Source of the DNA: an uncultured Prevotellaceae bacterium | GTDB taxonomy: Bacteria > Bacteroidota > Bacteroidia > Bacteroidales > Bacteroidaceae | Direction of reading: 5' to 3' | DNA length: 64,000 nt | Assembly: GCA_900316645.1 (NCBI GenBank) | Contig: ONDP01000003.1 | Location: 40,258-104,257, forward strand | Translations under genes and position numbers: made by a program | The notes under the pieces: model-generated | What the model saw: only the letters and a program-made list of their open reading frames with translations | Told to the model about the DNA's origin: nothing | The model's database searches: none | Shown here: in pieces, positions 1 through 64,000 of the stretch | Layout of the letters: every line of letters begins with the position of its first letter | Position numbering within the stretch: position 1 is the stretch's first letter

Positions 1-1362
1 AAGAACCTGGACGAACTGGCTAAGTGGGTCAGCAAGAGTGAGCAGCGTATGAATGAGCTGACTCATAGCAACCATACCGGCGGTTACAATTATGTGCTGA
101 TGTGGAAGTATGACGGCATTTCGTGCTCTATCGTTTATCAGGATGGCGAACTGGTGAGTGCATCGACTCGTGGCGATGGTAGGGTAGGGCAGGACATCAC
201 CGAGCATGTGAAGATGATGGGTAGTGTGCCCCAGCAGCTTTCAAAGATTTATTATGGTGAGGGCTTTTCTCTCAAAGGTCGTATCGAAGTGCGTGGCGAG
301 ATCTGTTGCAGTAAGAAGAATCTGCCGTTGCTCTCTCAGAAGTACACCGACTGCCGTACTGCCGCCAGCAGCTTGTGCAACCAGGCCGTGCCCGATGAGT
401 ACGACATGGCTATGCTCGACTTCATTCCCTGGGATGCTATAATTGACGAACAGATCAGCTGCCAGCGTTACCTTTGTCCTACGCCGTTGGGTTATCCTTG
501 GCATAAGCTCTCATTCCTGGAGAACCTGGGTTTCGTGCATCGTGCAGAGACTTTCTCGCCTCATGGCTACGAAGCCTGTGCTGCCTGCATTGCAGAGCGT
601 GAGAAGGAGCGTGACGCTTATCCATGGCCTGTTGACGGTGTGGTTATACGCATTACGCATGATGACTACTTCCAGATGTTCGGTGCCACTGAGCACCATC
701 CTCATGGCTCTATTGCCTATAAGTTTGCACCGGCTAAGACCATTACCCGCTGCACTCGCATTGAGGTGACTGTCGGTAAGACCGGCAAGCGTACTCCCGT
801 CGTACACTTCGAGCCTGTCACCATTATGGGCCGTACCGTCCGTAAGGCCAGCGTGGGCAGTGAGGCCACTCTCCAGCGTCTTGGTGTGGTCATGGGTAGC
901 ACCATTGAGGTAGGACTTGCTAACGATGTCCGTCCGACTGTCTATCGCGTTATAGAGGATGCAGAAAATCAGGCTCCCGAAGTTACGGAAAATGACCCCT
1001 TAGAGGGTATCGACTTCCCTGGTGAAGAGAGTCCTGTATGTAGCAACATTGTTGCTGCCTCTGAAGAGGAACAGCCCGAAGAGCCTTGGTTGGCTCCGTC
1101 GTTTGCAGATCTCTATCCTGAGACGCAGGTACTTCACGAGGCACCTACGCCTCCAGTAGTGGAGCCTGCTGTCGTTCCTGTCAGTGAGGATGATGGCCAG
1201 CAGTCGCCTGGTGGCTCTGTTGCTGCTCCTAACGGTAAGCATAAGATTCTGGCTGCCGTGGCCACTCTCTGCGTGGCTCTGGCCGTTGTGTGTGGTGCTG
1301 CCGTGCTCCTGGGTGCTCTGGCCTTTGCGCTGCCTGTGCTCAATGGAACACTTCGCGCATAA
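1..1362 (+). CDS. NAD+-dependent DNA ligase with C-terminal membrane helix (5' end outside window)
   Basis: Seals nicks in DNA using NAD+. The frame is open to base 1, upstream of the first ATG at 49, and its first residues (KNLDELAKWV) resemble the segment before the LigA active site, so the start is outside the window. Visible nucleotidyltransferase motifs in order: KYDG with the adenylated lysine (lysine codon at 106), STRGDG, VRGEI, DGVVIRI and AYKFAP, followed by an OB-fold-like segment (VGKTGKRTP...). The zinc finger, helix-hairpin-helix and BRCT domains of cellular LigA are absent. In their place is an acidic, proline-rich linker of about 85 residues and one strongly hydrophobic segment (about 1230-1350), which predicts a membrane anchor. 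A 22-bp iteron-like sequence lies in the linker (982-1003). Family assignment is secure; membrane attachment is inferred. Confidence 0.88.
   Translation, partial: KNLDELAKWVSKSEQRMNELTHSNHTGGYNYVLMWKYDGISCSIVYQDGELVSASTRGDGRVGQDITEHVKMMGSVPQQLSKIYYGEGFSLKGRIEVRGEICCSKKNLPLLSQKYTDCRTAASSLCNQAVPDEYDMAMLDFIPWDAIIDEQISCQRYLCPTPLGYPWHKLSFLENLGFVHRAETFSPHGYEACAACIAEREKERDAYPWPVDGVVIRITHDDYFQMFGATEHHPHGSIAYKFAPAKTITRCTRIEVTVGKTGKRTPVVHFEPVTIMGRTVRKASVGSEATLQRLGVVMGSTIEVGLANDVRPTVYRVIEDAENQAPEVTENDPLEGIDFPGEESPVCSNIVAASEEEQPEEPWLAPSFADLYPETQVLHEAPTPPVVEPAVVPVSEDDGQQSPGGSVAAPNGKHKILAAVATLCVALAVVCGAAVLLGALAFALPVLNGTLRA
982..1003 (+). repeat. Iteron-like 22-mer inside the ligase gene
   Basis: Matches the origin iteron: GTTACGG, AAAATG, ACCCCT, TAG. 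It differs from the copy at 3704-3725 only at the last bases. It is embedded in the ligase linker, where the coding constraint is probably weak. Likely an outlying Rep-binding site. Confidence 0.6.
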
Positions 1363-1406
1363 TCATCAATTCATAGATTCATAAATTCATAAAATCATTA
1401 TAGTAT

Positions 1407-2234
1407 ATGTCAGAAATCAGAGAAAATCAAGTAAGACCACTCCCTATATGGGATGGTGAACTATCACAGTACAGTCAGCACTTTATGACTGGTATGCAGT
1501 TTCATGGCCCATTCATCGTGACGGCTTCACAAGCTCGTAATGACCTTGGCCAGTGTATCATCAGCACTCGATCGCCACACCTGGTATGTAAGATTCATGC
1601 TTTCAAAACCAAAATGGGCGAGGGTGGAAATGAGAAAGCTCGCGCACAGGAAAAGCGTGAGGAAATGGCACGGATGGCATGGCTTCAGCAACGTGCAGAC
1701 GCTTTCGACAATGAGCGTGAGGCATTGCGTCAGGGCATAACCATCCGCGACTATATCGAGCAGAAGGGTAGGGTGTATGACGAAGAGTTTGACCAGCCGC
1801 GTATCGTGGTAAAGGTGCCTGGACTCTCGGCCTATCTGGAACTGCTTGGGTGCCTCGATTCGTTGAATGAGGGTGAAATAGATGCTATCGACTGGACGGG
1901 TGAGCATGGTATATTGGCTACGCTTGACAGCATGGCACAGTGGGCACAGAATATCTGGGATCGAAAAGACCGCCGCTACCGTGCTTCATCGACACTCGAC
2001 ATGCAGCCGTTACCTGAATGGCAGGCTGATGCCTACGACCCAGAACTGCGTCCCTGGATGCCTAAGAAGCGTGGCCTCGGTCATACCTATATCGACCCCA
2101 GCCGTCGCCCAGAACTGTTGCACTCGAAGGCTCCGCAAGGCTCTGCCGACTATGGCATGATACGCGACTTGAAACGTGCGACTGCCGACAATGCAGCTGT
2201 TGGCATGGCTCCTGAAAACTATGGTGATGAATAA
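1407..2234 (+). CDS. Hypothetical protein, 275 aa
   Basis: I do not recognise this family. It is a soluble, charged protein. Residues about 65-115 are rich in Lys, Glu, Arg and Gln and probably form a helical segment. The C-terminal third is rich in Trp, Tyr and Pro. It sits between the ligase and parA. The start is the ATG after an A/T-rich leader with repeated ATTCATA units (1363-1405), the same kind of leader seen before many genes here. Function unknown. Confidence 0.7.
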   Translation: MSEIRENQVRPLPIWDGELSQYSQHFMTGMQFHGPFIVTASQARNDLGQCIISTRSPHLVCKIHAFKTKMGEGGNEKARAQEKREEMARMAWLQQRADAFDNEREALRQGITIRDYIEQKGRVYDEEFDQPRIVVKVPGLSAYLELLGCLDSLNEGEIDAIDWTGEHGILATLDSMAQWAQNIWDRKDRRYRASSTLDMQPLPEWQADAYDPELRPWMPKKRGLGHTYIDPSRRPELLHSKAPQGSADYGMIRDLKRATADNAAVGMAPENYGDE

Positions 2235-2335
2235 TGGTCCTGTATGTGGTTATGTTATAACGACTCTGAAAAATCACAGTTTTCATAAATTCATTAACTC
2301 ATATTTTCATAAATTCATAAAATAATGACGATTTT

Positions 2336-2368
2336 ATTTTGTCAATTCAAAGTTTTATAGTACATTTG
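2336..2368 (+). promoter_or_regulatory. Bacteroidota-type promoter for parA
   Basis: A TACATTTG -7 box (2361-2368) follows a TTTTG-containing -33 region with about 20 bp spacing. The 15 bp of the upstream region (ATTTTGTCAATTCAA, 2336-2350) recur exactly at 40608-40622, upstream of another -7 box. The start codon of parA is 24 bp downstream. Confidence 0.7.
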
Positions 2369-2392
2369 CACCAAATTAAAATAATATAGGTT

Positions 2393-3256
2393 ATGGAAAG
2401 ACTGAAAGAAGTTTTGGCTTTTGCCAACAACAAGGGTGGGGTAGCGAAGACTACCACCGTGCAGAACGTGGCTGCCGGAATGCTGAGACGTGATCCGTCG
2501 CTGCGCATCCTCTGCATTGACCTGGACCCGCAAGGGAATCTCTCATCGCTCCTGGGATGGAGGGAAAAGATGAAACAGTATCACGAGCAGAAGCACTCGA
2601 CGCTGACGGTGGCCGACGCTCTGAGGGATGGCGATAACAATCACCTGCCAGTGTATCAGAGCCGCGAGGGGCTGTTCTATGTGCCTGCATCGCCCATGCT
2701 GGCCGAGATAGATCCTGACCTGCACCGCCAGATGCAGCCGAAGCTGGTGCTGGCCTCGCTGTTTGGTAACGACATTCACTACATGGATAACCTCTACATG
2801 GAGGCAGAGCGACTGGATGGAGACTACATAGAGGACTGCTTCGACTATGTGCTGATAGACTGTGCTCCTGCGCTGTCAGAACTGACCTACAACGCCCTGG
2901 GTGCCGCTACGGGTGTAATCATACCCGTGCAGCTGGGTTCGCTCAGTGTGGACGGCATAGGGCGCATGATGGAGGCTTACAAGGCGGTTAAGCGGAAACT
3001 AAACAACGACCTGGATATGCGGGGCCTGCTGATAGTGATGGCCGATGAGCGCACTAACCTGGCACGAGAGACCAGCGACTTCCTGCGCGACACCTACGAT
3101 GCCGACATGTTCAAGACGCGCATCCGTCAGTGTGTGAAGGTGGGTGAAAGCCAGTTCCAGCATCAGGACATCTTCGACTATGCGCCTGACTGTACCGCTG
3201 CCCGCGACTACGACGATTTTATCACGGAATTGTTGAACAATGATAATGAGGAATAA
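2393..3256 (+). CDS. parA: ParA-family partition ATPase
   Basis: Walker-type ATPase that segregates low-copy plasmids with a centromere-binding partner. The deviant Walker A motif KGGVAKTT lies near the N terminus (residues about 14-21). CIDLDPQGN (A') and VLIDCAPALS (Walker B region) follow. At 287 aa it is a normal length for the short ParA class without an N-terminal HTH. The next gene begins 2 bp after the stop codon and encodes a ribbon-helix-helix candidate, the usual partner layout. Together with the adjacent Rep and iterons it indicates extrachromosomal maintenance. Confidence 0.93.
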   Translation: MERLKEVLAFANNKGGVAKTTTVQNVAAGMLRRDPSLRILCIDLDPQGNLSSLLGWREKMKQYHEQKHSTLTVADALRDGDNNHLPVYQSREGLFYVPASPMLAEIDPDLHRQMQPKLVLASLFGNDIHYMDNLYMEAERLDGDYIEDCFDYVLIDCAPALSELTYNALGAATGVIIPVQLGSLSVDGIGRMMEAYKAVKRKLNNDLDMRGLLIVMADERTNLARETSDFLRDTYDADMFKTRIRQCVKVGESQFQHQDIFDYAPDCTAARDYDDFITELLNNDNEE

Positions 3257-3258
3257 CT

Positions 3259-3600
3259 ATGGCTACAAAATCGTATAAGAAAAAGAGTATCGTGGCTGGA
3301 TCACCTGCCATTCAGGAACACGAGGCCATGATGCAGGAGGTGATGAATGAGCAGCCTGTCAACGACACGCCAGCCGTTCCGACGGCCAGTGTGCCAACAG
3401 GTAAGGGCGTGAAGCCTACGGGTGTGTTCTCGCAGTATGCTACTGGCATGACGAAGAATGTGCAGACGCGCATCCCCTTTGACATGTACCAGCGTTTGCT
3501 TGCCCTGAAGATGCAGAGTGAGCAGCGGGATAAGAAACTGAAACTCTCCATCGGCGACCTGGTGCTTCAGGCCATCGACGAATATCTGCAACGGCATTGA
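3259..3600 (+). CDS. Probable ParB-like ribbon-helix-helix protein, 113 aa
   Basis: A small basic protein whose C-terminal 50 residues (QTRIPFDMYQRLLALKM...LSIGDLVLQAIDEYL) fit a ribbon-helix-helix pattern: one strand with alternating residues and two helices. The N-terminal half is low complexity and Thr/Pro/Val-rich, probably disordered. It starts 2 bp after parA, so it is probably cotranscribed with it. By position and fold it is the likely centromere-binding adaptor. No ParB nuclease or HTH motif is visible. Confidence 0.7.
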   Translation: MATKSYKKKSIVAGSPAIQEHEAMMQEVMNEQPVNDTPAVPTASVPTGKGVKPTGVFSQYATGMTKNVQTRIPFDMYQRLLALKMQSEQRDKKLKLSIGDLVLQAIDEYLQRH

Positions 3601-3658
3601 GGTTACGTCCTCATACCCCTTACTTAAAGGCTATGCAGGAAATCACCGATTTTGGAGA

Positions 3659-3725
3659 GTTACCGAATTTGACCCCTAAATTTACGACCCCGCACCCCTG
3701 AAGGTTACGGAAAATGACCCCTAAA
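3659..3725 (-). repeat. Two reverse-orientation iterons
   Basis: Copies at 3659-3680 (GTTACCG, AATTTG, ACCCCTAAA) and 3704-3725 (GTTACGG, AAAATG, ACCCCTAAA) are 45 bp apart. The two leftmost sites of the downstream trio have the same spacing. Confidence 0.8.
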
Positions 3726-3944
3726 TGAAGCATTTTCTTTATTTATTATATAGTATTGAGAATTTTCTTTTATGGATTTAGAAAAGATATATAATTATAA
3801 CGGTATGAAAATAGCCGGAAAAGCCTTTATACAAAGGGTTTCCGCTCTTTGCAGGGTGCAAATGTCCGTAACTTTCGGTGCAAATGTTCGTAACATAAGG
3901 GTAATTATCCGTAACCGTAGGGGATATTCTCTGGAACCCTTTTG

Positions 3945-4036
3945 TTTAGGGGTAAAACAGCGTAACCTATCGCTGAATATGGTGGAAGATTTAGGGGTAA
4001 AATCCCGTAACCTGTTTAGGGGTAAAACTTCGTAAC
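3945..4036 (+). repeat. Three 22-bp iterons directly upstream of rep
   Basis: Copies at 3945-3966, 3990-4011 and 4015-4036 share TTTAGGGGTAAAA and CGTAAC and differ only in the 2-3 bases between. The last copy overlaps the -7 box of the rep promoter. Confidence 0.85.
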
Positions 4037-4040
4037 TTTG
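4033..4040 (+). promoter_or_regulatory. rep promoter -7 box overlapping an iteron
   Basis: TAACTTTG fits the TAnnTTTG consensus and shares 4 bp with the last iteron, so initiator bound there would occlude it. The rep start codon is 31 bp downstream of the box. Confidence 0.6.
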
Positions 4041-4070
4041 AGTCGATACTAAGTTTCAACTTATAAAGAA

Positions 4071-5540
4071 ATGACTATGGCAAAGAAAAACAAAGACGAT
4101 AAGATGCAGGCACTCATCAAGAGCGACAATGCCATTATCCGTGAGCTGCGCGATCAGAAGTGGATTTATAATCCCAAGGTGTTCGCACAGGTGGCTGGTG
4201 ACTTCTCGCTGATGCACCAAAGGGTTCTGTTGGGTGTGCTCGAAAAGCTGCAAGACCGTATAGCCTATTCTGCTTCTGAGCATCAGAAGAATCAGCAGCT
4301 TTGGCTCCCGCTCTTCTCGCCGGACGAAATGAATACGTCGGTGGACTTCGAGATAGACCCAAGAGATATTGGTGTGACTCCTGGCCACTATCCTGAGTTG
4401 GCACAGGCTTTGTCAGATCTGATAGGTCTGAAGATGGGTTGGCCGAAGCGTAAGGGTAATAAGACGGTGTATCAGTTTGTGTCATTCTTCAGTCGCCTGG
4501 AAATGCCGATGACTGAAAGCGGATGGCGCACAGGAAAGATCCGCGTAAAGATGGATAAGGAGAATGTCAACGACTTCTTATCCATGGAGCGTGGCTATAC
4601 TGACCACATCGCTAAGATTGCTCAGTTCTCGAAGAAACAGCGTACTCCCAGACTGTATATCTACCTTTCGACGTTCAAATATAAGAAGCGTGACGAAGTA
4701 GAGTACCCAGAACTGTGCGAGTTCCTTGGCATTGATGATGAAAGTTATGTGGAGTCGCATAAGGCAGAGAATCCTAATGTGAAGCCTACGGATAATCCTT
4801 TTCATAAGTTCTCGAAGGTGAAGAAACTGATTCTGGACCCATCGAAGCAGGAAATGGATAAGTTCTCGGCTGAGAAGAAAATCGACTTCACGTTTACTTA
4901 CGAGCCGATGTATAAGGATGGCCGTAAGAAGGGTAATCCTACGCATATTGAGTTTGTCATCGTTCCAGGACCGCTGGGAATTGAGCGTGAACAGGACCGC
5001 AAACGTCATGGGCAGGTGCAGAGTGTCATCAGTTCGCTTACGAAATGGTGTCCTGACATCAAACCTTACGAGGTGGTGGAACTGGCCAAGGAGGTGCAGG
5101 ATGACTGGCTGGATGACTTCTGTAACTTTGCCTACGACGATGTGCGCCATCAGGTAGAGAAGACTCAGCCAGACCATGTGGCAGAATATGTCATTACGAT
5201 GCTCTCTAACTGGATTAAGGATCGTCAGATGGCCGCAGAGCGTAAGCGTATAGAGGACCAGAGACAGTATGAGCTATTTGAGCGTCAGGAGGCAGAAAGT
5301 AAGTGGCCTGCTTGCTTTGCTGAGATCTCGGCATCTATACCTGTCACTTCCAGTCAGCTTTATTTCTGTGACTATGGGAATGCAGAGATAAAAGGGGTGG
5401 TTAGAAAGACCATCACTTTGTGGATAGTGAATGAGGCATTTATATCGGTGATTGAAAGCAAAGAGAATCTGCCGGCCTATGAGGGTGCTATCCGTAAATA
5501 TTATGGTCAAATAGCCGTTCAATACAAATTGATAAGGTAA
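4071..5540 (+). CDS. Rep_3-type replication initiator
   Basis: Replication initiator of the RepB/RepE class, expected to bind the adjacent iterons and open the origin. The N-terminal half (residues about 20-260) has the paired winged-helix pattern of the family: an early segment on cell-cycle-independent growth (IYNPKVFAQVAG...LMHQRVLLGVLEKL), a variable linker, then SKKQRTPRLYIYLS and LGIDDESY. At 489 aa it is longer than most plasmid Reps. The extra C-terminal part has a Lys/Arg/Gln-rich helix (about residues 380-410). It is flanked on both sides by iterons and is probably autoregulated, because the nearest one overlaps the promoter. Confidence 0.82.
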   Translation: MTMAKKNKDDKMQALIKSDNAIIRELRDQKWIYNPKVFAQVAGDFSLMHQRVLLGVLEKLQDRIAYSASEHQKNQQLWLPLFSPDEMNTSVDFEIDPRDIGVTPGHYPELAQALSDLIGLKMGWPKRKGNKTVYQFVSFFSRLEMPMTESGWRTGKIRVKMDKENVNDFLSMERGYTDHIAKIAQFSKKQRTPRLYIYLSTFKYKKRDEVEYPELCEFLGIDDESYVESHKAENPNVKPTDNPFHKFSKVKKLILDPSKQEMDKFSAEKKIDFTFTYEPMYKDGRKKGNPTHIEFVIVPGPLGIEREQDRKRHGQVQSVISSLTKWCPDIKPYEVVELAKEVQDDWLDDFCNFAYDDVRHQVEKTQPDHVAEYVITMLSNWIKDRQMAAERKRIEDQRQYELFERQEAESKWPACFAEISASIPVTSSQLYFCDYGNAEIKGVVRKTITLWIVNEAFISVIESKENLPAYEGAIRKYYGQIAVQYKLIR

Positions 5541-5541
5541 G

Positions 5542-5563
5542 GTTACGGAAAATACCCCCTAAA
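5542..5563 (-). repeat. Isolated iteron downstream of rep
   Basis: GTTACGG, AAAATA, CCCCCTAAA begins 1 bp after the rep stop codon. It matches the reverse-orientation origin iterons with one substitution. Confidence 0.7.
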
Positions 5564-5592
5564 TTTGTCTCACATTTTTCATTTGATAGAAG

Positions 5593-5621
5593 TACCTTTG
5601 GCGTAGTATTCACCAAAGGTA
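5593..5621 (+). promoter_or_regulatory. Promoter -7 box within a 9-bp inverted repeat
   Basis: TACCTTTGG (5593-5601) is exactly inverted as CCAAAGGTA (5613-5621), with an 11-bp loop followed by TTTTTATTG. The left arm is also a consensus TAnnTTTG box. It could be the promoter/operator of the lipoprotein gene at 5632 or a terminator for rep; the sequence allows both. Confidence 0.5.
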
Positions 5622-5631
5622 TTTTTATTGT

Positions 5632-6234
5632 ATGAGAAAAAAATCACTGCTTTTCTGTTTTTTGTGTTGCTATATCATAGCAGCCTTATCCTCGTGTTCT
5701 GCTACTCAGACTACCATCGACCACTCAGAGAGCCACCATATAGATAGCAGCTTTGTGCAGATGCAGTTGCAGCAGTTGGTCAGTCAGCAGCAGGCCCGTT
5801 ACGACTCTCTGATGCGTGTGGTGCAGCAGCGTGACTCGATTTCCCAGAATATCAACGAGCAGGAGCGTGAGCACATCACCGAAACGGTTACGTCGTGGAT
5901 CGACTCGCTGGGGCGCAAGGTGACTCAGGAGGCCCGTACCATCGACCGCCAGCGTGACCGATCAGAGGAACTGCGTCAGCAGCGTATCATCAATGAGCAG
6001 GAGCAACGCATCCAGTCGTGCCAGGAGCGCATCGACTCGCTCTATAATCTCTTACTCGAAAAGACGGCTCTGGAGGTAAACGACACAACCAATTACCACA
6101 AAGAGGTCATCAAACCGGCACACACGCCATCGTTCCTACAACGTGTGCATGACTTCTTTACTACCTTGGTCAATGTCATCGTCTTTGCTGCTATCTTCGC
6201 CTTTATCATTCGCTGGAAACGCCGTAAGTCGTAA
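5632..6234 (+). CDS. Lipoprotein with C-terminal TM helix; candidate unimolecular spanin
   Basis: Begins with a signal peptide and lipobox (LSSC, cysteine at residue 23), continues as a long Gln/Glu/Arg-rich coiled coil (about residues 35-145) and ends in one hydrophobic helix (about 175-193) followed by a basic tail RWKRRKS. An outer-membrane lipid anchor, a periplasmic coiled coil and an inner-membrane helix in one chain is the topology of unimolecular spanins (phage T1 gp11 type), which fuse inner and outer membranes at lysis. No homology was tested and no endolysin or holin was recognised nearby. Its 3' end overlaps the convergent radical SAM gene by 29 bp. Confidence 0.6.
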   Translation: MRKKSLLFCFLCCYIIAALSSCSATQTTIDHSESHHIDSSFVQMQLQQLVSQQQARYDSLMRVVQQRDSISQNINEQEREHITETVTSWIDSLGRKVTQEARTIDRQRDRSEELRQQRIINEQEQRIQSCQERIDSLYNLLLEKTALEVNDTTNYHKEVIKPAHTPSFLQRVHDFFTTLVNVIVFAAIFAFIIRWKRRKS

Positions 6235-7215
6235 GATACTCCCTACACCTGAAGCCTTTTCGTGGCTCAAACTCTTCAAAGGAATGGGCTACGAAATGGG
6301 CTTTTTTGTTGACCCATCCTGCCATGTCCTTTTGCCATTGTGGAATGATATGGTGTGGGTTGTTAGGATCACGGTAGGGCTGGGCATGTGGATAGACATA
6401 GCGGCCCTGATGTGAGGCCCGCGTCTCTTGTGTACGATGCCACCAATAGGTGATGCGCTCGTAGCACTCCCTGAAGTCTGAGGTGAGCATGGTGTATAGG
6501 AAGTATTGCCCTGTGAAGCCGTAGCGGTTGATCATATTCATGGCCCGCTCACATTCTGCTATCTGTCCGTGTGTGTCACAGCCGAAGCGGATGCGGTTGT
6601 TATCGAGCCACTTCACTTTTGCCAGCAGCTGTGCTATCTCATCCGTTACCAGTCGTGCATCGAGGGCCTGATTGAAGTCCACTCGGTAGCCTCTTTCTAT
6701 AATCTTTTGCAGCTGCTGTATGCAGTAGTCGCCAGCAGCCAGAATATTGTTATCCATCAGCACTAACTTACGACGGCCCTCAATGGCTATTTCGTCCACA
6801 TCCATATATGGCCGGATGGCTCCCTCTTTCTTGGGCACCACACACCAACGGCATTTGTTAGGACAGCCGCGAGTGAGGAATCCGTAGGCAGTATCTTTCG
6901 GGATGTTAGGATAGATGGAGTAGTCTGGCTGCAAACGGTCTATTTCGTCGGGCAACTGGCTCAGAGGATCATAGCCGGTGCCTCCTTTGATGATTTTGTC
7001 TGCATCGTAGATATAAGTATCGTCTGGGGAAAAGTTAAACACTTTCGACATATACACAATGTCGTAGTGCTCCATGGGGCTTGCCCATGAGATTTGCCCC
7101 CCCCCCTATTACGCCAGTATCTCGCAATCTTAGCGAGTGCGAGATTGGGGTAAATCGTGGCTCCCCACTTTTTTTTCTTGGCGTGTCCGTCCACGTCCAC
7201 AAGTCCTATCTTCAT
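6206..7215 (-). CDS. Radical SAM protein, frame broken at a G10 tract
   Basis: Starts at 7215 (MKIGLVDVDGH) and is joined at the homopolymer 7097-7106 (C on this strand, G in the gene) to a frame ending at 6206. As written, 10 G shift the frame. With 8 or 11 G the product reads NRGGQISWASPMEHYD and continues to 336 aa. The radical SAM cluster motif is RGCPNKCRWC (Cys-x3-Cys-x2-Cys). The N-terminal part resembles the B12-binding-like half of this class, with MKIGLVDVDGH and a PNLALAKIARY helix. The substrate is unknown; similar proteins are frequent in gut phages. A truncated start at 7075 would lose the N-terminal domain. Confidence 0.8.
7097..7106 (-). repeat. G10 homopolymer (off length) in radical SAM gene
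   Basis: Read on the minus strand, ten G followed by CAAATC. A length of 8 (or 11) restores the frame. Confidence 0.85.
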
Positions 7216-7310
7216 ATATTAAGCATGTTTGAACAGTCTTATTTTGCAGAAATCTGTCACATTAAGCAGGTTTGAAACTTCTTAATTTACAGATACCCGT
7301 CAAATTCTAA

Positions 7311-7553
7311 TCAATTCTTACCTTTACTCTGTTGTGCCATGGCCATCAGTTTACGCTCTTCGTCGGTGGTGGTGTCAAGCGTGATTTGTTTGAAGTCTGG
7401 GTATTTCTCCCATATCAGATCAGAGGCTTCAAGAGCCTTTGATACGGTGTCTTTTATCAAGTCCTGAAATCCGTCCAGGTTCTTAATCTCGTTGGTCTCA
7501 GGTTCAATGCGGAAAGTTCTGTCATTGATGCCCTGTGCTAATATAATTTTCAT
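7311..7553 (-). CDS. Hypothetical protein, 80 aa
   Basis: Small acidic protein (MKIILAQGIND...), not recognised. It has two predicted amphipathic helices and a Lys-rich end. The start is preceded by the recurrent A/T-rich ATTCAT leader (7554-7575 on the complementary strand). It lies between the radical SAM gene and a 46-codon ORF on the same strand. Confidence 0.6.
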   Translation of the reverse strand: MKIILAQGINDRTFRIEPETNEIKNLDGFQDLIKDTVSKALEASDLIWEKYPDFKQITLDTTTDEERKLMAMAQQSKGKN

Positions 7554-7581
7554 AATTTAATGAATTGATGAATTACTTAAA

Positions 7582-7722
7582 TCATTTATTTTTCTTGTGA
7601 AGAATGACCCTGTTATACGTTTCCTCAATAGCTTTATATTCCTGTATTGTCATTGGTATAGGTGGGGTCATAGGACGTAACATTGGACGTTTTTTAGGCA
7701 ATGAGTATTTTTTGTTTGACAT
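7582..7722 (-). CDS. Small basic protein, 46 aa
   Basis: MSNKKYSLPKKRPMLRPMTP..., Pro/Met-rich in the first half and helical and basic at the end. It sits in a gap between two longer genes on the same strand, 15 bp from the methyltransferase stop. It is not recognised; it is called because it fills the gap with a clean start and stop in the operon direction. Confidence 0.5.
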   Translation of the reverse strand: MSNKKYSLPKKRPMLRPMTPPIPMTIQEYKAIEETYNRVILHKKNK

Positions 7723-7737
7723 AATCGTAATCTTTCT

Positions 7738-8551
7738 TCATATCTCGAAATCTAATGTTAGCTGTCTGCTTGCTTCTCTGATGCGTTTTTTAGCAACCTT
7801 GAAATACTTTGGGTCTTTCTCGATGCCGATATACTGCCTTTTCTCCATGATGGCCGCTACACAGGTGGTGCCGCTTCCCATCGTATTGTCTAAAATTACC
7901 CCCCCCCATTTGGCTATAAGTCCTTATCAGGTAGCGTAGCAGATCCACGGGCTTTTGTGTCGGATGGAACACAGTGGTCTCATGCTCTTTCTGAATATGG
8001 ATGATGCTCTGAGGAAATTTCTCGTTGGGTCGGGTAGGGGCCACCTTGCGTATTTGCTTATCGTAGTCATACGTTCTGCCGGTCTTGAACTGTCCGTAAC
8101 AGTTGTTAGTCCTGGGGTGCTCCAACTTCCCCTGGGAATGGTTTGGCTCTCCGATGCCCATCTGAGGGTTATAGACAGGCAGCTGCTTATAGAACACACA
8201 AATATCCTCATGGCAACGCATGGGCATACGGTTGGCATTCAGAAAGCCGGTGCCGCGTCCTTTATCCCATATCAGATTGTATCTCCAGAGCTTCCTATTG
8301 CTTTGCATGAGGTCGCTGGTAAACATTCCCTGGGCAAAGAGTATAATTGCACCATTGGGCTTAATAATGCGCTCATATTGCGCCCAAAGTGGCTGGAACG
8401 GAATTATTCGGTCCCATTGCGCATTAGGGTTGTCTTTGTGAAGCACCTGGTATGGCAGATCGCAGATGATGGCATCAATGCTTTCGTCTGCTATCCCTGT
8501 CATCAGGTCCAGGCAGTCGCCTAAGTATATGTTGTTTGGCTCTACGTTCAT
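7738..8551 (-). CDS. Beta-class DNA adenine/cytosine-N4 methyltransferase, frame broken at a G9 tract
   Basis: Transfers a methyl group from AdoMet to an exocyclic amino group in DNA. Motif IV is CDLPYQ near residue 35, followed by the target region and the FHPTQKPVDLLRYLI motif; the AdoMet motif comes last, which is the beta order. As written, nine G at 7899-7907 shift the frame and the protein ends as an unrelated tail at 7790. With 8 G the frame continues GGVILDNTMGSGTT and IGIEKDPKYF to a stop at 7738, restoring motif I. The 9-G state therefore encodes a protein without AdoMet binding and should be inactive. Confidence 0.88.
7899..7907 (-). repeat. G9 homopolymer (off length) in methyltransferase gene
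   Basis: Nine G on the minus strand followed by TAATTT. The in-frame length is 8 (atG GGG GGG Gta). Confidence 0.88.
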
Positions 8552-9168
8552 TTCGTTTCTATTGAGTTTCCATCGTTTGTGACCTTCAGGCGAAACATCT
8601 TCAGGCGGTCATCACCATCTGAGAGGTTGGCATTGAGCCAGGCCATGATGTTCTCGCCCACGAACTCCATGATATCCTTTGTGTCGTAGGTGTCGCAGGA
8701 TGGATAGGTCATTTCCACTTCGATCGTCAGCTTCTTATAGGGCTTCGGATAATTGAGCATCTGGTGTTTCCATTTCTCCATGTCCTCGAAAGATGGTTTG
8801 AATTGGGGAAAGATGATCTTATCAGGGATAGAGCCTAATGTGCTCTTTGGAGCAGGCACACTCTTTACCTCTTCCAACGCCTGAAAGAAAGCCTCGAAGG
8901 GTAGTCTGTGAAAGCCTAACTCATCCTGTGGATGCAATTCGGCATATTGCTTATCGAAGAGAGACACGATGCTTGGTACTGGTCTGCCGCTAATGATACA
9001 TATCATTCTTGCTGAGTATTTGATATGGCGGTGCTTGGTGCCTCGTGCCAGTTTTACGCCTGGTATTGGCGTATCGTCGTAGATGATAGTCGTATCGAAG
9101 TCGTACACCTGTCCTACTTCAAACTTCGCTCCTTCGATTTCCAGTCCTATAATACACTTCGCTTTCAT
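8548..9168 (-). CDS. Hypothetical protein, 206 aa
   Basis: Not recognised. The N-terminal 60 residues are beta-rich (MKAKCIIGLEIEGAKFEVGQVYDF...); the centre is helical, and the C-terminal segment is acidic (NLSDGDDRLK). Its end overlaps the start of the methyltransferase by 4 bp, so the two are probably translationally coupled. The leader carries the ATTCATAAATT element. Confidence 0.65.
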   Translation of the reverse strand: MKAKCIIGLEIEGAKFEVGQVYDFDTTIIYDDTPIPGVKLARGTKHRHIKYSARMICIISGRPVPSIVSLFDKQYAELHPQDELGFHRLPFEAFFQALEEVKSVPAPKSTLGSIPDKIIFPQFKPSFEDMEKWKHQMLNYPKPYKKLTIEVEMTYPSCDTYDTKDIMEFVGENIMAWLNANLSDGDDRLKMFRLKVTNDGNSIETK

Positions 9169-9187
9169 AATTTAATGAATTTATGAA

Positions 9188-9673
9188 TCAAAACTTTTTC
9201 CATTCATCTTCGCATGGTAGCAGTTCTGGGTTGTCGATGACATTGCCGATGACTGTCAGCGAACTGTCTTTCAGATCTTCGCTCGGTATGCTGCTGGGAG
9301 CAAGTTTCCAGGGTGCCAATGGTCCATACTTTCCACATCTACTGATGAAGAAACCATCAATGCCCCATTTTATCAGTCCATGAGTGGTGTGGCTTCCGGC
9401 ACTCCAGGCATCCACAATGTCGCCCTCATAGACTCGCTTCCCTGTCTTATCCTTGGTGCCGACATATTGCCCGACGGTGTTAGGATCTACGGTGTGCCAG
9501 TAGCCACCTTTGCTACGTTCTCCTGGCTCATCGTTGAAAATGCTGGGTATCTCTTTGAAGCCAGTCACTTCGTCGTGGTTATCAGTCATAGCGATATGGA
9601 GTGGGGCATAGAATCCTTTTATCCATTCGCCGGTCTTGATGTCTTTACCTCTAAATCGAATTTCTCTTCTCAT
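9188..9673 (-). CDS. YopX-family protein
   Basis: Phage protein of the YopX family (known from Bacillus phage SPbeta and many gut phages; function unknown). It begins MRREIRFRGKDIKTGEWIKGF, the family hallmark, and later has VGQYVGTKDKTGKRVYEGDIV and VIGNVIDNPELL, which match the family core. I prefer the ATG at 9673 to the upstream in-frame one at 9718, because the longer reading would overlap the zinc-ribbon gene at 9679 and the family normally starts here. A second YopX-type gene is at 45555. Confidence 0.85.
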   Translation of the reverse strand: MRREIRFRGKDIKTGEWIKGFYAPLHIAMTDNHDEVTGFKEIPSIFNDEPGERSKGGYWHTVDPNTVGQYVGTKDKTGKRVYEGDIVDAWSAGSHTTHGLIKWGIDGFFISRCGKYGPLAPWKLAPSSIPSEDLKDSSLTVIGNVIDNPELLPCEDEWKKF

Positions 9674-9678
9674 AGTTA

Positions 9679-9846
9679 TTACTTTTTGATTAGTTCGTGC
9701 GCGTCGTAGCCGCACCATGTGCAGATGCCGAGAGCGACGTTAGGCGCATAGTTTTCTTTGCCACATTTGGGGCAGCGGATGAGCAGTAGGGTGTCTGTGT
9801 CCTCGTAGTGCTCAACACCAGGTGCTAAAATCTTTGGCTTACTCAT
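9679..9846 (-). CDS. Small zinc-ribbon protein, 55 aa
   Basis: Encodes two knuckles, CPKCGKENY and CTWCGYDAH, 20 residues apart, a classic four-cysteine zinc ribbon. It fits between its neighbours with 5 bp to the YopX start and follows the repeated ATTCAT leader. Probably binds nucleic acid or protein; no specific role can be assigned. Confidence 0.75.
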   Translation of the reverse strand: MSKPKILAPGVEHYEDTDTLLLIRCPKCGKENYAPNVALGICTWCGYDAHELIKK

Positions 9847-9858
9847 AATTTGATGAAT

Positions 9859-10113
9859 TTATAAAAACCAGTGATGAAGTTGACTCTCCATGATAACGTC
9901 TCGCAGTCCGTCGATATATACATAGACACCAGCAGCTGTAACTTTGCGGATGGTGGCCGTCATGCCATTGTCTGAATGAATGACATCGCCAGGCTTCAGA
10001 TCATCGACTGTGAGCGGTGTATGTTCCACCTCTGCAATATTTATCATCGGTGGCTCACTGTTTGTCTTTATCGGCTCTTGGTAGAGCTGGGTGATAATCA
10101 ACTTCTTTGTCAT
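9859..10113 (-). CDS. Hypothetical protein, 84 aa
   Basis: Not recognised. The segment LTVDDLKPGDVIHSDNGMTATIRKVT followed by GVYVYIDG suggests a small beta-barrel of the kind seen in phage regulatory or structural mini-proteins. It sits in line with its neighbours on the minus strand behind the usual A/T leader. Confidence 0.6.
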   Translation of the reverse strand: MTKKLIITQLYQEPIKTNSEPPMINIAEVEHTPLTVDDLKPGDVIHSDNGMTATIRKVTAAGVYVYIDGLRDVIMESQLHHWFL

Positions 10114-10124
10114 AAATTGATGAA

Positions 10125-10634
10125 TTATTGAATTGATGGAATACCTGCGCTTCTGAGTGCGCTGGCGGTCATGCGCCGGTAGTCATTTTCTAAGAGTCGT
10201 TTAACGACGCGATACGCCTTCCAGAACCATTTAGTACGAGGATAGCCGCCGTGGGTTGTTATCTTATAGATGAAGTCTATCTGATAGTTTACCATACGTT
10301 TCTCTTTGTCCTCATCGAAATGCGTCTCAGGATCGTAGTTGATGACCTCGATGTGCTTAAACACTTTCTTGATCTTACGAGGGTAGCGTGTCTTTGGAAA
10401 CATTTTCTTGCGTATCTTTTTGAACTGTTGTTTTGTTACCTCCTGAGTAAAAGAGGCTGTCATGTGGAATCCGTTGTTAGGCTGCCACTCTCCTGGCTGT
10501 GAGTAGTCGTGTTCGTCTGCACTTACAAGATGAATGTGGTCGGGAATTTTGTCCGGCACCAAAATCATTCGTTTTGTCTCGGCAATCTTCACTACCTGCT
10601 CCCTGGGTATTATGTAAACCTTATGTTCGCTCAT
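10125..10634 (-). CDS. Hypothetical protein, 169 aa
   Basis: Not recognised. It is strongly basic in the middle (FKKIRKKMFPKTRYPRKIKKVFKHIEV), which suggests nucleic-acid contact. Its start overlaps the end of the next gene upstream (10631) by 4 bp. Confidence 0.6.
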   Translation of the reverse strand: MSEHKVYIIPREQVVKIAETKRMILVPDKIPDHIHLVSADEHDYSQPGEWQPNNGFHMTASFTQEVTKQQFKKIRKKMFPKTRYPRKIKKVFKHIEVINYDPETHFDEDKEKRMVNYQIDFIYKITTHGGYPRTKWFWKAYRVVKRLLENDYRRMTASALRSAGIPSIQ

Positions 10635-10858
10635 AATTTATTTTTTTTGTATTCAATACCGGCATTGATGCCAGTGGATAAGAGCCTTTTCACGAAGGCT
10701 TTGAACTCTGTTTCTTCCATGAGGCAAACAGTATGGAAACCTTTGTGTTGGTTTCCTCTCTTGGTGCCGATGGCCTCTATCATATTCCACTCGCTGTTTG
10801 TGACATGTTCAACGTCCTCTTCCAGTTCCTTTGGTATGATGATTTCTTCCTTTGCCAT
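10631..10858 (-). CDS. Hypothetical protein, 75 aa
   Basis: Acidic start (MAKEEIIIPKELEEDVEHV) and basic C terminus; no recognised domain. It overlaps the 3' half of the small ORF at 10809-10961 in another frame. The same arrangement is repeated at 12637-12952, which argues that both members are genuinely translated. Confidence 0.6.
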   Translation of the reverse strand: MAKEEIIIPKELEEDVEHVTNSEWNMIEAIGTKRGNQHKGFHTVCLMEETEFKAFVKRLLSTGINAGIEYKKNKL

Positions 10859-10961
10859 ATCGTTTCACTTTATACTTGGTTTTACCTTTTAGATGTCGGT
10901 AGTACCTGTAATCAGCAGGTATTTCAAATTCCTTTGAGCGGAAGTAGTCTATTGCAATCAT
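10809..10961 (-). CDS. Small basic protein, 50 aa (copy 1 of a duplicated ORF)
   Basis: MIAIDYFRSKEFEIPADYRYYRH..., then a Lys/Arg-rich end. The first 35 or so residues are nearly identical to the product of 12821-12952, with conserved start and frame. The gene overlaps the start of the 75-aa gene by 50 bp. Preservation of the frame in both copies, with mainly conservative replacements, supports coding. Function unknown. Confidence 0.6.
   Translation of the reverse strand: MIAIDYFRSKEFEIPADYRYYRHLKGKTKYKVKRYGKGRNHHTKGTGRGR
10855..10961 (-). repeat. Duplicated ~105-bp segment, copy 1
   Basis: About 105 bp here match 12846-12952 with roughly ten differences. It contains the start of one small ORF and the start codon of the following gene. 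Confidence 0.8.
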
Positions 10962-11452
10962 GGGCAAATCATTCTTTTTAGATGGTCTAATGCTGCATTG
11001 ATTTCGTGGATGTTGTCATTATTGCTTTCCCCATACATACGCAGCAGCTCTTTCACACGCTGTTTGAAGGCTCTGTTTGGATGGTGAATCACTTTCATTT
11101 CGCTTCCGTCGGTTCCTTTCTCTACGACGATGTGCAGGCCGGAAATGATCTCTGCCAGTTCCTCTTTCGACACTTCACGCACAAAGATGCCGGCAATCTC
11201 GGTATAGCGGTATGTGTTGCCGTTTTCAATGACTGTCACGTTCCACTCAGGGCAGCAGCCTGGCTTTGATGGTGGGTACTTGAAAATCTGTTTGATGGTA
11301 ACAACATTGCTGAAGATGTCAACAACCTTTTGGCCTACCTCAAAGAGAAACGGTTTTACGCTTGTAATGGCGTAGTCCTCTTCTTTATTCCATTTGTCCC
11401 TGGCAATTACTGCACTGCCATCTTCTCGGACGTTTATTGAGTATTCTAACAT
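10958..11452 (-). CDS. Hypothetical protein, 164 aa
   Basis: Not recognised. The N-terminal two thirds alternate hydrophobic residues in a beta pattern and include a central CCPEW; the C-terminal third is helical (HPNRAFKQRVKELLRMYG). It overlaps the small ORF downstream by 4 bp, as expected in a coupled operon. Confidence 0.6.
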   Translation of the reverse strand: MLEYSINVREDGSAVIARDKWNKEEDYAITSVKPFLFEVGQKVVDIFSNVVTIKQIFKYPPSKPGCCPEWNVTVIENGNTYRYTEIAGIFVREVSKEELAEIISGLHIVVEKGTDGSEMKVIHHPNRAFKQRVKELLRMYGESNNDNIHEINAALDHLKRMICP

Positions 11453-11463
11453 GAATTTATGAG

Positions 11464-11871
11464 TTAATGATTCTTTTTTACATCGCGGGTCTGATAACTA
11501 CGGATGCCTGTGTAGATGGTTCCGAGTTGGTCTTTCCCTATTTTATTGCGGAGATATTCTTTTGATAGTTGTACGATATAGCAGCCGCAATGGTTTTCGT
11601 TGGCTTTTATTTCTGTAATGCTGAATCCCCATCGACGCAATAAGCGTAAGGCGATATTGAGATTCTTCTGACTATTGAATCGTATTCCGCAAGTTGGATC
11701 AAGTACGATTTTTCCTGCATAGTCTGGATTGAGAATGATGTTTTGTATAAACACTATTCCATGTTTGGAAAAATCCTCTACGAGCATTTGCCTAAACTCA
11801 GAGACAGGAAACAGCTCTCTTTTTTGTTGCATCCTTGCCCTGAAGCATTCATCCATTAAATAGGTGTTCAT
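11464..11871 (-). CDS. Hypothetical protein, 135 aa
   Basis: Not recognised. I chose the ATG at 11871 (MNTYLMDECFRARM); an in-frame alternative at 11892 overlaps the GNAT gene. It contains a central DPTCGIRFNSQKN motif and a Cys pair ENHCGCYI. Mixed alpha/beta composition; basic end. Confidence 0.55.
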   Translation of the reverse strand: MNTYLMDECFRARMQQKRELFPVSEFRQMLVEDFSKHGIVFIQNIILNPDYAGKIVLDPTCGIRFNSQKNLNIALRLLRRWGFSITEIKANENHCGCYIVQLSKEYLRNKIGKDQLGTIYTGIRSYQTRDVKKNH

Positions 11872-11876
11872 AATTA

Positions 11877-12233
11877 CTATTCTTTTAACCATTTACACAT
11901 AGCTACACATTTGCCTTTGGTGTGTTCGCAGTTATCGTTGTAGATGTTGAAACCGAGTCTGCGATACCAGTCAATAAGGAATGTCCCTTTGCGGGCATCG
12001 AGATAGATGCTACCCAAGTCCAACTTGCGGGCAAAGGCTTCCACCTCTTTCATCAGAGCGGTACCAATGCCCTGTTGTCTGTCGGTCTCGAATACCATGA
12101 GCGAATTGATATATCCGGCGCGAGGGGTTTCGTCATCGAGTGACAACTTGACCATCGCCCTGCCGTCCGATGTGATGAAGGTATAGCTCTTTCCCCACCA
12201 CCAAAGATTTTCGTGTAGTATTATTTCCTTCAT
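11877..12233 (-). CDS. GNAT-family N-acetyltransferase
   Basis: Transfers an acetyl group from acetyl-CoA to an amine. The core signature is clear: YINSLMVFETDRQQGIGTALM, with the Q/R-x-x-G-x-G/A CoA loop (QQGIGTA), then SIYLDARKGTFLIDWYRRLGF, the typical beta5-alpha4 segment. At 118 aa it is a minimal domain. The substrate is unknown; phage GNATs may modify host proteins or antibiotics. It overlaps the next gene by 4 bp. Confidence 0.8.
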   Translation of the reverse strand: MKEIILHENLWWWGKSYTFITSDGRAMVKLSLDDETPRAGYINSLMVFETDRQQGIGTALMKEVEAFARKLDLGSIYLDARKGTFLIDWYRRLGFNIYNDNCEHTKGKCVAMCKWLKE

Positions 12234-12640
12234 TCTTCTTCCTTATTTACTTTGGACCTAAAATCTAATGGGTTTAGTTTACGAGGTTTTTTTAGAGCCA
12301 GAATGAGATCATCGGCGTATGAGACTGCATCCTGTGCTATACACTGCCCCATGGTCTTGAATCCCTCTCGATATGCTCTTTGGTGCATTTGTTCCAGGAG
12401 TTGTGTATTGATGCAGCAGGCATTCAGGATGGCTTGCATGGCTTTTCCAGCAAATTGAGGGCGATACTGATCATAGTCTATATTGTCTATCAATTCCACT
12501 TCGTCAGGGGATAATGGCTCTCCCATGCCTTCCAGCAGCACACGTCCATCTTCCAGAATTTTCTTCACAGGCATGGTAATGCCGGAGCTGATGATGCGCC
12601 CCTTCAGTGGTTCGTCGTAAAAGTTTAACGTATTAGTCAT
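12230..12640 (-). CDS. Hypothetical protein, 136 aa
   Basis: Not recognised. The N-terminal half is beta-rich and acidic (PVKKILEDGRVLLEGMGEPLS); the C-terminal half is helical with a Cys pair (NACCINTQLLEQMH). It is coupled by 4-bp overlaps to both neighbours. Confidence 0.6.
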   Translation of the reverse strand: MTNTLNFYDEPLKGRIISSGITMPVKKILEDGRVLLEGMGEPLSPDEVELIDNIDYDQYRPQFAGKAMQAILNACCINTQLLEQMHQRAYREGFKTMGQCIAQDAVSYADDLILALKKPRKLNPLDFRSKVNKEEE

Positions 12641-12849
12641 AATCCTATAGTTATTTGTTCATGTTTCTTTTTCAGTTCATCTTCTTTTCTTAGTCTTCGA
12701 GGCAGGTCCACGTTGTAAATGGTGGTTGCAACTTCTGATAATGGCAGCATCAGGTTTCGGGCTGTTTGTTCAATATCTCTGCATCGACGATACTCTGAGC
12801 ATATCTTGCCTATCCATCTTTCAGCGGACGTTCTTTTTCGCTTTGCCAT
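12637..12849 (-). CDS. Small basic HTH-like protein, 70 aa
   Basis: MAKRKRTSAERWIGKI... followed by RDIEQTARNLMLPLSEVATTIYNVDLP, which fits a short helix-turn-helix. It starts inside the second copy of the duplicated ORF, the same position the 75-aa gene holds in copy 1, although their proteins are unrelated. Confidence 0.6.
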   Translation of the reverse strand: MAKRKRTSAERWIGKICSEYRRCRDIEQTARNLMLPLSEVATTIYNVDLPRRLRKEDELKKKHEQITIGL

Positions 12850-12952
12850 ATCGTTTTACTTTATACTTGGTTTTACCATTCAGATGTTTGTAGTACCTGT
12901 AATCAGCAGGCTTTTCAAATTCCTTTGAGCGGAAATAGTCTATTGCAATCAT
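12821..12952 (-). CDS. Small basic protein, 43 aa (copy 2 of a duplicated ORF)
   Basis: MIAIDYFRSKEFEKPADYRY... is the paralogue of the product of 10809-10961 and has diverged only at the C-terminal tail, where each overlaps a different downstream gene. Confidence 0.6.
   Translation of the reverse strand: MIAIDYFRSKEFEKPADYRYYKHLNGKTKYKVKRYGKAKKNVR
12846..12952 (-). repeat. Duplicated ~105-bp segment, copy 2
   Basis: Direct repeat of 10855-10961, about 2 kb away on the same strand. It is intragenic at both sites. Confidence 0.8.
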
Positions 12953-13362
12953 TCCTGTTCGTTTTCGCAGTTAATCTGTCTGATACGCTCTTCGCAGATA
13001 TGGATGATCTTCTCGTAGTCGAGCAGACGGCTTTCACCCTGTTTGGTACGGAGCACGCGCTTTACGATGTCTGCATCCCAGGGGTTCAGGTTCCAGTCAA
13101 TCCATATCGACCAGGGCTGAATGACATGCTGGCTGTAGTCGCTATTGCCACGATTGTAGGCCCGTACACTGGTATTCAGTATGCCGACACGCGCCAGTTT
13201 CTTATATTCCTCCCAACTGATAATCTTGTGTTCGGGATGACTATCGAGCAGTTCAGCAGCTATCTCCAGAGCAATCTTTATGTCCTGGTCGCTACATTTA
13301 CTCTTTCCGTCTTCATACAGGACAGATGTCCTGATAATCTGTGCAGCTTCTTTGTTTGTCAT
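12949..13362 (-). CDS. DUF3310-like protein, 137 aa
   Basis: The C-terminal half carries YSQHVIQPWSIWIDWNLNPWDADIVKRVLR followed by a DYEKIIHICE helix. This resembles DUF3310, a small phage domain sometimes annotated as nucleotide kinase-like: a Tyr/His-x-I-Q-P entry, a buried helix and conserved VxRxxR. The N-terminal half is an unassigned helical region. Role unknown. Confidence 0.55.
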   Translation of the reverse strand: MTNKEAAQIIRTSVLYEDGKSKCSDQDIKIALEIAAELLDSHPEHKIISWEEYKKLARVGILNTSVRAYNRGNSDYSQHVIQPWSIWIDWNLNPWDADIVKRVLRTKQGESRLLDYEKIIHICEERIRQINCENEQE

Positions 13363-13365
13363 AAT

Positions 13366-13704
13366 CTATTTTGCTTCAATGATGATACGTTTTACATTTC
13401 CTTTTTTGTCCTTTTCGCAATGATAGGTAAGTTCGCATTCTTCATACAGCCATCGGCGCATGTTCTCTTTACTCTCCAGCAGGAAACGAATCATGGCATA
13501 GCCTGCCAACTTGCGATATTGCGCTTCCAAGGGGAAATAGTCGTAGTGCTCCTGGCCGTCATCAAGTGCCGGATTCTTTGGCTTGCATCCACGTTTAACG
13601 GCAGGGGTAATGGAAAAAGCCCAATCGTGTTGCAGCTTTTCCAATACCTTCCTGGCACCGTTAATCTCGAATGATTCTATCAGTAGTTGGTTCATTCTTT
13701 CCAT
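13366..13704 (-). CDS. Hypothetical protein, 112 aa
   Basis: Not recognised. The N terminus is helical; the centre contains KRGCKPKNPALDDGQEHYDYFP and the end is beta-rich and basic. It overlaps the following 241-aa gene by 13 bp. A start three codons downstream (MNQLL) is equally possible. Confidence 0.55.
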   Translation of the reverse strand: MERMNQLLIESFEINGARKVLEKLQHDWAFSITPAVKRGCKPKNPALDDGQEHYDYFPLEAQYRKLAGYAMIRFLLESKENMRRWLYEECELTYHCEKDKKGNVKRIIIEAK

Positions 13705-14417
13705 TCTTTAATATGAAACCCGTCTGCTATCAGGTTACGCTCGAATATCTCAGCTCGCTCGGTATCTTTGTCATAATAGATGTTATACCGTTCACCACCT
13801 TGCTCTGAGCAGTCTGTCATCAGAATATATCCGCGACGCAGGGCATTGTAGCGGTGGGATGTCTGACTCTTAGTGTACTTACACATGACGATGTGTAGTT
13901 TGGTCTTACGGTCCAGTCCGTAGGTCACTCTCAGTATCTCCTTACGATGAGCCTCTTTTCTGGACTGACTTTTTCGCTGCATCCATTGGCGGTATTTCTT
14001 GGGATTCTCCCGTGCCATAATCCGTGCAGGATGCTCACGCTTGCCTTCGCGTATCTCTTGCCACATTTGGGCGGTAGCTCTCTTGCAGGCATCGCTTGGC
14101 TGTTTGCCCTTCAGTGAGGCGTAGTAGCCGTTACGTTTGCATACTTTCTTTACCTGTGCTGCCTGTCGCCTCTTGATGCCCTGGAGTCCTTTCTCGCTCT
14201 TTTGCAGTCCCATTTCACGGGCAAAGCGGTGGAGCGTCGAATGGCTTAGTCCGCTGGCCTGCATGATGCAGGAGTTTTCTATCTCAGGAAACCATTTGCG
14301 TAGCCATGCCGTTTGTGCTTCATTCAGCACAATCTTTTTGGTGATACCGGCCATGTTGCGCCCCGATGGGACGGTCTGCATGGTGATGGTGCCTGGGAAT
14401 GGTTCTATCTTTTTCAT
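13692..14417 (-). CDS. HTH-containing phage protein, 241 aa
   Basis: Residues about 35-75 read as an HTH (AWLRKWFPEIENSCIMQASGLSHSTLHRFAREMGL). A very basic helical middle (KRRQAAQVKKVCKRNGYY) and a C-terminal domain with KTKLHIVMCKYTKSQTSHRYNALRRGYI follow. Similar proteins are scattered in Bacteroidales phages with no assigned role. DNA binding is likely. Confidence 0.6.
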   Translation of the reverse strand: MKKIEPFPGTITMQTVPSGRNMAGITKKIVLNEAQTAWLRKWFPEIENSCIMQASGLSHSTLHRFAREMGLQKSEKGLQGIKRRQAAQVKKVCKRNGYYASLKGKQPSDACKRATAQMWQEIREGKREHPARIMARENPKKYRQWMQRKSQSRKEAHRKEILRVTYGLDRKTKLHIVMCKYTKSQTSHRYNALRRGYILMTDCSEQGGERYNIYYDKDTERAEIFERNLIADGFHIKEWKE

Positions 14418-14476
14418 TGTCGGTTATCAAAATGGGGTAGGTCAGCAGCGCGTGACAGAGGTACTGATGAGTTGTT

Positions 14477-14899
14477 TTAATACTCTGGCAAATTCCCAAT
14501 GATAACATCCATTTCTTCTGAGATAAGGCGTTTTTCCTCTTCGTCACCTGTGCAGATGGCCTTAGTCATGTTACATTGAACTTCCGTAAGGTGCAGGATG
14601 GCTGTCTTTATCTCTTCAATAGGATCTTCTTCGTATGGATTTGGAAAGTCCCATCTGACAACAATCGTGTCTTTGATGTTTTCATTCACTTTGAATCCCT
14701 GTTTACTCAGGAAGAAAACGAGGCGCATGTAGTTCTCATCAATGTTCTCAGCAGGGGTGCCGATGAGATTGATTTCACATTCTGTTTCACCTTTGGCAGC
14801 AGCATCTTTTATCTGCTGGATGATGTTCTTTACCCAATCCTGTTTGCTAATGGCAATGCAGGTCATTTCTTGAATCTCTTGTAAATTGAAAGTTTCCAT
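14477..14899 (-). CDS. Hypothetical protein, 140 aa
   Basis: Not recognised. Helical and acidic. The middle contains INLIGTPAENIDENYMRLVFFLSKQGFKV, a beta-alpha-beta pattern. Preceded by the repeated ATTCATAAAAT leader. Confidence 0.6.
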   Translation of the reverse strand: METFNLQEIQEMTCIAISKQDWVKNIIQQIKDAAAKGETECEINLIGTPAENIDENYMRLVFFLSKQGFKVNENIKDTIVVRWDFPNPYEEDPIEEIKTAILHLTEVQCNMTKAICTGDEEEKRLISEEMDVIIGNLPEY

Positions 14900-14918
14900 A
14901 ATTTTATGAATTTATGAG

Positions 14919-15155
14919 TTAATGAGTTTTCTTACAGGGGCAATTAGCATAGTGCTCATAAGTCCAGTTGCTATATAGCCCTGGGCGTGAAGCCATATAG
15001 AGGTGCCCATTCTTTTTTGCTATGCAGTAGGTGTTGTATTCCTCTACAATCTCGAAGCCGTCATGTTCGAGGTCGTATTCTTCGCAGTGTTGTAAAACTA
15101 CTGCCAGAATAACCAGGAAGGCGATAACCATAATGACTTTGACAATCTTATCCAT
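14919..15155 (-). CDS. Small membrane-anchored protein, 78 aa
   Basis: One N-terminal hydrophobic helix (IVKVIMVIAFLVILAVVLQH), then a soluble tail with Tyr, Cys and His ending CPCKKTH. The cysteine arrangement suggests a metal site or disulphide. Role unknown. Confidence 0.6.
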   Translation of the reverse strand: MDKIVKVIMVIAFLVILAVVLQHCEEYDLEHDGFEIVEEYNTYCIAKKNGHLYMASRPGLYSNWTYEHYANCPCKKTH

Positions 15156-15167
15156 GCTGATGTATAT

Positions 15168-15626
15168 TTATGGTATAACACACAAATCTATGCCCATTGG
15201 GTCATGTTCATCGCAATATGCTTTGCATTCTTCGAGAGTGCCGCTGAATGGATATTCGTGTTCGTGGTGATTCCAGACAGCGTGAGTCTTTGCCTTGGCC
15301 AGTTTATCCTTAAAATCCTGACTGTTTACGTCCATGTAAGCACGAAGTTTTAGTGCATCGTGAGGATTAAAGTGTAATGATGGCGTTTTGTCGATGATTT
15401 CTTTCATCACGGCCCAATAGGTGTTTTGTTCCCATTTGTTAGCAGGACGTGCGCGACCATCTGCACGGGTTACAGCCTTGCGCTCTACGATGTCAATGCC
15501 ATTAAAGGAAAAGATCTGCTTATTGTTTCTTGGATTCAGTCCGAGAGACATAAATACACAGTTGCTTCCCTGTATTCTCATCAGAGTGCCAGGGCGATAT
15601 ATTCGCTTGTAATTTCTATTCTTCAT
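15168..15626 (-). CDS. Hypothetical protein, 152 aa
   Basis: Not recognised. I start it at 15626 (MKNRNYKRIYRPG), directly after an ATTCATAAATTT leader; the ORF could extend to 15665 but would then overlap the next gene. It has a basic N terminus and a C-terminal segment rich in His, Asp and Cys (NHHEHEYPFSGTLEECKAYCDEHDP). Confidence 0.6.
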   Translation of the reverse strand: MKNRNYKRIYRPGTLMRIQGSNCVFMSLGLNPRNNKQIFSFNGIDIVERKAVTRADGRARPANKWEQNTYWAVMKEIIDKTPSLHFNPHDALKLRAYMDVNSQDFKDKLAKAKTHAVWNHHEHEYPFSGTLEECKAYCDEHDPMGIDLCVIP

Positions 15627-15630
15627 AAAT

Positions 15631-16194
15631 TTATGAATTGATGATTTCCTCAATAGGTTTGTCACTCTTTACACCGACGATGATCTCAGCGGTCACGGTG
15701 TCCTGGTGAACATCCTCGAAGTCGTGGTGAATCTCTACCAGTTCGGTGTCTCTGATGCTTTCCATGAGTTCCTGTTTGGCCACCGTTTCCATGTAGTGAA
15801 GGCGACGGTTACGCTCCATTTCGTCGAATCCCGTCAGGAATGACTTTTCTCTCTTCATCGTACTTCTGAGGATTTCCATACGGACGTGTTGACCGTTAAT
15901 CTGAATCATGGGATTGTTACGGAATGGATCTTGCATTTCAGTGAGTTCCCTGGTTAGCTTCGCATTCTGCTCTACCAGCACTTTGCCACCCTCGTAAAGT
16001 GATTCATTCTCCTGCTTCAGCCGTCTGTTCCAAACTCTGAAAGCAAAGTTTGACAGGATAATCAGGAAATAGAGTAGGTCGAGAATGGTGTGATAGGTGT
16101 CGCCCTTGATATAGGCTGCCACCGATATAGCCAACAGTCCTACGATAAGCAGGATGTTGAACGTCCAGAAGCAAATAGTCTTTACTCTCTTCAT
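15631..16194 (-). CDS. Membrane protein with coiled-coil tail, 187 aa
   Basis: Two hydrophobic helices in the first 50 residues (FWTFNILLIVGLLAISVAAY and ILDLLYFLIILSNFAF) are followed by RVWNRRLKQENESLYEGG, which looks like the start of a coiled coil, and a cytosolic acidic C-terminal domain. The start at 16194 is chosen because the longer reading overlaps the next gene. Confidence 0.6.
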   Translation of the reverse strand: MKRVKTICFWTFNILLIVGLLAISVAAYIKGDTYHTILDLLYFLIILSNFAFRVWNRRLKQENESLYEGGKVLVEQNAKLTRELTEMQDPFRNNPMIQINGQHVRMEILRSTMKREKSFLTGFDEMERNRRLHYMETVAKQELMESIRDTELVEIHHDFEDVHQDTVTAEIIVGVKSDKPIEEIINS

Positions 16195-16199
16195 AATGA

Positions 16200-16676
16200 T
16201 TACTTGATGATAGGTTTCTCTACTGTGCGCCACCATACTTTTTCAAACTCCGGCTCACAGATAATTTCTTCTGCACCTTCATAGTCCCAGACATGGAAGA
16301 ATGGGGCCTTGATGCCTTTGCTCTTGATATGGTCGTTACTGACAAACTTTCCGTAACGGATGGTGTCATCCTCTTCTGTATAGACAGCAACGCGATCACC
16401 TACCGTCGGTGGTAGCTCTGATGCTTTCATCCATGGCCAGTGGTGGATAGGTCGCTTGATCTGAATGTCGGTGCCGGCTGTCGGGCCTCCGTCGGCATCA
16501 CAGGTGTAACGCTGGCTCTTATCGCCCTCGCTAACTATCATGTGGACTTTTGAGCGGTGCCAGTGCTCGATGCAGCTCTTTGCCCAATCCTCTACGAAAG
16601 CCTGCTGTTGCTGTGCATCGGCGGCTTCCTCATTGTCTTCATACCAGGTGGTAGTTCTTAATTCGTACTTTGCCAT
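16200..16676 (-). CDS. Hypothetical protein, 158 aa
   Basis: Not recognised. Trp- and His-rich. The N-terminal 45 residues are helical with a Gln run; the centre has DGGPTAGTDIQIKRP and a beta-rich PTVGDRVAVYTEEDDTI that resembles a small barrel. Confidence 0.6.
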   Translation of the reverse strand: MAKYELRTTTWYEDNEEAADAQQQQAFVEDWAKSCIEHWHRSKVHMIVSEGDKSQRYTCDADGGPTAGTDIQIKRPIHHWPWMKASELPPTVGDRVAVYTEEDDTIRYGKFVSNDHIKSKGIKAPFFHVWDYEGAEEIICEPEFEKVWWRTVEKPIIK

Positions 16677-16678
16677 AA

Positions 16679-16870
16679 TTATAGGTGTCTTTTGGTCATC
16701 TGTTTCTCCAGACGTTCTTTCATGGCTTTGGCCGTTACAACAGCCCTGTCATGTTCTTTGGGGTCACGAAGCAGCTTGCAGATGCGGTTTACCTGTTGGG
16801 GTGTCACCACCATTTCCGTAGCGGTGTTGATGGTAACACTCCCGCCAGTGATAGGATATTCTTTTTGCAT
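16679..16870 (-). CDS. Hypothetical protein, 63 aa
   Basis: Short basic protein with a beta-strand start (YPITGGSVTINTATEMVV) and a C-terminal helix rich in Lys and Arg. It lies in line with the operon and starts with the usual leader. Not recognised. Confidence 0.55.
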   Translation of the reverse strand: MQKEYPITGGSVTINTATEMVVTPQQVNRICKLLRDPKEHDRAVVTAKAMKERLEKQMTKRHL

Positions 16871-16897
16871 TTAATGAATTGATGAATCTATGAATGA

Positions 16898-18565
16898 TTA
16901 CCCGAAGTCGAGCATGGAATTTTTCTGCTTCTGCTGATATTCCTCGTGGTACATCTGCCAGATGTCACGGTAATGGTTGATGTCATCCATCAGTTTGCCA
17001 CGCATCTGCTTGGTGACATTCTTCTGCTCGTTGATGGCAGCCTGTCGGTTGTCGGCACTGAGCATCTGACGCAGGCAGTGGCCTACGATGGTACGAGTGC
17101 CCCAGCCACCGAAGCTGAGGTTACTCTCAGGACAGATAATCGTATCTCCACAATAGGAGTACCAGATGTTATCCTCGATGGTGTAGAAGTTGACGGCATC
17201 CTCACCAATAACCATCAGTACGTCGGGCGCATCCTTATAGATGGCGGCACAGAGGGCAACACCTTTCCAGGTCTCTAACTTCACAAACAGCATGTCATCC
17301 AATAGCTGCTGGTCGCGCAACAGGTCAATGAGCTGCTCATTGCTGGAGTCAGCACATCCGCGCTCATCGAAATGGAGTTTCAACTGATCGCCGTTATTGC
17401 CACCGTAGAGCCATGTAAGGTAGGCATGGAGAATCTTATCATTCCAGGATGGGAGCATCTGGCGCACCTCTTCCTGGTCTGCTTTGTCGAATACCAGTTT
17501 GGTAAGGTCAAACTCAATGCAGTTGGCCCAATCTCTGAGGTAGGGTTCAGGTGACAGGCGCACACAGTTGCTTTCCAGTCCTAACAGCTCGTGTGTCTGT
17601 GTGCCAAACTCCTTTTGGAACTCATCGAATACCTTGTTGGTGATGTTGGCAAAGACAGGACCTAATAGGTCAAAACGAGCCTCGAAGGTGTCGATGCGCT
17701 CTGCCAGTGTTGGCTCTTTCACTTCTGCCAGTTCCACCGTCATGTCACCATCGGCATCCCTCTGCTCCTGAGTCTTCAGGAAGGTGTCGAGCATCTGCTG
17801 GCGACGCTTCAAATCATCTTCGGCCATCATCAAACGGATTTTGTCTGAGGTGGCTCTGTCGGGCTTCTGGCCAGGCTTCAGCTCGTTTAGTTTACTTTGG
17901 TAGAATTGTTCCAGTGTGATGGCCTTTACCTGATACTGCTTGGCCAAAGCAGAAAAGTTTTTCAGCGAATTATTCTGCTGATAAAACTCCACCACGGCAC
18001 AAAGGTACTCGTGGAATTTCTTTAATCTCTGTTCGTTCATATATAAATTGATTTTAGGGGTTATAGTGTCCTGTGCCTTTTCCGTAGGCAGTGGCTTTGC
18101 AGCTGCTTCTTTCTTCTCGGCCTTCTGGCGTTTCTTCTGCTCTGCTTCCTCTTGTAAGGCTTGCTGACGCTCTGCCTCACGTCGTTTCTGCTCGGCGATC
18201 TTCTCTTCACGAAGCTGCTGGGCGCGTTCCTTTTCCTCGGCCTCGCGCTGGCGGTTCTCTTCGTCGATCTTTTCCTGGGCCACTTTCAGCTGCTCTTTCC
18301 ATGCCTCCAGTTTTTCCTCGGCGGCCTTTGCTTTGGCATCTGCTTTCTCGGCCCGTTCACTCCATCCAAAGGGAGCACCCACCAAACGATTCTCTTTCAC
18401 CATTCGACGGGCTACGCAGGGATTTATACTGCTGCTCGATGCTGGGATAGTCCTGCCGTCAGGATGTTTCCAGATCTGATGCTTGGTGGTACGGTCGAGT
18501 ACAAAGCCATTCTTTTTCAATAGCCGCTCCCAATCTTTCTTGCTGATGTTATGTAAACCTCCCAT
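16898..18565 (-). CDS. HicA-like N-terminal domain fused to a long coiled-coil protein, 555 aa
   Basis: With the start at 18565 the first 60 residues (MGGLHNISKKDWERLLKKNG, then RTTKHQIWKHPDGRTIPAS and ARRMVKENRL) follow the HicA/YcfA dsRBD-like pattern, including the strand-His pattern KHQIWKHPDG around the catalytic histidine of HicA toxins. A highly charged coiled coil (about residues 75-175, rich in Glu, Lys, Gln and Ala) follows, then a folded C-terminal domain that I do not recognise. HicA toxins are normally about 60-80 aa alone. No HicB-type antitoxin is visible next door, so a toxin role is not established; RNA or DNA binding is the safer inference. Confidence 0.6.
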   Translation of the reverse strand: MGGLHNISKKDWERLLKKNGFVLDRTTKHQIWKHPDGRTIPASSSSINPCVARRMVKENRLVGAPFGWSERAEKADAKAKAAEEKLEAWKEQLKVAQEKIDEENRQREAEEKERAQQLREEKIAEQKRREAERQQALQEEAEQKKRQKAEKKEAAAKPLPTEKAQDTITPKINLYMNEQRLKKFHEYLCAVVEFYQQNNSLKNFSALAKQYQVKAITLEQFYQSKLNELKPGQKPDRATSDKIRLMMAEDDLKRRQQMLDTFLKTQEQRDADGDMTVELAEVKEPTLAERIDTFEARFDLLGPVFANITNKVFDEFQKEFGTQTHELLGLESNCVRLSPEPYLRDWANCIEFDLTKLVFDKADQEEVRQMLPSWNDKILHAYLTWLYGGNNGDQLKLHFDERGCADSSNEQLIDLLRDQQLLDDMLFVKLETWKGVALCAAIYKDAPDVLMVIGEDAVNFYTIEDNIWYSYCGDTIICPESNLSFGGWGTRTIVGHCLRQMLSADNRQAAINEQKNVTKQMRGKLMDDINHYRDIWQMYHEEYQQKQKNSMLDFG

Positions 18566-18567
18566 AA

Positions 18568-18732
18568 TTATTCTGCATGAATAAAACAGTCTCTCGTTTC
18601 TTCGTCGCAATGCTCAATAGTCTGGATGTCTCTGCTGGGGCAGAAGGCACCGTATTGGTCGAATCGCTCACAGATGCTTGCTAAACCGCAGTTTACGCCG
18701 TGACATTTCATAGTTATTTGTTGTTTGCTCAT
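18568..18732 (-). CDS. Small cysteine-rich protein, 54 aa
   Basis: Six cysteines in MKCHGVNCGLASICERF, FCPSRD, HCDEE and DCF suggest a structural zinc or disulphide fold. It fills the gap between two larger genes with 4-bp overlap to the gene at 18729. Not recognised. Confidence 0.6.
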   Translation of the reverse strand: MSKQQITMKCHGVNCGLASICERFDQYGAFCPSRDIQTIEHCDEETRDCFIHAE

Positions 18733-19745
18733 AGGTTAATAGTAATAGTTACAATGCCTTCTTTCACTTTGATTTCGCCCGTCCATCCTCTGCGCTGCAA
18801 TTCCAGTGCAAGCTCTTTGTCGGTAAAACCGTCAAGTGTAATCTTTTGTTCCAGGGTAGGTGATGTTTTGCCCTGGGTGCTTGTGATATGGCCTCTATCC
18901 ATCAGCAAAGGTAACTCCTGCTCTGCTGGTGTGGCCTCTGGTTCCTTTTCGGCCTCCGTTTTTGGAGCGTCGGCTTTGGGATTCTTTACTTTCTCCGCTT
19001 TTTCCTTTGGTTTCTCCTTCTTTCTCGCTGGCAATGGTCTTGCTGTCGCGTTTGCTTTCGCCCCGCGCCCCCGCATATCATCCGCAGGATTAAAGGTGTC
19101 AATGTCTTGCTCATCGCACCAATAGAAGCCACCGGCGGGACGGCCTTTCAGGATGGCACGGTCAATGTTCCAAATCCCAAGCTCTTTCTCAGCAGCACCT
19201 TTCTTGGGCCAAATCTTAATCACCTCCAGTGTGCTCATGTCGATCTGAGCAACTGGTCTCGGCGCACGGTTCCGGCTGCGCCCCAGTCTGTCAACATCCT
19301 GTTTCATATCGTTATTGATTTTTGGAATTTTTTGGTCTGTTTTTGGCAATTCTTGTGTCGTTTCTGGAAATTTTTGTTCCAAAATAGGCTCTTTCCGTTC
19401 CATTTTTAACAATTTCCGTTCTGAAAAGTTCCTTTTTTGTTCCGAATGTCCCGTATGCTGTGATATCGTCACATCCTTATCTCTTGTCAGGTCGCTATAC
19501 TCAAATCCTGGTTTCACGCCTGCGAACTTCAACACATGCACTACCACACTGGCACCTTTTACCTTATCGCTGAATCCAAGCATAGCCTTGCTGATGGCCT
19601 CCCTCAGTATATCCTTGGTCAGCTTTTCGCATGGCTCATCGTAGAGCGTCTTGAAAAGGCGATCGAATATCCAGCGCGTCTTAGTGGCAAAAGCCTTGAT
19701 GTTTTCCTGCTGGCTCCAACTTGTATGTGCTTCCTTCAGTGTCAT
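18729..19745 (-). CDS. Hypothetical protein with NUMOD1-like segment, 338 aa
   Basis: The N-terminal 100 residues are helical. A Lys/Pro/Glu-rich linker leads to STLEVIKIWPKKGAAEKELGIW and AGGFYWCDE, a pattern like the NUMOD1 DNA-binding module of homing endonucleases (helix-turn-helix then G-G-F-x-W). The C-terminal part is a long charged Ala/Lys/Glu linker ending in a small beta-rich unit. No nuclease domain is visible, so I call it a probable DNA-binding protein only. Confidence 0.55.
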   Translation of the reverse strand: MTLKEAHTSWSQQENIKAFATKTRWIFDRLFKTLYDEPCEKLTKDILREAISKAMLGFSDKVKGASVVVHVLKFAGVKPGFEYSDLTRDKDVTISQHTGHSEQKRNFSERKLLKMERKEPILEQKFPETTQELPKTDQKIPKINNDMKQDVDRLGRSRNRAPRPVAQIDMSTLEVIKIWPKKGAAEKELGIWNIDRAILKGRPAGGFYWCDEQDIDTFNPADDMRGRGAKANATARPLPARKKEKPKEKAEKVKNPKADAPKTEAEKEPEATPAEQELPLLMDRGHITSTQGKTSPTLEQKITLDGFTDKELALELQRRGWTGEIKVKEGIVTITINL

Positions 19746-20179
19746 GCCTGATTTCTCCTATATCCTAATGCCCGCATCAATGCCTGTGTCTCTTTGATGC
19801 CAGGAATGTGGGCGTACTCGGTGCTCACGTCTAAGATCTCCACCTGTCGCAGACTGTAACGGGTGGTGCAGTATTCTGTGCGCCACATGCCGGCCACATC
19901 GTCGGCATTTGTTGGCAGTCCATCGGGTAAGTCTTTCTCAGGATCACGATACCAGGCCCGTGTCTTCCTGAAGGCTCCATCCTGCACTTCCATCTTTACG
20001 CAAACATCCGTGTCGATGTTGCCACTGAGCCAGTGGATAGCCTGTGCCGGTTCATCGGGTGTAAAGCAGAAGCCACGGCTCTCTGTGCGAAAGCCTTTAT
20101 GTTTGCTCTCGTTGATGAGCGTCTGCCCTGCTTTCAGTCGCCGCAGTTCCTCGCGGCTCATAAATCGGTAAAGTATCAT
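19742..20179 (-). CDS. Hypothetical protein, 145 aa (possible ADP-ribosyltransferase-like start)
   Basis: First gene of the leftward operon. It begins ILYRFMSREELRRLKAGQTLINE, reminiscent of the LYH/R-x-T-x-x-x-x-L-x-x-I-x-x-G entry of DarT-like or RNA 2'-phosphotransferase-like folds, and later has FCFTPDEPAQAIHWLSG. The likeness is at the level of pattern only. No catalytic Glu or His could be assigned. Confidence 0.5.
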   Translation of the reverse strand: MILYRFMSREELRRLKAGQTLINESKHKGFRTESRGFCFTPDEPAQAIHWLSGNIDTDVCVKMEVQDGAFRKTRAWYRDPEKDLPDGLPTNADDVAGMWRTEYCTTRYSLRQVEILDVSTEYAHIPGIKETQALMRALGYRRNQA

Positions 20180-20382
20180 TTCGTGTTCAGCAGATTAAAA
20201 CCTTCTTATACTACAAATCTCGCTTGCAAAGATACGAATAAAACCCCGATTTGACAAATTAAAACAGAGTTAATTTAGTAAAAAGAAACAATTTTTGCAT
20301 TTTTACCAAGATTTTTAATCAGATTTCCCCTAAAATTCATTATCTTTGCAACCGAAATCCGATTTTTAATCTGTTCCCAAAA
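20180..20382. promoter_or_regulatory. Divergent intergenic region
   Basis: Separates the leftward operon (start 20179) from the rightward gene at 20383. It contains ATTAAAACCTT at 20185-20195 and further TTAAAAC/TTTTAAT copies near 20260, 20311 and 20362, a motif shared with the 22465-22683 region. A -7 box TATCTTTG lies at 20341-20348 for the rightward gene. Confidence 0.6.
20341..20348 (+). promoter_or_regulatory. Promoter -7 box for the gene at 20383
   Basis: TATCTTTG matches TAnnTTTG, 34 bp upstream of the ATG, with an A/T-rich upstream region. Confidence 0.6.
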
Positions 20383-21195
20383 ATGGCAAAGCAATATTAT
20401 TACTACAAATGTGATGAGTATAGCAAGGTAGGCCGTGCCCTTGGTAAGTTCTGGCGCAAGGTCGTTCAGGCTGCCTATCGTGCCGATGCCTATGCTAAGA
20501 AGTATGGTGCCTGTAACTATGAGCAGCCCGTCCAGTTCTTTGAGGGCGGTGTTGACTATCTGATTTTTGAGACTACACCTGATGAGCGTGTTTGGCGTAA
20601 GAAACTGGTGGCAAAGGATGGTACGGCTCTCTATGAGCCTAACTGTATGTACCGTGCAGACATCCTGGTGATTCCTGATGACCGTTTCCATCCGTCGAAT
20701 ACCTGGAATAAGATCTACTCAAAGAAGCACCTGACATGGGAACAGGCAAAGCCACAGAAGACGTTAGACCAGTGGGCGGCCATCGCTAAGATGAAGCGTA
20801 CCGATGACCGCGAGAAGGATGCAAAGGCTCTCGATGAGCGTATGTCCCGTTACTCCTTTGTGTCGTATCTGGAGTTTTATGGTGATGAGTCTGTGCCTCG
20901 CAATATGAGCAAGGCCGACTGTCCGGCATGGCTTCGTCGTGCCATCCGTGCAGAACAGGACCGCCAGGCATTGCCGGTGGTAGAAGTTTATCCGCTTTTT
21001 GCTTTGCTGGATATGAAGCCAGAAGGTGAAGGCGTAGTAAACATGTCGGTAACACCTAATTTCTTCCTGTATGGTGACAGTTACTATATCTGTGCTGAAT
21101 ACCCCTGCTTTGCAGAGGGCTTGCATACCATTATGGAGGGGCTATATACCTATAAGCAGAATATGGCTCTTCGTCAGGAGAAAGCAGAGTCTTAA
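20383..21195 (+). CDS. Hypothetical protein, 270 aa
   Basis: Not recognised. The N terminus is basic and Tyr-rich (MAKQYYYYKCDEYSKVGRALGKFWRK). The centre has SNTWNKIYSKKHLTWEQAKP and a charged helix with KMKRTDDREKDAKALDERM. It is transcribed away from the leftward operon, with a clear promoter, and may be an early regulatory or structural protein. Confidence 0.65.
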   Translation: MAKQYYYYKCDEYSKVGRALGKFWRKVVQAAYRADAYAKKYGACNYEQPVQFFEGGVDYLIFETTPDERVWRKKLVAKDGTALYEPNCMYRADILVIPDDRFHPSNTWNKIYSKKHLTWEQAKPQKTLDQWAAIAKMKRTDDREKDAKALDERMSRYSFVSYLEFYGDESVPRNMSKADCPAWLRRAIRAEQDRQALPVVEVYPLFALLDMKPEGEGVVNMSVTPNFFLYGDSYYICAEYPCFAEGLHTIMEGLYTYKQNMALRQEKAES

Positions 21196-21217
21196 CCTCT
21201 ATATATAATAATAATGT

Positions 21218-21547
21218 ATGGGTAAAAAGAAGAAAAAGGACGTTTACGAGGAAGCAGAGCGAGAGGGCACCACCATTGAGGATTATATCATTCCTCAGAA
21301 GGTGCAGGCGTTCATAGATGCCTACGAGCCTGTAGAGCAACAGAAGTTTGCTACGACCATTTTTGATGAAACCAAGCTCCGTGCTTTCTTCAAGGCGTAC
21401 ATTACGACGCTGGGCGATCCGCTCGTGGTCTATCTGACCCGTCTTGAAAATGCAGGCTTTAAGATGCAGGTATCTACTCAGAATGAGCCTGCTATCTTCG
21501 TTACAGAGAAAGCCGTCGGTGGCTTCTCTATGCTGGAAGAGTTGTAA
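21218..21547 (+). CDS. Hypothetical protein, 109 aa
   Basis: Begins MGKKKKKDVYEEAEREGTTIEDYI; the remainder is helical with an alpha/beta end. Not recognised. It follows the 270-aa gene by 22 bp and is probably cotranscribed with it. Confidence 0.6.
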   Translation: MGKKKKKDVYEEAEREGTTIEDYIIPQKVQAFIDAYEPVEQQKFATTIFDETKLRAFFKAYITTLGDPLVVYLTRLENAGFKMQVSTQNEPAIFVTEKAVGGFSMLEEL

Positions 21548-21665
21548 CTGATGAATTGTTTTTCATACGAGATTTGTTTTAGTAGATTAGTTATTAAGTA
21601 GTTTGTTTGGTACAGCGGTATCTCAGAAAATCAAAGGTAATTCATGGTATTAGATTTAAGGTTGG

Positions 21666-21703
21666 CCACCCGTCCCGTCGTGATGACGTGACAGGTGGTT
21701 TTT
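21666..21703. terminator. Hairpin terminator between convergent genes
   Basis: CCACC-C-GTC on the left pairs with GAC-A-GGTGG on the right, with an inner CGTC/GACG stem, followed by TTTTTGG. It lies between the rightward gene ending at 21547 and the leftward regulator ending at 21706. Confidence 0.7.
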
Positions 21704-21705
21704 GG

Positions 21706-22464
21706 TTACTTATGGTCAGGTTCATCGGCTGCTATCCACATGGCCTCTTTTTGTTCGCGTCCCTGCTGGTAGAACTTTGACAGCTCCGCATTCTGCCGCT
21801 CGATGATATCCATCAGCCGATTGCGCTCTGCGTCGAAGCTGGCCTGGCAGTCACGCCTTATCCTGTCCTCACGCTCATGGTGTTCTCGCTCCGTAGCCCG
21901 CATTTCGTTGGCGTGTTCCAACTGCATCCGAAGGATGGTCTCTACCAAGTTCTGCTGTCCTGCCGTGTTGTCTGCTGCTTTCTCGCTGGTCTCTTCCGCT
22001 TCTGGCAGTGGCCTGCCCGCGTCTGTCCGTTGCTCCAGCTGCATCAGTGCTTCGTCGCGCCGGTGCTGTTGCTCACTCTGCCTGGCAAGTCCCTCGGCAA
22101 CGACGGTGGCCTGTGCCTGTGAACTGATCTGCCGCTCAGTAATCCGCGTTTCCACGATGCCCCTGCCGCGTCCCTCCTTGATGCCGTAGCCGTCAACGGG
22201 TAGCGTCTGACTGTTGCTGTCGGGTAGGGTAGGGCGTATCTCTGCTGGCATACCGTCACCGTCAAAGAAGAATCCGTCTAACGGAATGTTGTAGTAGTTG
22301 CAGAAACGCAACATTGCAGTCACATGGACGGGAACCTTCCCATCCAGCCATTTGTTTAGTGACACATAGTCACCACACCCCAGGGCTTCCAGCAAGTCCT
22401 TTTTGGCGAGTTTGTGGCTATCCATGAATTGCTGGAGATAGCCGTAGTTGTACGAGTAATCCAT
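21706..22464 (-). CDS. HTH transcriptional regulator with coiled-coil tail, 252 aa
   Basis: The N-terminal 65 residues form a Cro/CI-like HTH (LQQFMDSHKLAKKDLLEALGCGDYVSLNKWLDGK, then LRFCNYYNIPLDGFF). The rest is a polar linker and a long Glu/Arg/Gln coiled coil (about residues 120-245), suggesting dimerisation. No protease or peptidase S24 domain is seen, so it is not a LexA-type repressor. It is alone on its strand and faces the rightward replication operon across a motif-rich intergenic region, the position expected of the lysogeny or copy-control regulator. Confidence 0.72.
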   Translation of the reverse strand: MDYSYNYGYLQQFMDSHKLAKKDLLEALGCGDYVSLNKWLDGKVPVHVTAMLRFCNYYNIPLDGFFFDGDGMPAEIRPTLPDSNSQTLPVDGYGIKEGRGRGIVETRITERQISSQAQATVVAEGLARQSEQQHRRDEALMQLEQRTDAGRPLPEAEETSEKAADNTAGQQNLVETILRMQLEHANEMRATEREHHEREDRIRRDCQASFDAERNRLMDIIERQNAELSKFYQQGREQKEAMWIAADEPDHK

Positions 22465-22683
22465 ACTGTTTGCAATTATATTTATTTAACACTAAAATGA
22501 TACTCAACTGCGATTAAAGCCTTTATATTAAAACCTTTCCGAACTTATTAAAAACATACCCTTAAAACATTAAAACTTGGTTAAAATGTTAAATCTCGAA
22601 AGAAAAACCGATTAAAACCTTGTTTTTACAAAAATAATTCCTTACCTTTGCGCAAAAATACAAAAAATCATCCGAATATCAAC
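22465..22683. promoter_or_regulatory. Divergent control region with repeated TTAAAAC motifs
   Basis: Contains at least six copies or near copies of (A/G)TTAAAACNT (for example near 22529, 22549, 22562, 22571, 22579 and 22610). The last copy lies just ahead of a -7 box TACCTTTG (22643-22650). The same motif recurs at 20185, 20260 and 40663, always upstream of promoters or genes. Likely operator sites for the neighbouring HTH protein. Confidence 0.6.
22643..22650 (+). promoter_or_regulatory. Promoter of the replication operon
   Basis: TACCTTTG -7 box with TTG about 20 bp upstream (22619-22621). A start about 7 bp downstream places the transcript 5' end after the TTG codon at 22648, so the first gene must begin at the ATG at 22684. 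Confidence 0.65.
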
Positions 22684-23172
22684 ATGATTATCGAGAAATT
22701 AACACAACCAGGAGCGCATTTGAACTGCGACGATTTGACTCCTAATCAGAAGAAACTCCTTTGGGAGATAATGAAACGGCATGGTGCATCACAGGGATTC
22801 GCCTACGACCGCTTCTTTAAGGAGGGCTTTGCCCTTTGGGAGCTGAAAGGTATCGACACTATAAAACGTCAGTTCCTTTCTGACCGCTTTTCTGAACTCT
22901 TCCCAGACCAGACCACCATGCCTGAAGCATTGGCTTTGGGTGCCATTCTTGATACCGTAGTGGCCACGAATGGTGAGTTTTATCGTACCCTCGGACGTAC
23001 CTTTGGTATGAAAAAGGTGTTTACCGATCTTATGGGGACGCTGGGCATGGGTAGTAACTCGGTCCTCAATAAGTTTTCCACTGACGATTGGAAAGACTAT
23101 GAGCGTATCGGTGTGCAGGCTGTGATGCAGGAATTTGAAACGGAAGTAGCGACACTGGATAATGGCGACTAA
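22684..23172 (+). CDS. Hypothetical protein, 162 aa, first gene of the replication operon
   Basis: Not recognised. MIIEKLTQPGAHLNCDDLTPNQKKLLWEIMKRHG opens a mainly helical protein with a hydrophobic central helix (PEALALGAILDTVVATNGEFYRTL). The ATG at 22684 is preferred because the promoter -7 box overlaps an upstream TTG. The stop codon overlaps the next start (TAATG), implying coupling. Its position suggests a replication accessory role. Confidence 0.6.
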   Translation: MIIEKLTQPGAHLNCDDLTPNQKKLLWEIMKRHGASQGFAYDRFFKEGFALWELKGIDTIKRQFLSDRFSELFPDQTTMPEALALGAILDTVVATNGEFYRTLGRTFGMKKVFTDLMGTLGMGSNSVLNKFSTDDWKDYERIGVQAVMQEFETEVATLDNGD

Positions 23173-23567
23173 TGCAGCAGCGACACTTCGAGAAACGGAA
23201 ACGTGGACGGCCATTGAAAGACCGTCGAAAGCACCTTCAGATAGCAGCGACTATTGACTATCGGGGTACTGACGATGACGTGCTGACCTTTGTTTTTCGT
23301 GGTGCCGGCCAGCAGCTGATTACTAAAGTTTTCCAATATCTCGTAGGCCATTCTCACGGCATTGCCCGTGAAGCTGTCGTTACTGAGGAACATGACATTA
23401 TCCGTCGCAACGGAAAAGGCTACTGGCGCATAGCAGCAGAGATACACGATCCTAACTATCACTTTGCATCGTTAGACGATATGCAGCTGCTCATTGAAGC
23501 CACCCTGCACCGCCTCCATCCCTGCACCGTCCACTGGATGCCCATCGAGAAGTTCTTGAATGTTTAG
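23172..23567 (+). CDS. AT-hook-containing protein, 131 aa
   Basis: Residues 7-17 (EKRKRGRPLKD) contain the AT-hook core RGRP flanked by Lys/Arg, which binds the minor groove of A/T-rich DNA. The rest alternates strands and helices with no recognised fold. It is coupled to the previous gene by a TAATG overlap. It may bind the A/T-rich control region or origin. Confidence 0.65.
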   Translation: MQQRHFEKRKRGRPLKDRRKHLQIAATIDYRGTDDDVLTFVFRGAGQQLITKVFQYLVGHSHGIAREAVVTEEHDIIRRNGKGYWRIAAEIHDPNYHFASLDDMQLLIEATLHRLHPCTVHWMPIEKFLNV

Positions 23568-23605
23568 CATGTGGCTATGGTATAGCCACTAAAAGAAAAG
23601 AAGAT

Positions 23606-24244
23606 ATGAAGATAATTGATGTTACTATCGACCTTGAAACTTGCTCACTCGCTGCGAATGCTGCCGTGATGCAAGTGTCTGCCGTGGCGTGGAATAGACA
23701 TGCCACCGCTGCCGACGAACTGTTTGTAAAGAATATCCCCGCCTTTGATGCCCGTGTCGATCTGCGCTCGTGCGTCATGGATGGTTTCGACTTCGACCGC
23801 GAGACGATCAAGTGGTGGAGCAATAAGCCCCAGGAACTCAAAGATGAGATTACCAATGGCGACTGCTACCCCATCAAGGAGGTGTTTGAACAGTTTGCTC
23901 AATGGATGACTGAGGCCAAGGAATACAGCCAGGCTGATGTAGTATGCCTCTGGGCACAGGGTGCCGACTTCGACATTGCCATCCTGCGCCATGTGCTCAA
24001 TAAGTATGGTATCAAGTTGCCTATCGGCTACCGTGACTTCCGCGATGCCCGCACCTTTATTGCAGAGGTGGGTAGTCGCATGTTACTGGAGGATCATGTC
24101 GATGGCATTGCCGACCATGGTAAGGTATATGCAATGTTACCCGATTTTCCAGAAAAGGCAGATGTGCATAATGCGCTCTTCGATGCCAAACGCACCACAT
24201 GGTCACTCTGGCATGTAATCTCTTCTATCCCCGACCGTCAATGA
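23606..24244 (+). CDS. 3'-5' exonuclease of the DEDD superfamily (Rv2179c-like)
   Basis: Exonuclease acting on DNA or RNA 3' ends. Acidic metal ligands are visible: DLET near residue 9 (motif I, D-x-E), GADFDIAIL around residue 119 (motif II) and HNALFDAKRT near the end (motif III, H-x4-D, DEDDh class). At 212 aa it is a stand-alone domain. It sits directly upstream of the helicase-primase, consistent with proofreading or end processing in replication. Confidence 0.82.
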   Translation: MKIIDVTIDLETCSLAANAAVMQVSAVAWNRHATAADELFVKNIPAFDARVDLRSCVMDGFDFDRETIKWWSNKPQELKDEITNGDCYPIKEVFEQFAQWMTEAKEYSQADVVCLWAQGADFDIAILRHVLNKYGIKLPIGYRDFRDARTFIAEVGSRMLLEDHVDGIADHGKVYAMLPDFPEKADVHNALFDAKRTTWSLWHVISSIPDRQ

Positions 24245-24251
24245 TGCGCGT

Positions 24252-27200
24252 ATGATTTACGACCCATTGATAGATGAATTGGCTGCGCTGCCGCTAAACC
24301 TTCTCGTGACTCCTGCCGACCAGCAGACAGAGGAAGGCCAGACGGCGTGTTGGTGCCCGTTCTGTAAGGGTAATGCCGGCTCCACTCCACACTTCATTAT
24401 CTACAACCGTAAGCGTGGTGGACTGTACGGCAAACCCGTAGAACACTGGTTCTGCACCAAGACAAAGCGAGGTGGCTATGGTGCCATCGAACTCTATGCC
24501 GCAATGAAGGGGCTGGGGTACTGGTGGCGCAAGGATAGTCACTCAGCACAGACATTCATCTGTGTGGGTGAAGATCTGCGTCAGGCTTGCTTGCAGCTGG
24601 CTATGCTGGCCGGTCACACCAAGGAAGAGGTGGGCGAGAAATGGCCACAACTGCTGAAACGTGACTACCGAGAGACGGCTATCCGTCCCCAGGAGCGTGT
24701 TACCTTTGAACCGAAGACTGGTTTTACACCGCAGGACCTTGCAGCACTCGGCTGTACTACCTGGCTTGACTACGACGGTGTGGAGCATTACGGTTTTGAG
24801 ACGGGTAATAAGGATGCTGGTTGGCATTTCGACCCTGCCGACATCCAGCGCGACTTTAAGATCTCAGCTGTCGGTAAGGTGACGCTGCCCGCCGTCAGTC
24901 GTAAGGGCGAGCCGGTATCAGAGGTATTGGTGAGCACACCATGGAATCCTATCTTTGTGGCTCTCGTGGATGATGAGACTGAGGATAGCGGCTCTATTTT
25001 CTTCCCTGCCCTGGGCATACCGCCTATGGTGTTCTGCAATACTGATGAGCACACATCGGCCAAGGTGAGCAGATGGTTGGCAGGCGATAAGGTGTTTGTT
25101 CGTGCATTAGAACTGAAGACCTCAGAGAATACGGGTGTCCGTAAGGCCATCCAGGAACTCGACCCAGAAGAGCGTGTCACCGAGGTTAAGCAGGAGTGGC
25201 AGGAGTCTTCAGATAAGAATGGTAACGTGAAGATGGAGTTGGTGGATGTGCCGCTTCGTGATAAAGACATCAAGGCAAAGGCGATTATCTATTGTCCGTC
25301 GGCTCCTGATGCCGTGGCCACCTATTATCACATGAAGGCTTTGCGCCATACCTACCCCAAGCAGTTTGGTTCTCGTTGGTATCATGTGTGTTTCCCCTAT
25401 GGTGCCGTGCCGTTCTCTCCCGTGCATTATAATAAGATGCACCGTTTTGCGGATAATATCTACACCCTTTTCCCGTCGGCTACCAAGCAGACATTGAAAG
25501 CGCGTGACATCAGCTGCCGCTATCGTGACGTGCTCCGTGCCGAACTGCCTGAGACCATCGGCGACCGTGCGCACCTCTATTTCCCGCGTCTCTATTGCCA
25601 TCCTGTGCAGACGGTCAGTGAGTTTTTCCTGGCCTATCAGATGTTACCCCGCGAGGCATACCAGAATGACGAAGACATCAACCGCCTCTTTTCATCATGT
25701 ATTACGTCGGCTCTCAGCAGCGACCCCTTTGAGCGCAAAGAGAAAAGGGATAAGAATGGCATGGTGAAAGAGGTGTATTACACCATCAATCCTGCTACCC
25801 TTTGGGAGTTTATGGCCAGTGCTGGCTATGCCCGTGATGTGCGACCCGATGAGCCGGATAAGATAGGCCGCTATGTGCATATCGACGGCCCATTTGCCGA
25901 TGAACTGGAACCGTCATCAATGGTGCAGGCCACCATTGAGCAACTGAAGGCGTATGCCCGACAACTCAATGATTCACGCCCTGGTATGCCGGATGAGTAC
26001 GAGCTGATGGTGCAGGCCGTGCTTCGTGCCAATAAGGAGATCAACGAGAAGACCATTGCCTCGTTGCCCAGCGTGAAACTCAACTATGCCGATGGCTATG
26101 GCCGTCATGTTGAGCATTTCTTCTATGACAATGGGGCCTTGCGCATTACGGAGAATGAGATTTCTATGCAGCCCTACGACCGCATCGACTTCAATGTTGA
26201 ACGTGCCGAACTGCTGCATTGGAATATGACACCGATTAAGAACCTGCCTTTTGAGATCTCCGAGAATCCTGAGTACCGCACCCGTCTGGAGGCTATCAAG
26301 AATAAGCGTGAGCAGAAAGATGACAACGGCAAACCGCTCTATACTTTACAGCAGCTGGCACAGGATGACAACGACCTGGCACTTTGGGCACAGAGCCACC
26401 GATGGATAGTGGACTGGAAAGGCAAGAATGAAAATGAAATGTGGCCTGCTCTGCGTGTCATTCGTGGCTTCGCTAATGAGGAATGGGAACAGGAGCAACG
26501 ACTGTTGCACGATGGTAAGCAATTCTCAGTAGAGGAACAGATGGAACTCGACTGTCGCTTTGCTAACCTGATATTCTGCCTTGGTCGTATGCTTTGGCGT
26601 TACCGTGACAGTAAGAGTAACTGCATCAGTTATCTTATCGAAAACGTGGTGTCTGCTGCCAACCGTGCTGAAGGTGGCTCTGGTAAGTCAACATTCGTGC
26701 GCGTGTTTGCTGGCTGTGCCGCCCACATCCTGAATATCAATGGTCGTGACCTGGTGAGTAACAAGGAGTTTTCGGCTAACCTCGCAGAATATCAGCACCA
26801 CAAACACCGTGTAGTGCATTGGGAGGATGTCGATGCCAGTCTTGACTTCGGAAAGCTCTACAACCTGACAACAGGTGATTTCTCCGTGCGTTATATGTAT
26901 AAGGATAGAATCACCATCCCATTGTCTGAGGGTCCTGGACATGTGGTGACTTCCAACTATCCCTTGCATGATCTTGATGACTCTACCATGCGCCGTGTGT
27001 GTCTGGGTGGTTTCTCACACCGTTTCTGTGGCCAGAACATTATGAAGAATAAGGCAGCGCGTTATATCTCTGACATTATGCCGGACTTTAACGCTGTGTC
27101 GCCTGAAAAACTCTCTGCATCGTCACGCAACCAGATAGCCATGATCTGTGCGCTGGCGGTGCAGTTTGTTATGCGCTACGATGAAAAGGTTGATGCCCAG

Positions 27201-27893
27201 AAGAAATACATGGAAGAGCGTACCCTTACGCAGACGCTTACGCCTCAGTTCCTACGCTTTGCCCGTGTGTTCTTTGCCCAGGAGCATGTCTATGGTGTGC
27301 CTATCGACCTCGATTCCATGCTGGAGGAATACAAGGCCGACTTTGCAGAAGCCAGCAAGAGCCGTGATGATTCCTTCTCGCCAAAACGCTTTAAGGAGCG
27401 TGTGCTGTCCTACTGTGAGACGGCTGGCATTCAGATGAACCCGCCGCAACTCTTCAAGAAAGCAGATGGTAAGGTGCTGAAGAAAGCAGAACAGACCAAC
27501 TACTTTGCTCATCAGGCATGGCGTACCCGTCGCTACTTTGATGGGCGAGAGTGGGAGGATGACCAGACTATCCAGCCGAAACAGATACGCGAACTGACCC
27601 GTACAGAACATGCGGTATATTTCTATCGTATTGGTAAGGACCAGATACCGGCCAATAACGACGAATTGATGAAACAGTATGCCGTCTTTATCACTCAGCC
27701 CGACCCAGCACCGATTACTGACGATAACGGTAATATCGTGACACTGACAGAAGAGGAACAGGCCCGCTGGCGTTCTTATCTGGATTCCCGTCAGCGTAAG
27801 CGTGTGGCTGGTGGCTCTGCCGTACCTACGGCTGCCACCGCAACCGATGGCTCTCCGTCGGCTCCACCCCAGGAAGAGGATCTGCCCTTCTAA
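24252..27893 (+). CDS. Helicase-primase, 1213 aa
   Basis: Large replication protein. The N-terminal region has a zinc-finger-like CWCPFCKGNAGSTPHF (CHC2-type primase fold entry). The centre is extended and poorly recognised. The C-terminal part has an SF3/P4-like ATPase with Walker A AEGGSGKSTFVRVFAG (about residue 806), then VVHWEDVD (Walker B) and GPGHVVTSNYPL (sensor). The last residues, PPQEEDLPF, mimic the acidic tip of single-stranded DNA-binding proteins, and the next gene also ends in DDLPF. It is expected to unwind DNA and prime at the fork. Confidence 0.85.
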   Translation: MIYDPLIDELAALPLNLLVTPADQQTEEGQTACWCPFCKGNAGSTPHFIIYNRKRGGLYGKPVEHWFCTKTKRGGYGAIELYAAMKGLGYWWRKDSHSAQTFICVGEDLRQACLQLAMLAGHTKEEVGEKWPQLLKRDYRETAIRPQERVTFEPKTGFTPQDLAALGCTTWLDYDGVEHYGFETGNKDAGWHFDPADIQRDFKISAVGKVTLPAVSRKGEPVSEVLVSTPWNPIFVALVDDETEDSGSIFFPALGIPPMVFCNTDEHTSAKVSRWLAGDKVFVRALELKTSENTGVRKAIQELDPEERVTEVKQEWQESSDKNGNVKMELVDVPLRDKDIKAKAIIYCPSAPDAVATYYHMKALRHTYPKQFGSRWYHVCFPYGAVPFSPVHYNKMHRFADNIYTLFPSATKQTLKARDISCRYRDVLRAELPETIGDRAHLYFPRLYCHPVQTVSEFFLAYQMLPREAYQNDEDINRLFSSCITSALSSDPFERKEKRDKNGMVKEVYYTINPATLWEFMASAGYARDVRPDEPDKIGRYVHIDGPFADELEPSSMVQATIEQLKAYARQLNDSRPGMPDEYELMVQAVLRANKEINEKTIASLPSVKLNYADGYGRHVEHFFYDNGALRITENEISMQPYDRIDFNVERAELLHWNMTPIKNLPFEISENPEYRTRLEAIKNKREQKDDNGKPLYTLQQLAQDDNDLALWAQSHRWIVDWKGKNENEMWPALRVIRGFANEEWEQEQRLLHDGKQFSVEEQMELDCRFANLIFCLGRMLWRYRDSKSNCISYLIENVVSAANRAEGGSGKSTFVRVFAGCAAHILNINGRDLVSNKEFSANLAEYQHHKHRVVHWEDVDASLDFGKLYNLTTGDFSVRYMYKDRITIPLSEGPGHVVTSNYPLHDLDDSTMRRVCLGGFSHRFCGQNIMKNKAARYISDIMPDFNAVSPEKLSASSRNQIAMICALAVQFVMRYDEKVDAQKKYMEERTLTQTLTPQFLRFARVFFAQEHVYGVPIDLDSMLEEYKADFAEASKSRDDSFSPKRFKERVLSYCETAGIQMNPPQLFKKADGKVLKKAEQTNYFAHQAWRTRRYFDGREWEDDQTIQPKQIRELTRTEHAVYFYRIGKDQIPANNDELMKQYAVFITQPDPAPITDDNGNIVTLTEEEQARWRSYLDSRQRKRVAGGSAVPTAATATDGSPSAPPQEEDLPF

Positions 27894-27941
27894 ACTCGAA
27901 ATAACGTAATAACGTAATAACAACAAAAAACAAAAAAGATT

Positions 27942-28544
27942 ATGGCTCGTTACAGATTTTCTATCGACGCAGGCACCTTCATTGGTGCAAGGTTTTTGAA
28001 CTTAACACTTACCGAGGGTGGCAAACCCATCCCTGGCATTTTCATTCCTGCCGGCATCAATGGTATTGAGGTGCAGACTGACAACCGCGATGAGGGTAAG
28101 CGTAATCCATCAGGCATCCGTGCCTTCCTGAACTTCCAGCAGCGTATTTGTAACAACAAGTACATCGAGGCTGTGAAGCAGTCACTCATGCGTAAGGGTG
28201 AGGAAATTACCCTCTACAATGTGCCCGCCTATCAGGTGGCTTACACACTGCCGGAAGAGAAGCGTAAGCCTATCCGTGAGGCATTGAAGAAACGCATCCT
28301 GGCCGAACATCCTGAGTGGAAGGATCAGACTGACACACAGGGCACAGACCTCTCTCGTGCTATCTCTACGCTGATGCCCTATCAGGTGGGCGACTCTTAT
28401 CTCATGGAAGAGCAAAACGCACAGCAGCAGCCGCGTAATGCTTCTGCACCTGTCTCGCAGGCTGTCACCGGCTACTCCGCTCCTACCTCTAACGACTATG
28501 ACCCCTTCGGTGGTGAACAGGCTCCAGATGATCTCCCATTCTAA
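27942..28544 (+). CDS. SSB-like single-stranded DNA-binding protein, 200 aa
   Basis: No OB-fold signature was assigned by eye. The architecture is that of a phage SSB: an N-terminal folded domain of about 140 residues, a disordered Gln/Ala/Ser/Pro linker and an acidic tip (GGEQAPDDLPF) like the protein-docking end of bacterial SSB. It sits between helicase-primase and sliding clamp. I infer it coats single-stranded DNA and recruits partners through the tip. Confidence 0.72.
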   Translation: MARYRFSIDAGTFIGARFLNLTLTEGGKPIPGIFIPAGINGIEVQTDNRDEGKRNPSGIRAFLNFQQRICNNKYIEAVKQSLMRKGEEITLYNVPAYQVAYTLPEEKRKPIREALKKRILAEHPEWKDQTDTQGTDLSRAISTLMPYQVGDSYLMEEQNAQQQPRNASAPVSQAVTGYSAPTSNDYDPFGGEQAPDDLPF

Positions 28545-28563
28545 ACCATAAATTCGTAAAGAT

Positions 28564-29715
28564 ATGAAATTTAGTGTTTCCTCCCGTGAGCTGCTGCGCA
28601 TCCTGAAGGCTACTGGTGCAGTCATCCTCCGTAAGAACAGCCTTCCCATTCTGGCCGACCACCTCTTTACCCGTGATGGCGATAAATTCTTCATCACTGG
28701 CTCTTCACAGGAAAATTCGTTGACGATGCCTATTGGTATTACGCTCGACAATGGTAGCGACTTCCAGCCGTTCTGTTTGTTGGCCGTTGACATTATCCCG
28801 CTGCTGGGTGCTCTTCCTGAACAGCCGATAACGGTAGAAGTGGATATGAGCAACCATATTGCTAAGATCATCTACCAGAGTGGTCAGGTGTCGGTGCCTG
28901 TTGAAGACAGTGCCGAATATCCGCGTGTGTCCGATGTAAAGGAGCCAAAGACTTCTTTCGACATCGAGGCCAATATTTTCTTCCCTGCTGTGAAAGCGGC
29001 CAACGGCTGTACGGCTATTGACAGTACGCTGCGCCCTCAGATGTCTGCCGTTGCTCTTGACGTACAGGATGAGGGTGTGGTATTTGTTGGCTCTGATGGC
29101 CACTCGCTCTATAAGTATTCCTATCAGCATGGCGCACCGTTCCTGACTGGCAGTAAGGTGGTTATCCTTATTCCCAACACCATTGCAGGACAGCTTCAGG
29201 CTCCCTTTGCCGGTGTTGAGACGCTGACCATCCAGCATGACGGTAAGCATGTGTGCCTGAAGGCTGGTGATATCACCTTTACCATCCGCGACATTGAACA
29301 GAAGTACCCCAACTACAACTCTGTCATTCCAAAGAACAGCCCCTATCATGCCACCCTGCCTGTGGCTGCTCTCGCTGGTGCAGTGAAGCGTGTGCAACTG
29401 ATGGCCAGTGATGCGTCAAACATGGTGAAACTCTCCAAGGAAGGTATGTTCCTGAACCTGTCGGCTGAAGACTACGATTTCTCGAAGACGGCATCAGAGA
29501 ACCTGGTGCTGGCAGAGGTGGATAATCCGCTGACCATCCCAGATGGCTTTGCTATCGGCTTCAAGGCTTCGTCGTTGCTGATGCTTCTGGGTAATATCTC
29601 TACCGACAATGTGACGTTGCAGCTGTCTGAACCCTCTCGCGCTATTCTGGTCCTGGAGGATGCTCCTAACAGTGCTCTCGTGGAATTGTTGATGCCTATG
29701 CAGCTGAATGCCTAA
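28564..29715 (+). CDS. dnaN: DNA polymerase III beta sliding clamp
   Basis: Ring-shaped processivity factor. It begins MKFSVSSRELLRILKATGAVI and contains LPILADHLFT, CTAIDSTLRPQMSAVALDV and FVGSDGHSLYKYSY, which match domains 1-2 of DnaN, then FTIRDIEQKYPNYNSVIP and a C-terminal ALVELLMPMQLNA (the M-P-M end of beta clamps). At 383 aa it is full length. No DNA polymerase was recognised in the window, so this clamp may tether the host or an out-of-window polymerase. Confidence 0.92.
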   Translation: MKFSVSSRELLRILKATGAVILRKNSLPILADHLFTRDGDKFFITGSSQENSLTMPIGITLDNGSDFQPFCLLAVDIIPLLGALPEQPITVEVDMSNHIAKIIYQSGQVSVPVEDSAEYPRVSDVKEPKTSFDIEANIFFPAVKAANGCTAIDSTLRPQMSAVALDVQDEGVVFVGSDGHSLYKYSYQHGAPFLTGSKVVILIPNTIAGQLQAPFAGVETLTIQHDGKHVCLKAGDITFTIRDIEQKYPNYNSVIPKNSPYHATLPVAALAGAVKRVQLMASDASNMVKLSKEGMFLNLSAEDYDFSKTASENLVLAEVDNPLTIPDGFAIGFKASSLLMLLGNISTDNVTLQLSEPSRAILVLEDAPNSALVELLMPMQLNA

Positions 29716-29722
29716 TACTGTG

Positions 29723-29742
29723 CCCAGCGGTTTTCCGCTGGG
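29723..29742 (+). terminator. Hairpin of the CACTGTGCCC family after dnaN
   Basis: CCCAGCGG, TTTT, CCGCTGGG: a perfect 8-bp stem preceded by ACTGTG. The run of T after it is weak. Similar hairpins follow several later genes. Confidence 0.65.
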
Positions 29743-29759
29743 TCTAATCTCTCTCATCT

Positions 29760-30080
29760 ATGAAATCTATCTGTCAATGTTTCTATCAGACGGTAGGCCA
29801 CACCTTCTACTACATCTTCAATGATGGCACCGTGCGCTCTACGCGCAATGTCCTGTCAGATCCTAAGACGTGGAAGGTGATAGCCTCTTACAATGGTAAG
29901 GGCTACCGTCGCATCCGCATAGATGGTAAGACGTTCAAGGTGCATCGTCTTGTGGCTACGGCCTTTGTGCCTAACCCAGATAATCTGCCTTACGTTCTTC
30001 ATATTGATGGCGACCGCGAGAATAACCACTACACCAACTTGAAATGGTCAGCAACGCAGAGCAACCATGAAGTTAAGTAG
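29760..30080 (+). CDS. HNH homing-endonuclease-like protein, 106 aa
   Basis: Free-standing HNH-type nuclease. The core VHRLVATAFVPNP, then VLHIDGDRENNHYTNLKW matches the HNH_3 pattern (H-R, then N/L-H-x-D-G, then N-N-x-x-N-L-x-W). The usual Asn before His is Leu here. The N-terminal half is a beta-rich module resembling the AP2-like or NUMOD4 part. Sits between dnaN and dut, as mobile HNH genes often do. Confidence 0.78.
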   Translation: MKSICQCFYQTVGHTFYYIFNDGTVRSTRNVLSDPKTWKVIASYNGKGYRRIRIDGKTFKVHRLVATAFVPNPDNLPYVLHIDGDRENNHYTNLKWSATQSNHEVK

Positions 30081-30387
30081 AGTTTTGTATCATCACAATC
30101 GGCATGGTGGCTTGTGCCACAACTCACCTCGCCTGCATCGTGTCATCCGTAATGTCTGTATCACTGCTGGTGATTGTGGTGGGTGGTATCATCCCATCCA
30201 CCCCTCAGACATAGGGCTGAATATCCTGCGCATCCTCTCCGTGGATCCTTTCGACCTTTATACGTCACTCCCCGCACCCCAAGGTAAGGATAGCAATTCA
30301 TACATTCGTGGTGACATCCGCTTTCGCCTCTCCCTGCTCCAGCAGCTACTAATGTTAATTCTAATCGTGTTATTATCTGTCTTATGA
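30067..30387 (+). CDS. Uncertain ORF of 106 aa between HNH gene and dut
   Basis: Overlaps the HNH gene by 14 bp and dut by 4 bp and has a hydrophobic C-terminal end ([17 protein letters not shown]). It is His/Arg/Leu-rich with no recognised domain. Overlaps on both sides fit an operon gene, but composition is unusual. It may be a decayed relative of the downstream TRD cassettes (it contains [12 protein letters not shown], like NVCNTIT), though I could not align it well. Confidence 0.35.
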
Positions 30388-30827
30388 AAAAGTTAAAAGT
30401 AAAAGTAATCAATAAGTCTCACCATCCGCTGCCAGCCTATGCTACCGCACTTTCTGCTGGCATGGATCTCCGTGCTAATCTCGATGAGCCTATTACGTTG
30501 GAACCTTTGTGTCGCAAACTGGTGCCAACAGGTTTATTTATCGCTCTGCCTCCTGGCTATGAGGCACAGGTACGCCCTCGCTCCGGCCTTGCTCTGAAGC
30601 ATGGTATCACTTGCATCAATACGCATGGTACTGTCGATGCCGACTACAGAGGCGAAGTTGGCGTGTTGCTCGTGAACCTCGGCAATACTCCGTTTGTCAT
30701 CAATGATGGTGAACGTATTGCTCAGATGGTCGTTGCCCGTCACGAACAGGTGGCTTTCGAGTCAGTCGATGTCCTGGATGAAACAGAACGTGGTGATGGT
30801 GGCTATGGTCATTCAGGCGTAAAGTAA
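30384..30827 (+). CDS. dut: dUTPase
   Basis: Hydrolyses dUTP to dUMP and pyrophosphate, keeping uracil out of phage DNA. Trimeric dUTPase motifs are visible: AGMDLRA (1), [10 protein letters not shown] (2), [13 protein letters not shown] (3), RIAQMVV (4) and a shortened motif 5 ([10 protein letters not shown]). Cofactor and substrate residues appear present. The first TRD cassette begins 1 bp after the stop. Works with ThyX in thymidylate supply. Confidence 0.93.
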
Positions 30828-30828
30828 G

Positions 30829-30982
30829 ATGGTAGCACAGTCCCCTATTGTCCTCGGTCAATATTCTCCGTCTCAGAATGGCATAGTGGTGTCGCCTTTT
30901 GGCCCATCACTATGTGTTTCTGGGGGGGGGCAATGGCCATGATACAGACAAACCCAAAATACTTATAGAGTATGACCTGTAG
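30829..30982 (+). CDS. TRD cassette A, frame off (G9)
   Basis: Starts at the ATG 1 bp after dut. With an 8-G tract (nine present at 30922-30930) it encodes about 50 aa: MVAQSPIVLGQYSPSQNG, VVSPFGPSLCVSGGG, NGHDTDKPKILIEYDL. It resembles the target-recognition region that follows motif VIII in phage C5-methyltransferases (a loop, GGG-N-G-H, PKIL). As written it stops at TGA just after the tract. Its closest relative is cassette F5 beyond the methyltransferase, which shares SPFG and PKILIEYDL. Confidence 0.65.
30922..30930 (+). repeat. G9 homopolymer in TRD cassette A
   Basis: Nine G followed by CAATGG. The in-frame length is 8 (tct GGG GGG GGc). Confidence 0.85.
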
Positions 30983-31134
30983 GCATTCTGTTACGACAAC
31001 TCTCATTAACCCTGACAGGGGGGGGGCAAATCGCTCGTACCATCAAGTATCAGTATTATAAAACCAGCCTGGCTAACTTTCTGCTGAAAACACAGCGTGG
31101 AGCAACCGGCGTATTGATAGAGTATGATTTTTAG
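30972..31134 (+). CDS. TRD cassette B, frame off (G9)
   Basis: The ATG lies inside the EYD codons of cassette A, overlapping its end by 11 bp. With 8 G at 31018-31026 (nine present) it reads MTCRHSVTTTLINPDRGG, QIARTIKYQYYKTSLANFLL, then GATGVLIEYDF. As written it terminates out of frame. Same C-terminal VLIEYD signature as the other cassettes. Confidence 0.6.
31018..31026 (+). repeat. G9 homopolymer in TRD cassette B
   Basis: Nine G followed by CAAATC. The in-frame length is 8 (aGG GGG GGG caa). Confidence 0.85.
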
Positions 31135-31311
31135 AGTAACCAATGTGGGGAAACCCAAGCAGATTAGGGGGGGCAAATCCGACCTATCAATGTTACGCAA
31201 GATCTTTGCGCTGCCACTCTCACTACCCGCTACGATGCTGTTGGGCCTACTAATATTATCACATTGGCCCATTACCCGATGACAGTTGTATTGATAGAAC
31301 ATGATCTATAA
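31124..31311 (+). CDS. TRD cassette C, frame off (G7)
   Basis: The ATG overlaps the end of cassette B. With 8 G at 31167-31173 (seven present) it reads MIFRVTNVGKPKQIRGGQIR, PINVTQDLCAATLTTRYD, then LAHYPMTVVLIEHDL. Seven G bring a TAG-shifted frame. It is a clear paralogue of F4, sharing PIN, C-x-TL-x-TRYD, LAHYP-x-TV and LIEH. Confidence 0.65.
31167..31173 (+). repeat. G7 homopolymer in TRD cassette C
   Basis: Seven G followed by CAAATC. The in-frame length is 8. Confidence 0.85.
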
Positions 31312-31479
31312 GGCAATAGGTTGGACTCGCTCTGCTTCTGGACGTGGTGACGTTACTCGTTACCATTTGAAGAATGTTTGCAATACCATCACCTCATTTT
31401 CAGGGGGGGCATTGGCAAAGATTCCACAACAGGAATGTATAACACCACTCCTTATATCTTAGTTGAGCACGAACTGTAA
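31301..31479 (+). CDS. TRD cassette D, frame off (G7)
   Basis: The ATG overlaps the end of cassette C by 11 bp. With 8 G at 31403-31409 (seven present) it reads MIYKAIGWTRSASGRGDVTR, YHLKNVCNTITSFSGGG, then NTTPYILVEHEL. GWTR, VCNTIT and YILVE are typical of the C5-methyltransferase recognition region. As written the frame runs on to an unrelated stop. Confidence 0.65.
31403..31409 (+). repeat. G7 homopolymer in TRD cassette D
   Basis: Seven G followed by CATTGG. The in-frame length is 8 (tca GGG GGG GGc). Confidence 0.85.
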
Positions 31480-31490
31480 TAAGAAAAAAT

Positions 31491-32944
31491 ATGATTGCAA
31501 AGATTTATCCAGACAACCACCCTGAACTTCAGGGCAAAAAGGATCCGAAGCACCCTGTGAGGTACTTCGATATCCGAAAACTCACCCCCCCGAATGCTAT
31601 ACGCTCATGGGCGTTCCAAGCCCATACATCGACGTGCTGATGAGTACCGAACAGCGACCTTATACGGCTTTTGTCGGTGTTGATAATCAGCTGGCAGTAT
31701 TCGGACTTGAACCGACGGCAACGATGAAAGAAGTAGAGGAAGCCTACCGTGAGGCCCTGGAAAGCCTTGAAGCTCCTATTCCCGATGATGAAGAGAATGA
31801 TGATGAAGTCCCCGTTTCCGAAGATGAAGACGATGCCGAAGAGATTTCCCTTATGCGCCAGAACTACGAACTGGCCTACAACACTATTCTGAAAGCACCG
31901 ACTGAAGAAAAGTTTGGCCCTGTGCAGATCATCAGTAATAGCAACCACTATAAACTCGCTGGCAACTCCATCGTCTGTGATGTTTTGATGTATATCTATG
32001 AGGAAATTTTCTATCCTACTGGCCGTCGTTTGCCTGCCGAACAGCAGGATATGTTTGCACTGCCTCAGTTCCAGCTTTCCCGTAACTGGAAAAAGCAACC
32101 TCTAAAACTCGTTACTTTGTGTTCTGGCTATGATTCGCAAGCGATTGCATTCGATATGTTGAAAGAGCGTTATCCTGATTTCGATTATAGATTGATGGCT
32201 TGGGCAGAGTTTGACCCTGAAAGTAAACGTGCCCTTGATGAGCAGCCTGCCGTTGTTGCTCATAATCTTCTTTTTCCAGATGCAAAAGACCTCAATCGTG
32301 GCGACATGACAAAGGCTGACTGGAGCGACCTTGCAGATGAAGGAATCGACTTCCTGACTTATTCTACTCCATGTCAGAGTATTTCACAGGCTGGCAAACG
32401 AGAGGGCATCAAAAAAGGCTCTGGCACCCGTTCTGCCGTACTGTGGCATACTGAGGATGCCGTAAAGGTGATGCACCCAAAGATCCTTCTGCAAGAGAAT
32501 GTCCGTGCGCTGATTAACAGCGTCAATATGCCCGACTTCCGCGAGTGGTGTCAACTGTTGGAAAAGTATGGATATGTCAACTTCCTGGCACCGTCATTCC
32601 CGACACCATGGGGAGAAACGAAACGTGATAAGAAGACTATACCAGGCATTCTGAATAGTAAGCATTATGGTGTGCCGCAAAATCGTGAGCGTGTCTATAT
32701 GATTTCTGTCCGTAAGGATGTGCTTGACGATACGCAATATGAGTTTCCGCGTCCATTCCCATTGGAAAAGTGCATTGCAGATATCCTGGAAGATAATGTC
32801 GATGAGCGTTTCTTCCTGAAGCCCGATTCAGTAATCAAATTCCTTACAGTGAATGAGAGTGACCAGCAGGCTCAGATATTCTATATTGTCACAGATCATA
32901 AACTCTCTGATGAAGAGATAGCAAAGGCTCGTGCCGGTCAATAG
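31491..32944 (+). CDS. Circularly permuted cytosine-C5 DNA methyltransferase, catalytic part; frame broken at a C7 tract
   Basis: Methylates carbon 5 of cytosine in DNA. Starting at 31491 the frame is broken by seven C at 31585-31591; eight C give RKLTPPECYTLMGV, motif IX. Next come an acidic insert and HYKLAGNSIVCDVL (motif X), then motif I (LVTLCSGYDSQAIAF), IV (TPCQS, catalytic Cys codon at 32372), VI (LQENVR) and VIII (QNRERVYMISV). Motifs IX and X before I is the circularly permuted order known from M.BssHII, which places the TRD last. Here the chain stops about 45 residues after ILEDNVDERFFL, so the TRD is missing and appears as separate ORFs on both sides. The part after the tract (from 31607) could start separately but lacks motif IX. 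Confidence 0.87.
31585..31591 (+). repeat. C7 homopolymer in the C5-methyltransferase
   Basis: Seven C. Eight restore L-T-P-P-E-C of motif IX. This tract is C-rich on the coding strand, unlike the G tracts in the cassettes. Confidence 0.85.
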
Positions 32945-32946
32945 AT

Positions 32947-33159
32947 ATGATGTACTTGCGTGATAGAGACCCAGCCAGTTCTAATGACTCTGTGAGAGTA
33001 TGCTCCAGTGTAAACCGTGACCTCGATTGCATCAGTTTTCGTGGTGCCCATGCTGACAGAAACTTTCATCAGGTCATAGAACTTGGCTCTTCTCGCGTCA
33101 CGAATACAATAACGTCCGTTCAAAAAGATAACCTCGTATGGATAGAGAGAATGATATAA
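32947..33159 (+). CDS. TRD cassette F1 (intact), 70 aa
   Basis: Starts 2 bp after the methyltransferase stop. It reads MMYLRDRDPASSNDSVRVCS, then LDCISFRG, RNFHQVIELGSSRVTNTITS and LVWIERMI. No homopolymer interrupts it. VTNTITS and the final LVWIE occupy the same positions as NTIT and ILIE in the other cassettes. Probable recognition domain provided in trans to the catalytic chain, or fused to it by readthrough. Confidence 0.6.
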   Translation: MMYLRDRDPASSNDSVRVCSSVNRDLDCISFRGAHADRNFHQVIELGSSRVTNTITSVQKDNLVWIERMI

Positions 33160-33344
33160 AAACCACTCCCGCCACCGTGCCCGATGAGTCAGCAGCGGGT
33201 GCCCCTGTCGGAAAGCCGTTGGGTATTATCCGTTACCCTCACGGCAAGTTTCGTGGTGGCATACGTCCGGCTGATATTCTCCCTCCATTAACCAATTCCG
33301 ATTTTCAAAACAACAACTTTGTCATTATCGAATATGACCTCTAA
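33138..33344 (+). CDS. TRD cassette F2 (intact), 68 aa
   Basis: Overlaps F1 by 22 bp. It reads MDRENDIKTTPATVPDESAA, then IIRYPHGKFRGGIRPADILP, PLTNSDFQ and FVIIEYDL. It has GG at the tract position without a homopolymer (FRGGIRP), so it is not phase-variable. C-terminal IIEYDL matches the family. Confidence 0.6.
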   Translation: MDRENDIKTTPATVPDESAAGAPVGKPLGIIRYPHGKFRGGIRPADILPPLTNSDFQNNNFVIIEYDL

Positions 33345-33596
33345 ATCCGCTGTAAGGCATTATATCCCCAGCCGTCCATTCCTCTCGACCGCTACGAGGG
33401 GGGGCAATTCGTGTTGCAAGTCAGACAGGCAACCGAACTGGGCTATATCGAGTGTGTCAGCGGTGGGTGTTTCGATATGGCTTACCCATCCTCTCAGCTT
33501 CGACGCTCCCGTGTCAAAGAGGATGGGCGTGTTGCTTCCGTCCTGATGTCTGGTGAAACGTCTCAATGTGTGTTTATAGAATATGACTTTGATTAA
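33334..33596 (+). CDS. TRD cassette F3, frame off (G7)
   Basis: The ATG overlaps the end of F2 by 11 bp. With 8 G at 33398-33404 (seven present) it encodes 87 aa: MTSKSAVRHYIPSRPFLSTA, TRGGQFVLQVRQATELGYIE, CVSGGCFDMAYPSSQLRRSR, then VASVLMSGETSQ and VFIEYDFD. RQATELGYIE and SSQLRRSRV are very close to the start of TRDs in ordinary C5-methyltransferases, which makes this the cassette that best ties the array to TRDs. Confidence 0.72.
33398..33404 (+). repeat. G7 homopolymer in TRD cassette F3
   Basis: Seven G followed by CAATTC. The in-frame length is 8. Confidence 0.85.
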
Positions 33597-33783
33597 GCTG
33601 TCGCATACAACCTCCGCACCTCCAAAACCCTTACAGGGGGGGGTACTTCTTCCCATTAACACAGCATCCGGCGGTATCTGTTGCACCCTTAACACCCGTT
33701 ACGACGGTATGCAACTCCCCGAAGACATCCTCAGTCTCGCACATTATCCCAAGACGGTCATCCTTATTGAGCACTATCTATGA
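33583..33783 (+). CDS. TRD cassette F4, frame on (G8), 66 aa
   Basis: The ATG overlaps the end of F3. The tract at 33636-33643 has exactly eight G, and the frame runs through it: MTLIKLSHTTSAPPKPLQGG, VLLPINTASGGICCTLNTRYD, then LAHYPKTVILIEHYL. It is the paralogue of cassette C and shows what an 'on' cassette looks like in this array. Confidence 0.68.
   Translation: MTLIKLSHTTSAPPKPLQGGVLLPINTASGGICCTLNTRYDGMQLPEDILSLAHYPKTVILIEHYL
33636..33643 (+). repeat. G8 homopolymer (on length) in TRD cassette F4
   Basis: Eight G followed by TACTTC. Codon phase caG GGG GGG Gta. Confidence 0.88.
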
Positions 33784-33898
33784 GGGTAGAATCAATGTTT
33801 CGCAGGATGGTTTAATTATTTCTCCTTTTGGCATTTCTCCTACTCATACCGCTGGCCACGGTAATTGTCCCAAAATCCTAATAGAGTACGATTTGTAG
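33773..33898 (+). pseudogene. TRD cassette F5, start codon lost
   Basis: In-frame peptide of 41 residues: IYEGRINVSQDGLIISPFG, then HTAGHGNCPKILIEYDL. At the place where every other cassette has ATG inside the previous stop region, this one has ACT (33773-33775). Changing it back would give MIYEGRINV. A TTG at 33767 is the nearest alternative start. It resembles cassette A and has no homopolymer. It may be silent, or read as an extension after frameshift. Confidence 0.6.
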
Positions 33899-33906
33899 CC
33901 ACTGTG

Positions 33907-33930
33907 CCCGCTGGTTATCCAGCGGGTTTT
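33907..33930 (+). terminator. Terminator after the TRD array
   Basis: CCCGCTGG, TTAT, CCAGCGGG followed by TTTT and CTCTTTG, preceded by ACTGTG. Ends the replication/methylation transcript ahead of the tape-measure promoter. Confidence 0.8.
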
Positions 33931-33962
33931 CTCTTTGTCCCTACCTCCCGCTATTTCTGCAC

Positions 33963-33970
33963 TATCTTTG
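33963..33970 (+). promoter_or_regulatory. Promoter -7 box for the tape measure gene
   Basis: TATCTTTG with TTTG about 28 bp upstream, 22 bp before the ATG at 33993. Confidence 0.65.
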
Positions 33971-33992
33971 CCTAAAATAAACGTGATTTTAT

Positions 33993-36900
33993 ATGGCAGA
34001 TACAAAGAAATCCGAGGTAGTCATTACCTGTAACGCCCAACAGCCAAAGGCCGCTGTCCGTGCTATGGAAACGGAGCTGAAACGTCTTCAGGCTGCATAC
34101 AAGCAACTCTCCGACGCTGGTAAGGCCGGCACAGAGAGGGCAAAACAGATGGCTCACGAAATCAAGGAACTCTCCATCGCCGTGAAGGAGGGTAAGGCCA
34201 ACATGGATAAGATTGTTACCGTGACAAACAATCTTTCCAACTCTTCCCTGTCACAGCTGCAACGTGCTTTGCGCCAGGTGAAGAAAGAAATGGGCCGTGT
34301 CAGTACCGATTCGCCTAAACTCGATGACCTGCGCCAGAAATACAAGGCCATCACCGACCAAATCAAAATCCTTCAGGGTGAAATGGTCAACATCCAGAAG
34401 CACATGGGCAATTTCTCCCAGACTTCTGACGCATGGCTCTCTCGTGCCATCAATCAGCAGAAGCAACTCGTGGCTCAGACTGACAAAACGAATAGTGGCT
34501 ATCAGCGTCAGGTGGATATTCTGCATCAGCTTCAGGCCGAACAGCAGAATAGGGCAATGGCTACCGTATTGAATGGTGGTGCTACTGCTGATGATCTCCG
34601 TGCCGCTCGTGCCTCTATCACGTCTTACCGTGACCAGTTAGGTAAAGGTGGTATTATGCCTGTTGGTGGTGACGTGGCACGGGAAATTGAAGCCTGTAAT
34701 GTCGCTCTGAAGAAATGTGATGAGCAGTTGGATGTTATTGCCGGTAAGGAGAAACAGATTGAGCCGACCGTGCAGGAGATAGAGCAGGATATCACGAAAT
34801 TGGTTGGTAGTCTGGCTAACGCCTCTCCTGAACAGCTCCGTAAGGGTTTGGAGCAATGCCGTAACCAACTGGATAAGATGGCTGCAAACGACCCCAACCG
34901 TCAGAAGTGGGTTACTTGGGCAAAGCAGCTGAAAACGGCTCTCGAAGGTGTGGACCGTGAAGCCGTTGACATCGACAAAGTGATGCGTAACCTCAAAAAA
35001 GAGCCATTGGAGAATCTTCGTAAGGCTGCAAAGCAGTTGGAAGAGGAAATGGTGAAACTGAATCGTGAGGATGCAAAATATAAGGATCGCCAGAAACAAC
35101 TACAAAAGATTCGTGGTGAGATAGACAGTGTTACGCGCTCTATCAATAATCAGGCTTCTGCATGGAGTACGACGTTTAGAAATATCTCCATGTACTTTGG
35201 TGTGTTCCAGCTCTTCTCGATGGCACAGCAGAAGCTCCAAGAAATGCTCCGTAGTAACCTGGCTTACTCCGACCAGTTGGCAGACATCCGTAAGGTGACT
35301 GGACTGGCCACTAAGGATGTGAACGAATTGGCTGAAAGCATAGCAAAACTTGATACGCGCACAAGCATTCAGGAGTTGTCAGATTTGGCGTACCAAGGCG
35401 GTAAGATGGGATTTGGAAAATACGGTGTGGAAGGCATGGTCGAATTTGTCCGTGCTGCCGATCAAGTTAAGGTTGCTCTTTCCGATGACCTCGGCGAAGA
35501 CAGCCTCTTGCAGATTTCAAAGCTCATTGATACGATGGGCCTCATTCCGAAACTCGGTGTCGAAAAATCCATGCTGTCTGTAGGATCTGCCATTAACCAG
35601 CTTGCGGCCACTTCTACTGCCAGTGGTACGCATATCGTGGACTTCTCGAAACGCCTTACAGGTTTGTCGCGTATTACAGGAATTACTACGCCGGAGCTTT
35701 TGGCATTGGGAAGTGCAGCGGATGCTTTAGGGCAGGCTCCTGAAGTTGCAGCCACGGCCTTTGGTAAACTCTTCACGTCTTTGCAGACCAATCACAATCT
35801 GATTGAACAGCAGCTAAACATGGAGAAAGGTACTATCAATAACCTTTTCTCACAGGGTAAGGCTATGGAGGCCATTCTGCAAATCATGGAAAAGATGCGT
35901 GATAAGGGTAACATGAATGCGCTGGGTAACATCTGGAAAGATCTTGGTTCTGAGGGTCAACGCTTGATAGGTGTGATGGCCACCATGTCGAAGAATGTAG
36001 ATACTGTACGCGCACATGTAGAGGAAGCTAACGAGGCTTTTGAAGAGGCAACATCGCTGACCACGGAGTATGCCATGAAGCAGGAAACGGCTAATGCCAT
36101 TCTTGAACGTGCCAACCAACTTTGGGTAAGAACATTCGTGAACCCAGAGGGTGTTGACACCGTGAAGGAGCTGTCGCAGGCTTGGTATGACATGAGCCAA
36201 AAGCTGACCTCTTCGGCTCTCTACATGGGTCAAATAAGACTCGTGCTGACAATGATTATTGCTGCCGTGAAGCTGCTGGTGGTTCTGTTGCCTACGCTTA
36301 TCCAGTTCCTGTTGTTCAAGGGTGCTTATATGGGCGTGATGGCTCTCTATCGTGGCTTCGTGGCAATGAAGACTGCCATTATCGGTGCTATGGTGGCACA
36401 GCAGGGCCTTAACACGGCTATGAAGGCTAACATCTTCGGACTGATAATCTCCCTGATAGCTTCTGCCGTCGTTTGGCTAACAAACTATGGCAATGCTGCC
36501 GATGATGCTGCCAACAAGCAGAAGACGATGAACGAGTACATCAAGGAGGCTGCTGCTGAGATCGACAAAGAGACTCGTAAACTGGAATCCTATAAGCGTG
36601 TCCTGGAAGACGCGAACACGTCACAGGCACAGCGTGAGCGCATCCTGAGACAGTTTAACCGTACTTACGGCACCTATCTGAATAAACTCGGCATCGAGGT
36701 TAATTCGGTGGATGACCTGCGTAAGCATTACGCGCTCTTGAATGATGAACTGCGCAAAAAAATATATTACCAGACGAAGCAACGCGCTTACGATCAGGAG
36801 TTGGGCGATAAGGCTGGAGAGTTGGGCAAAAAGGCTCGTGCTTTCTCTGACCTGACGGTAAATAATTCGCGTGATGGCTCTTTTGCTGCCTACGATACCA

Positions 36901-39632
36901 AATGGCTTGAAGATCAGATAAACCAGAATCAGAACACTTATGGTAGTGTAAACTGGGTTTCCATCTATTCTGACATGGTGCAGAGCCGTTTCGGTAGGCG
37001 TACTGATGGTAGAAGTGGCTTTAATAACGACTATTCGGTATTTACCGATATGGCTGGTACTGAGCATAATGTAGCAGCTTATGGCAAGGCTATTCGTGAA
37101 TATGTGGATGCCTGGCAGGAGTATAACAAGACGAAAAAGAGTATTGATGCAGCTCTTGACCCGCTCATCGGCGACTACGATCCGTTTGCTGAGACTCCAG
37201 GCGAACTGACGAATGATGCTGTTGACAAAGAAGCTGAGAAGCGTCGCCGTGCAGAGGAAGCAGCCCGTCGCAAGGCTCTTCGTGCTGAAATGCGCGAGGA
37301 ACAGGATAAGGCCAAGGCTATCATCGACAATGTAAAGAACTACTACGAGCGTCAGATTGCTGCCATTACGGAAATGGCTACCCGTACCGGCATGGATTCA
37401 GAGCTTCAGAAGAAACTCGTGGATGGTATGACGGTACGCATGAATAGCGCATTGGCCAATGTTCGCCAGGCTATTGCCGGCACAGAAAACGAATGGGCTG
37501 ATTTCCGTCAGTCGATGATGGATGATCTCTACGAGCCGCTTTCTGCCGATGGCACCAACCAGTCAACGAAGTTGCTCGACAATATCATTCACAATGACAT
37601 CGACCAGCTGAAAAAGATGATTGAAACGCTCTCTAAGGAGCTGGGGCAGAATGGTTCCGTATTGCTCGATCAGATATGGCGTAAGGCTACTGAGAATGAG
37701 TTGGCCAATGCAAAACAGGCAAATACGGCATACCAGGCCCGCCAAAAGGTGTTGTTGGAAAAGAACTATACCGGCAAAGTAAACCGTGACTATGAGGGTC
37801 AGATGGAGCAGTTGGGCGTGGCCGAGCTGACTTCCAACCAGTCGAAACAACTGATGCAATGGTCTCAGGAAGGTAAGTCTGAGGACATTCAAAACTTCGT
37901 TAATAGTCGCTCTCAGTTGTGGCAACAGGCATTCTTGAAAGCTCGTGAGCATATTGTGGATGTCTTTGCTGCTGATGTCTCTACTGAAGATGGCCAGAAG
38001 GCTATGCTTACGTTGCTCTTTGGCGAGGACTACAATGGTACGTTATCCGGCTCTGCCTTGGAGTCTATGCTGAATATGGACTTGCAGCAGTGGCAGGTGT
38101 TCTATCAGAAGCTCATCGAAATGTCCGACGCTTACACCGATGCCCAGAAGAAAGCCTATGACGAAGCAAAGCGCCGTGCTGACTTCGTGTTTAACAACCG
38201 TCCTGACATCCAGGGCATCGACAAAGCCACACAGGATCTTTCGACTATCAATAGCGACCAGCAGCGTTTCGGCTCTGATAAGAACTTCACACAGCAGCTT
38301 GGAATGTCCTGGGATATGGATTCTGACCCAGAGATACTGCGCTATCGCCTGCTGTCGGAAAAGGCCCGTCTCTACTATCAGGAAATGAAGTCGCTCCGTG
38401 AGCAGGATAAGATCAGCGAACAGCAGTTGACCGATGCTAAACGTCAGATGATGGAGGCACAGACGGCCATGGCCGATAAGGTGGCCGCTAAGTTCAATGA
38501 GCGTGTTCAACTGTTGCAGTCATTCAGCGAACCGATGGCGACCTTTGCCGAAGGGGTAGGGGAGTACCTGGAAAGCCTCTCTGATGATGCGGAGGATTCT
38601 AACGAGAAGATGAAGAACATGGCTAAGACCATGCTCAAAGCCTACGCCAAGATGACGCTTCAGCTGATGGCCGAAGACCTGACTCGCCGCGTCACCAAGC
38701 AGCTATACCATCGTCAGGAGGAAGCCGACGAAACGCTGCATCAGCAGACATTGCTCCAGATACAACAGATGTACCAGGCACTCATGCTGACAGCACAGCA
38801 GACGGGCGACGCTGCACGTCTCACACAGCATTCGACATCTAACGCTGCCGAACTGTCTGAGGAAGCAACGGCCACAACGGGTAAGGTGGGACTTGGTATT
38901 GCCGGTGGTGCTGCTAAGATCATTGGCACCTTGGGCTTCTGGGGTATTCCGCTCATCGCTGTTATCACAGCCTTGCTGATGGGCTTGCTCTCATGGGCTA
39001 TCTCTGCTGCCTTTGGCGGTAGTGACAGTGGCGGTGCTGATTCTGGTCCTAACGTAAAGCTGGCCACGGGTATGCTGACATACGACGGTGGTAACGTGCA
39101 GTCTGTTGGTGGCGGTTCCACTCCATCCGGCGACACTACAAGCCCTGTCCTCGGTACAGATGGCAAGGTGTATAACGCTAAACAGGTAGGTAAACTTCAG
39201 ACGGGCATTGTTACACAGCCTATCGCTACCATGGTCAACGGCCAGCCGTCTCTCGTGGGCGAGAAAGGCCCTGAAATGGTAATTGGTAGGGAAACAACAG
39301 CAGCTATGCAAATGGCGCGTCCTGACCTTATCAATGAGATTGTGAAGTTCGATAAAAACTTCTCAGGGCGTGGATTCCGCACTTATGACGATGGCAACCT
39401 GTCCGACTTCACGGTGCCCGATGCGTCAGCAGCGGGTGAAAACATGCTCACCTCTGATGACATCCAGGGATTCCGTGATACGATGGCAGAGTTTACGGCC
39501 ATGATGTTGTTACTCCAGAAGAATGGCCTGCACGTCAACAAATTCGGACGTGGAAGCGTCACTCAGGAGTCTGCCGACGGTGCCGCATTCATGCGTCGTA
39601 ACTCCGGCGATCGTCTGTGGCGTAAGGGCTAA
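33993..39632 (+). CDS. Tail tape measure protein, 1879 aa
   Basis: Sets tail length during assembly. It is by far the longest gene, and the first 450 residues are coiled coil (rich in Lys, Gln, Leu). Residues about 400-680 match the conserved TP901-like core (LADIRKVTGLATKDVNELAESI, LGSAADALGQAPEVAATAFGKL, LWVRTFVNPEG). Two hydrophobic stretches follow (LVLTMIIAAVKLLVVLLPTLIQ and FGLIISLIASAVVWLT), then further coiled coil and a glycine-rich C-terminal region with IAGGAAKIIGTLGFWGIPLIAVI. Its separation from the capsid genes by 12 kb is unusual for a linear phage module. The presence of a tape measure protein implies a long tail. Confidence 0.88.
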   Translation: MADTKKSEVVITCNAQQPKAAVRAMETELKRLQAAYKQLSDAGKAGTERAKQMAHEIKELSIAVKEGKANMDKIVTVTNNLSNSSLSQLQRALRQVKKEMGRVSTDSPKLDDLRQKYKAITDQIKILQGEMVNIQKHMGNFSQTSDAWLSRAINQQKQLVAQTDKTNSGYQRQVDILHQLQAEQQNRAMATVLNGGATADDLRAARASITSYRDQLGKGGIMPVGGDVAREIEACNVALKKCDEQLDVIAGKEKQIEPTVQEIEQDITKLVGSLANASPEQLRKGLEQCRNQLDKMAANDPNRQKWVTWAKQLKTALEGVDREAVDIDKVMRNLKKEPLENLRKAAKQLEEEMVKLNREDAKYKDRQKQLQKIRGEIDSVTRSINNQASAWSTTFRNISMYFGVFQLFSMAQQKLQEMLRSNLAYSDQLADIRKVTGLATKDVNELAESIAKLDTRTSIQELSDLAYQGGKMGFGKYGVEGMVEFVRAADQVKVALSDDLGEDSLLQISKLIDTMGLIPKLGVEKSMLSVGSAINQLAATSTASGTHIVDFSKRLTGLSRITGITTPELLALGSAADALGQAPEVAATAFGKLFTSLQTNHNLIEQQLNMEKGTINNLFSQGKAMEAILQIMEKMRDKGNMNALGNIWKDLGSEGQRLIGVMATMSKNVDTVRAHVEEANEAFEEATSLTTEYAMKQETANAILERANQLWVRTFVNPEGVDTVKELSQAWYDMSQKLTSSALYMGQIRLVLTMIIAAVKLLVVLLPTLIQFLLFKGAYMGVMALYRGFVAMKTAIIGAMVAQQGLNTAMKANIFGLIISLIASAVVWLTNYGNAADDAANKQKTMNEYIKEAAAEIDKETRKLESYKRVLEDANTSQAQRERILRQFNRTYGTYLNKLGIEVNSVDDLRKHYALLNDELRKKIYYQTKQRAYDQELGDKAGELGKKARAFSDLTVNNSRDGSFAAYDTKWLEDQINQNQNTYGSVNWVSIYSDMVQSRFGRRTDGRSGFNNDYSVFTDMAGTEHNVAAYGKAIREYVDAWQEYNKTKKSIDAALDPLIGDYDPFAETPGELTNDAVDKEAEKRRRAEEAARRKALRAEMREEQDKAKAIIDNVKNYYERQIAAITEMATRTGMDSELQKKLVDGMTVRMNSALANVRQAIAGTENEWADFRQSMMDDLYEPLSADGTNQSTKLLDNIIHNDIDQLKKMIETLSKELGQNGSVLLDQIWRKATENELANAKQANTAYQARQKVLLEKNYTGKVNRDYEGQMEQLGVAELTSNQSKQLMQWSQEGKSEDIQNFVNSRSQLWQQAFLKAREHIVDVFAADVSTEDGQKAMLTLLFGEDYNGTLSGSALESMLNMDLQQWQVFYQKLIEMSDAYTDAQKKAYDEAKRRADFVFNNRPDIQGIDKATQDLSTINSDQQRFGSDKNFTQQLGMSWDMDSDPEILRYRLLSEKARLYYQEMKSLREQDKISEQQLTDAKRQMMEAQTAMADKVAAKFNERVQLLQSFSEPMATFAEGVGEYLESLSDDAEDSNEKMKNMAKTMLKAYAKMTLQLMAEDLTRRVTKQLYHRQEEADETLHQQTLLQIQQMYQALMLTAQQTGDAARLTQHSTSNAAELSEEATATTGKVGLGIAGGAAKIIGTLGFWGIPLIAVITALLMGLLSWAISAAFGGSDSGGADSGPNVKLATGMLTYDGGNVQSVGGGSTPSGDTTSPVLGTDGKVYNAKQVGKLQTGIVTQPIATMVNGQPSLVGEKGPEMVIGRETTAAMQMARPDLINEIVKFDKNFSGRGFRTYDDGNLSDFTVPDASAAGENMLTSDDIQGFRDTMAEFTAMMLLLQKNGLHVNKFGRGSVTQESADGAAFMRRNSGDRLWRKG

Positions 39633-39640
39633 CCACTGTA

Positions 39641-39659
39641 CCCAGCCGTTCTCGGCTGG
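39641..39659 (+). terminator. Hairpin after the tape measure gene
   Basis: CCAGCCG and CGGCTGG pair around TTCT. Preceded by CCACTGTAC, the variant of the CACTGTGCCC flank. Weak T run. Confidence 0.6.
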
Positions 39660-39708
39660 TAACTATTGACATTGATTCTTGTACTACATACTGTTTATGT
39701 AATTTTTC

Positions 39709-39736
39709 GGTGGTCACGCTGTGAAGCGTGGCCACC
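39709..39736 (+). terminator. Strong 12-bp hairpin
   Basis: GGTGGTCACGCT (39709-39720) pairs with AGCGTGGCCACC (39725-39736), with one G-T wobble and a GTGA loop. No following U tract; may act as a transcript-stability or terminator element. Confidence 0.5.
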
Positions 39737-39805
39737 GCCTGTGTAATTAAAGGCGTGGGCTATTCTCGCGCTGAAGGTAATCAGAATATCGCGCTGGCTC
39801 CGCTC

Positions 39806-39859
39806 TTGGGGTAATATCACAGCCTTTATATATGTGATTTTAAGCACATATTACCCCAA
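39806..39859. repeat. Inverted repeat with 12-bp arms
   Basis: TTGGGGTAATAT (39806-39817) and ATATTACCCCAA (39848-39859) are exact complements, 30 bp apart, with an inner ATCACA/TGTGAT pair. No gene explains it. Candidate operator or site for a DNA-binding protein. Confidence 0.6.
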
Positions 39860-39954
39860 TTTAATTACGCTGCAAATTTACGAATTTTCCGCGACATGGC
39901 CAAATGTTTTGGCGATTATTTTCTAATTATTTTCGCGCTCCTGTCGGTATTGTT

Positions 39955-39975
39955 CCCAGCGGTTTATCCGCTGGG
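39955..39975 (+). terminator. Hairpin CCCAGCGG/CCGCTGGG in the intergenic region
   Basis: CCCAGCGG (39955-39962) and CCGCTGGG (39968-39975), the same stem as the dnaN hairpin. It lies inside the weak ORF 39896-40177, which argues against that ORF. Confidence 0.55.
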
Positions 39976-40607
39976 TCTTCCTGGCTATCCCCGCACCCCT
40001 CAGTGGCGGTCAAAGGATGAGCAAGTGTTGGCACTATCATTCCCTGAAACGCCCTTAGATACTACTTTCTGGCCGCTTTTTAGGCTCCAAAAAGTTGAAA
40101 AAGTCATTTTCTGGCGTACCCTTACTATTATTTTGCGAAAATTCTTTCTCGATAATTCTCAAATTTCCGCACCTTAAAATGTAATGAGCAATAATGCGAA
40201 AGCTCTGCTTTCTCTTTTGATAATCAATGAGTTGTGGAGGAACGGGGGAGGGCAGTTAAGCGGAGAAAACGGGATTTTTTCGTTCTAATTCCATATTTCT
40301 GTTTTTCTCCTGTATGCGTAATAGTTTGTGAAAAAGAGGTAAAAATAACTTTTTACCTTAGTATTAGGTATGAGAATCAACAAGTTAGCACTAAGTGTTT
40401 TCATCCTTTTTCAAACTTTTCTCATCCTTAAAAAACTTTTTTCCCCGAAAATGACATTAGGCTTCGTGGTAGATGTGGCTGCAAAAAGTTATTTTAGGGT
40501 TTGAGGGTGGTTTTGTCACTGAGAGGGGGAGAAATCGGGCGAAAACAGAATAAAACCCTCATAAAAGTGTTAAATTTTGGGGGAAATAAGAATAAAACCC
40601 GAATTAT

Positions 40608-40640
40608 ATTTTGTCAATTCAAGAAAGTTTCTTATTTTTG
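40608..40640 (+). promoter_or_regulatory. Promoter upstream of the nucleotide-metabolism region
   Basis: ATTTTGTCAATTCAA (40608-40622), identical to the parA promoter upstream element, then a -7 box TATTTTTG (40633-40640). A GATTAAAACC motif follows at 40662. The first gene starts at 40691. Confidence 0.65.
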
Positions 40641-40690
40641 CATCGAAAATCAGACTAAGAACTGATTAAAACCATAATAATATATAAGGT

Positions 40691-41074
40691 ATGAAAGTAT
40701 ATCTCGTCATCCTGAATTGGGTCCTTGCAAGCGCACTGGTGAGTTGTGCGCTGTGGCTGGCTCCCCTCGTTGGGGGCTGGCCACTACCTGTTGGTATGTT
40801 CATCGGTTGCATGATGACTGCCGGCATGGTGTCGTGGCAGTATTACAAAGACCAGTCGCCGGAAAAGGAATGGAAGTGGCGTAAAAACTACTTCAAAAAG
40901 GACTATCGTATCGAGATCATGGCGCAAGTGGCCATCACCGCCATATTGTACGGTCTCTCGTGTCTGTTTTGGCAGGGATTCTTCCTGCTGTTGGCCGGAT
41001 TCTTTGCTGCATGGATCCTGAACATCCTCGTGGAATGGCTCTGGGCGGCCATACATCCACACTACCGTCGCTAA
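40691..41074 (+). CDS. Integral membrane protein, 127 aa
   Basis: Four hydrophobic segments (residues about 5-25, 30-50, 78-96 and 98-118) with a basic loop WKWRKNYFKKDYR between them. Not recognised; holin is possible by topology but has no specific support. It is first in the rightward operon with the AEP-type primase and ThyX. Confidence 0.65.
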   Translation: MKVYLVILNWVLASALVSCALWLAPLVGGWPLPVGMFIGCMMTAGMVSWQYYKDQSPEKEWKWRKNYFKKDYRIEIMAQVAITAILYGLSCLFWQGFFLLLAGFFAAWILNILVEWLWAAIHPHYRR

Positions 41075-41084
41075 AAAGAAAAGT

Positions 41085-42095
41085 ATGTTTGACCAACTCT
41101 GTTCTGTATATAGCGACTCCCACGATAACTGTGGCCGTTTCGTTGACCGCGAGACGGGCGAGATTATCCAGCAGATGACCATCCGCGAGTTCTGTCTGAC
41201 CGACCGCTGGAAGCCAGTGGTTGATCAGCTTCGCGCTATGGTGGCAGAGTATGGCGAGAAAGCGGCCAAGGCGCGTGATGACTACCGCGAAATGAAGACG
41301 CTGCTGCCTGGTGCTACTCTGTCGGGCCTCTTTGAGCTGCGTGAGGTTGACGTGGAGAAAACCAATCATCGTACAGGTGAGAAGTTCATCGTCAGGGAAA
41401 TGGTGTCACGCCGTCAGGCACACCTCTTGCAGCATACAGGTTTCCTGTGTATCGACATCGACCGCCAGGATAACCAGTCGCTCCAGGATATGAAGGTCAT
41501 CCTGCGCACATTGCGCCATCGGCCAGAGGTGGCACTGTGCATGAAGTCGTGTTCTGGCACAGGTTACTTCGTGCTTATTCCGTTGGCTTATCCTCAGTAT
41601 CATCGTCAGCAGTTTGCGGCCTTGCTCCGCGAGTATGCAGCCCTGGGCATCGTCATCGACCGTAAGTGTGCCGATGTGACGCGCATCCGTTTCGCGTCCT
41701 ACGATGATAAGCCGTTTATCAATAACAACGCTATTCCCTATTCAGGGGTGGACCTCGGCGAGCAGATGCTGGCACCCAAGGCTGCTGTCTATACACAGCG
41801 TAGTGAGACATCCGACGAACTGGTGCAAAAGGTGGAGATCCTGGTGCAGAAGCTCGAAACGACGCATACCGATATTACCAATGACTATGACGTATGGATC
41901 CGCATAGGCATGTCGCTGGCATGTCTGCCGGAGCCTTGGGGCAGTCAGTTCTTTCATCGAGTGTCTTCTATCAGCAATAAGTACAATGCTTCTGACTGTC
42001 AAAAGAAGTTTGAGTACAACAGTAATCCAACGACTATATCAATAAATTACTTCTTTGCCCGTTGCAAGGAAGCAGGAATCACATTAAGGTATTAA
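41085..42095 (+). CDS. BT4734-like primase/polymerase (AEP) with PriCT-2 domain, 336 aa
   Basis: The centre has FLCIDIDRQDN (D-x-D catalytic pair), CMKSCSGTGYFVLIP and VTRIRFASYDDKPFINNN, matching the BT4734/BF3469 N-terminal (VirE-like) primase-polymerase family of Bacteroidales. The C-terminal DYDVWIRIGMSLACLPEPWG and FHRVSSISNKYNASDCQKKF fit PriCT-2. Expected to synthesise primers or short DNA. The window thus carries a second primase besides the helicase-primase. Confidence 0.8.
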   Translation: MFDQLCSVYSDSHDNCGRFVDRETGEIIQQMTIREFCLTDRWKPVVDQLRAMVAEYGEKAAKARDDYREMKTLLPGATLSGLFELREVDVEKTNHRTGEKFIVREMVSRRQAHLLQHTGFLCIDIDRQDNQSLQDMKVILRTLRHRPEVALCMKSCSGTGYFVLIPLAYPQYHRQQFAALLREYAALGIVIDRKCADVTRIRFASYDDKPFINNNAIPYSGVDLGEQMLAPKAAVYTQRSETSDELVQKVEILVQKLETTHTDITNDYDVWIRIGMSLACLPEPWGSQFFHRVSSISNKYNASDCQKKFEYNSNPTTISINYFFARCKEAGITLRY

Positions 42096-42099
42096 CAAT

Positions 42100-43002
42100 A
42101 TGTATCTCATCAAACCATCAGTAGAATTATGGCCTGCGCCAGAGCAGTGGCAGGAACAGGTGGCTCGTGCTGCCCGTCTGTGCTATGCCTCTGAAGGTGG
42201 GCAGAAGAGTGCCGAGGACTTCTGCGAAATGCTGAAGAAACGTAATCACCTCTCGATGTTCCGGCATGGATCACGCTATTTCGTGGTGCCTAACGTGCAG
42301 CACTCTGAGGAAGCCGATAAAGAACATTTCCCGTTGTGGATGTTTACGGCTCTGAATAACTCGCCCTATGTGGGCATCGTCTATCACAAGGATAAGAAGG
42401 CTAAGACGCGCAACTACTTTGTCTCTACCAACCTTCAGTATCTCATGGATAACCCTCGCATTGAGTCACAGCTGGTGCCTTACGAGGTGACACTCCAGCA
42501 GTTTGTGGGAAAGGCCAATGAACTGAACTTTGTCACGGCATTGGCTCTGGTTCGTTATACGGTATGTGTGACAACGCAGATCAGTACCAGCCGCGAACTG
42601 AACCGCACTTCGCCTAACAACATTGCGGAGCAGAGCACCCGCTATGTCAACTTCGGCAAAAAGGGTGGCATCACCATCTGTTTGCCTCACTGGTATAACT
42701 GTGCTCACTGGACGAAGAAACTGATGGCCCGCACGTTCTGGAAGTGTAGCGAGTGGGCATATAAGCTGGGGCTTCGCCTCGGACTGCCTGCACAGGATGC
42801 GCGTGGTTTCCTGGCTCTTGATACGGCTACCCGTGTGGCCTATACCTACAATGTCTTCGAGTGGAAAGCCATTATGCGCTTGCGTCTCACTGGTGAAACA
42901 GGCAAGCCACATCCCAATGCACAGATCGCTGCACAGCAGATTCACGATGCCATTCTGCCTCAGATGCGTGTCTATGGTGGCGAAAGCGCGACTTTAGTGT
43001 AA
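42100..43002 (+). CDS. thyX: Flavin-dependent thymidylate synthase
   Basis: Makes dTMP from dUMP with methylene-tetrahydrofolate and FAD. It keeps the family core around STSRELNRTSPNNIAEQSTRY, where the S-x-R-Y end is standard but the RHR motif normally preceding it reads R-T-S. The start is AFWPAPEQ-like (LWPAPEQWQEQVARAARLCYAS) and the C-terminal HPNAQIAAQQIHDAIL is typical. At 300 aa it is a bit long. Supplies dTMP together with dUTPase. The altered RHR motif is worth checking for activity. Confidence 0.85.
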   Translation: MYLIKPSVELWPAPEQWQEQVARAARLCYASEGGQKSAEDFCEMLKKRNHLSMFRHGSRYFVVPNVQHSEEADKEHFPLWMFTALNNSPYVGIVYHKDKKAKTRNYFVSTNLQYLMDNPRIESQLVPYEVTLQQFVGKANELNFVTALALVRYTVCVTTQISTSRELNRTSPNNIAEQSTRYVNFGKKGGITICLPHWYNCAHWTKKLMARTFWKCSEWAYKLGLRLGLPAQDARGFLALDTATRVAYTYNVFEWKAIMRLRLTGETGKPHPNAQIAAQQIHDAILPQMRVYGGESATLV

Positions 43003-43037
43003 TAACTCATATTTTTTTAACTTAAAAGTAAATTTTC

Positions 43038-43481
43038 ATGGAAAAAACTTTGAATTACCCCCCCCTGGAAGAGCTGAAGACGCTCACGGAGGAAGAGGTC
43101 AGAGCATGGTTTGGAAAAGTCCGTATCTGGCGTGATGAGCACATCGACGAACTGCGTCATCAACAAGAGACGGCCATCTTTAACATCAGGACTGAGCAAA
43201 AGGTGGAACGTAACCGTATTATCTGCCTGATTGAACTGAAACGCTCTCAACTGCCGACTGGTGGCAATACAGATGAGCGTGAGCGAACACTGACACTGCG
43301 TAACGAGATTCATAATCTCGATTACGAAATGCAGACGAATGACATCAACAGCCGTAAAAAAATTGCGGATATCAAGTATGAGTCTAAACGGGCCATCAAT
43401 GACATTCAGCGTCAATGGGAAACCGCTACGGGAACCTTGAAACAAGCCCTCGCTTTCGTCTGCAATAAGACTGAGGACTAA
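43038..43481 (+). CDS. Coiled-coil protein, frame on at a C8 tract, 147 aa
   Basis: MEKTLNYPPLEELKTLTEEEV... The eight C at 43058-43065 encode Pro-Pro, and the frame runs through. Mostly charged helix (about residues 20-125). Function unknown. An indel in the tract would truncate it after about 10 residues, so expression could switch. Confidence 0.65.
   Translation: MEKTLNYPPLEELKTLTEEEVRAWFGKVRIWRDEHIDELRHQQETAIFNIRTEQKVERNRIICLIELKRSQLPTGGNTDERERTLTLRNEIHNLDYEMQTNDINSRKKIADIKYESKRAINDIQRQWETATGTLKQALAFVCNKTED
43058..43065 (+). repeat. C8 homopolymer (on length)
   Basis: Eight C. On the other strand this is G8 followed by TAATTC, the usual flank. Confidence 0.85.
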
Positions 43482-43513
43482 GTTACTATAATTATAATTA
43501 TGATAAATAAACA

Positions 43514-44296
43514 ATGAAACGACCACTCGCCCACACTGCGATATACAAGCCTGAAGGCCCTGCACAGGAGTATGCTGTCTGGGGATGCAATCTCTATAAG
43601 GGATGCGTCCATCAGTGTACCTATTGCTATCTCCGTCGTGGCCCGATGGCAAAGCAGCTCGGCGGTGCTGTGCCTGAGATAGAGAAAAAAGTGGGTGGTA
43701 CGGAAGAGAAGGCTTACCGACGCTTCTGTATGGAAGTGGATGCTTACCATGAGTTGTTTAGGGCTGATGGTGGCATTTTCTTCTCTTTCAGTACCGACCC
43801 AATGCTTCGTGAGACGTATGCACTGACCATAAAGTGTGCTATCTATGCCATGGAGCACCATGTGCCGGTGTATATTCTCACGAAAGCGACATGGTGGGTA
43901 CAGAATACTGAGATTATCCAGCAGCTCTTTCCGTACCGCTATTATCTGCATATCGGCTTCACACTGACAGGCTTTGACTATATGGAGCCAAACGCTCCAA
44001 AGAACAGTAACCGCCAGGTGGCAATGATCATGCTGGAGAGCATGAATTTCAAGTGCTGGGCTTCGATGGAGCCAGTCATTGACTTTGCTATGTCGTTGGC
44101 TATCATTGAGACCGTAAAGGATGTGTGCCGTGAGTTCCGCATCGGCCTCCTGTCGCCCTACTCTGCCAAACGGTATGATTGGAATGAGTGTGACCGATTC
44201 ATGCAGCATGTCGAAAAACTATCAAACGAGTATGAGTTTAAGGTCGTTTGGAAGGAATCTATCAAGAAATTTTACCGAGAAGAAAAACCTGAATAA
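43514..44296 (+). CDS. Radical SAM protein, SPL-like, 260 aa
   Basis: Contains NLYKGCVHQCTYCYLRRGP, the Cys-x3-Cys-x2-Cys cluster motif followed by Tyr. VWGCNLYKGC and FFSFSTDPM in this context are like spore-photoproduct-lyase-related and phage radical SAM families (SPL or DUF5131-like). A DNA repair or modification substrate is plausible; it lies 5' of Dam with a 1-bp overlap. The reaction is not known from the sequence. Confidence 0.75.
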   Translation: MKRPLAHTAIYKPEGPAQEYAVWGCNLYKGCVHQCTYCYLRRGPMAKQLGGAVPEIEKKVGGTEEKAYRRFCMEVDAYHELFRADGGIFFSFSTDPMLRETYALTIKCAIYAMEHHVPVYILTKATWWVQNTEIIQQLFPYRYYLHIGFTLTGFDYMEPNAPKNSNRQVAMIMLESMNFKCWASMEPVIDFAMSLAIIETVKDVCREFRIGLLSPYSAKRYDWNECDRFMQHVEKLSNEYEFKVVWKESIKKFYREEKPE

Positions 44297-44787
44297 TGGC
44301 AAACAGAACACAGCAGAATCCAGTAGTCAGCTCCGATGAGTGGTACACCCCTCGTTGGGTTGTGGACGAACTCGGCCCGTTTGACCTTGATCCATGTGCG
44401 CCTATGCAACCTCCATACGAGATTGCGCCGTTGTCGTTCAATAAGGAGCAGGATGGATTGAGTCAGACGTGGCCGGACGCTGCTGTTGTGTTTATGAATC
44501 CACCTTATAGCCGTCCGCTGCTGCGTCCGTTTGTTGAGAAGCTGGCAGAGCATGGCAATGGTATCGCATTGCTGAAGAATCAGGTGGATAATCTGCTGTT
44601 CCAGGAAGTCGTTTTTGCTCGTGCCACCTCGATGCTCTTCATGCGTCATCGCATCAAGTTCATTACACCTGATGGCACCACCGGCTCCCCGTTCTTTGGC
44701 TCGGTGCTTGTGGCTTTTGGCCATGAATGTGACCGCCGCTTGCGCCGATCTTCCATCCCAGGAAAGTATGTTGTATTAAATATGTAA
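44296..44787 (+). CDS. Phage N6-adenine DNA methyltransferase, Dam family, 163 aa
   Basis: Family of phage Dam-type enzymes: EWYTPRWVVDELGPFDLDPCAP near the N terminus and VFMNPPYSRPLLRPF, with catalytic NPPY (residues 69-72), then FGSVLVAFG. Its compact size fits the family. It overlaps the radical SAM gene by 1 bp. Protects phage DNA against host restriction or marks its own DNA. Confidence 0.88.
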   Translation: MANRTQQNPVVSSDEWYTPRWVVDELGPFDLDPCAPMQPPYEIAPLSFNKEQDGLSQTWPDAAVVFMNPPYSRPLLRPFVEKLAEHGNGIALLKNQVDNLLFQEVVFARATSMLFMRHRIKFITPDGTTGSPFFGSVLVAFGHECDRRLRRSSIPGKYVVLNM

Positions 44788-44812
44788 TTGTATTAACAAA
44801 ATTGTTTTAATT

Positions 44813-45211
44813 ATGGAAGCATTTGATTTTATCAAAAAAGAGTTGCCAGACGTATTACTGGCTAAATTGGATTTTGACGTAGTTCTTTCAAAGCGTCAAG
44901 TGGTCGAGAAAATCTCGGCATTGGAGCCTACTTTTGGAGGCATGGCCGTCCATTACGAAAACCATGGGCGTAGAGTAGAAATTATTTGGAGCAAGGCACT
45001 CCAGGAGAAATGGGCCGACCGTCTGAATGCCGGTCAAAAGGTGCGCTACATTCAAAAGAATAGCAAAGGACAGGTTATGAAACCCCAATGCCGTGATGGT
45101 GTTCTTTCTGAGTCTGGTGTCTTCTGGGTTGGCACAGATCGTTGTGTGTATGCTGATTTTGGCGAAGGCTCTGAAGCCTACGACATTACTCATATAGAAC
45201 CAGCTGAATAG
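44813..45211 (+). CDS. Hypothetical protein, 132 aa
   Basis: Not recognised. Alpha/beta with a beta-rich C-terminal (GRRVEIIWSKALQEKW, VFWVGTDRCVYADFG). It lies in line with its neighbours, 2 bp before the zinc protein gene. Confidence 0.55.
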   Translation: MEAFDFIKKELPDVLLAKLDFDVVLSKRQVVEKISALEPTFGGMAVHYENHGRRVEIIWSKALQEKWADRLNAGQKVRYIQKNSKGQVMKPQCRDGVLSESGVFWVGTDRCVYADFGEGSEAYDITHIEPAE

Positions 45212-45213
45212 TT

Positions 45214-45537
45214 ATGCCCTACGGAGTCTGTAAAGTTTGTGGATGCACAGACAATGATCCGTGTCACAATCCGTCGCACGGTAATTGCTGGTGGGTGGAT
45301 GATTCCCATGAGCTGTGTAGCCATTGTGCTGATAAGACGATTGCGGATGATCCTGCAACTCAGCATTGCATCAACAGCAAGGGCTTTGACCCCTACCCTG
45401 GTATTGATCGTAAAGACCTTGCATCCCTCGGCTGTCCTTTTCCTGATGATACTGGAGATATGTGTAGTGAATGCTCTCACATGAGTTTTTCCAGCGTGTT
45501 TACAGGAGAATGTGATTTAGGTATAAAAATTAGATAA
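45214..45537 (+). CDS. Cys-rich zinc protein, 107 aa
   Basis: Two clusters: CKVCGCTDNDPCHNPSHGNCWWV with CSHC shortly after, and CPFPDDTGDMCSECSHM with C near the end. This spacing is known from small phage proteins of unknown function with structural zinc. Twelve cysteines in total. Confidence 0.7.
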   Translation: MPYGVCKVCGCTDNDPCHNPSHGNCWWVDDSHELCSHCADKTIADDPATQHCINSKGFDPYPGIDRKDLASLGCPFPDDTGDMCSECSHMSFSSVFTGECDLGIKIR

Positions 45538-45554
45538 TTAAAGAATATCAGGTA

Positions 45555-46370
45555 ATGAATAGATATATTTGTCGTGCAAAGGCCGTTGAAGATGGCCGTT
45601 GGGTGGTAGGTGAGCCGCATATCATGTCCTTACAACCGCACATCCATATTTCACCTTTGGAGTCTGTCAGGATAGATCCTAATACGCTTGGAAGGTTTAC
45701 AGAATGGCGTGATAAGAACGGTAAGCCTATCTTTGAGGGTGATATCCTGTCACTAATACTTCCTGATGGTAGTGGCCGTTTGTTTATCGTAGAATGGCAA
45801 CGTCAGATTAGACATTTGGAGTCTTTGAAAGACTTTGAGCCAGACGGTAATCCCGTAGAGATTAGCGGATGGTGTTTCACCTGGGGTAAGCATCGACTAT
45901 TGCCATCGTATATCGGCGAGGTGCCCGACTATAAGCGTATGGAGATCGTCGGCAATATCCATGATAACAGTGACATGCTGACTGATGAAAACGAGGCTAA
46001 GATTACTGGTCAGCGTGAACTCATCGGTAATACTTGCTGTCTCTCAAACAAACCTGGTGTGCAGGTCTTCATGTATGACCTGAAGGATGACAATGGCAGT
46101 TGGTTGGCCCGTTGTTTCCTCACTTCTGATGGTGTCTATATGTCCTACTCTGAATGGGGTAATTTCTTCCACTACTTTATGGCTCCTGGTAAGGATGGTA
46201 TTCGTAAGTTTATGCTTGGTATTAGCGACGGCTACTTTGCCAACAAGCTCTGTGAAGTGGAATGGAATACGGCACCGACAAAGGTAGCTGCTGCTGCCAA
46301 GCGTCATGCAAAGTATGTCCTGCCGGTACTCCAGCAGGCTATTCGTGAACAGTTGGAACAGGAAGGGTGA
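45555..46370 (+). CDS. YopX-type protein with extra C-terminal domain, 271 aa
   Basis: First 140 residues show the YopX fold with IDPNTLGRFTEWRDKNGKPI, FEGDILSLI and KRMEIVGNIHDNSDMLTDE. The other 130 residues are an unrelated alpha/beta domain with MSYSEWGNFFHYFMAPGKDG. Function unknown; paralogous in its first part with the gene at 9188. Confidence 0.75.
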   Translation: MNRYICRAKAVEDGRWVVGEPHIMSLQPHIHISPLESVRIDPNTLGRFTEWRDKNGKPIFEGDILSLILPDGSGRLFIVEWQRQIRHLESLKDFEPDGNPVEISGWCFTWGKHRLLPSYIGEVPDYKRMEIVGNIHDNSDMLTDENEAKITGQRELIGNTCCLSNKPGVQVFMYDLKDDNGSWLARCFLTSDGVYMSYSEWGNFFHYFMAPGKDGIRKFMLGISDGYFANKLCEVEWNTAPTKVAAAAKRHAKYVLPVLQQAIREQLEQEG

Positions 46371-46374
46371 CTAT

Positions 46375-46650
46375 ATGGTAGAAGAATCTCTTTGGGGTGT
46401 GTCGCTCTCAATGGCAGCAAAAGAGTTGCCGATGACTGAGAGTGTTCTGGCACAGACGATACAGAGTATGCGGATCTGTCAGCAGAAGTATAAGGAGGAT
46501 GAGCCTGAGTTCGACCGTCTGAATCATTTGATAACAATGGTTGGTGGTATCTCCTATATGATGCAGGGAGTTGAAGCAGCTTTGAATGCTATGGTGATTG
46601 ATATGCTGAAAGAGTATAAACAGATGAAAGAGAAAGTATCTCACGAATGA
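46375..46650 (+). CDS. Hypothetical protein, 91 aa
   Basis: Start MVEESLWGVSLSMAAKELPMTE. Mainly helical and acidic, no recognised domain. The ATG at 46375 is chosen because the ORF open from 46306 runs antiparallel in frame over the end of the YopX gene. Confidence 0.55.
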   Translation: MVEESLWGVSLSMAAKELPMTESVLAQTIQSMRICQQKYKEDEPEFDRLNHLITMVGGISYMMQGVEAALNAMVIDMLKEYKQMKEKVSHE

Positions 46651-46907
46651 TGGATCAACTGGTTTATATAGTAGTAGTTTACGGCTATCTGTTGCCGACA
46701 ATCATTTTGTTTGTCGATTTCCTTTGGCATGTCTGCTGTAAGGTGAAAAAGGGCGAGAGATTTTATAGTGGTTATATGAAGAAACAGATGATGATGTTTG
46801 TTCCCTGTTTCAACTACTTCTGGGCGTTATTTACTCTCCTTGATTGGCTTGATGCCATTGGTCGTTTCTTACAAAAATATCTTCCAGGACTAAAAAATAT
46901 AAACTGA
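46647..46907 (+). CDS. Small membrane protein, 86 aa
   Basis: Two hydrophobic segments (residues about 5-26 and 48-66) around a basic Lys-rich loop. It overlaps the previous gene by 4 bp. Not recognised; holin-like size. Confidence 0.6.
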   Translation: MMDQLVYIVVVYGYLLPTIILFVDFLWHVCCKVKKGERFYSGYMKKQMMMFVPCFNYFWALFTLLDWLDAIGRFLQKYLPGLKNIN

Positions 46908-46916
46908 ATTTTAATT

Positions 46917-47474
46917 ATGTCTGAGACTAAAAAACATTATCGTGTCTATATGGCCCTGGACCTCGTGACAGAGGATGAGGGCAGGACATTGGCCATGGTG
47001 AATGTTATGCGTATGTCGAATGAACCGGCACCATTGCCTATGATGACACAGTTCATGGGTGGCATGTCAAACCTGGCTCCAAAGGTGATGGTGGTGCAGC
47101 AGCCTACGCATGGCAAAACAAACCAGCGTACAGGTGTTGATCCTGACCTTGATTGTGATGACTTTGAACGTGGAGAGCCTGAAGGCTATTGTGATGGTAT
47201 GGGACATTACCATTGTGATGAATGTAAGTGGCGTAGTCAGGAGTCGATTAACCAAAAGCACGAGGACTTCATGCGTCATCAGAACCATAAAAAGGAATGG
47301 CCGAAGATTAAAGCCATTGTTATTGATTCTGGCGAAGAGGTAATGGTCGATGACCATGCTATTGATTTCTTTGGAACCAGTTATTATAACATGTGGCATA
47401 ATACAGCAAATGGTATGACATACCATGACGATGACCTGGAATTTATCGACGAAAGACTGCAAAAAACAACATGA
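46917..47474 (+). CDS. Hypothetical protein, 185 aa
   Basis: Not recognised. His/Asp-rich middle with CDGMGHYHCDECKWR (possible metal site) and a following YYNMWHNTANGMTYHDDD segment. Overlaps the start of the next, frame-broken gene by 4 bp. Confidence 0.6.
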   Translation: MSETKKHYRVYMALDLVTEDEGRTLAMVNVMRMSNEPAPLPMMTQFMGGMSNLAPKVMVVQQPTHGKTNQRTGVDPDLDCDDFERGEPEGYCDGMGHYHCDECKWRSQESINQKHEDFMRHQNHKKEWPKIKAIVIDSGEEVMVDDHAIDFFGTSYYNMWHNTANGMTYHDDDLEFIDERLQKTT

Positions 47475-47709
47475 CTATGAATCAGTATAATGTATCGGGG
47501 GGGTAAAATCGCCCTTCAGAGGGAATGGACTAAGCCGTACTGCTATGCTCTTTAAGATAGCAACATTGGCAGGTCATAAGTTGACTGTTCCCGAAATGAA
47601 TAAGTTTAAGAATGTCAATCCTCGGAGTCTTGAACGTGTGTATAACGAAGTGATCCGCATGGGTGATTCTGGTAATGCCATGTTTGCCCTACGATTGATA
47701 CTGAAATAA
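47471..47709 (+). CDS. Small protein, frame off (G7), 79 aa if restored
   Basis: MTMNQYNVSGG, then TAA because the tract at 47497-47503 has seven G. With eight, the frame continues VKSPFRGNGLSRTAMLFKI to a stop at 47709 and gives a coherent, basic, helical 79-aa protein. The Met-rich start overlaps the previous gene by 4 bp. Function unknown. Confidence 0.65.
47497..47503 (+). repeat. G7 homopolymer (off length)
   Basis: Seven G followed by TAAAAT. The in-frame length is 8. Confidence 0.85.
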
Positions 47710-47717
47710 AAAATGAA

Positions 47718-48344
47718 ATGAAACGTAAACGTATATATATTTCTGGTCCTATCACTGGCACAACGGATTATAAAGAGCGTTTTGCTGCCGCTGCTGACTT
47801 TCTCCGTAAAGGTGGTTATAAACCCGTGAATCCTACGACGATGTTCGGATGGTTCCAGTTTATCTTTGAGAAGTGTCCCTATCGGCTTCAGGTGCTCATT
47901 GACTGTCTCGTGCTTTCTACTTGTAAGGGAATTTACTTGATGAATAATTGGCGGTCATCGGCTGGGGCAACGCTTGAAAAAGCTGTGGCAGATTTTTTAA
48001 TGCTGGAATTGAATACACAGACTTCTGTAAGATACCCAGGTTTACAATCTCCAGTTTCCGTTTCTCCTTCTGAGGTTTTTAAGGGTGAGACTCTTCATGT
48101 TTTTATTGATGACTTCAGAATTTGGATGGGGATGGATGACGCATGGCATTTGCGCATAAATATGTGTGCGCATGAGGTGCGAGAAAACAATCCTGTTACT
48201 TTCGTTGTCCGTTGTGATGATTATCCTTATATTACTGATATGTTGAAGCAAATAGCAAAGAAGCATGAGGGTGAAGGTTTCCTTCCATTTCGTGCAGAGA
48301 TACGATACACTGGCTCTGATTATTACTTCTATACTGAAATATGA
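47718..48344 (+). CDS. DUF4406 protein (nucleoside 2-deoxyribosyltransferase-like), 208 aa
   Basis: N-terminal domain has RIYISGPITGTTDYKERFAAAA and GIYLMNNWRSSAGATLEKAV, hallmarks of DUF4406, a Rossmann-like relative of deoxyribosyltransferases. The C-terminal 90 residues are unassigned. Likely acts on nucleotides or modified bases. Confidence 0.72.
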   Translation: MKRKRIYISGPITGTTDYKERFAAAADFLRKGGYKPVNPTTMFGWFQFIFEKCPYRLQVLIDCLVLSTCKGIYLMNNWRSSAGATLEKAVADFLMLELNTQTSVRYPGLQSPVSVSPSEVFKGETLHVFIDDFRIWMGMDDAWHLRINMCAHEVRENNPVTFVVRCDDYPYITDMLKQIAKKHEGEGFLPFRAEIRYTGSDYYFYTEI

Positions 48345-48529
48345 CAAAATATAGTAGCAAAGATATTCTTCGGCTTCATAAGAAGTCTGTTGACAAAGCC
48401 ATCCGTGATATCTATAACATACGGCCTACTGGTGATCCTAACAAGGATTTCGACGGCTTTCATACTATCATTGAAAAAGATATAGCAGAAAATGAAAATC
48501 TCTATCCTGCATCTGGTCCTGAAGTGTAA
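48341..48529 (+). CDS. Hypothetical protein, 62 aa
   Basis: MTKYSSKDILRLHKKSVDKA..., helical, basic then acidic. Overlaps the DUF4406 gene by 4 bp and the next gene by 38 bp. Not recognised. Confidence 0.45.
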   Translation: MTKYSSKDILRLHKKSVDKAIRDIYNIRPTGDPNKDFDGFHTIIEKDIAENENLYPASGPEV

Positions 48530-48788
48530 GTGGTACGACATGATAGCTGCTGGCATCAAGACAGAAGAGTATCGTGCCATGACTCCATATTGGAAGAAAC
48601 GCCTCGCAAAACATTATACGCACGTTTGTTTCCATCGGGCCTATACATCTACGACTATATATGTAGAACTGAATGGTATCACTGAGGGTTATGGTAAACC
48701 TGAATGGGGTGCAAAGAATGAGGTTACACACATTTTGCACCTCGGTAAGCAGGAATCTTGTATCTGGAAATATATCAATCATCAATAA
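48492..48788 (+). CDS. ASCH-like domain protein, 98 aa
   Basis: LKCKWYDMIAAGIKTEEYRAMTPYW, then HVCFHRAY and VTHILHLG fit the ASCH/PUA-like fold (G-x-K-T/E-x-E-x-R entry). These domains bind RNA or modified nucleobases. Overlaps the 62-aa ORF. Confidence 0.65.
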   Translation: MKISILHLVLKCKWYDMIAAGIKTEEYRAMTPYWKKRLAKHYTHVCFHRAYTSTTIYVELNGITEGYGKPEWGAKNEVTHILHLGKQESCIWKYINHQ

Positions 48789-48801
48789 AAAGAAAAAAAC
48801 T

Positions 48802-49701
48802 ATGGCAAAATTTCAAGATGTAATCGAATGTCTGAAAAAGGGTGGTTCTGCCCGTCGTATTTCGTGGACTGATAACTGCGAAATCATCCGTCAAATTCCG
48901 CAGTGTATCTCAAAGGACATCGTGCCTAAGATGACCTCATTGCCTGCAAGTATCAAACCAAAAATCAGCACTGTTGGCTCTGGTGAAATCTCATACCATG
49001 ACCAGGTAATCGTCATTACATTTGTCGATGATGAAAAGACTCCTGCCAGTGCCACATACTTCATCCCCACATGGGAAGATATCTTTGCTGAAGACTGGTC
49101 CTGTCTGACACCTGCCGATGAGCCTGAAACGGAAGAAAAAACCCCTGTGCTTGAAGCGTCAGCTTCGAGTGAAGACCAGCAGCCGGTCATCGACACCTCT
49201 ATTCCCGTCACTATGCGCATCAAGACTTACGAGGATGCCTTTAATGAGGTAAACATCCGTGCCATGCAGGGTGATAAGGTGGCCGAAAAACTCATTAAGG
49301 ATTTGCAGTTCAATTCGCCTTACACAGACGATCTGCTGGCATACATCAAGCTCCGCATTATCACCTATGCCATCAATGAGGGCTGGGAACCTCAGTTCGT
49401 TGTTGATGAGTATCGCTACTGGCCTTGGTTCTGGCTCTATACACAGCAGGAGATAGACGCTATGAACGAAGCGGAGCGTTCTAAGCTGCTGCTCGTCGGG
49501 GGTGCCGCGGATAGCGGTGCGCTTTGCGGTCTCGCTTTTGCGATCTCGAATCGCGCTTTCTCGGGCTCGCACACGTTCATCGGTGCTCGCCTGGCCTTCA
49601 AGTCTCGTGAACTTGCAGAGTATGCTGGTCGCCAGTTTATTGAGCTTTGGGCGGCTTTCTCATTCAAACCTGTTGTGAATGGCCATGGCAAAGGAAAATA
49701 A
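48802..49701 (+). CDS. DUF2829/Tad2-like domain fused to a DGR-variable C-terminal domain, 299 aa
   Basis: The N-terminal 95 residues (MAKFQDVIECLKKGGSARRI and YFIPTWEDIFAEDWS) follow the DUF2829 pattern: F-x-x-A/V-x-x-x-L-K-x-G and a P-T-x-x-D-x-x-A-x-D-W end. Some DUF2829 proteins are Thoeris anti-defence Tad2, which sponge cyclic ADP-ribose signals. A disordered acidic linker (about 96-130) leads to a domain beginning VTMRIKTYEDAFNEVNIRAM that ends in a variable segment (LLLVGGAADSG to GARLAF, 49486-49599) and KSRELAEYAGRQFIELW, an architecture frequent in Bacteroidales phage DGR targets. The start at 48802 is the ATG after A-rich leader. Confidence 0.72.
   Translation: MAKFQDVIECLKKGGSARRISWTDNCEIIRQIPQCISKDIVPKMTSLPASIKPKISTVGSGEISYHDQVIVITFVDDEKTPASATYFIPTWEDIFAEDWSCLTPADEPETEEKTPVLEASASSEDQQPVIDTSIPVTMRIKTYEDAFNEVNIRAMQGDKVAEKLIKDLQFNSPYTDDLLAYIKLRIITYAINEGWEPQFVVDEYRYWPWFWLYTQQEIDAMNEAERSKLLLVGGAADSGALCGLAFAISNRAFSGSHTFIGARLAFKSRELAEYAGRQFIELWAAFSFKPVVNGHGKGK
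49486..49599 (+). repeat. DGR variable region VR1
   Basis: Aligns without gaps over 114 bp with 63803-63916. Sixteen substitutions fall in twelve codons, and 14 of these are at codon positions 1 or 2 rather than 3, the sign of adenine-directed diversification of AAY-type codons rather than drift. GC-rich 3' end ATCGG(T/C)GCTCGCCTGG probably holds the homing initiation site. Confidence 0.8.
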
Positions 49702-49945
49702 ACCGTCGCTTGATCCCAAGGGGATGTTGCTCTTGCAAATCACTCAGCTGTTTCAGAAAAACAATATCGACCCGAATTTATCGGTGGAGGTGATGGCTGA
49801 AATGCTGATGCAGTTGTTTGTCGGAATGCAGGTGCTCACAACGGAAGACATTAACCCGCAGGTCCAGGCTTTCTTTGACAGAATGAAAGCAAAGGCCGCT
49901 GAAGTGTTACCTAAAATAGTTGCTGAGAGAAACAAAGCATCGTAA
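49679..49945 (+). CDS. Hypothetical protein, 88 aa
   Basis: MAMAKENKPSLDPKGMLLLQITQ..., helical. Overlaps the end of the DGR target gene by 23 bp; a start at 49685 (MAKEN) is equally likely. Not recognised. Small genes directly after DGR targets can be accessory factors, but no Avd signature is visible. Confidence 0.55.
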   Translation: MAMAKENKPSLDPKGMLLLQITQLFQKNNIDPNLSVEVMAEMLMQLFVGMQVLTTEDINPQVQAFFDRMKAKAAEVLPKIVAERNKAS

Positions 49946-49959
49946 TAAAATTATCTGTT

Positions 49960-50796
49960 ATGTTGAGAAAAGACTATATCAAAAAGAAGGTGGCCCCAAA
50001 GGAGGGCATCGGCATGTTCCTGGCAGAGCGTGTACTGAAGACCTGGCATGAGGACTTCGTGGATCAGGACACCCAGGAAATAGTGAGCATAGAACGTAAC
50101 GAAGTGCTCTATGACCGTGACAAGAAAGTGGACTCTAAGATGGCAAAGGACATTGAAGAGTATGGCATCACTGAGATCTGCGTCACCAACACCCCTGGCC
50201 GTGCAGAGGAACTAAGAACTTTCTGCCGTCTCGGTCATGTAAAGGTGACGATGAAGGGTATCACAAAGACGGGTGTGGTCATCTGTCGTGCAGAGTCCAT
50301 TCGTCAGGCTATGGACCTTGCAGCCGATTATACAGAGGGAGCCACCGAGGAAGTGTTTGGCGAGCATTGCAGTAATTTCCATATTACCGATGTGGAGATT
50401 CTTAATGACATTACCTTTATCGGACGCACAGCAGCCGACATCAAGGCAGAACAGGAAGCCTTGGAAAAGGATAAGGATGCACCCGTAAAGATGCCGTTTA
50501 AGGTGCTGGCTACCTATGCCCGTGCTGAAGAGTGGATTGAGAATACCAGCAACAAGGATGCCTGGGTCAAGAAACGTAAGTTTGTGGCATGGGCACATGA
50601 TATTAAGGATGCGCGTAACATTGTTACGGCATGGATTAAGAAGGATGTTGAAACAGAGGTAGGCGAAAACAATCGTGAGACGCTGGTCATCGTGGCCGCT
50701 ACACCATTCACCGTGCATACCTATCTGCCGGCATCTGTTTGTAATGAGTATATCGAACATCCAGAGCTTCGTCTATCTACCGAGGCTGAAGAGTAG
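49960..50796 (+). CDS. Hypothetical protein, 278 aa
   Basis: Not recognised. Mixed alpha/beta, Lys/Glu-rich, with a predicted N-terminal strand-rich segment (ETWHEDFVDQDTQEIVSI) and a central DITFIGRTAADIKAE. Ends in an acidic tail. It is the last gene before the structural block. Confidence 0.6.
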   Translation: MLRKDYIKKKVAPKEGIGMFLAERVLKTWHEDFVDQDTQEIVSIERNEVLYDRDKKVDSKMAKDIEEYGITEICVTNTPGRAEELRTFCRLGHVKVTMKGITKTGVVICRAESIRQAMDLAADYTEGATEEVFGEHCSNFHITDVEILNDITFIGRTAADIKAEQEALEKDKDAPVKMPFKVLATYARAEEWIENTSNKDAWVKKRKFVAWAHDIKDARNIVTAWIKKDVETEVGENNRETLVIVAATPFTVHTYLPASVCNEYIEHPELRLSTEAEE

Positions 50797-50808
50797 TATC
50801 TTTGCACT

Positions 50809-51546
50809 ATGGCTAACATCTATTTACGCACGTCACGTTATGTCGCCGCATTTATGCGGGCTACTGGTGATGGAAACTCGTTACCAATGACAACACCCAT
50901 TGAGTTTTCACCATATACTCCTGAGTATGTGGTGTTGACCAATGGGCTGCGTATCATACCTGAGAAACAACAGCATCGTGCATCGTGCTACTCACAGTCA
51001 GCATGGCAGAACATGCTCCGTGGCCGTCTGCCGAATGGTGGTAAACCGATCATTGTCCGTGACCCATCGGAGTATCTGACCTATGCCGAGGTGTGTACGC
51101 TGGAGGCTTTGACCAACAAAACGAAGACAGATGCCTACGAGTTCCTATGTATTGCTACTCCGCGAGAGATCTGCATCGACGGCCATGTGCAGCGCGTCTA
51201 TAAGTCGCATACGCTCGATACCAGGGCCGCACAGCAGCTTCGGGAACTGTTGCGAAATACATTCATTCGTACTTTCCTCGATTTCTCTACCCGCAACAAA
51301 GTGTTTGCACAGTCTAACGGTATTCACCGTTCAAACATTGAGGTGCTGGAGCGTTTTCTCATGGCATACGATATTCCCGTGTCGCATGATAAGAATGAGC
51401 GTAGTACCCTGCGCCGACTCATACAACGATGGAAAAAGGAGGCTGAATATATGGCAAAGTCACCGGCCATTATCAATGATGAGCTGGTGACGCGCATCGA
51501 CAAACACGAAATATACGGTGGACTACCCAAATATGATGATGATTAA
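50809..51546 (+). CDS. Hypothetical protein, 245 aa
   Basis: Not recognised. Starts MANIYLRTSRYVAAFMRATG. Basic, with a C-terminal helical part NKVFAQSNGIHRSNIEVLERFLM, a possible HTH. A TATCTTTG box at 50797-50804, 4 bp before the ATG, would give a nearly leaderless transcript, so an upstream operon promoter is more likely. Proteins of this type accompany Bacteroidales phage head genes. Confidence 0.6.
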   Translation: MANIYLRTSRYVAAFMRATGDGNSLPMTTPIEFSPYTPEYVVLTNGLRIIPEKQQHRASCYSQSAWQNMLRGRLPNGGKPIIVRDPSEYLTYAEVCTLEALTNKTKTDAYEFLCIATPREICIDGHVQRVYKSHTLDTRAAQQLRELLRNTFIRTFLDFSTRNKVFAQSNGIHRSNIEVLERFLMAYDIPVSHDKNERSTLRRLIQRWKKEAEYMAKSPAIINDELVTRIDKHEIYGGLPKYDDD

Positions 51547-51686
51547 CGATGATAATTAACAATGAAAGGAAAGTATATAAAAAGTAGAAATCACTTGTTA
51601 AAATATGATAAATAATGAGGTATTTTCGCGTTTTTTATGGTCACAGCGTGTCCGCGTCTATTTCGTCACTTTCGCCAGTCCAGTGT

Positions 51687-51705
51687 GCTGTCATTATATG
51701 ACAGC
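51687..51705. promoter_or_regulatory. 19-bp palindrome upstream of the structural genes
   Basis: GCTGTCAT, TAT, ATGACAGC: perfect 8-bp arms in a 188-bp intergenic gap, 30 bp before the ATG at 51735. Candidate operator or mRNA hairpin. Confidence 0.55.
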
Positions 51706-51734
51706 CCCTATAAATCAATAAAACCCAAAGAGAT

Positions 51735-52226
51735 ATGAATAATCAAGAATGCAAAGAATTGATGCTCGATGCCATTGTCCGCGTCGATGTCTATCTGGCG
51801 AGTCAGTGTAACATCACACTGCCGCCATCTGTTTCGTTGGCCAGTTTGAACATGACGGTTTCTACTTTCGGTACAGCTGCTTTTTCTGCTGCACTGTCTG
51901 ACAGTGCGGTTGTGATGTTGAAAGAAGAGCCGTCGTTAAAGGTGAAAAATGGCCGTCAGGCCGCTGGAAACGTCTATACACATGAGCTGCAAGTGCCTGT
52001 GTTAGTGGAGCGTGATAGAGCAGAAGCCCTGGTGCAGACGCTTTTAGGTCAGGACTTCCATGTGGTCTATACTCGTGCTGATGGCTCAAAGGATTTTTCT
52101 TTCTCCCTCCCTGGTGCTGCCACCTGCGACATAGAGGAAAGCCATTCTACTGCGACTTCGACAACGCTAAAATTCAAAATCCTGTCTTCGAGCCAAACTA
52201 TCAAGCTCATTCCTCCTTCTGCTTAA
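51735..52226 (+). CDS. Probable structural protein, 163 aa
   Basis: Not recognised. Mainly beta pattern (VYTHELQVPVLVERDRAEALV, FHVVYTRADGSKDFSFSLPG), like small phage head or tail proteins. Between the palindrome and the prohead protease. Confidence 0.55.
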   Translation: MNNQECKELMLDAIVRVDVYLASQCNITLPPSVSLASLNMTVSTFGTAAFSAALSDSAVVMLKEEPSLKVKNGRQAAGNVYTHELQVPVLVERDRAEALVQTLLGQDFHVVYTRADGSKDFSFSLPGAATCDIEESHSTATSTTLKFKILSSSQTIKLIPPSA

Positions 52227-52259
52227 TATATATAATAAGGTATAGCCCTATCTCTTATG

Positions 52260-52286
52260 CCCGCTGGTTTCCCCAGCGGGTTTTTT
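52260..52286 (+). terminator. Terminator upstream of the protease gene
   Basis: CCCGCTGG, TTTCC, CCAGCGGG and a run of six T: a clear intrinsic terminator. Any transcript from the left ends here. Confidence 0.85.
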
Positions 52287-52348
52287 GTTTCCCCGAAATC
52301 GCGTTTTACAGCGAGAAATAGCGTCCATTCCCTATCCTCTGTGTTATC

Positions 52349-52356
52349 TACCTTTG
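52349..52356 (+). promoter_or_regulatory. Promoter of the head-gene cluster
   Basis: TACCTTTG -7 box, 26 bp before the ATG at 52383 and just after the terminator. The transcript start falls downstream of other in-frame start codons, which fixes the protease start at 52383. Confidence 0.65.
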
Positions 52357-52382
52357 CGAGTAGAATAAAATTCGCAAAAGAT

Positions 52383-54020
52383 ATGAATGGACTTCTCGAA
52401 CTTCTGACAACAAAGCTGTGGATGATTATGCCTGAATACGTCCACGGCTCTCGTGCTATTTGGGAGCAAAACCTGAATGGCCGCATAGCACTCGATCTTC
52501 AGCAGAAGAAAAAGCCCTATGCCATGCAGATACAGGATGGCCAGGCTGTCGGTGTCATCAATGAGTACCAGGTGACAGAAAACGGTAAGACTACCTCCCG
52601 TTGGTGGATGGACGAAATGGATGCTCCTTTTGTCAATGTCATGCCGGTGGATGGTCCTATCACTCGTGAAGGTGGTGCTTGCTCCTATGGCTCGATGGAT
52701 TTGCGCGACTGGATGATGGAGGCTGCAAATAATGAGTTCTGTCAGGCACACATCTTTGTTATTAACTCTCCTGGTGGTTCTGCATGGGCTATCAATGATT
52801 TCAAGCAGGCTATCGACTATGCCCATGAGCATGGTCAGAAGGTATATGCTTTCGTGGATGGCCTCTGTGCCTCTGCTGCTATGTACCTGGCCAGCGTATG
52901 TGATGAAGTGTACTACATGCACCCCAAGGATATGTTTGGATCCATCGGTGTGATGGCCGCTTTCTATACTGAAAAGAATGGCACCACCAATCAGTACACC
53001 AATGAGACTTACCATGAGCTGTACGATCCTGAGTCTTACGACAAAAACAAGTGGTATCGTGACATTGCTGAGAATAGCAAGAATGATAAGAAGCTGATGG
53101 ATGACCTGAAAAAGACGGGCGTAGAGTTCCGCGCTGACATCCAAAAGTCTTTCCCTGCTGCTACTGAGAAGCATATCCATGGTGCGCTCTTCGAGGCACA
53201 GGAGGTCACAGGCATTCTCTGTGATGGCCAGATGACTCTCGGAGAGGTCGTTGCCCGTGCCTTTGAGGTAGCCAACGGTTCTGCTACTCCCATTGAGCGC
53301 GTCGCTCCTGTTAAGCCGGAGGATGACGTGCCAGAGGATGATCCAGCTCCCGCCGCTTCTGCAAAAGCAACCACTACTGAAGCATCCGCTTCGGGTGAAA
53401 AGAATAACCCCTTAAACAAAGAGAATATGAAACAGTACGAAAAGATTGCCACCGCTTGCGGTGTAGAAGAGCTTATCGTCAACGAAGAAGGTGCCCACTT
53501 CGTGCCCTCTATGTTGGATGCGCTCAATCAGACGCTCGAACAGCAGGCTTCCGATAAGGCTGCCGCTGATGAGCAGGTACAGACTCTTCAGACCCAGCTC
53601 TCTGAGGCAGAGAATGCCAAGACTGAGGCCGTCAACGCCAAGGAGCAGGAACTGAATGACTCTCACGAGAAGGCTATGGGCGAGTTGAAGACCGCTCACG
53701 AGCAGGAGATTAACAACATGAAGCAGCAGCACGAAGAGCAGCTGAATGCCGAGAAGGAAGCCAAGGGTAAGGTCGAGCAGGAGCTGGCAGAGGTGAAGGA
53801 AAGCCTGGCCACTGCCGAGCAGCAGTTGAAAGACCGCGAAGCTCAGATTGAGACCTTGAAGGGCAAGCCTGGTGATCAGCAGGAGGGTTCGCCTGCCAAC
53901 AATGGCACTGGTGCTGAGTCTCACGAAGCTACCTGTGGTATGCCGGACTACGACCACAACAAGACCCCGCTGGAGAATGCCCGCATCCGCAAGGAGTACA
54001 TGGAATCTCTGCAAAAGTAA
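52383..54020 (+). CDS. S49-type prohead protease with C-terminal scaffold, 545 aa
   Basis: Serine protease of the SppA/ClpP-like S49 family that matures the capsid. Catalytic segments: INSPGGSAWAIND (oxyanion loop), YAFVDGLCASAAMYLASV (catalytic serine in the CASAA turn) and FGSIGVMAAFYTEKNG. After residue 340 the chain becomes a low-complexity coiled coil (rich in Gln, Glu, Ala, Lys), the scaffold. An in-frame ATG at 53427 (MKQYEKIATACGVEEL) preceded by AAACAAAGAGAAT could direct a separate scaffold, as in lambda C/Nu3. Confidence 0.85.
   Translation: MNGLLELLTTKLWMIMPEYVHGSRAIWEQNLNGRIALDLQQKKKPYAMQIQDGQAVGVINEYQVTENGKTTSRWWMDEMDAPFVNVMPVDGPITREGGACSYGSMDLRDWMMEAANNEFCQAHIFVINSPGGSAWAINDFKQAIDYAHEHGQKVYAFVDGLCASAAMYLASVCDEVYYMHPKDMFGSIGVMAAFYTEKNGTTNQYTNETYHELYDPESYDKNKWYRDIAENSKNDKKLMDDLKKTGVEFRADIQKSFPAATEKHIHGALFEAQEVTGILCDGQMTLGEVVARAFEVANGSATPIERVAPVKPEDDVPEDDPAPAASAKATTTEASASGEKNNPLNKENMKQYEKIATACGVEELIVNEEGAHFVPSMLDALNQTLEQQASDKAAADEQVQTLQTQLSEAENAKTEAVNAKEQELNDSHEKAMGELKTAHEQEINNMKQQHEEQLNAEKEAKGKVEQELAEVKESLATAEQQLKDREAQIETLKGKPGDQQEGSPANNGTGAESHEATCGMPDYDHNKTPLENARIRKEYMESLQK
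53427..54020 (+). CDS. Putative nested scaffolding protein, 197 aa
   Basis: In-frame internal ORF of the protease gene. It begins MKQYEKIATACGVEELIVNE and is a long coiled coil with an acidic, Gly-rich end, matching scaffold composition. Directly followed by the major capsid protein. Nested protease/scaffold pairs are standard; use of this start is inferred. Confidence 0.55.
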   Translation: MKQYEKIATACGVEELIVNEEGAHFVPSMLDALNQTLEQQASDKAAADEQVQTLQTQLSEAENAKTEAVNAKEQELNDSHEKAMGELKTAHEQEINNMKQQHEEQLNAEKEAKGKVEQELAEVKESLATAEQQLKDREAQIETLKGKPGDQQEGSPANNGTGAESHEATCGMPDYDHNKTPLENARIRKEYMESLQK

Positions 54021-54062
54021 TCAAGTTCACTTAGTAATAACCCCTTAAAAACAAAAAGAATT

Positions 54063-55343
54063 ATGGCTGAAAACAAAGCACCAGAGTTCATCGGTCGTGA
54101 GGCTCTTACTCATGTGGCCGAGCAGGTAGGTAAGCAGATCGTGATGGGTCCTGCCTACGAAGATCCCGAATTGCTCGATCGTCTGGGCATTCAGGTTATT
54201 AGTGGTGTGCAGTTCAAGAAGACTGACCATCTGCTTGTTCGTAAGGGTGGCACTACCCGTCGTAAGAAGGTTGGTACACCTGTCGAGAACAAGATTGGTT
54301 TCCTGAAGGAGCGCACCTTGGTTGCCAAGCTCACCTGGAACCGCTACAAAGACAACATCGACAACTATGTTGAGACTGTCTTCGGTACCGACGGTAAGGC
54401 TGGTGGCGACTATCCTCTCTCTACTGTTGCTGTCGAAGCTATCCTGAAGTCTTATGCCGAGGATTTGAAGAGCAATCTGTTCTTCGGCAAGATGGCCTAC
54501 GAGGACAGCGAGGACGAAGCAAAGCAGAAGCTCTCTCTCTACGACGGTTTCCATACCGACATTGAGCAGGACATCGAAGATGGTATTATCTCTGCCGAGA
54601 ATGGCAACCTGATTGCCTGTGATGCTATCTCTGTGCCTTCTGATGCACATGACAGCACTCCGTTTGACACGGTGCTGGAGTGGTACACCAAGTGGGATGC
54701 CCGTCTGCGCCAGCAGAAGGTGATCAAGCTCCACTGTGACGTGCTCCGTGGTCTCTACATCGCACAGGGCTATGCCAACAAGTATCATGGCAATACCAAG
54801 GTGAACTACCTGCCCAACGGCAACTTCACCGTGCCCGAAATGCCTCGCGTAGAGTTCTGTCCCTCTGATGCCTGGGGTGTTGGTACACGCCTGATGGCCA
54901 CTATCCCCAACAACCTCCAGTATGGAGTTGACTCTGAGAACAATCAGACCTTCGTTAAGACACAGTTTGGCACCGATGAGGATGCACAGGATGTGGTATT
55001 CCAGATCCAGTCTATCCAGGGCACCCGTGTCTTCAATCCGTTGGCTTCTGCATTCGTTATCAGTGACGGCTCGATTGCTGAGAATGTCATCAATGGTGAC
55101 TACGAGAACTCGAAGCTGGTCATCACACTGGATGGCGGTGGCTCCGGCGCAAAGGTAACTGTCAACGGCGAGGACTACGATGAGGTTCAGGAGTTTGCTC
55201 CTAACACCATCCTCACGCTGGTGGCTGTGCCTGGTACTGGTAAGGCTTTCGATCGTTGGTCTAACGGTAAGACCACCGCAACGATCAATGTGACCGCTAC
55301 GGGTATGCCGATGGCTCTGACCGCATTCTTCAAGAATGCCTAA
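54063..55343 (+). CDS. Major capsid protein, 426 aa
   Basis: Position directly after the protease/scaffold and before structural genes, plus N-terminal VAEQVGKQIVMG and central VSGVQFKKTDHLLVRKGGTT, supports a HK97-fold major capsid protein. The C terminus carries an added Ig-like repeat resembling InlB B-repeat/Big domains (AKVTVNGEDYDEVQEFAP to LTLVAVPGTGKAFDRWS), which likely decorates the capsid surface. Highly expressed protein, with the most regular codon use in the window. Confidence 0.8.
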   Translation: MAENKAPEFIGREALTHVAEQVGKQIVMGPAYEDPELLDRLGIQVISGVQFKKTDHLLVRKGGTTRRKKVGTPVENKIGFLKERTLVAKLTWNRYKDNIDNYVETVFGTDGKAGGDYPLSTVAVEAILKSYAEDLKSNLFFGKMAYEDSEDEAKQKLSLYDGFHTDIEQDIEDGIISAENGNLIACDAISVPSDAHDSTPFDTVLEWYTKWDARLRQQKVIKLHCDVLRGLYIAQGYANKYHGNTKVNYLPNGNFTVPEMPRVEFCPSDAWGVGTRLMATIPNNLQYGVDSENNQTFVKTQFGTDEDAQDVVFQIQSIQGTRVFNPLASAFVISDGSIAENVINGDYENSKLVITLDGGGSGAKVTVNGEDYDEVQEFAPNTILTLVAVPGTGKAFDRWSNGKTTATINVTATGMPMALTAFFKNA

Positions 55344-55351
55344 ACCTAATT

Positions 55352-55382
55352 CCGCACAGGGCGGTTCGCCGCCCTGATGCGG
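55352..55382 (+). terminator. Hairpin after the major capsid gene
   Basis: CCGCA, CAGGGCGG, TTCG-type loop, CCGCCCTG, TGCGG: strong nested stem. No T run, so partial termination or mRNA stability is plausible. Confidence 0.6.
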
Positions 55383-55443
55383 TAACGGTTTCCCTGAGAA
55401 CAGTTCTGCAAAAAAGTAACAACCCTAAAAATTAGAAAAGAAT

Positions 55444-56001
55444 ATGGCTGATACAGTATCTTGTCCCGCTCTCGATCATTTCCTGAACGCTGACAACTGC
55501 TTTGAAAACATTGGTGGCACATCGGCTGTGGCTTACTACTTCGTCAAAGATGACCTGTCGGCTCCCCTGGAATTGACTGGCAATGTGTACTCTACACCTG
55601 CCTTTAAGACTGGTAAGGGCCTCTATCGCATCGACCTGAAGGATGAAACCCAGCAGATTAAGGGTGACGGCCAGGGCAACAACAAGGGCTATAATCTGAC
55701 TTACAACGCCGTCATCGACGCTGTGAATAAGAAGGTGAGCCTCTTGTCTCGTGCTCTCCAGAACCTTGACATCGGTATCATCGTTCCTGATGGCCAGACG
55801 GGTGACACTCAAATTATGTACGACCCCTACAAGCGTGTTAAGGTTGAGCAGGGTGGTATTTCGTCTGATACGGGTGCCGCTTCTGGTGATGATCGTCAGA
55901 CCTCACTGGAGTTCCACCTCAATGGTGTGCTCTACGACAACCTCTACGTCACACCTCCCCAGACTGGTGGTTGGGATGGCCTGATGGTTGCAAGTTCTTA
56001 A
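55444..56001 (+). CDS. Structural protein, 185 aa
   Basis: Not assigned to a family. Strand-rich with NAVIDAVNKKVSLLSRALQN and DGQTGDTQIMYDPYKRVKVE; ends in VTPPQTGGWDGLMVASS. Between capsid and terminase genes, so a head-completion, capsid-decoration or tail-tube role is likely. Confidence 0.6.
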   Translation: MADTVSCPALDHFLNADNCFENIGGTSAVAYYFVKDDLSAPLELTGNVYSTPAFKTGKGLYRIDLKDETQQIKGDGQGNNKGYNLTYNAVIDAVNKKVSLLSRALQNLDIGIIVPDGQTGDTQIMYDPYKRVKVEQGGISSDTGAASGDDRQTSLEFHLNGVLYDNLYVTPPQTGGWDGLMVASS

Positions 56002-56023
56002 CCGACTATTCCCCTATCATTGC

Positions 56024-56058
56024 GCCCGCATCGCTGTTATCCCGATGCGGGCCTTTTT
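56024..56058 (+). terminator. Terminator after the 185-aa structural gene
   Basis: GCCCGCATCG (56024-56033) and CGATGCGGGC (56043-56052) with a run of six T following: an intrinsic terminator. Confidence 0.85.
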
Positions 56059-56099
56059 TATCCCCTGTTTTCTGTCCCACCCTTTTACCCTGTTTCCCC

Positions 56100-56107
56100 T
56101 AAATTTG
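56100..56107 (+). promoter_or_regulatory. Promoter -7 box before the 392-aa gene
   Basis: TAAATTTG, 61 bp upstream of the ATG at 56169, following the terminator at 56024. Confidence 0.5.
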
Positions 56108-56168
56108 CTCCTGTCAATAATTGTTCCGTTTGCTGCAATACCGTTGCAGCCCTAAAAATTTAAGTACA

Positions 56169-57347
56169 ATGGATAAAAAACTTTTCACTGAAATGTCGCT
56201 TGATGAGCGCAAGGAATGGTTGGCAGAGTTCCAGCCGTGGTACGCTGAGAAGTTGCCTGTCATTGAATCGGGCAAATTCTCCCATAAGGATTTTGAACAG
56301 GGTCTTTCCCTGATTGCTGTGTTCCCCTTTACCCGCTCTTTTGTCCGTGAGGCTTTGCGCTTCCGTGATTATGCGTCCCGTAAGCGTTTGCTCCGCAACT
56401 ATTCTGACAAAGCACTTTCTGATGCAAAGGCTGCACTGGCCATTGCTGTTGACCTGACCGATCCTGCCTTGCTGGTGCCGCATGTTGGCCGTCCCACTAA
56501 GGATGAAGCTGCTGCCCGTGCGCTGAAGGCTGAGAATGACCGCAAGGAGGCAGAGGCAAAAGAAGAAACGCTTTTCGGTCCTAAGTCCGAGATTCCTACC
56601 ATCGACGCTGCCGCTCCTGGCACAGTGTCCGGCTCACTGAATGGTGGCACACTGTTGCACCTGGACCAGTTGAAGTGGCTCTTCTCTCCTGAATTGCAAG
56701 AGGCTGTAGAGACTGTCCGCGATTTGCGCTCTCGTGCAGAGGAAGCAGCAACGACGGCCAAGGTGCTTGCAGAAGCCGGTAAGCCTGAATCAGAAGTAGA
56801 GCCTTATAGCCAGGAGGCCGTCAAATGCACAGAGGCTTACGAGGCTATCTACGTCCGTGTAGATAACGAGCTGGCTGTGGTATATGTGCGCCTGAAGGAA
56901 GATACTGCTTTCCGTGCCAGTATCGAAGCTCAGAAGGTGGATCCCCAGCAGCTGCGCACTACCCTGCGCCCCTATTGGGATAAGGTAGAGGATAAGGATG
57001 CTTTCAAGGCCAAGGTCATTGAGGACATCAAGGCCAACGACCCAGAGCAGAAGGCTCTCCGTGAGGCAGAGGAAAAGAAGAAAGAGCAGGTAGATGCTAT
57101 CGTCAAGTACCTCATGCGTAAGGATAAGCCTAATACGCCAAAGCGTATTGAGACCATGACACAACGCTACCAGGCTTTGGTGGAACTGATTGGCGAGGAA
57201 GAGGCAAAGCCTTACCTGGCCGTGCTGAATGCCGCCAAAGAGGATTGCGAGAAGAATGTGGTCCCCGCTGCTGAAGCTCTGAAAGCCGAGAAAGCCGCCG
57301 CCAAGAAAGCAGCCAAGGCCGAAAAGAAATCTGCTAAAAAGAAATAA
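56169..57347 (+). CDS. Hypothetical structural-region protein, 392 aa
   Basis: Not recognised. Helical throughout, Glu/Lys/Ala-rich with several predicted coiled coils and a Lys/Ala C-terminal tail (AEKAAAKKAAKAEKKSAKKK). The ATG at 56169 is chosen over a TTG at 56121 because the promoter at 56100 makes a short leader. A DNA-binding Lys/Ala tail suggests a nucleoprotein or head-internal role. Confidence 0.65.
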   Translation: MDKKLFTEMSLDERKEWLAEFQPWYAEKLPVIESGKFSHKDFEQGLSLIAVFPFTRSFVREALRFRDYASRKRLLRNYSDKALSDAKAALAIAVDLTDPALLVPHVGRPTKDEAAARALKAENDRKEAEAKEETLFGPKSEIPTIDAAAPGTVSGSLNGGTLLHLDQLKWLFSPELQEAVETVRDLRSRAEEAATTAKVLAEAGKPESEVEPYSQEAVKCTEAYEAIYVRVDNELAVVYVRLKEDTAFRASIEAQKVDPQQLRTTLRPYWDKVEDKDAFKAKVIEDIKANDPEQKALREAEEKKKEQVDAIVKYLMRKDKPNTPKRIETMTQRYQALVELIGEEEAKPYLAVLNAAKEDCEKNVVPAAEALKAEKAAAKKAAKAEKKSAKKK

Positions 57348-57355
57348 CCACTGTG

Positions 57356-57375
57356 CCCAGCGGTTTTCCGCTGGG
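57356..57375 (+). terminator. CACTGTGCCC-family hairpin
   Basis: CCCAGCGG, TTTT, CCGCTGGG, preceded by CCACTGTG: identical to the dnaN hairpin. Confidence 0.65.
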
Positions 57376-57424
57376 TCCGTCTTCGTGTCTTCATAAAATC
57401 ATTAACTCATAAATTCATAAATAA

Positions 57425-57787
57425 ATGAAAAAGAAAATCCTAACAGCATTGGCAGCTGGTGCAGCTGCTATCGCAGGTGGACTGGTTTCGAGTCCGTCAG
57501 GTCAGCAACTCATGGAACAGGCTGCATCACAGGCGCAAGGCCAGCAGGTGACAGCACAGGCTCCCCAGCGTTACAACAATAATAGCCAGCAGCAGGCTCA
57601 GAACCGTTTGCCTGGCCAGACCGTCCAGCAGTACCTCAGTAATCCCTATGCGCCGATGGGTGGTGGTCGTTACTATGGTAATGGCTATGGAATGTCGCCC
57701 AAGGAGTATGGCGAATATTTGATGCGTACTGGTAAGGATAAGTACAACAAACGTAAGCGCAAGCATATTGCAAAAGGTTTCGCGTAG
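57425..57787 (+). CDS. Small secreted or membrane protein, 120 aa
   Basis: Starts MKKKILTALAAGAAAIAGGLVSS, a signal peptide or short membrane anchor. Then Gln-, Asn-, Tyr- and Gly-rich sequence and a basic tail (KYNKRKRKHIAKGFA). Not recognised. Directly upstream of the terminase block. Confidence 0.6.
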   Translation: MKKKILTALAAGAAAIAGGLVSSPSGQQLMEQAASQAQGQQVTAQAPQRYNNNSQQQAQNRLPGQTVQQYLSNPYAPMGGGRYYGNGYGMSPKEYGEYLMRTGKDKYNKRKRKHIAKGFA

Positions 57788-57832
57788 GCCGGTGGTTTCC
57801 CATCGGCTTATGCCCTCTTAACTCTTCACTCA

Positions 57833-58552
57833 ATGTCAAAACCTTCAGAAAAATACTTCGACAAAGTAGAACGCTGGTTATTGGGTGGCATCACCATCGA
57901 AAAAATGGTGCTGTCGCCTGATCAGCGTTTCCGTGCGCTGCTGGCTTACGAGGCATACCAGATTTGGATTCAGGACAAACAGATACGGCCATCTGACGTG
58001 ATGCGTCGCATTGCTGCCCGTGAATATCCAGTGCTCTTACAGAGAGCCAGCGAGGGCGACACAAAGGCTATGGAGTATGTAGCCGCTATGAATGTGCGTC
58101 CTGGTGTTCCGCGTACACCTACCGAGATATCTAACGACGTGGCTCTCTTCAATCATATCATAGGACGTTTCGATACGCCCATTGACAACATCGAGAAGGC
58201 AAAGGTGCAGGATGCGTCCGACTGGCTTATTCGTGAGGGGATGAAGATGGGCGACCCGCGTAGTGTGAAGTCTGGTGCCGACCTGAAGATGCAGCTCAAT
58301 AACAACTTCCAGGAGAAAGAGGATGTGGCAGGACAGATGCCGTCTTCTGAGATCACCATCACTACTGATGTGTCGGTAGTGAAGCGTGACCGCGTGAATT
58401 ATACCGACGAAGAGCGTAAGAAGATGGCTAAACGCTACGGATTGACCGACAAACAGGTAGTCGATATGATACAAAACTCTGATGGTACATGGCAGATGCC
58501 TGATGAACAGCCGGAGCCAGAACCAGAGAAAGATGTATTTTCAGAAGAGTAG
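57833..58552 (+). CDS. Probable terminase small subunit, 239 aa
   Basis: Directly 5' of the large terminase, 3 bp apart. The N-terminal half is helical with RPSDVMRRIAAREYPVL; the remainder acidic. No definite HTH seen. The identification rests on synteny and size. Confidence 0.6.
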   Translation: MSKPSEKYFDKVERWLLGGITIEKMVLSPDQRFRALLAYEAYQIWIQDKQIRPSDVMRRIAAREYPVLLQRASEGDTKAMEYVAAMNVRPGVPRTPTEISNDVALFNHIIGRFDTPIDNIEKAKVQDASDWLIREGMKMGDPRSVKSGADLKMQLNNNFQEKEDVAGQMPSSEITITTDVSVVKRDRVNYTDEERKKMAKRYGLTDKQVVDMIQNSDGTWQMPDEQPEPEPEKDVFSEE

Positions 58553-58555
58553 CCT

Positions 58556-60547
58556 ATGGCAGAGAGAAGAGACGTTTACATGAACCACAAGCAGTACCTG
58601 ATGTACCTGATGAATGTACGAGACGGTCGCTTGCTTGGTAGCCGACGATTTGGTAAGACTGACGGCTCTATCGGGCCTCGCATCTATCGTGTCAGTCAGT
58701 CTATGCCTCGTGCTACGAATATATGGTTGGGAAACTCCAGAAAACAGCTCTATACCCGTACCGTTCCTGGCACCATTGCCGCCATTGAGCGTTTCTTTGG
58801 CATCCGTGAGTCAGTACATTTCGGCTGGGGTAAACCGCCACGATGGGTGCCGAGTCCTATCATCAAACCGAAGACCTGGGATAACTGCATCTGGTTTGCT
58901 AATGGCACCATTTGGCAACTCATTTCAATGGCAGTCACGGGATCGGCCAATTCGCTGACGGTAAACTCCATCGTGGCCGATGAGTGCAAGTTTATGTCGA
59001 AGTCCAAACTGGATGGTGAAGTCATGCCGGCATTGTCAGGTATCGTGCATCCGTTGGGCGACCCGTCTTTCTCTGATGCAAACCCACTTTTCAAATCCAC
59101 TTTCTTTGCCTCTGATGCGAGTCTGACATCAAAGAATAACTGGCTGGAGAATGAGGAAAGCAAACTCGACATGCACCCTGATACGGGGCCATTGACTAAC
59201 AAGACCTATCGGGAGATACAGGCTGAGTTGGAAGACTATGCAGAGCGTGTCATCTTCTACAATGAACTGCTGCGTAATGCCAAGCGTGACGGCTGTGTGC
59301 CTATCCTTTGCCGTCAGGATGAGATAGATGCCATCCGTATCAAGGCACAGGCCATGATGAACCACGAAGGCCCGTTCAAGATCCTGCCGAACTATGGCCA
59401 ACGTATCAATAAGGCCATGCTCGATATGGCTATCAACTATAAACTGATTGATGCAGAGGAAGCGGAATTACTCTATTGCCATAAGTATCTGATTACACCT
59501 GACCAGGACTTTGACATGCAGATGATTCTTAACTCGAAGTCCTACCAGAAGAAAATCCGTACCTTACAGTGTAACGCCTTTGCATTTTGGCGTGTCAGCA
59601 CCTTAGACAATGTAGATATCGTCGGAGAGTCGTACATAGCGAGAATGGCGCGTGACCTTCCTCCTGTCGTGTTTGCCATATCTATTCTTAATAAAAAGGT
59701 GGCAAAGACTAACGACGGTTTCTATTCCAATCTCGATATTGAGAATGTGCATGGCTATATTCCTGATGACTGTCCGGCCATTGACAGCAGCTTCACGAAA
59801 AAGAAAGCTATGACTGTGCTCGGTGGCTCTGCTACTGAAGAAGAGTACGAGACTCCCGACTTTGGCGAGTTACAGCAGATCAAAGACTGCACTCTGGATG
59901 GTGACGTAGTGGACGCGCTGCCTTTGTATATCAGCATGGACTATAACGCTAACATTAACTGGGTGGTGACTGGGCAACTCTATCGCAGGGATAACCAGGA
60001 ATGTCTCAATGTGCTCTCCAGTATGTATGTCAAGAATGAGCGTAAGCTGCGTGAGCTGATGGGCGACTGGCATCACTACTATAAGCCTAAGATGCAGAAA
60101 TGCCGTGAGGTCATCTATTTCTATGATGCAACAGCCAAGTTCAAAGGCTATGCCATCGAGGGTATGGAAGACTTCAAGGATGTGGTCATTAACGAGCTGA
60201 CGAAATACGGTTGGTCTGTACGGCCTGTTGACATGGGATCACCGATGGCCCACGAAATGAAGTATAAGGATATCAACGAGTCGCTGGCTGGTGTGGCCTA
60301 CCCTGCTATCCGCATCAATCGTGAGAATAACGAGGCTCTGATTATTGCCATGCAGAATGCGGAGGTGTCTATCGGCTATAAAGGGTTTAGGAAGAATAAA
60401 GCAGGTGAAAAGCTCTCTGAAGACGCAGACGATGCAGTACGCCTGGAGTACAGAACGGACGGCACCGATGCGTTTGACTCGCTCTATATTGGCTGCCGCT
60501 ATCATCTTACAAACATGTCGGGCATGTGCCTTCCATTAGGTGATTAG
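58556..60547 (+). CDS. Terminase large subunit, 663 aa
   Basis: ATPase/nuclease that packages DNA. Near the N terminus LLGSRRFGKTDGS is a Walker A-like loop, and NSIVADECKFM is Walker B with the catalytic Glu. The C-terminal nuclease part has LYISMDYNANINWVV (first Asp), EVIYFYDATAKFKGYA and DADDAVRLEY. At 663 aa it is longer than most. TerL with a two-gene pair defines a tailed phage. Confidence 0.85.
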   Translation: MAERRDVYMNHKQYLMYLMNVRDGRLLGSRRFGKTDGSIGPRIYRVSQSMPRATNIWLGNSRKQLYTRTVPGTIAAIERFFGIRESVHFGWGKPPRWVPSPIIKPKTWDNCIWFANGTIWQLISMAVTGSANSLTVNSIVADECKFMSKSKLDGEVMPALSGIVHPLGDPSFSDANPLFKSTFFASDASLTSKNNWLENEESKLDMHPDTGPLTNKTYREIQAELEDYAERVIFYNELLRNAKRDGCVPILCRQDEIDAIRIKAQAMMNHEGPFKILPNYGQRINKAMLDMAINYKLIDAEEAELLYCHKYLITPDQDFDMQMILNSKSYQKKIRTLQCNAFAFWRVSTLDNVDIVGESYIARMARDLPPVVFAISILNKKVAKTNDGFYSNLDIENVHGYIPDDCPAIDSSFTKKKAMTVLGGSATEEEYETPDFGELQQIKDCTLDGDVVDALPLYISMDYNANINWVVTGQLYRRDNQECLNVLSSMYVKNERKLRELMGDWHHYYKPKMQKCREVIYFYDATAKFKGYAIEGMEDFKDVVINELTKYGWSVRPVDMGSPMAHEMKYKDINESLAGVAYPAIRINRENNEALIIAMQNAEVSIGYKGFRKNKAGEKLSEDADDAVRLEYRTDGTDAFDSLYIGCRYHLTNMSGMCLPLGD

Positions 60548-60564
60548 TGTGCTATTCCACTGTG

Positions 60565-60584
60565 CCCAGCGTTTTCCTGCTGGG
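60565..60584 (+). terminator. CACTGTGCCC-family hairpin after terL
   Basis: CCCAGC and GCTGGG around GTTTTCCT, preceded by CCACTGTG. Shorter stem than its relatives. Confidence 0.55.
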
Positions 60585-60615
60585 AGTTTGTCCCTAACTC
60601 CTGCGTCTTTCCCCC

Positions 60616-60623
60616 TATCTTTG
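60616..60623 (+). promoter_or_regulatory. Promoter -7 box before the tail-protein genes
   Basis: TATCTTTG, 35 bp before the ATG at 60659. Confidence 0.6.
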
Positions 60624-60658
60624 CTCAAAAATAAATAAAATTCTAAACCCTATTTAGT

Positions 60659-61459
60659 ATGTCACAGTTATCTATCTCCTACCAGCACCCGAAGTATGTC
60701 TCAGACATCTTCGCTGGGAGTGTTATCATTGATTGCACATTCCCGACTGAGGGATTCCACCTCGTAACGGTAGAGTCCAGTAAGGACCAGGAAAACTGGT
60801 CAGTGTTCCAAAGCCAGGTCGTTGACCTTAATCTCTCATTCAAGGTGCTGTCACCGTCTAAGTCGCTTTTCTTCCGTCTTACCATGAGTAAGCAGCCGAC
60901 GGCCATCAATATCGACACGATTATTGATGGCACCACCACTAAGGAGGATATTGAGAATGTCATCGAAGAGAAGTGTGCTGACGTGGCACTCTCTGGCGAG
61001 GCAAAGGATGTGACGCTGACGGCTATCACCGGCCTCGTGGCTACGCAGGTGCAGGCTGCCATTGCAGAGCTGCTGGCAAAGATCATTTCTCTGGGTGCCG
61101 CTATCTCCTATGAGGGACAGGTGGCCGACTATGCTCATCTGCCGTCTTCTGACTTGAAGAAAGGCTACATGTATAACGTGGTAGCGGCTAATGATAAGAT
61201 TCCTGCCGGTACCAACTATGTTTGGAATGGTGAATCATGGGATCCGATGGTAGGTCAGATCGACCTTACGCCGTTCCTCACTTCTACCGATGCTGCAAAC
61301 ACCTACGTTGCCCTTAATGCCAGTGCTACGAATGCCGGTTCTGACATTGTGCGCCTGCTGGGTGTCAACAGCCAGGGTAAGGCTATCTCTATCACGCCGA
61401 AAGCCATTGTCGAATACGTCATCAAGACGCTAATGGATGATGACCTGCTCGCTGTATAG
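60659..61459 (+). CDS. Tail-associated structural protein, 266 aa
   Basis: First of three tail-type genes. The N-terminal 90 residues are beta-rich; the rest alternates Ala-rich helices (QAAIAELLAKIISLGAAIS) and strands with ADYAHLPSSDLKKGYMYNVV, the 'phage tail fibre/interaction' repeat seen in many Bacteroidales phages. Role probably in tail tip or fibre assembly. Confidence 0.65.
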   Translation: MSQLSISYQHPKYVSDIFAGSVIIDCTFPTEGFHLVTVESSKDQENWSVFQSQVVDLNLSFKVLSPSKSLFFRLTMSKQPTAINIDTIIDGTTTKEDIENVIEEKCADVALSGEAKDVTLTAITGLVATQVQAAIAELLAKIISLGAAISYEGQVADYAHLPSSDLKKGYMYNVVAANDKIPAGTNYVWNGESWDPMVGQIDLTPFLTSTDAANTYVALNASATNAGSDIVRLLGVNSQGKAISITPKAIVEYVIKTLMDDDLLAV

Positions 61460-61477
61460 CATTGTTTAGTCACTGTG

Positions 61478-61497
61478 CCCAGCGGATTTCCGCTGGG
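61478..61497 (+). terminator. CACTGTGCCC-family hairpin
   Basis: CCCAGCGG, ATTT, CCGCTGGG, preceded by TCACTGTG. No strong T run. Confidence 0.6.
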
Positions 61498-61511
61498 ATA
61501 AAGAGTAAAGT

Positions 61512-62696
61512 ATGAAAAGACTGAATAACTCTCAACCGCTGGCAGTCACTACGACCTACAGACCGCTCAACACCGCAATGCACATTGAGGTGCTGGGTGG
61601 CCTGTCAACTGTGCAGTTCTATCGTCAGACGGTGCAGCAGTGGATTCCTGACCATTCTGTTGTGCCTGTTATCGACCAGCACGGCACACAGACAGATGGC
61701 GCATTGCGACTGAAAGCGGTTTATAGTATCATCGACCCCGACAACAACCTGAATACTGATACTCTCGTGCCTCAGATATTCTGGTATGTCAATGGGGTGC
61801 AGGTGACTTCCACCGATTCAACTCAGGACTATTACATTGCCGGTAATATCCTGTATGTCCGAAAGAACTTCACACACCAGCTGGGAGCGAACATCTATTG
61901 TGAGTGCCGCTTTACTGACACCCGCACATCGTCGCCCTTCGTGCTGTCTGATACGCTGCCGCTGTCGGCCATCCTACAGGCTGATGAGCAGTGGAGCATC
62001 AATATCCTGTGTGATCGTACCCGTAAGCACTTCCCGCTTCATGCCGCTACGACTATCTACACATTCGAGGCAGAAGCACGTCAGGGTAGTGCTGACAAAA
62101 CGGATGCGGTAGCATGGTTCTGGGACTATTCTGTTGATAATGGTGTGCATTGGCTGACCATCAATAATGATTGCCTCTGGTATGTCAGCGGAAAGAACAC
62201 GGCTACGCTGTCTATCGACGCAGACTTCATAGACAATCTGATGGTGCGCTGTCGTATCGGTATTGCCGATGGTACGTCAACAGCGGCTCCAGACCTGCCT
62301 AATGAGGCAACGGCCTGCATCGCGTGGCGTTATCCGAAGGTAATACCTACGGTATTCTCTTATGGAGGCGACCGAGTGTTTGCTGAGAACTCCTTTATGA
62401 CCTTTGGCCTGATAGTGCATGTGGCCAAGCATGATGACATGACGCTCGAACAGAAACGTCATTGGCTGATGTGCGATTGGGCGGTACGTCGCCAGGGTAG
62501 TAATGATGATCCTGTGCCGCTGGGTGCCTATGGCCTGGAGGTCGTGGTACCAAGACAGTACATCTACGACAATGCCGGCACTAAGTTCATTGTGGATCCT
62601 CGTTGCTCCATTCGTGGACCCTACGACATCCTGGCTGACCCGTCAGGCGAGGTGTTCCAGTCTGCATCTGGCCATGAACTCGCTGTAAGAACATAG
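61512..62696 (+). CDS. Structural protein with Ig-like domains, 394 aa
   Basis: Not assigned to a family. Almost entirely beta: repeated VVPVIDQHGTQTDGALRL and LSIDADFIDNLMVRCRIG patterns fit Ig-like domains. Between the tail-tip protein and the DGR target, so it may be a tail fibre shaft. Confidence 0.6.
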   Translation: MKRLNNSQPLAVTTTYRPLNTAMHIEVLGGLSTVQFYRQTVQQWIPDHSVVPVIDQHGTQTDGALRLKAVYSIIDPDNNLNTDTLVPQIFWYVNGVQVTSTDSTQDYYIAGNILYVRKNFTHQLGANIYCECRFTDTRTSSPFVLSDTLPLSAILQADEQWSINILCDRTRKHFPLHAATTIYTFEAEARQGSADKTDAVAWFWDYSVDNGVHWLTINNDCLWYVSGKNTATLSIDADFIDNLMVRCRIGIADGTSTAAPDLPNEATACIAWRYPKVIPTVFSYGGDRVFAENSFMTFGLIVHVAKHDDMTLEQKRHWLMCDWAVRRQGSNDDPVPLGAYGLEVVVPRQYIYDNAGTKFIVDPRCSIRGPYDILADPSGEVFQSASGHELAVRT

Positions 62697-62722
62697 TAAT
62701 AACCCTTTAATATTCACGAAAG

Positions 62723-63970
62723 ATGAAAAAAGCAAAAACTTCTCTTGCGTCTGGTGAAAACATAGCCAAGGTGTTGTGTATGACCAGTCAGGACAATCTC
62801 TACGAGGCTACGCCCGAAGAGGTGAACAACAGTGCCATTCCATCTACTGTTGTTGGTGCGCTTGCTTCCAGCTTCACACTGGAGCAAAACTCTAATCCGG
62901 CCTTTGTGGTCAATAATCGTGGTGCTGCTGAACTCTATCAGTCTCAGATGGGTGGCTATGCCTTCTTTATCAAAGATGGTAAGGTGTATGCTGCAAAGCT
63001 GAATGGTGCTGATTGGACGAAGTTTGCCGATGGCACGGCGTTTACTACTGCACTTGAACAGGTGTGCGAGACGATGGTACATGTACCTGATTGCCACTTC
63101 AAGGGTGAGGGTAAGACGCTGCATTTCGGTGGTACTGTGCCTATCGACGGTGGCAAGGTCTTCGATTCACCTCATTGGGTAGGTGCCTACAAGATCAGCT
63201 ACGATGCCAACAACAAGGCACACAGCCGTCCTGACAAGGCTCCGAAGCACTCACAGACAATGAGCCAGTTCTGGGCTGCCGCTCAGTTGCTCGGTTCTGA
63301 GTGGGGATTGGCTAACTACGGCTTCCATTGCCTGATTAACGCGCTGTTCCAGGCCCGCTATGGCAACCTAAACTCACAGAGCGTCATCGGTGCCGGCTTC
63401 CAGACATCTTCATGGGAGGCTGCGCGTGACGTACCTATGGGCTTGCTGAAGCATTTGGGCGACGGTAGCGGTAATGTGTACTACACTGATACCACTATTG
63501 GCGACCAGTACCCCGTGAAGCTCTTTGGCTTCGAGGATCTTTGGGGAAAGCTCTGGGAGTTCCGTCCTGGCATCCGCTTCTACATGGATGATGATGTCCG
63601 TAAGGCTGTGGTCTATTCTGGCAACCAGGTGAGCAATACGGCTACTGGCCGTGAGTTCGTTTGTTCCGTACAGTCTGCATCAGGTGCTTATGTCAAGAGC
63701 ATGGAGTGCGGAGAGTTCTGGGATATGATTGCTCAGAATGTCACGGGTGGCGGTAGCACTACATACTATTGTGATGGGTACTATGCCGCTACGACTGGTC
63801 AGCTGCTGGTCGTCGGGGGTGGCGCGAATAGCGGTGCGCTATGCGGTCTCGTTTATGCGCGCTCGAATTACGCTTTCTCGAGCTCGATCACGAGCATCGG
63901 CGCTCGCCTGGCCTTCTACGGGGAGCCGGAAATCGTGAGCGGAGCACAGTTGGTGGCCCTGACCGCGTAA
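62723..63970 (+). CDS. DGR-diversified tail receptor-binding protein, 415 aa
   Basis: Last gene; stop codon 30 bp before the window end. Middle portion (SHWVGAYKISYDANNKAHSR, SQFWAAAQLLGSEWGLANYG) belongs to the sulfatase-modifying-factor/C-type-lectin-like fold used by many DGR targets. The variable segment (63803-63916) near the C terminus is LLVVGGGANSG to GARLAF. Such proteins bind host surface receptors, and their diversification changes host range. In other Bacteroidales phages the template repeat and reverse transcriptase follow directly, here outside the window. Confidence 0.82.
   Translation: MKKAKTSLASGENIAKVLCMTSQDNLYEATPEEVNNSAIPSTVVGALASSFTLEQNSNPAFVVNNRGAAELYQSQMGGYAFFIKDGKVYAAKLNGADWTKFADGTAFTTALEQVCETMVHVPDCHFKGEGKTLHFGGTVPIDGGKVFDSPHWVGAYKISYDANNKAHSRPDKAPKHSQTMSQFWAAAQLLGSEWGLANYGFHCLINALFQARYGNLNSQSVIGAGFQTSSWEAARDVPMGLLKHLGDGSGNVYYTDTTIGDQYPVKLFGFEDLWGKLWEFRPGIRFYMDDDVRKAVVYSGNQVSNTATGREFVCSVQSASGAYVKSMECGEFWDMIAQNVTGGGSTTYYCDGYYAATTGQLLVVGGGANSGALCGLVYARSNYAFSSSITSIGARLAFYGEPEIVSGAQLVALTA
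63803..63916 (+). repeat. DGR variable region VR2
   Basis: Partner of VR1 over 114 ungapped bp. GGAGCG-type 3' flank. The variable codons (GGC, GTT, CGC, TAC, AGC, ATC) are compatible with N-substitution of AAC or TAC codons in a template. Confidence 0.82.
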
Positions 63971-64000
63971 GCGGGTCATGGCCAGCCAGCTTGTGCAGCC

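Follow-up and report, generated by a model that had tools for sequence, protein, structure and literature searches.

A phage C5-cytosine methyltransferase with several specificities, the target-recognition domains (TRDs) of which are detached and separately phase-variable polypeptides, is very probably what is encoded at positions 30829–33898 of the 64-kb stretch of DNA analyzed here (the window). These 3.07 kb contain a C5-methyltransferase core flanked by four small ORFs upstream and five downstream (Table 1)—in our reading, a DNA-methylating core carried by a phage together with nine candidate genes for recognition parts. Judging from their sequences, these small ORFs, termed cassettes in what follows, look like TRDs. 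The same layout is repeated on 16 other contigs, two of which have intact cassettes nearly free of homopolymer tracts, and it is kept across relatives at 52–97% identity.

Table 1. Catalytic chain and candidate TRD cassettes of the array, in window coordinates, with counterparts in related loci.
Feature	Position	Strand	Tract, frame and ends	Counterpart in relatives
TRD cassette 1	30829..30982	+	G9 tract 30922-30930; the assembly puts start and end in different frames	by eye: intact without a tract in L009 (6955-7113), unbroken in L095 (2904-3194)
TRD cassette 2	30972..31134	+	ATG within cassette 1 tail; G9 tract 31018-31026; out of frame as assembled	intact in L049 (5628-5771, by eye)
TRD cassette 3	31124..31311	+	ATG within cassette 2 tail; G7 tract 31167-31173; out of frame as assembled	post-tract part strongly divergent from L045 equivalent
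TRD cassette 4	31301..31479	+	G7 tract 31403-31409; out of frame as assembled; final one before methyltransferase; tail codon CAC, no embedded ATG	intact in L045 (5810-5989)
C5-cytosine methyltransferase catalytic chain, circularly permuted	31491..32944	+	motif order IX-X, I-VIII; no TRD	
TRD cassette 5	32947..33159	+	open, no tract; C-terminus VWIERMI	
TRD cassette 6	33138..33344	+	open, no tract	
TRD cassette 7 (GYIEC..SSQLRRSRV)	33334..33596	+	G7 tract 33398-33404; out of frame as assembled	intact in L046 (1943-2206)
TRD cassette 8	33583..33783	+	G8 tract 33636-33643; in frame as assembled	
TRD cassette 9	33767..33898	+	TTG start, no ATG of its own; overlaps cassette 8; last of the run, tail codon TAC	

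The catalytic chain belongs to the C5-cytosine DNA methyltransferases by homology to PF00145 (Pfam, E 2.2e-34) and by the presence of PCQ, ENV and QNRxR, which we take to be motifs IV, VI and VIII, respectively. Motifs IX (RKLTP.EC) and X (AGNSIV) are located N-terminal to motifs I–VIII, i.e., in the permuted order of M.BssHII, and the chain ends about 80 residues past motif VIII, in a stretch without cassette-like sequence. Motif order and chain end both confirm the first-pass annotation, which had described a circularly permuted C5-methyltransferase stopping where a TRD would be expected. A C7 tract (31585–31591) separates the frame of the ATG at 31491, in which motif IX starts, from the remainder, such that the continuous catalytic ORF covers only 31607–32944. 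The gene is thus split by a tract at motif IX in the window and unbroken in L045 and L046; two relatives, 96–97% identical, have C8 in place of C7 and a single methyltransferase ORF of 484 aa. The AlphaFold2 model of the catalytic chain is weak (pLDDT 54.6), yet its core aligns to HhaI.

The nine small ORFs claimed for this locus are all present in their four-and-five arrangement, with only cassettes 5, 6 and 8 plainly open: as assembled, five of the nine shift frame at a G tract, and the ninth has only a TTG start. Their polypeptides comprise roughly 43–100 residues. The TRD assignment was borne out for those cassettes that could be compared: 23 of 54 queries (with many near-copies among them) matched segments lying between motifs VIII and IX in fused or semi-fused C5-methyltransferases. 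The other 31 had no match in the set of fused relatives, and their reading as TRDs therefore rests on position, tail and neighbors. The best match from the window was that of cassette 9 to the TRD that follows motif VIII in L057/L056 (E 1.8e-13), along with matches of the post-tract piece of cassette 3 to the TRD regions of L039 (E 1.8e-4) and L058 (E 0.0016), of cassette 5 to a fused TRD (E 0.004) and, weakly, of cassette 8 (domain E 0.024–0.028). Cassette 6 had no match among fused TRDs, yet it groups with an L082 cassette in a clustering that included one row translated in the wrong frame (L074_349). Moreover, four relatives (L047, L048, L053 and L054) have one cassette fused in frame ahead of motif IX. 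The profile of one cassette group gave residues 236–257 of M.HhaI, inside its TRD, as its top PDB matches, albeit weakly (E 0.1), while the PDB matches of the cassette 3/8 group profile included no methyltransferase. Pfam returned no families for sets of five and seven cassettes. Among eight cassettes compared with PHROGs, weak matches arose for cassette 7 only, its L046 copy matching PHROG 16427 ('DNA methyltransferase', E 0.0034) and cassette 7 also PHROG 8411 (unknown function, E 0.0018); matches of two other cassettes at E 0.15–0.29 were taken as chance. Folded as a single chain, a lone cassette reached a pLDDT of 42.9, too low for the model to be informative.

The first-pass annotation had regarded cassettes without a C5-methyltransferase nearby as evidence against its reading, and no such case was encountered: two cassette queries retrieved 16 contigs, of which 14 carry the methyltransferase and the remaining two end inside the array. 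Two contigs have an additional cassette some 8 kb away from the methyltransferase, and L008 retains a C-terminal methyltransferase remnant, with cassettes absent by eye among the translations viewed. The profile of cassette 4, searched against 149 genomes mostly of the same genus, was found solely in the window's own genome. Among the best 80 matches of a further scan, classified by rough rules, 12 loci were split in canonical order (one being the contig of L082) and three were permuted; in three split loci among these 80, the region from the catalytic part to motif IX contains 8, 11 and 17 tracts. The class thus looks broader than the group of the window.

The (I/V)LIE(Y/H)D(L/F) tail previously ascribed to nearly all cassettes occurs in some variant in eight of the nine, cassette 5 being the one that ends differently. 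In 109 of 110 internal cassettes (a count that omits L007), the tail contains the ATG of the following cassette, versus one of 13 run-ending ones, the latter having been picked by hand after inspection of the tails, in a comparison that was not blind. Cassettes have also been exchanged between near-identical loci, i.e., cassette 3 between the window and L045 and the upstream cassettes between L095 and L096. Such swaps, and the four relatives with a cassette in frame with motif IX, would agree with a silent or donor bank recombining into one expressed TRD position, e.g., the one fused ahead of motif IX. We consider this unlikely, however, as a receiving fused position is absent in the window, L045, L046 and L050—where a gap of 11–12 nt precedes the methyltransferase start after the last upstream cassette—and the cassettes possess overlapping starts, substitutions of the coding type and tracts of their own.

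Of 11 G or C tracts of at least 7 nt within the window, seven fall in these 3.07 kb (binomial p 1.6e-7); the expectation under a second-order Markov model is 0.05, and the clustering exceeds chance. The tracts had been described as G8. Six cassettes do carry G tracts, but with lengths of G9, G9, G7, G7, G7 and G8 (plus the C7 of the methyltransferase), and five of these six are out of frame as assembled. All six indels relative to a 96%-identical relative across the 3.07 kb are inside tracts, and this natural variation in tract length between relatives supports the earlier proposal of tract-switchable cassettes: as in simple-sequence phase variation, the tracts lie within ORFs, vary in length among close relatives and change the frame. 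Frame states were read from single assembled consensus sequences, with an ambiguous tract state in 25 of 119 cassettes; intact cassettes (n = 47) have a median of 60 residues. Rows excluded from these counts were L050 9165, L054 8540, L007 2311 and L047 5644 and 5651 (spurious), as well as window 33159, L045 7670 and L046 1768 (misassigned methyltransferase tract).

It is still less probable that ribosomal or transcriptional slippage at overlaps and tracts joins the products of the array into longer polypeptides with several TRDs, yielding a fused, multispecific enzyme. G tracts can generally cause slippage, fused multi-TRD relatives are known (L055–L058, Dulem virus 39 and 40), and an alternative frame of cassette 8 is open in five loci (three of them near-identical, with a conserved sequence), continuing into cassette 9 in the window, L045, L046 and L049; in the window, it enters through the tract at 33636. 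Against such fusion, just six of the 108 alternative frames (a set that still includes the spurious L047 5644) were open in segments of 90 nt or more following a tract, five of the six being cassette 8. Additionally, L082, without any tract of at least 7 nt, and L009, with one outside its intact cassettes, keep separate stops and starts; the catalytic gene of L009 is frame-broken. The open frame of cassette 8 may reflect a dedicated switch to and fro between it and cassette 9, but the near-identity of three of the five loci and the conserved sequence limit what it shows.

Before as well as after the tracts, substitutions relative to relatives concentrate at third codon positions, marking coding constraint on either side: compared with L045, third positions account for 20 of the 28 mismatches located in intact cassettes or ahead of a tract and for 43 of 73 after tracts, or 15 of 19 when cassette 3 is left out. 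Decay of a fused multi-TRD methyltransferase, or sequencing and assembly errors at homopolymers—a known source of the latter—could account for six of the ten genes (nine cassettes plus methyltransferase) being frame-broken as assembled, but we reject both as highly improbable given this third-position bias, the conserved layout, the embedded starts, a GGG share of 4.6% among Gly codons otherwise, and the occurrence of intact arrays without long tracts.

According to the explanation we favor, with detached and phase-variable TRDs, one catalytic chain carrying motifs IX–X and I–VIII would receive its recognition from separate polypeptides of one TRD each, translated by stop–start coupling along a single operon. 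Each TRD would dock in trans at the site of a built-in TRD, between motifs VIII and IX, and may thereby change specificity by steering methylation to its own sequence. The G/C tracts in most TRD genes and in the catalytic gene would slip at replication, restoring or breaking the frame of whatever follows them; such slippage may be the cause of the tract variation between relatives. Many methylation patterns would hence coexist in a population, ranging from no methylation (catalytic gene off) to several patterns at the same time, and this would probably serve evasion of restriction in different hosts. With somewhat less assurance, we think it likely that the locus acts as a combinatorial bank, in which the catalytic chain is common to about nine to sixteen diffusing TRD polypeptides with tracts of their own, under a master tract in the catalytic gene. 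With tracts that are independent in this way, one phage lineage could show very many methylation patterns without recombination.

There are separate precedents for fused multi-TRD, split, permuted and phase-variable methyltransferases. AquI consists of two fixed chains, the second of which comprises the TRD and motifs IX–X; here, in contrast, no such second chain is found, motifs IX–X are on the catalytic chain in the window's group (on a third ORF in L082), and only the TRD is detached, in several versions. In the permuted M.BssHII/M.Alw26I family the TRD is part of the chain, whereas the window's chain has the same permuted order without a TRD. Motifs IX–X lie ahead of I–VIII in this group, with the break in the variable region (PMC5944983). 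The Bacillus temperate phages SPR, phi3T, rho11 and H2 and M.(phi)BssHII are described as having several TRDs per C5-methyltransferase core, protecting against many restriction systems (PMC12707154, PMC8936443). There, the TRDs reside in one polypeptide between motifs VIII and IX; here they are separate ORFs, most with a homopolymer tract, and homologous TRDs are fused in relatives. Dulem virus 40 (PP511379.1), an annotated phage with a related split C5-methyltransferase, has a catalytic chain of 258 aa and a chain of 373 aa with tandem TRDs, including a relative of cassette 7 (by eye), and motifs IX–X; unlike in the window, its TRDs are fused in one chain, the motif order is canonical and no G/C tract of at least 7 nt occurs in the stretch examined. 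In phasevarion mod genes and switching hsdS, random on/off switching or cassette exchange alters methylation, but the examples considered come from bacteria and belong to Type III (adenine) and Type I, as opposed to many small tract-bearing C5 TRD genes in a phage. No report of free-standing or individually phase-variable TRD arrays, or of this combination, was found in the parts of the open-licence literature covered, which is not proof of absence.

The DNA specificity of C5-methyltransferases is regarded as residing in a built-in domain, whereas small interchangeable subunits appear to supply it here. If the cassettes work in trans, the array would be a natural toolkit for programmable cytosine methylation and a clean system for studying TRD docking and DNA reading. 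It would also be a phage counterpart of phasevarions, which could explain how phages match changing restriction systems: with switchable parts, a phage population could reshuffle the DNA marks by which it escapes the restriction enzymes of bacteria.

The small ORFs flanking the methyltransferase are, judging by sequence comparison, TRDs. Homology was found to fused C5-methyltransferases that carry several TRD repeats, partly split across frames, between motif VIII and motif IX; these relatives came from Bacteroidales contigs (two Muribaculaceae records, one Paramuribaculum record, one Bacteroides MAG and one Candidatus Prevotella MAG) and from locus L039. When 54 cassettes were searched with phmmer against 1445 ORFs of fused and other loci, 23 had matches, those listed being TRD repeats of the fused relatives, and 31 had none. 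Among the window cassettes, cassette 9 resembled the TRD next after motif VIII in the related locus L057/L056 (E 1.8e-13, the best window value), a piece of cassette 3 resembled L039 (E 1.8e-4), and cassette 5 matched at E about 0.004. The first-pass annotation, which had called the nine ORFs TRD-like and suggested aligning them to fused TRDs, is thus borne out for the matching part of the set. A core of the TL motif given in PMC2413257, T(I/L/V)(T/S/N/A/V), occurred in 57 of 148 cassettes, related copies counted apart, whereas shuffled sequences gave 22 on average and 41 at most. The top match of a nine-sequence cassette-group profile among 177,635 PDB sequences was M.HhaI residues 236-257, with an E-value of only 0.1; its GGG aligns with the site coded by the G tract in three cassettes. 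In four related loci (L047, L048, L053 and L054), the methyltransferase frame runs upstream through a cassette-like TRD directly into motif IX—the same order as in ordinary enzymes.

The split layout is present on 16 other contigs: L045/L003, L046/L002 (truncated by the contig end), L047, L048, L049/L004, L050, L051/L005, L052, L053/L006, L054, L007 (two cassettes seen), L009, L080, L082 (canonical order), L095 and L096. Contigs L074 and L066 break off inside an array, and L008 holds only a C-terminal methyltransferase remnant, with no cassettes by eye. Clustering of the 148 cassettes gave 24 clusters, one being a wrong-frame artefact. Cassettes lacking a nearby C5-methyltransferase, the pattern held to speak against the earlier reading, were not encountered: two cassette queries reached 16 contigs, of which 14 carry the enzyme and two end inside an array. 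L095 and L096 have an extra, lone cassette about 8 kb from the array (Table). A further scan returned at least 538 relatives. Rough rules applied to the best 80 placed 49 as fused, 3 as permuted and 12 as canonical-order split, L082's own contig among these 12, with 16 in no class. In three of the split members, the region from the catalytic part to motif IX contains 8 (L119), 11 (L145) and 17 (L125) tracts.

Coordinates of array members and other noted features (window positions unless a locus is named)
Feature	Position	Remark
C5-methyltransferase	31491-32944	
Cassette 3	31124-31311	
Cassette 5	32947-33159	
Cassette 8	33583-33783	
Cassette 9	33767-33898	
Post-tract alternative frame of cassette 8	33636-33898	open into cassette 9; likewise L045, L046, L049
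N6/N4-type DNA methylase (PF01555, E 6.6e-12)	7738-8608 (-)	C9 tract 7899-7907; C-terminal part seemingly in another frame past G9 tract (coding strand)
Radical-SAM-like gene (E 0.0023, below Pfam cut-off)	6206-7218 (-)	C10 tract 7097-7106; N-terminal part seemingly in another frame across G10 tract
147-aa ORF, possibly phase-variable	43058-43065 (tract)	C8 tract shortly past start
72-aa frame, possibly phase-variable	47491-47709	G7 tract at start
Lone cassette-7-like ORF	L095, about 11160-11416	matching place in L096; tract G9/G7
Run of 51 C's	L074, 1-51	opens contig, adjoins a cassette; probably an assembly artefact
C5-methyltransferase, Candidatus Prevotella equi MAG	L060, 3616-4932	intein-like insert between P and C of catalytic PCQ (by eye)

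The cassettes appear to be separate genes rather than debris. L082 is the clearest case: its catalytic ORF is followed by 15 intact small ORFs and then by an ORF with motifs IX-X, the overlap is exactly 14 nt at 9 of 17 junctions, no tract of seven or more occurs, and one additional module has no in-frame ATG. L009 has eight cassettes, six of them intact ORFs that carry no tract; its catalytic gene is frame-broken, with a single G9 tract ahead of it. Coding constraint was observed between the window and L045: by codon position (1/2/3), mismatches in the window cassettes number 3/5/20 upstream of tracts or where a cassette has no tract, and 18/12/43 downstream of tracts, 15/11/28 of the latter coming from cassette 3, whose recognition part diverges strongly from its counterpart in L045.

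A coupling signal lies in the common ending (I/V)LIEY(D/E), where the Y/H-D/E codons (TAT-GA, CAT-GA) hold the next cassette's ATG in another frame; the tails are alike because the ending also encodes this start. An out-of-frame ATG falls within the last 24 nt in 109 of the 110 internal cassettes and in 32 of the window's 81 other long open frames, against 1 of 13 run-ending cassettes, the last picked by hand and the comparison not blind. The sole internal exception is cassette 8 at L049 9481, whose successor, cassette 9, has no ATG, and the usual tail codon when no cassette comes next is TAC or CAC. This pattern points to stop-start coupled translation of the cassettes as separate polypeptides.

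The window contains 11 G/C tracts at least seven bases long, and seven of them sit in the array (p 1.6e-7; Markov expectation 0.05); in seven large ORFs, GGG accounts for just 4.6% of the glycine codons. Across 11 loci, 111 tracts were counted in 40.1 kb of array versus 6 in 149.9 kb outside, array ends being set by hand. Tract variation accords with the proposal that cassettes are switchable: all six indels between the window and L045 in the 3.07-kb array lie in tracts, the methyltransferase C tract among them, as do four of five (all G tracts) 3' of the methyltransferase start between L095 and L096. These two contigs differ by 1.35% across the aligned region, and the stretch upstream of that start, cassettes included, differs. 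Among the 70 tract cassettes whose start is resolved, 31 read in frame and 39 do not; a further 25 could not be assigned to either state. The open alternative frame of cassette 8 raises the possibility of a two-way switch with cassette 9.

The single features have precedents: multispecificity in fused enzymes, a split chain in M.AquI, permutation in M.BssHII, and phase variation in other methyltransferases. Phage C5-methyltransferases in which one catalytic core is served by several TRDs protect against many restriction systems (PMC12707154, PMC8936443). To our knowledge, none of these has TRDs that are detached, repeated and individually switchable, and searches of a library of open-access papers returned no report of such TRDs. 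Most likely, the TRDs would act as subunits docking singly on the common catalytic chain, with slippage at tracts setting which TRDs get made and also whether the enzyme gets made at all. The data show homology, layout, the coupling signal, coding constraint and tract variation, and from them we infer docking, specificity and an anti-restriction benefit; the N6/N4-type methylase, apparently a second phase-variable DNA methyltransferase on the same contig, would fit a general strategy.
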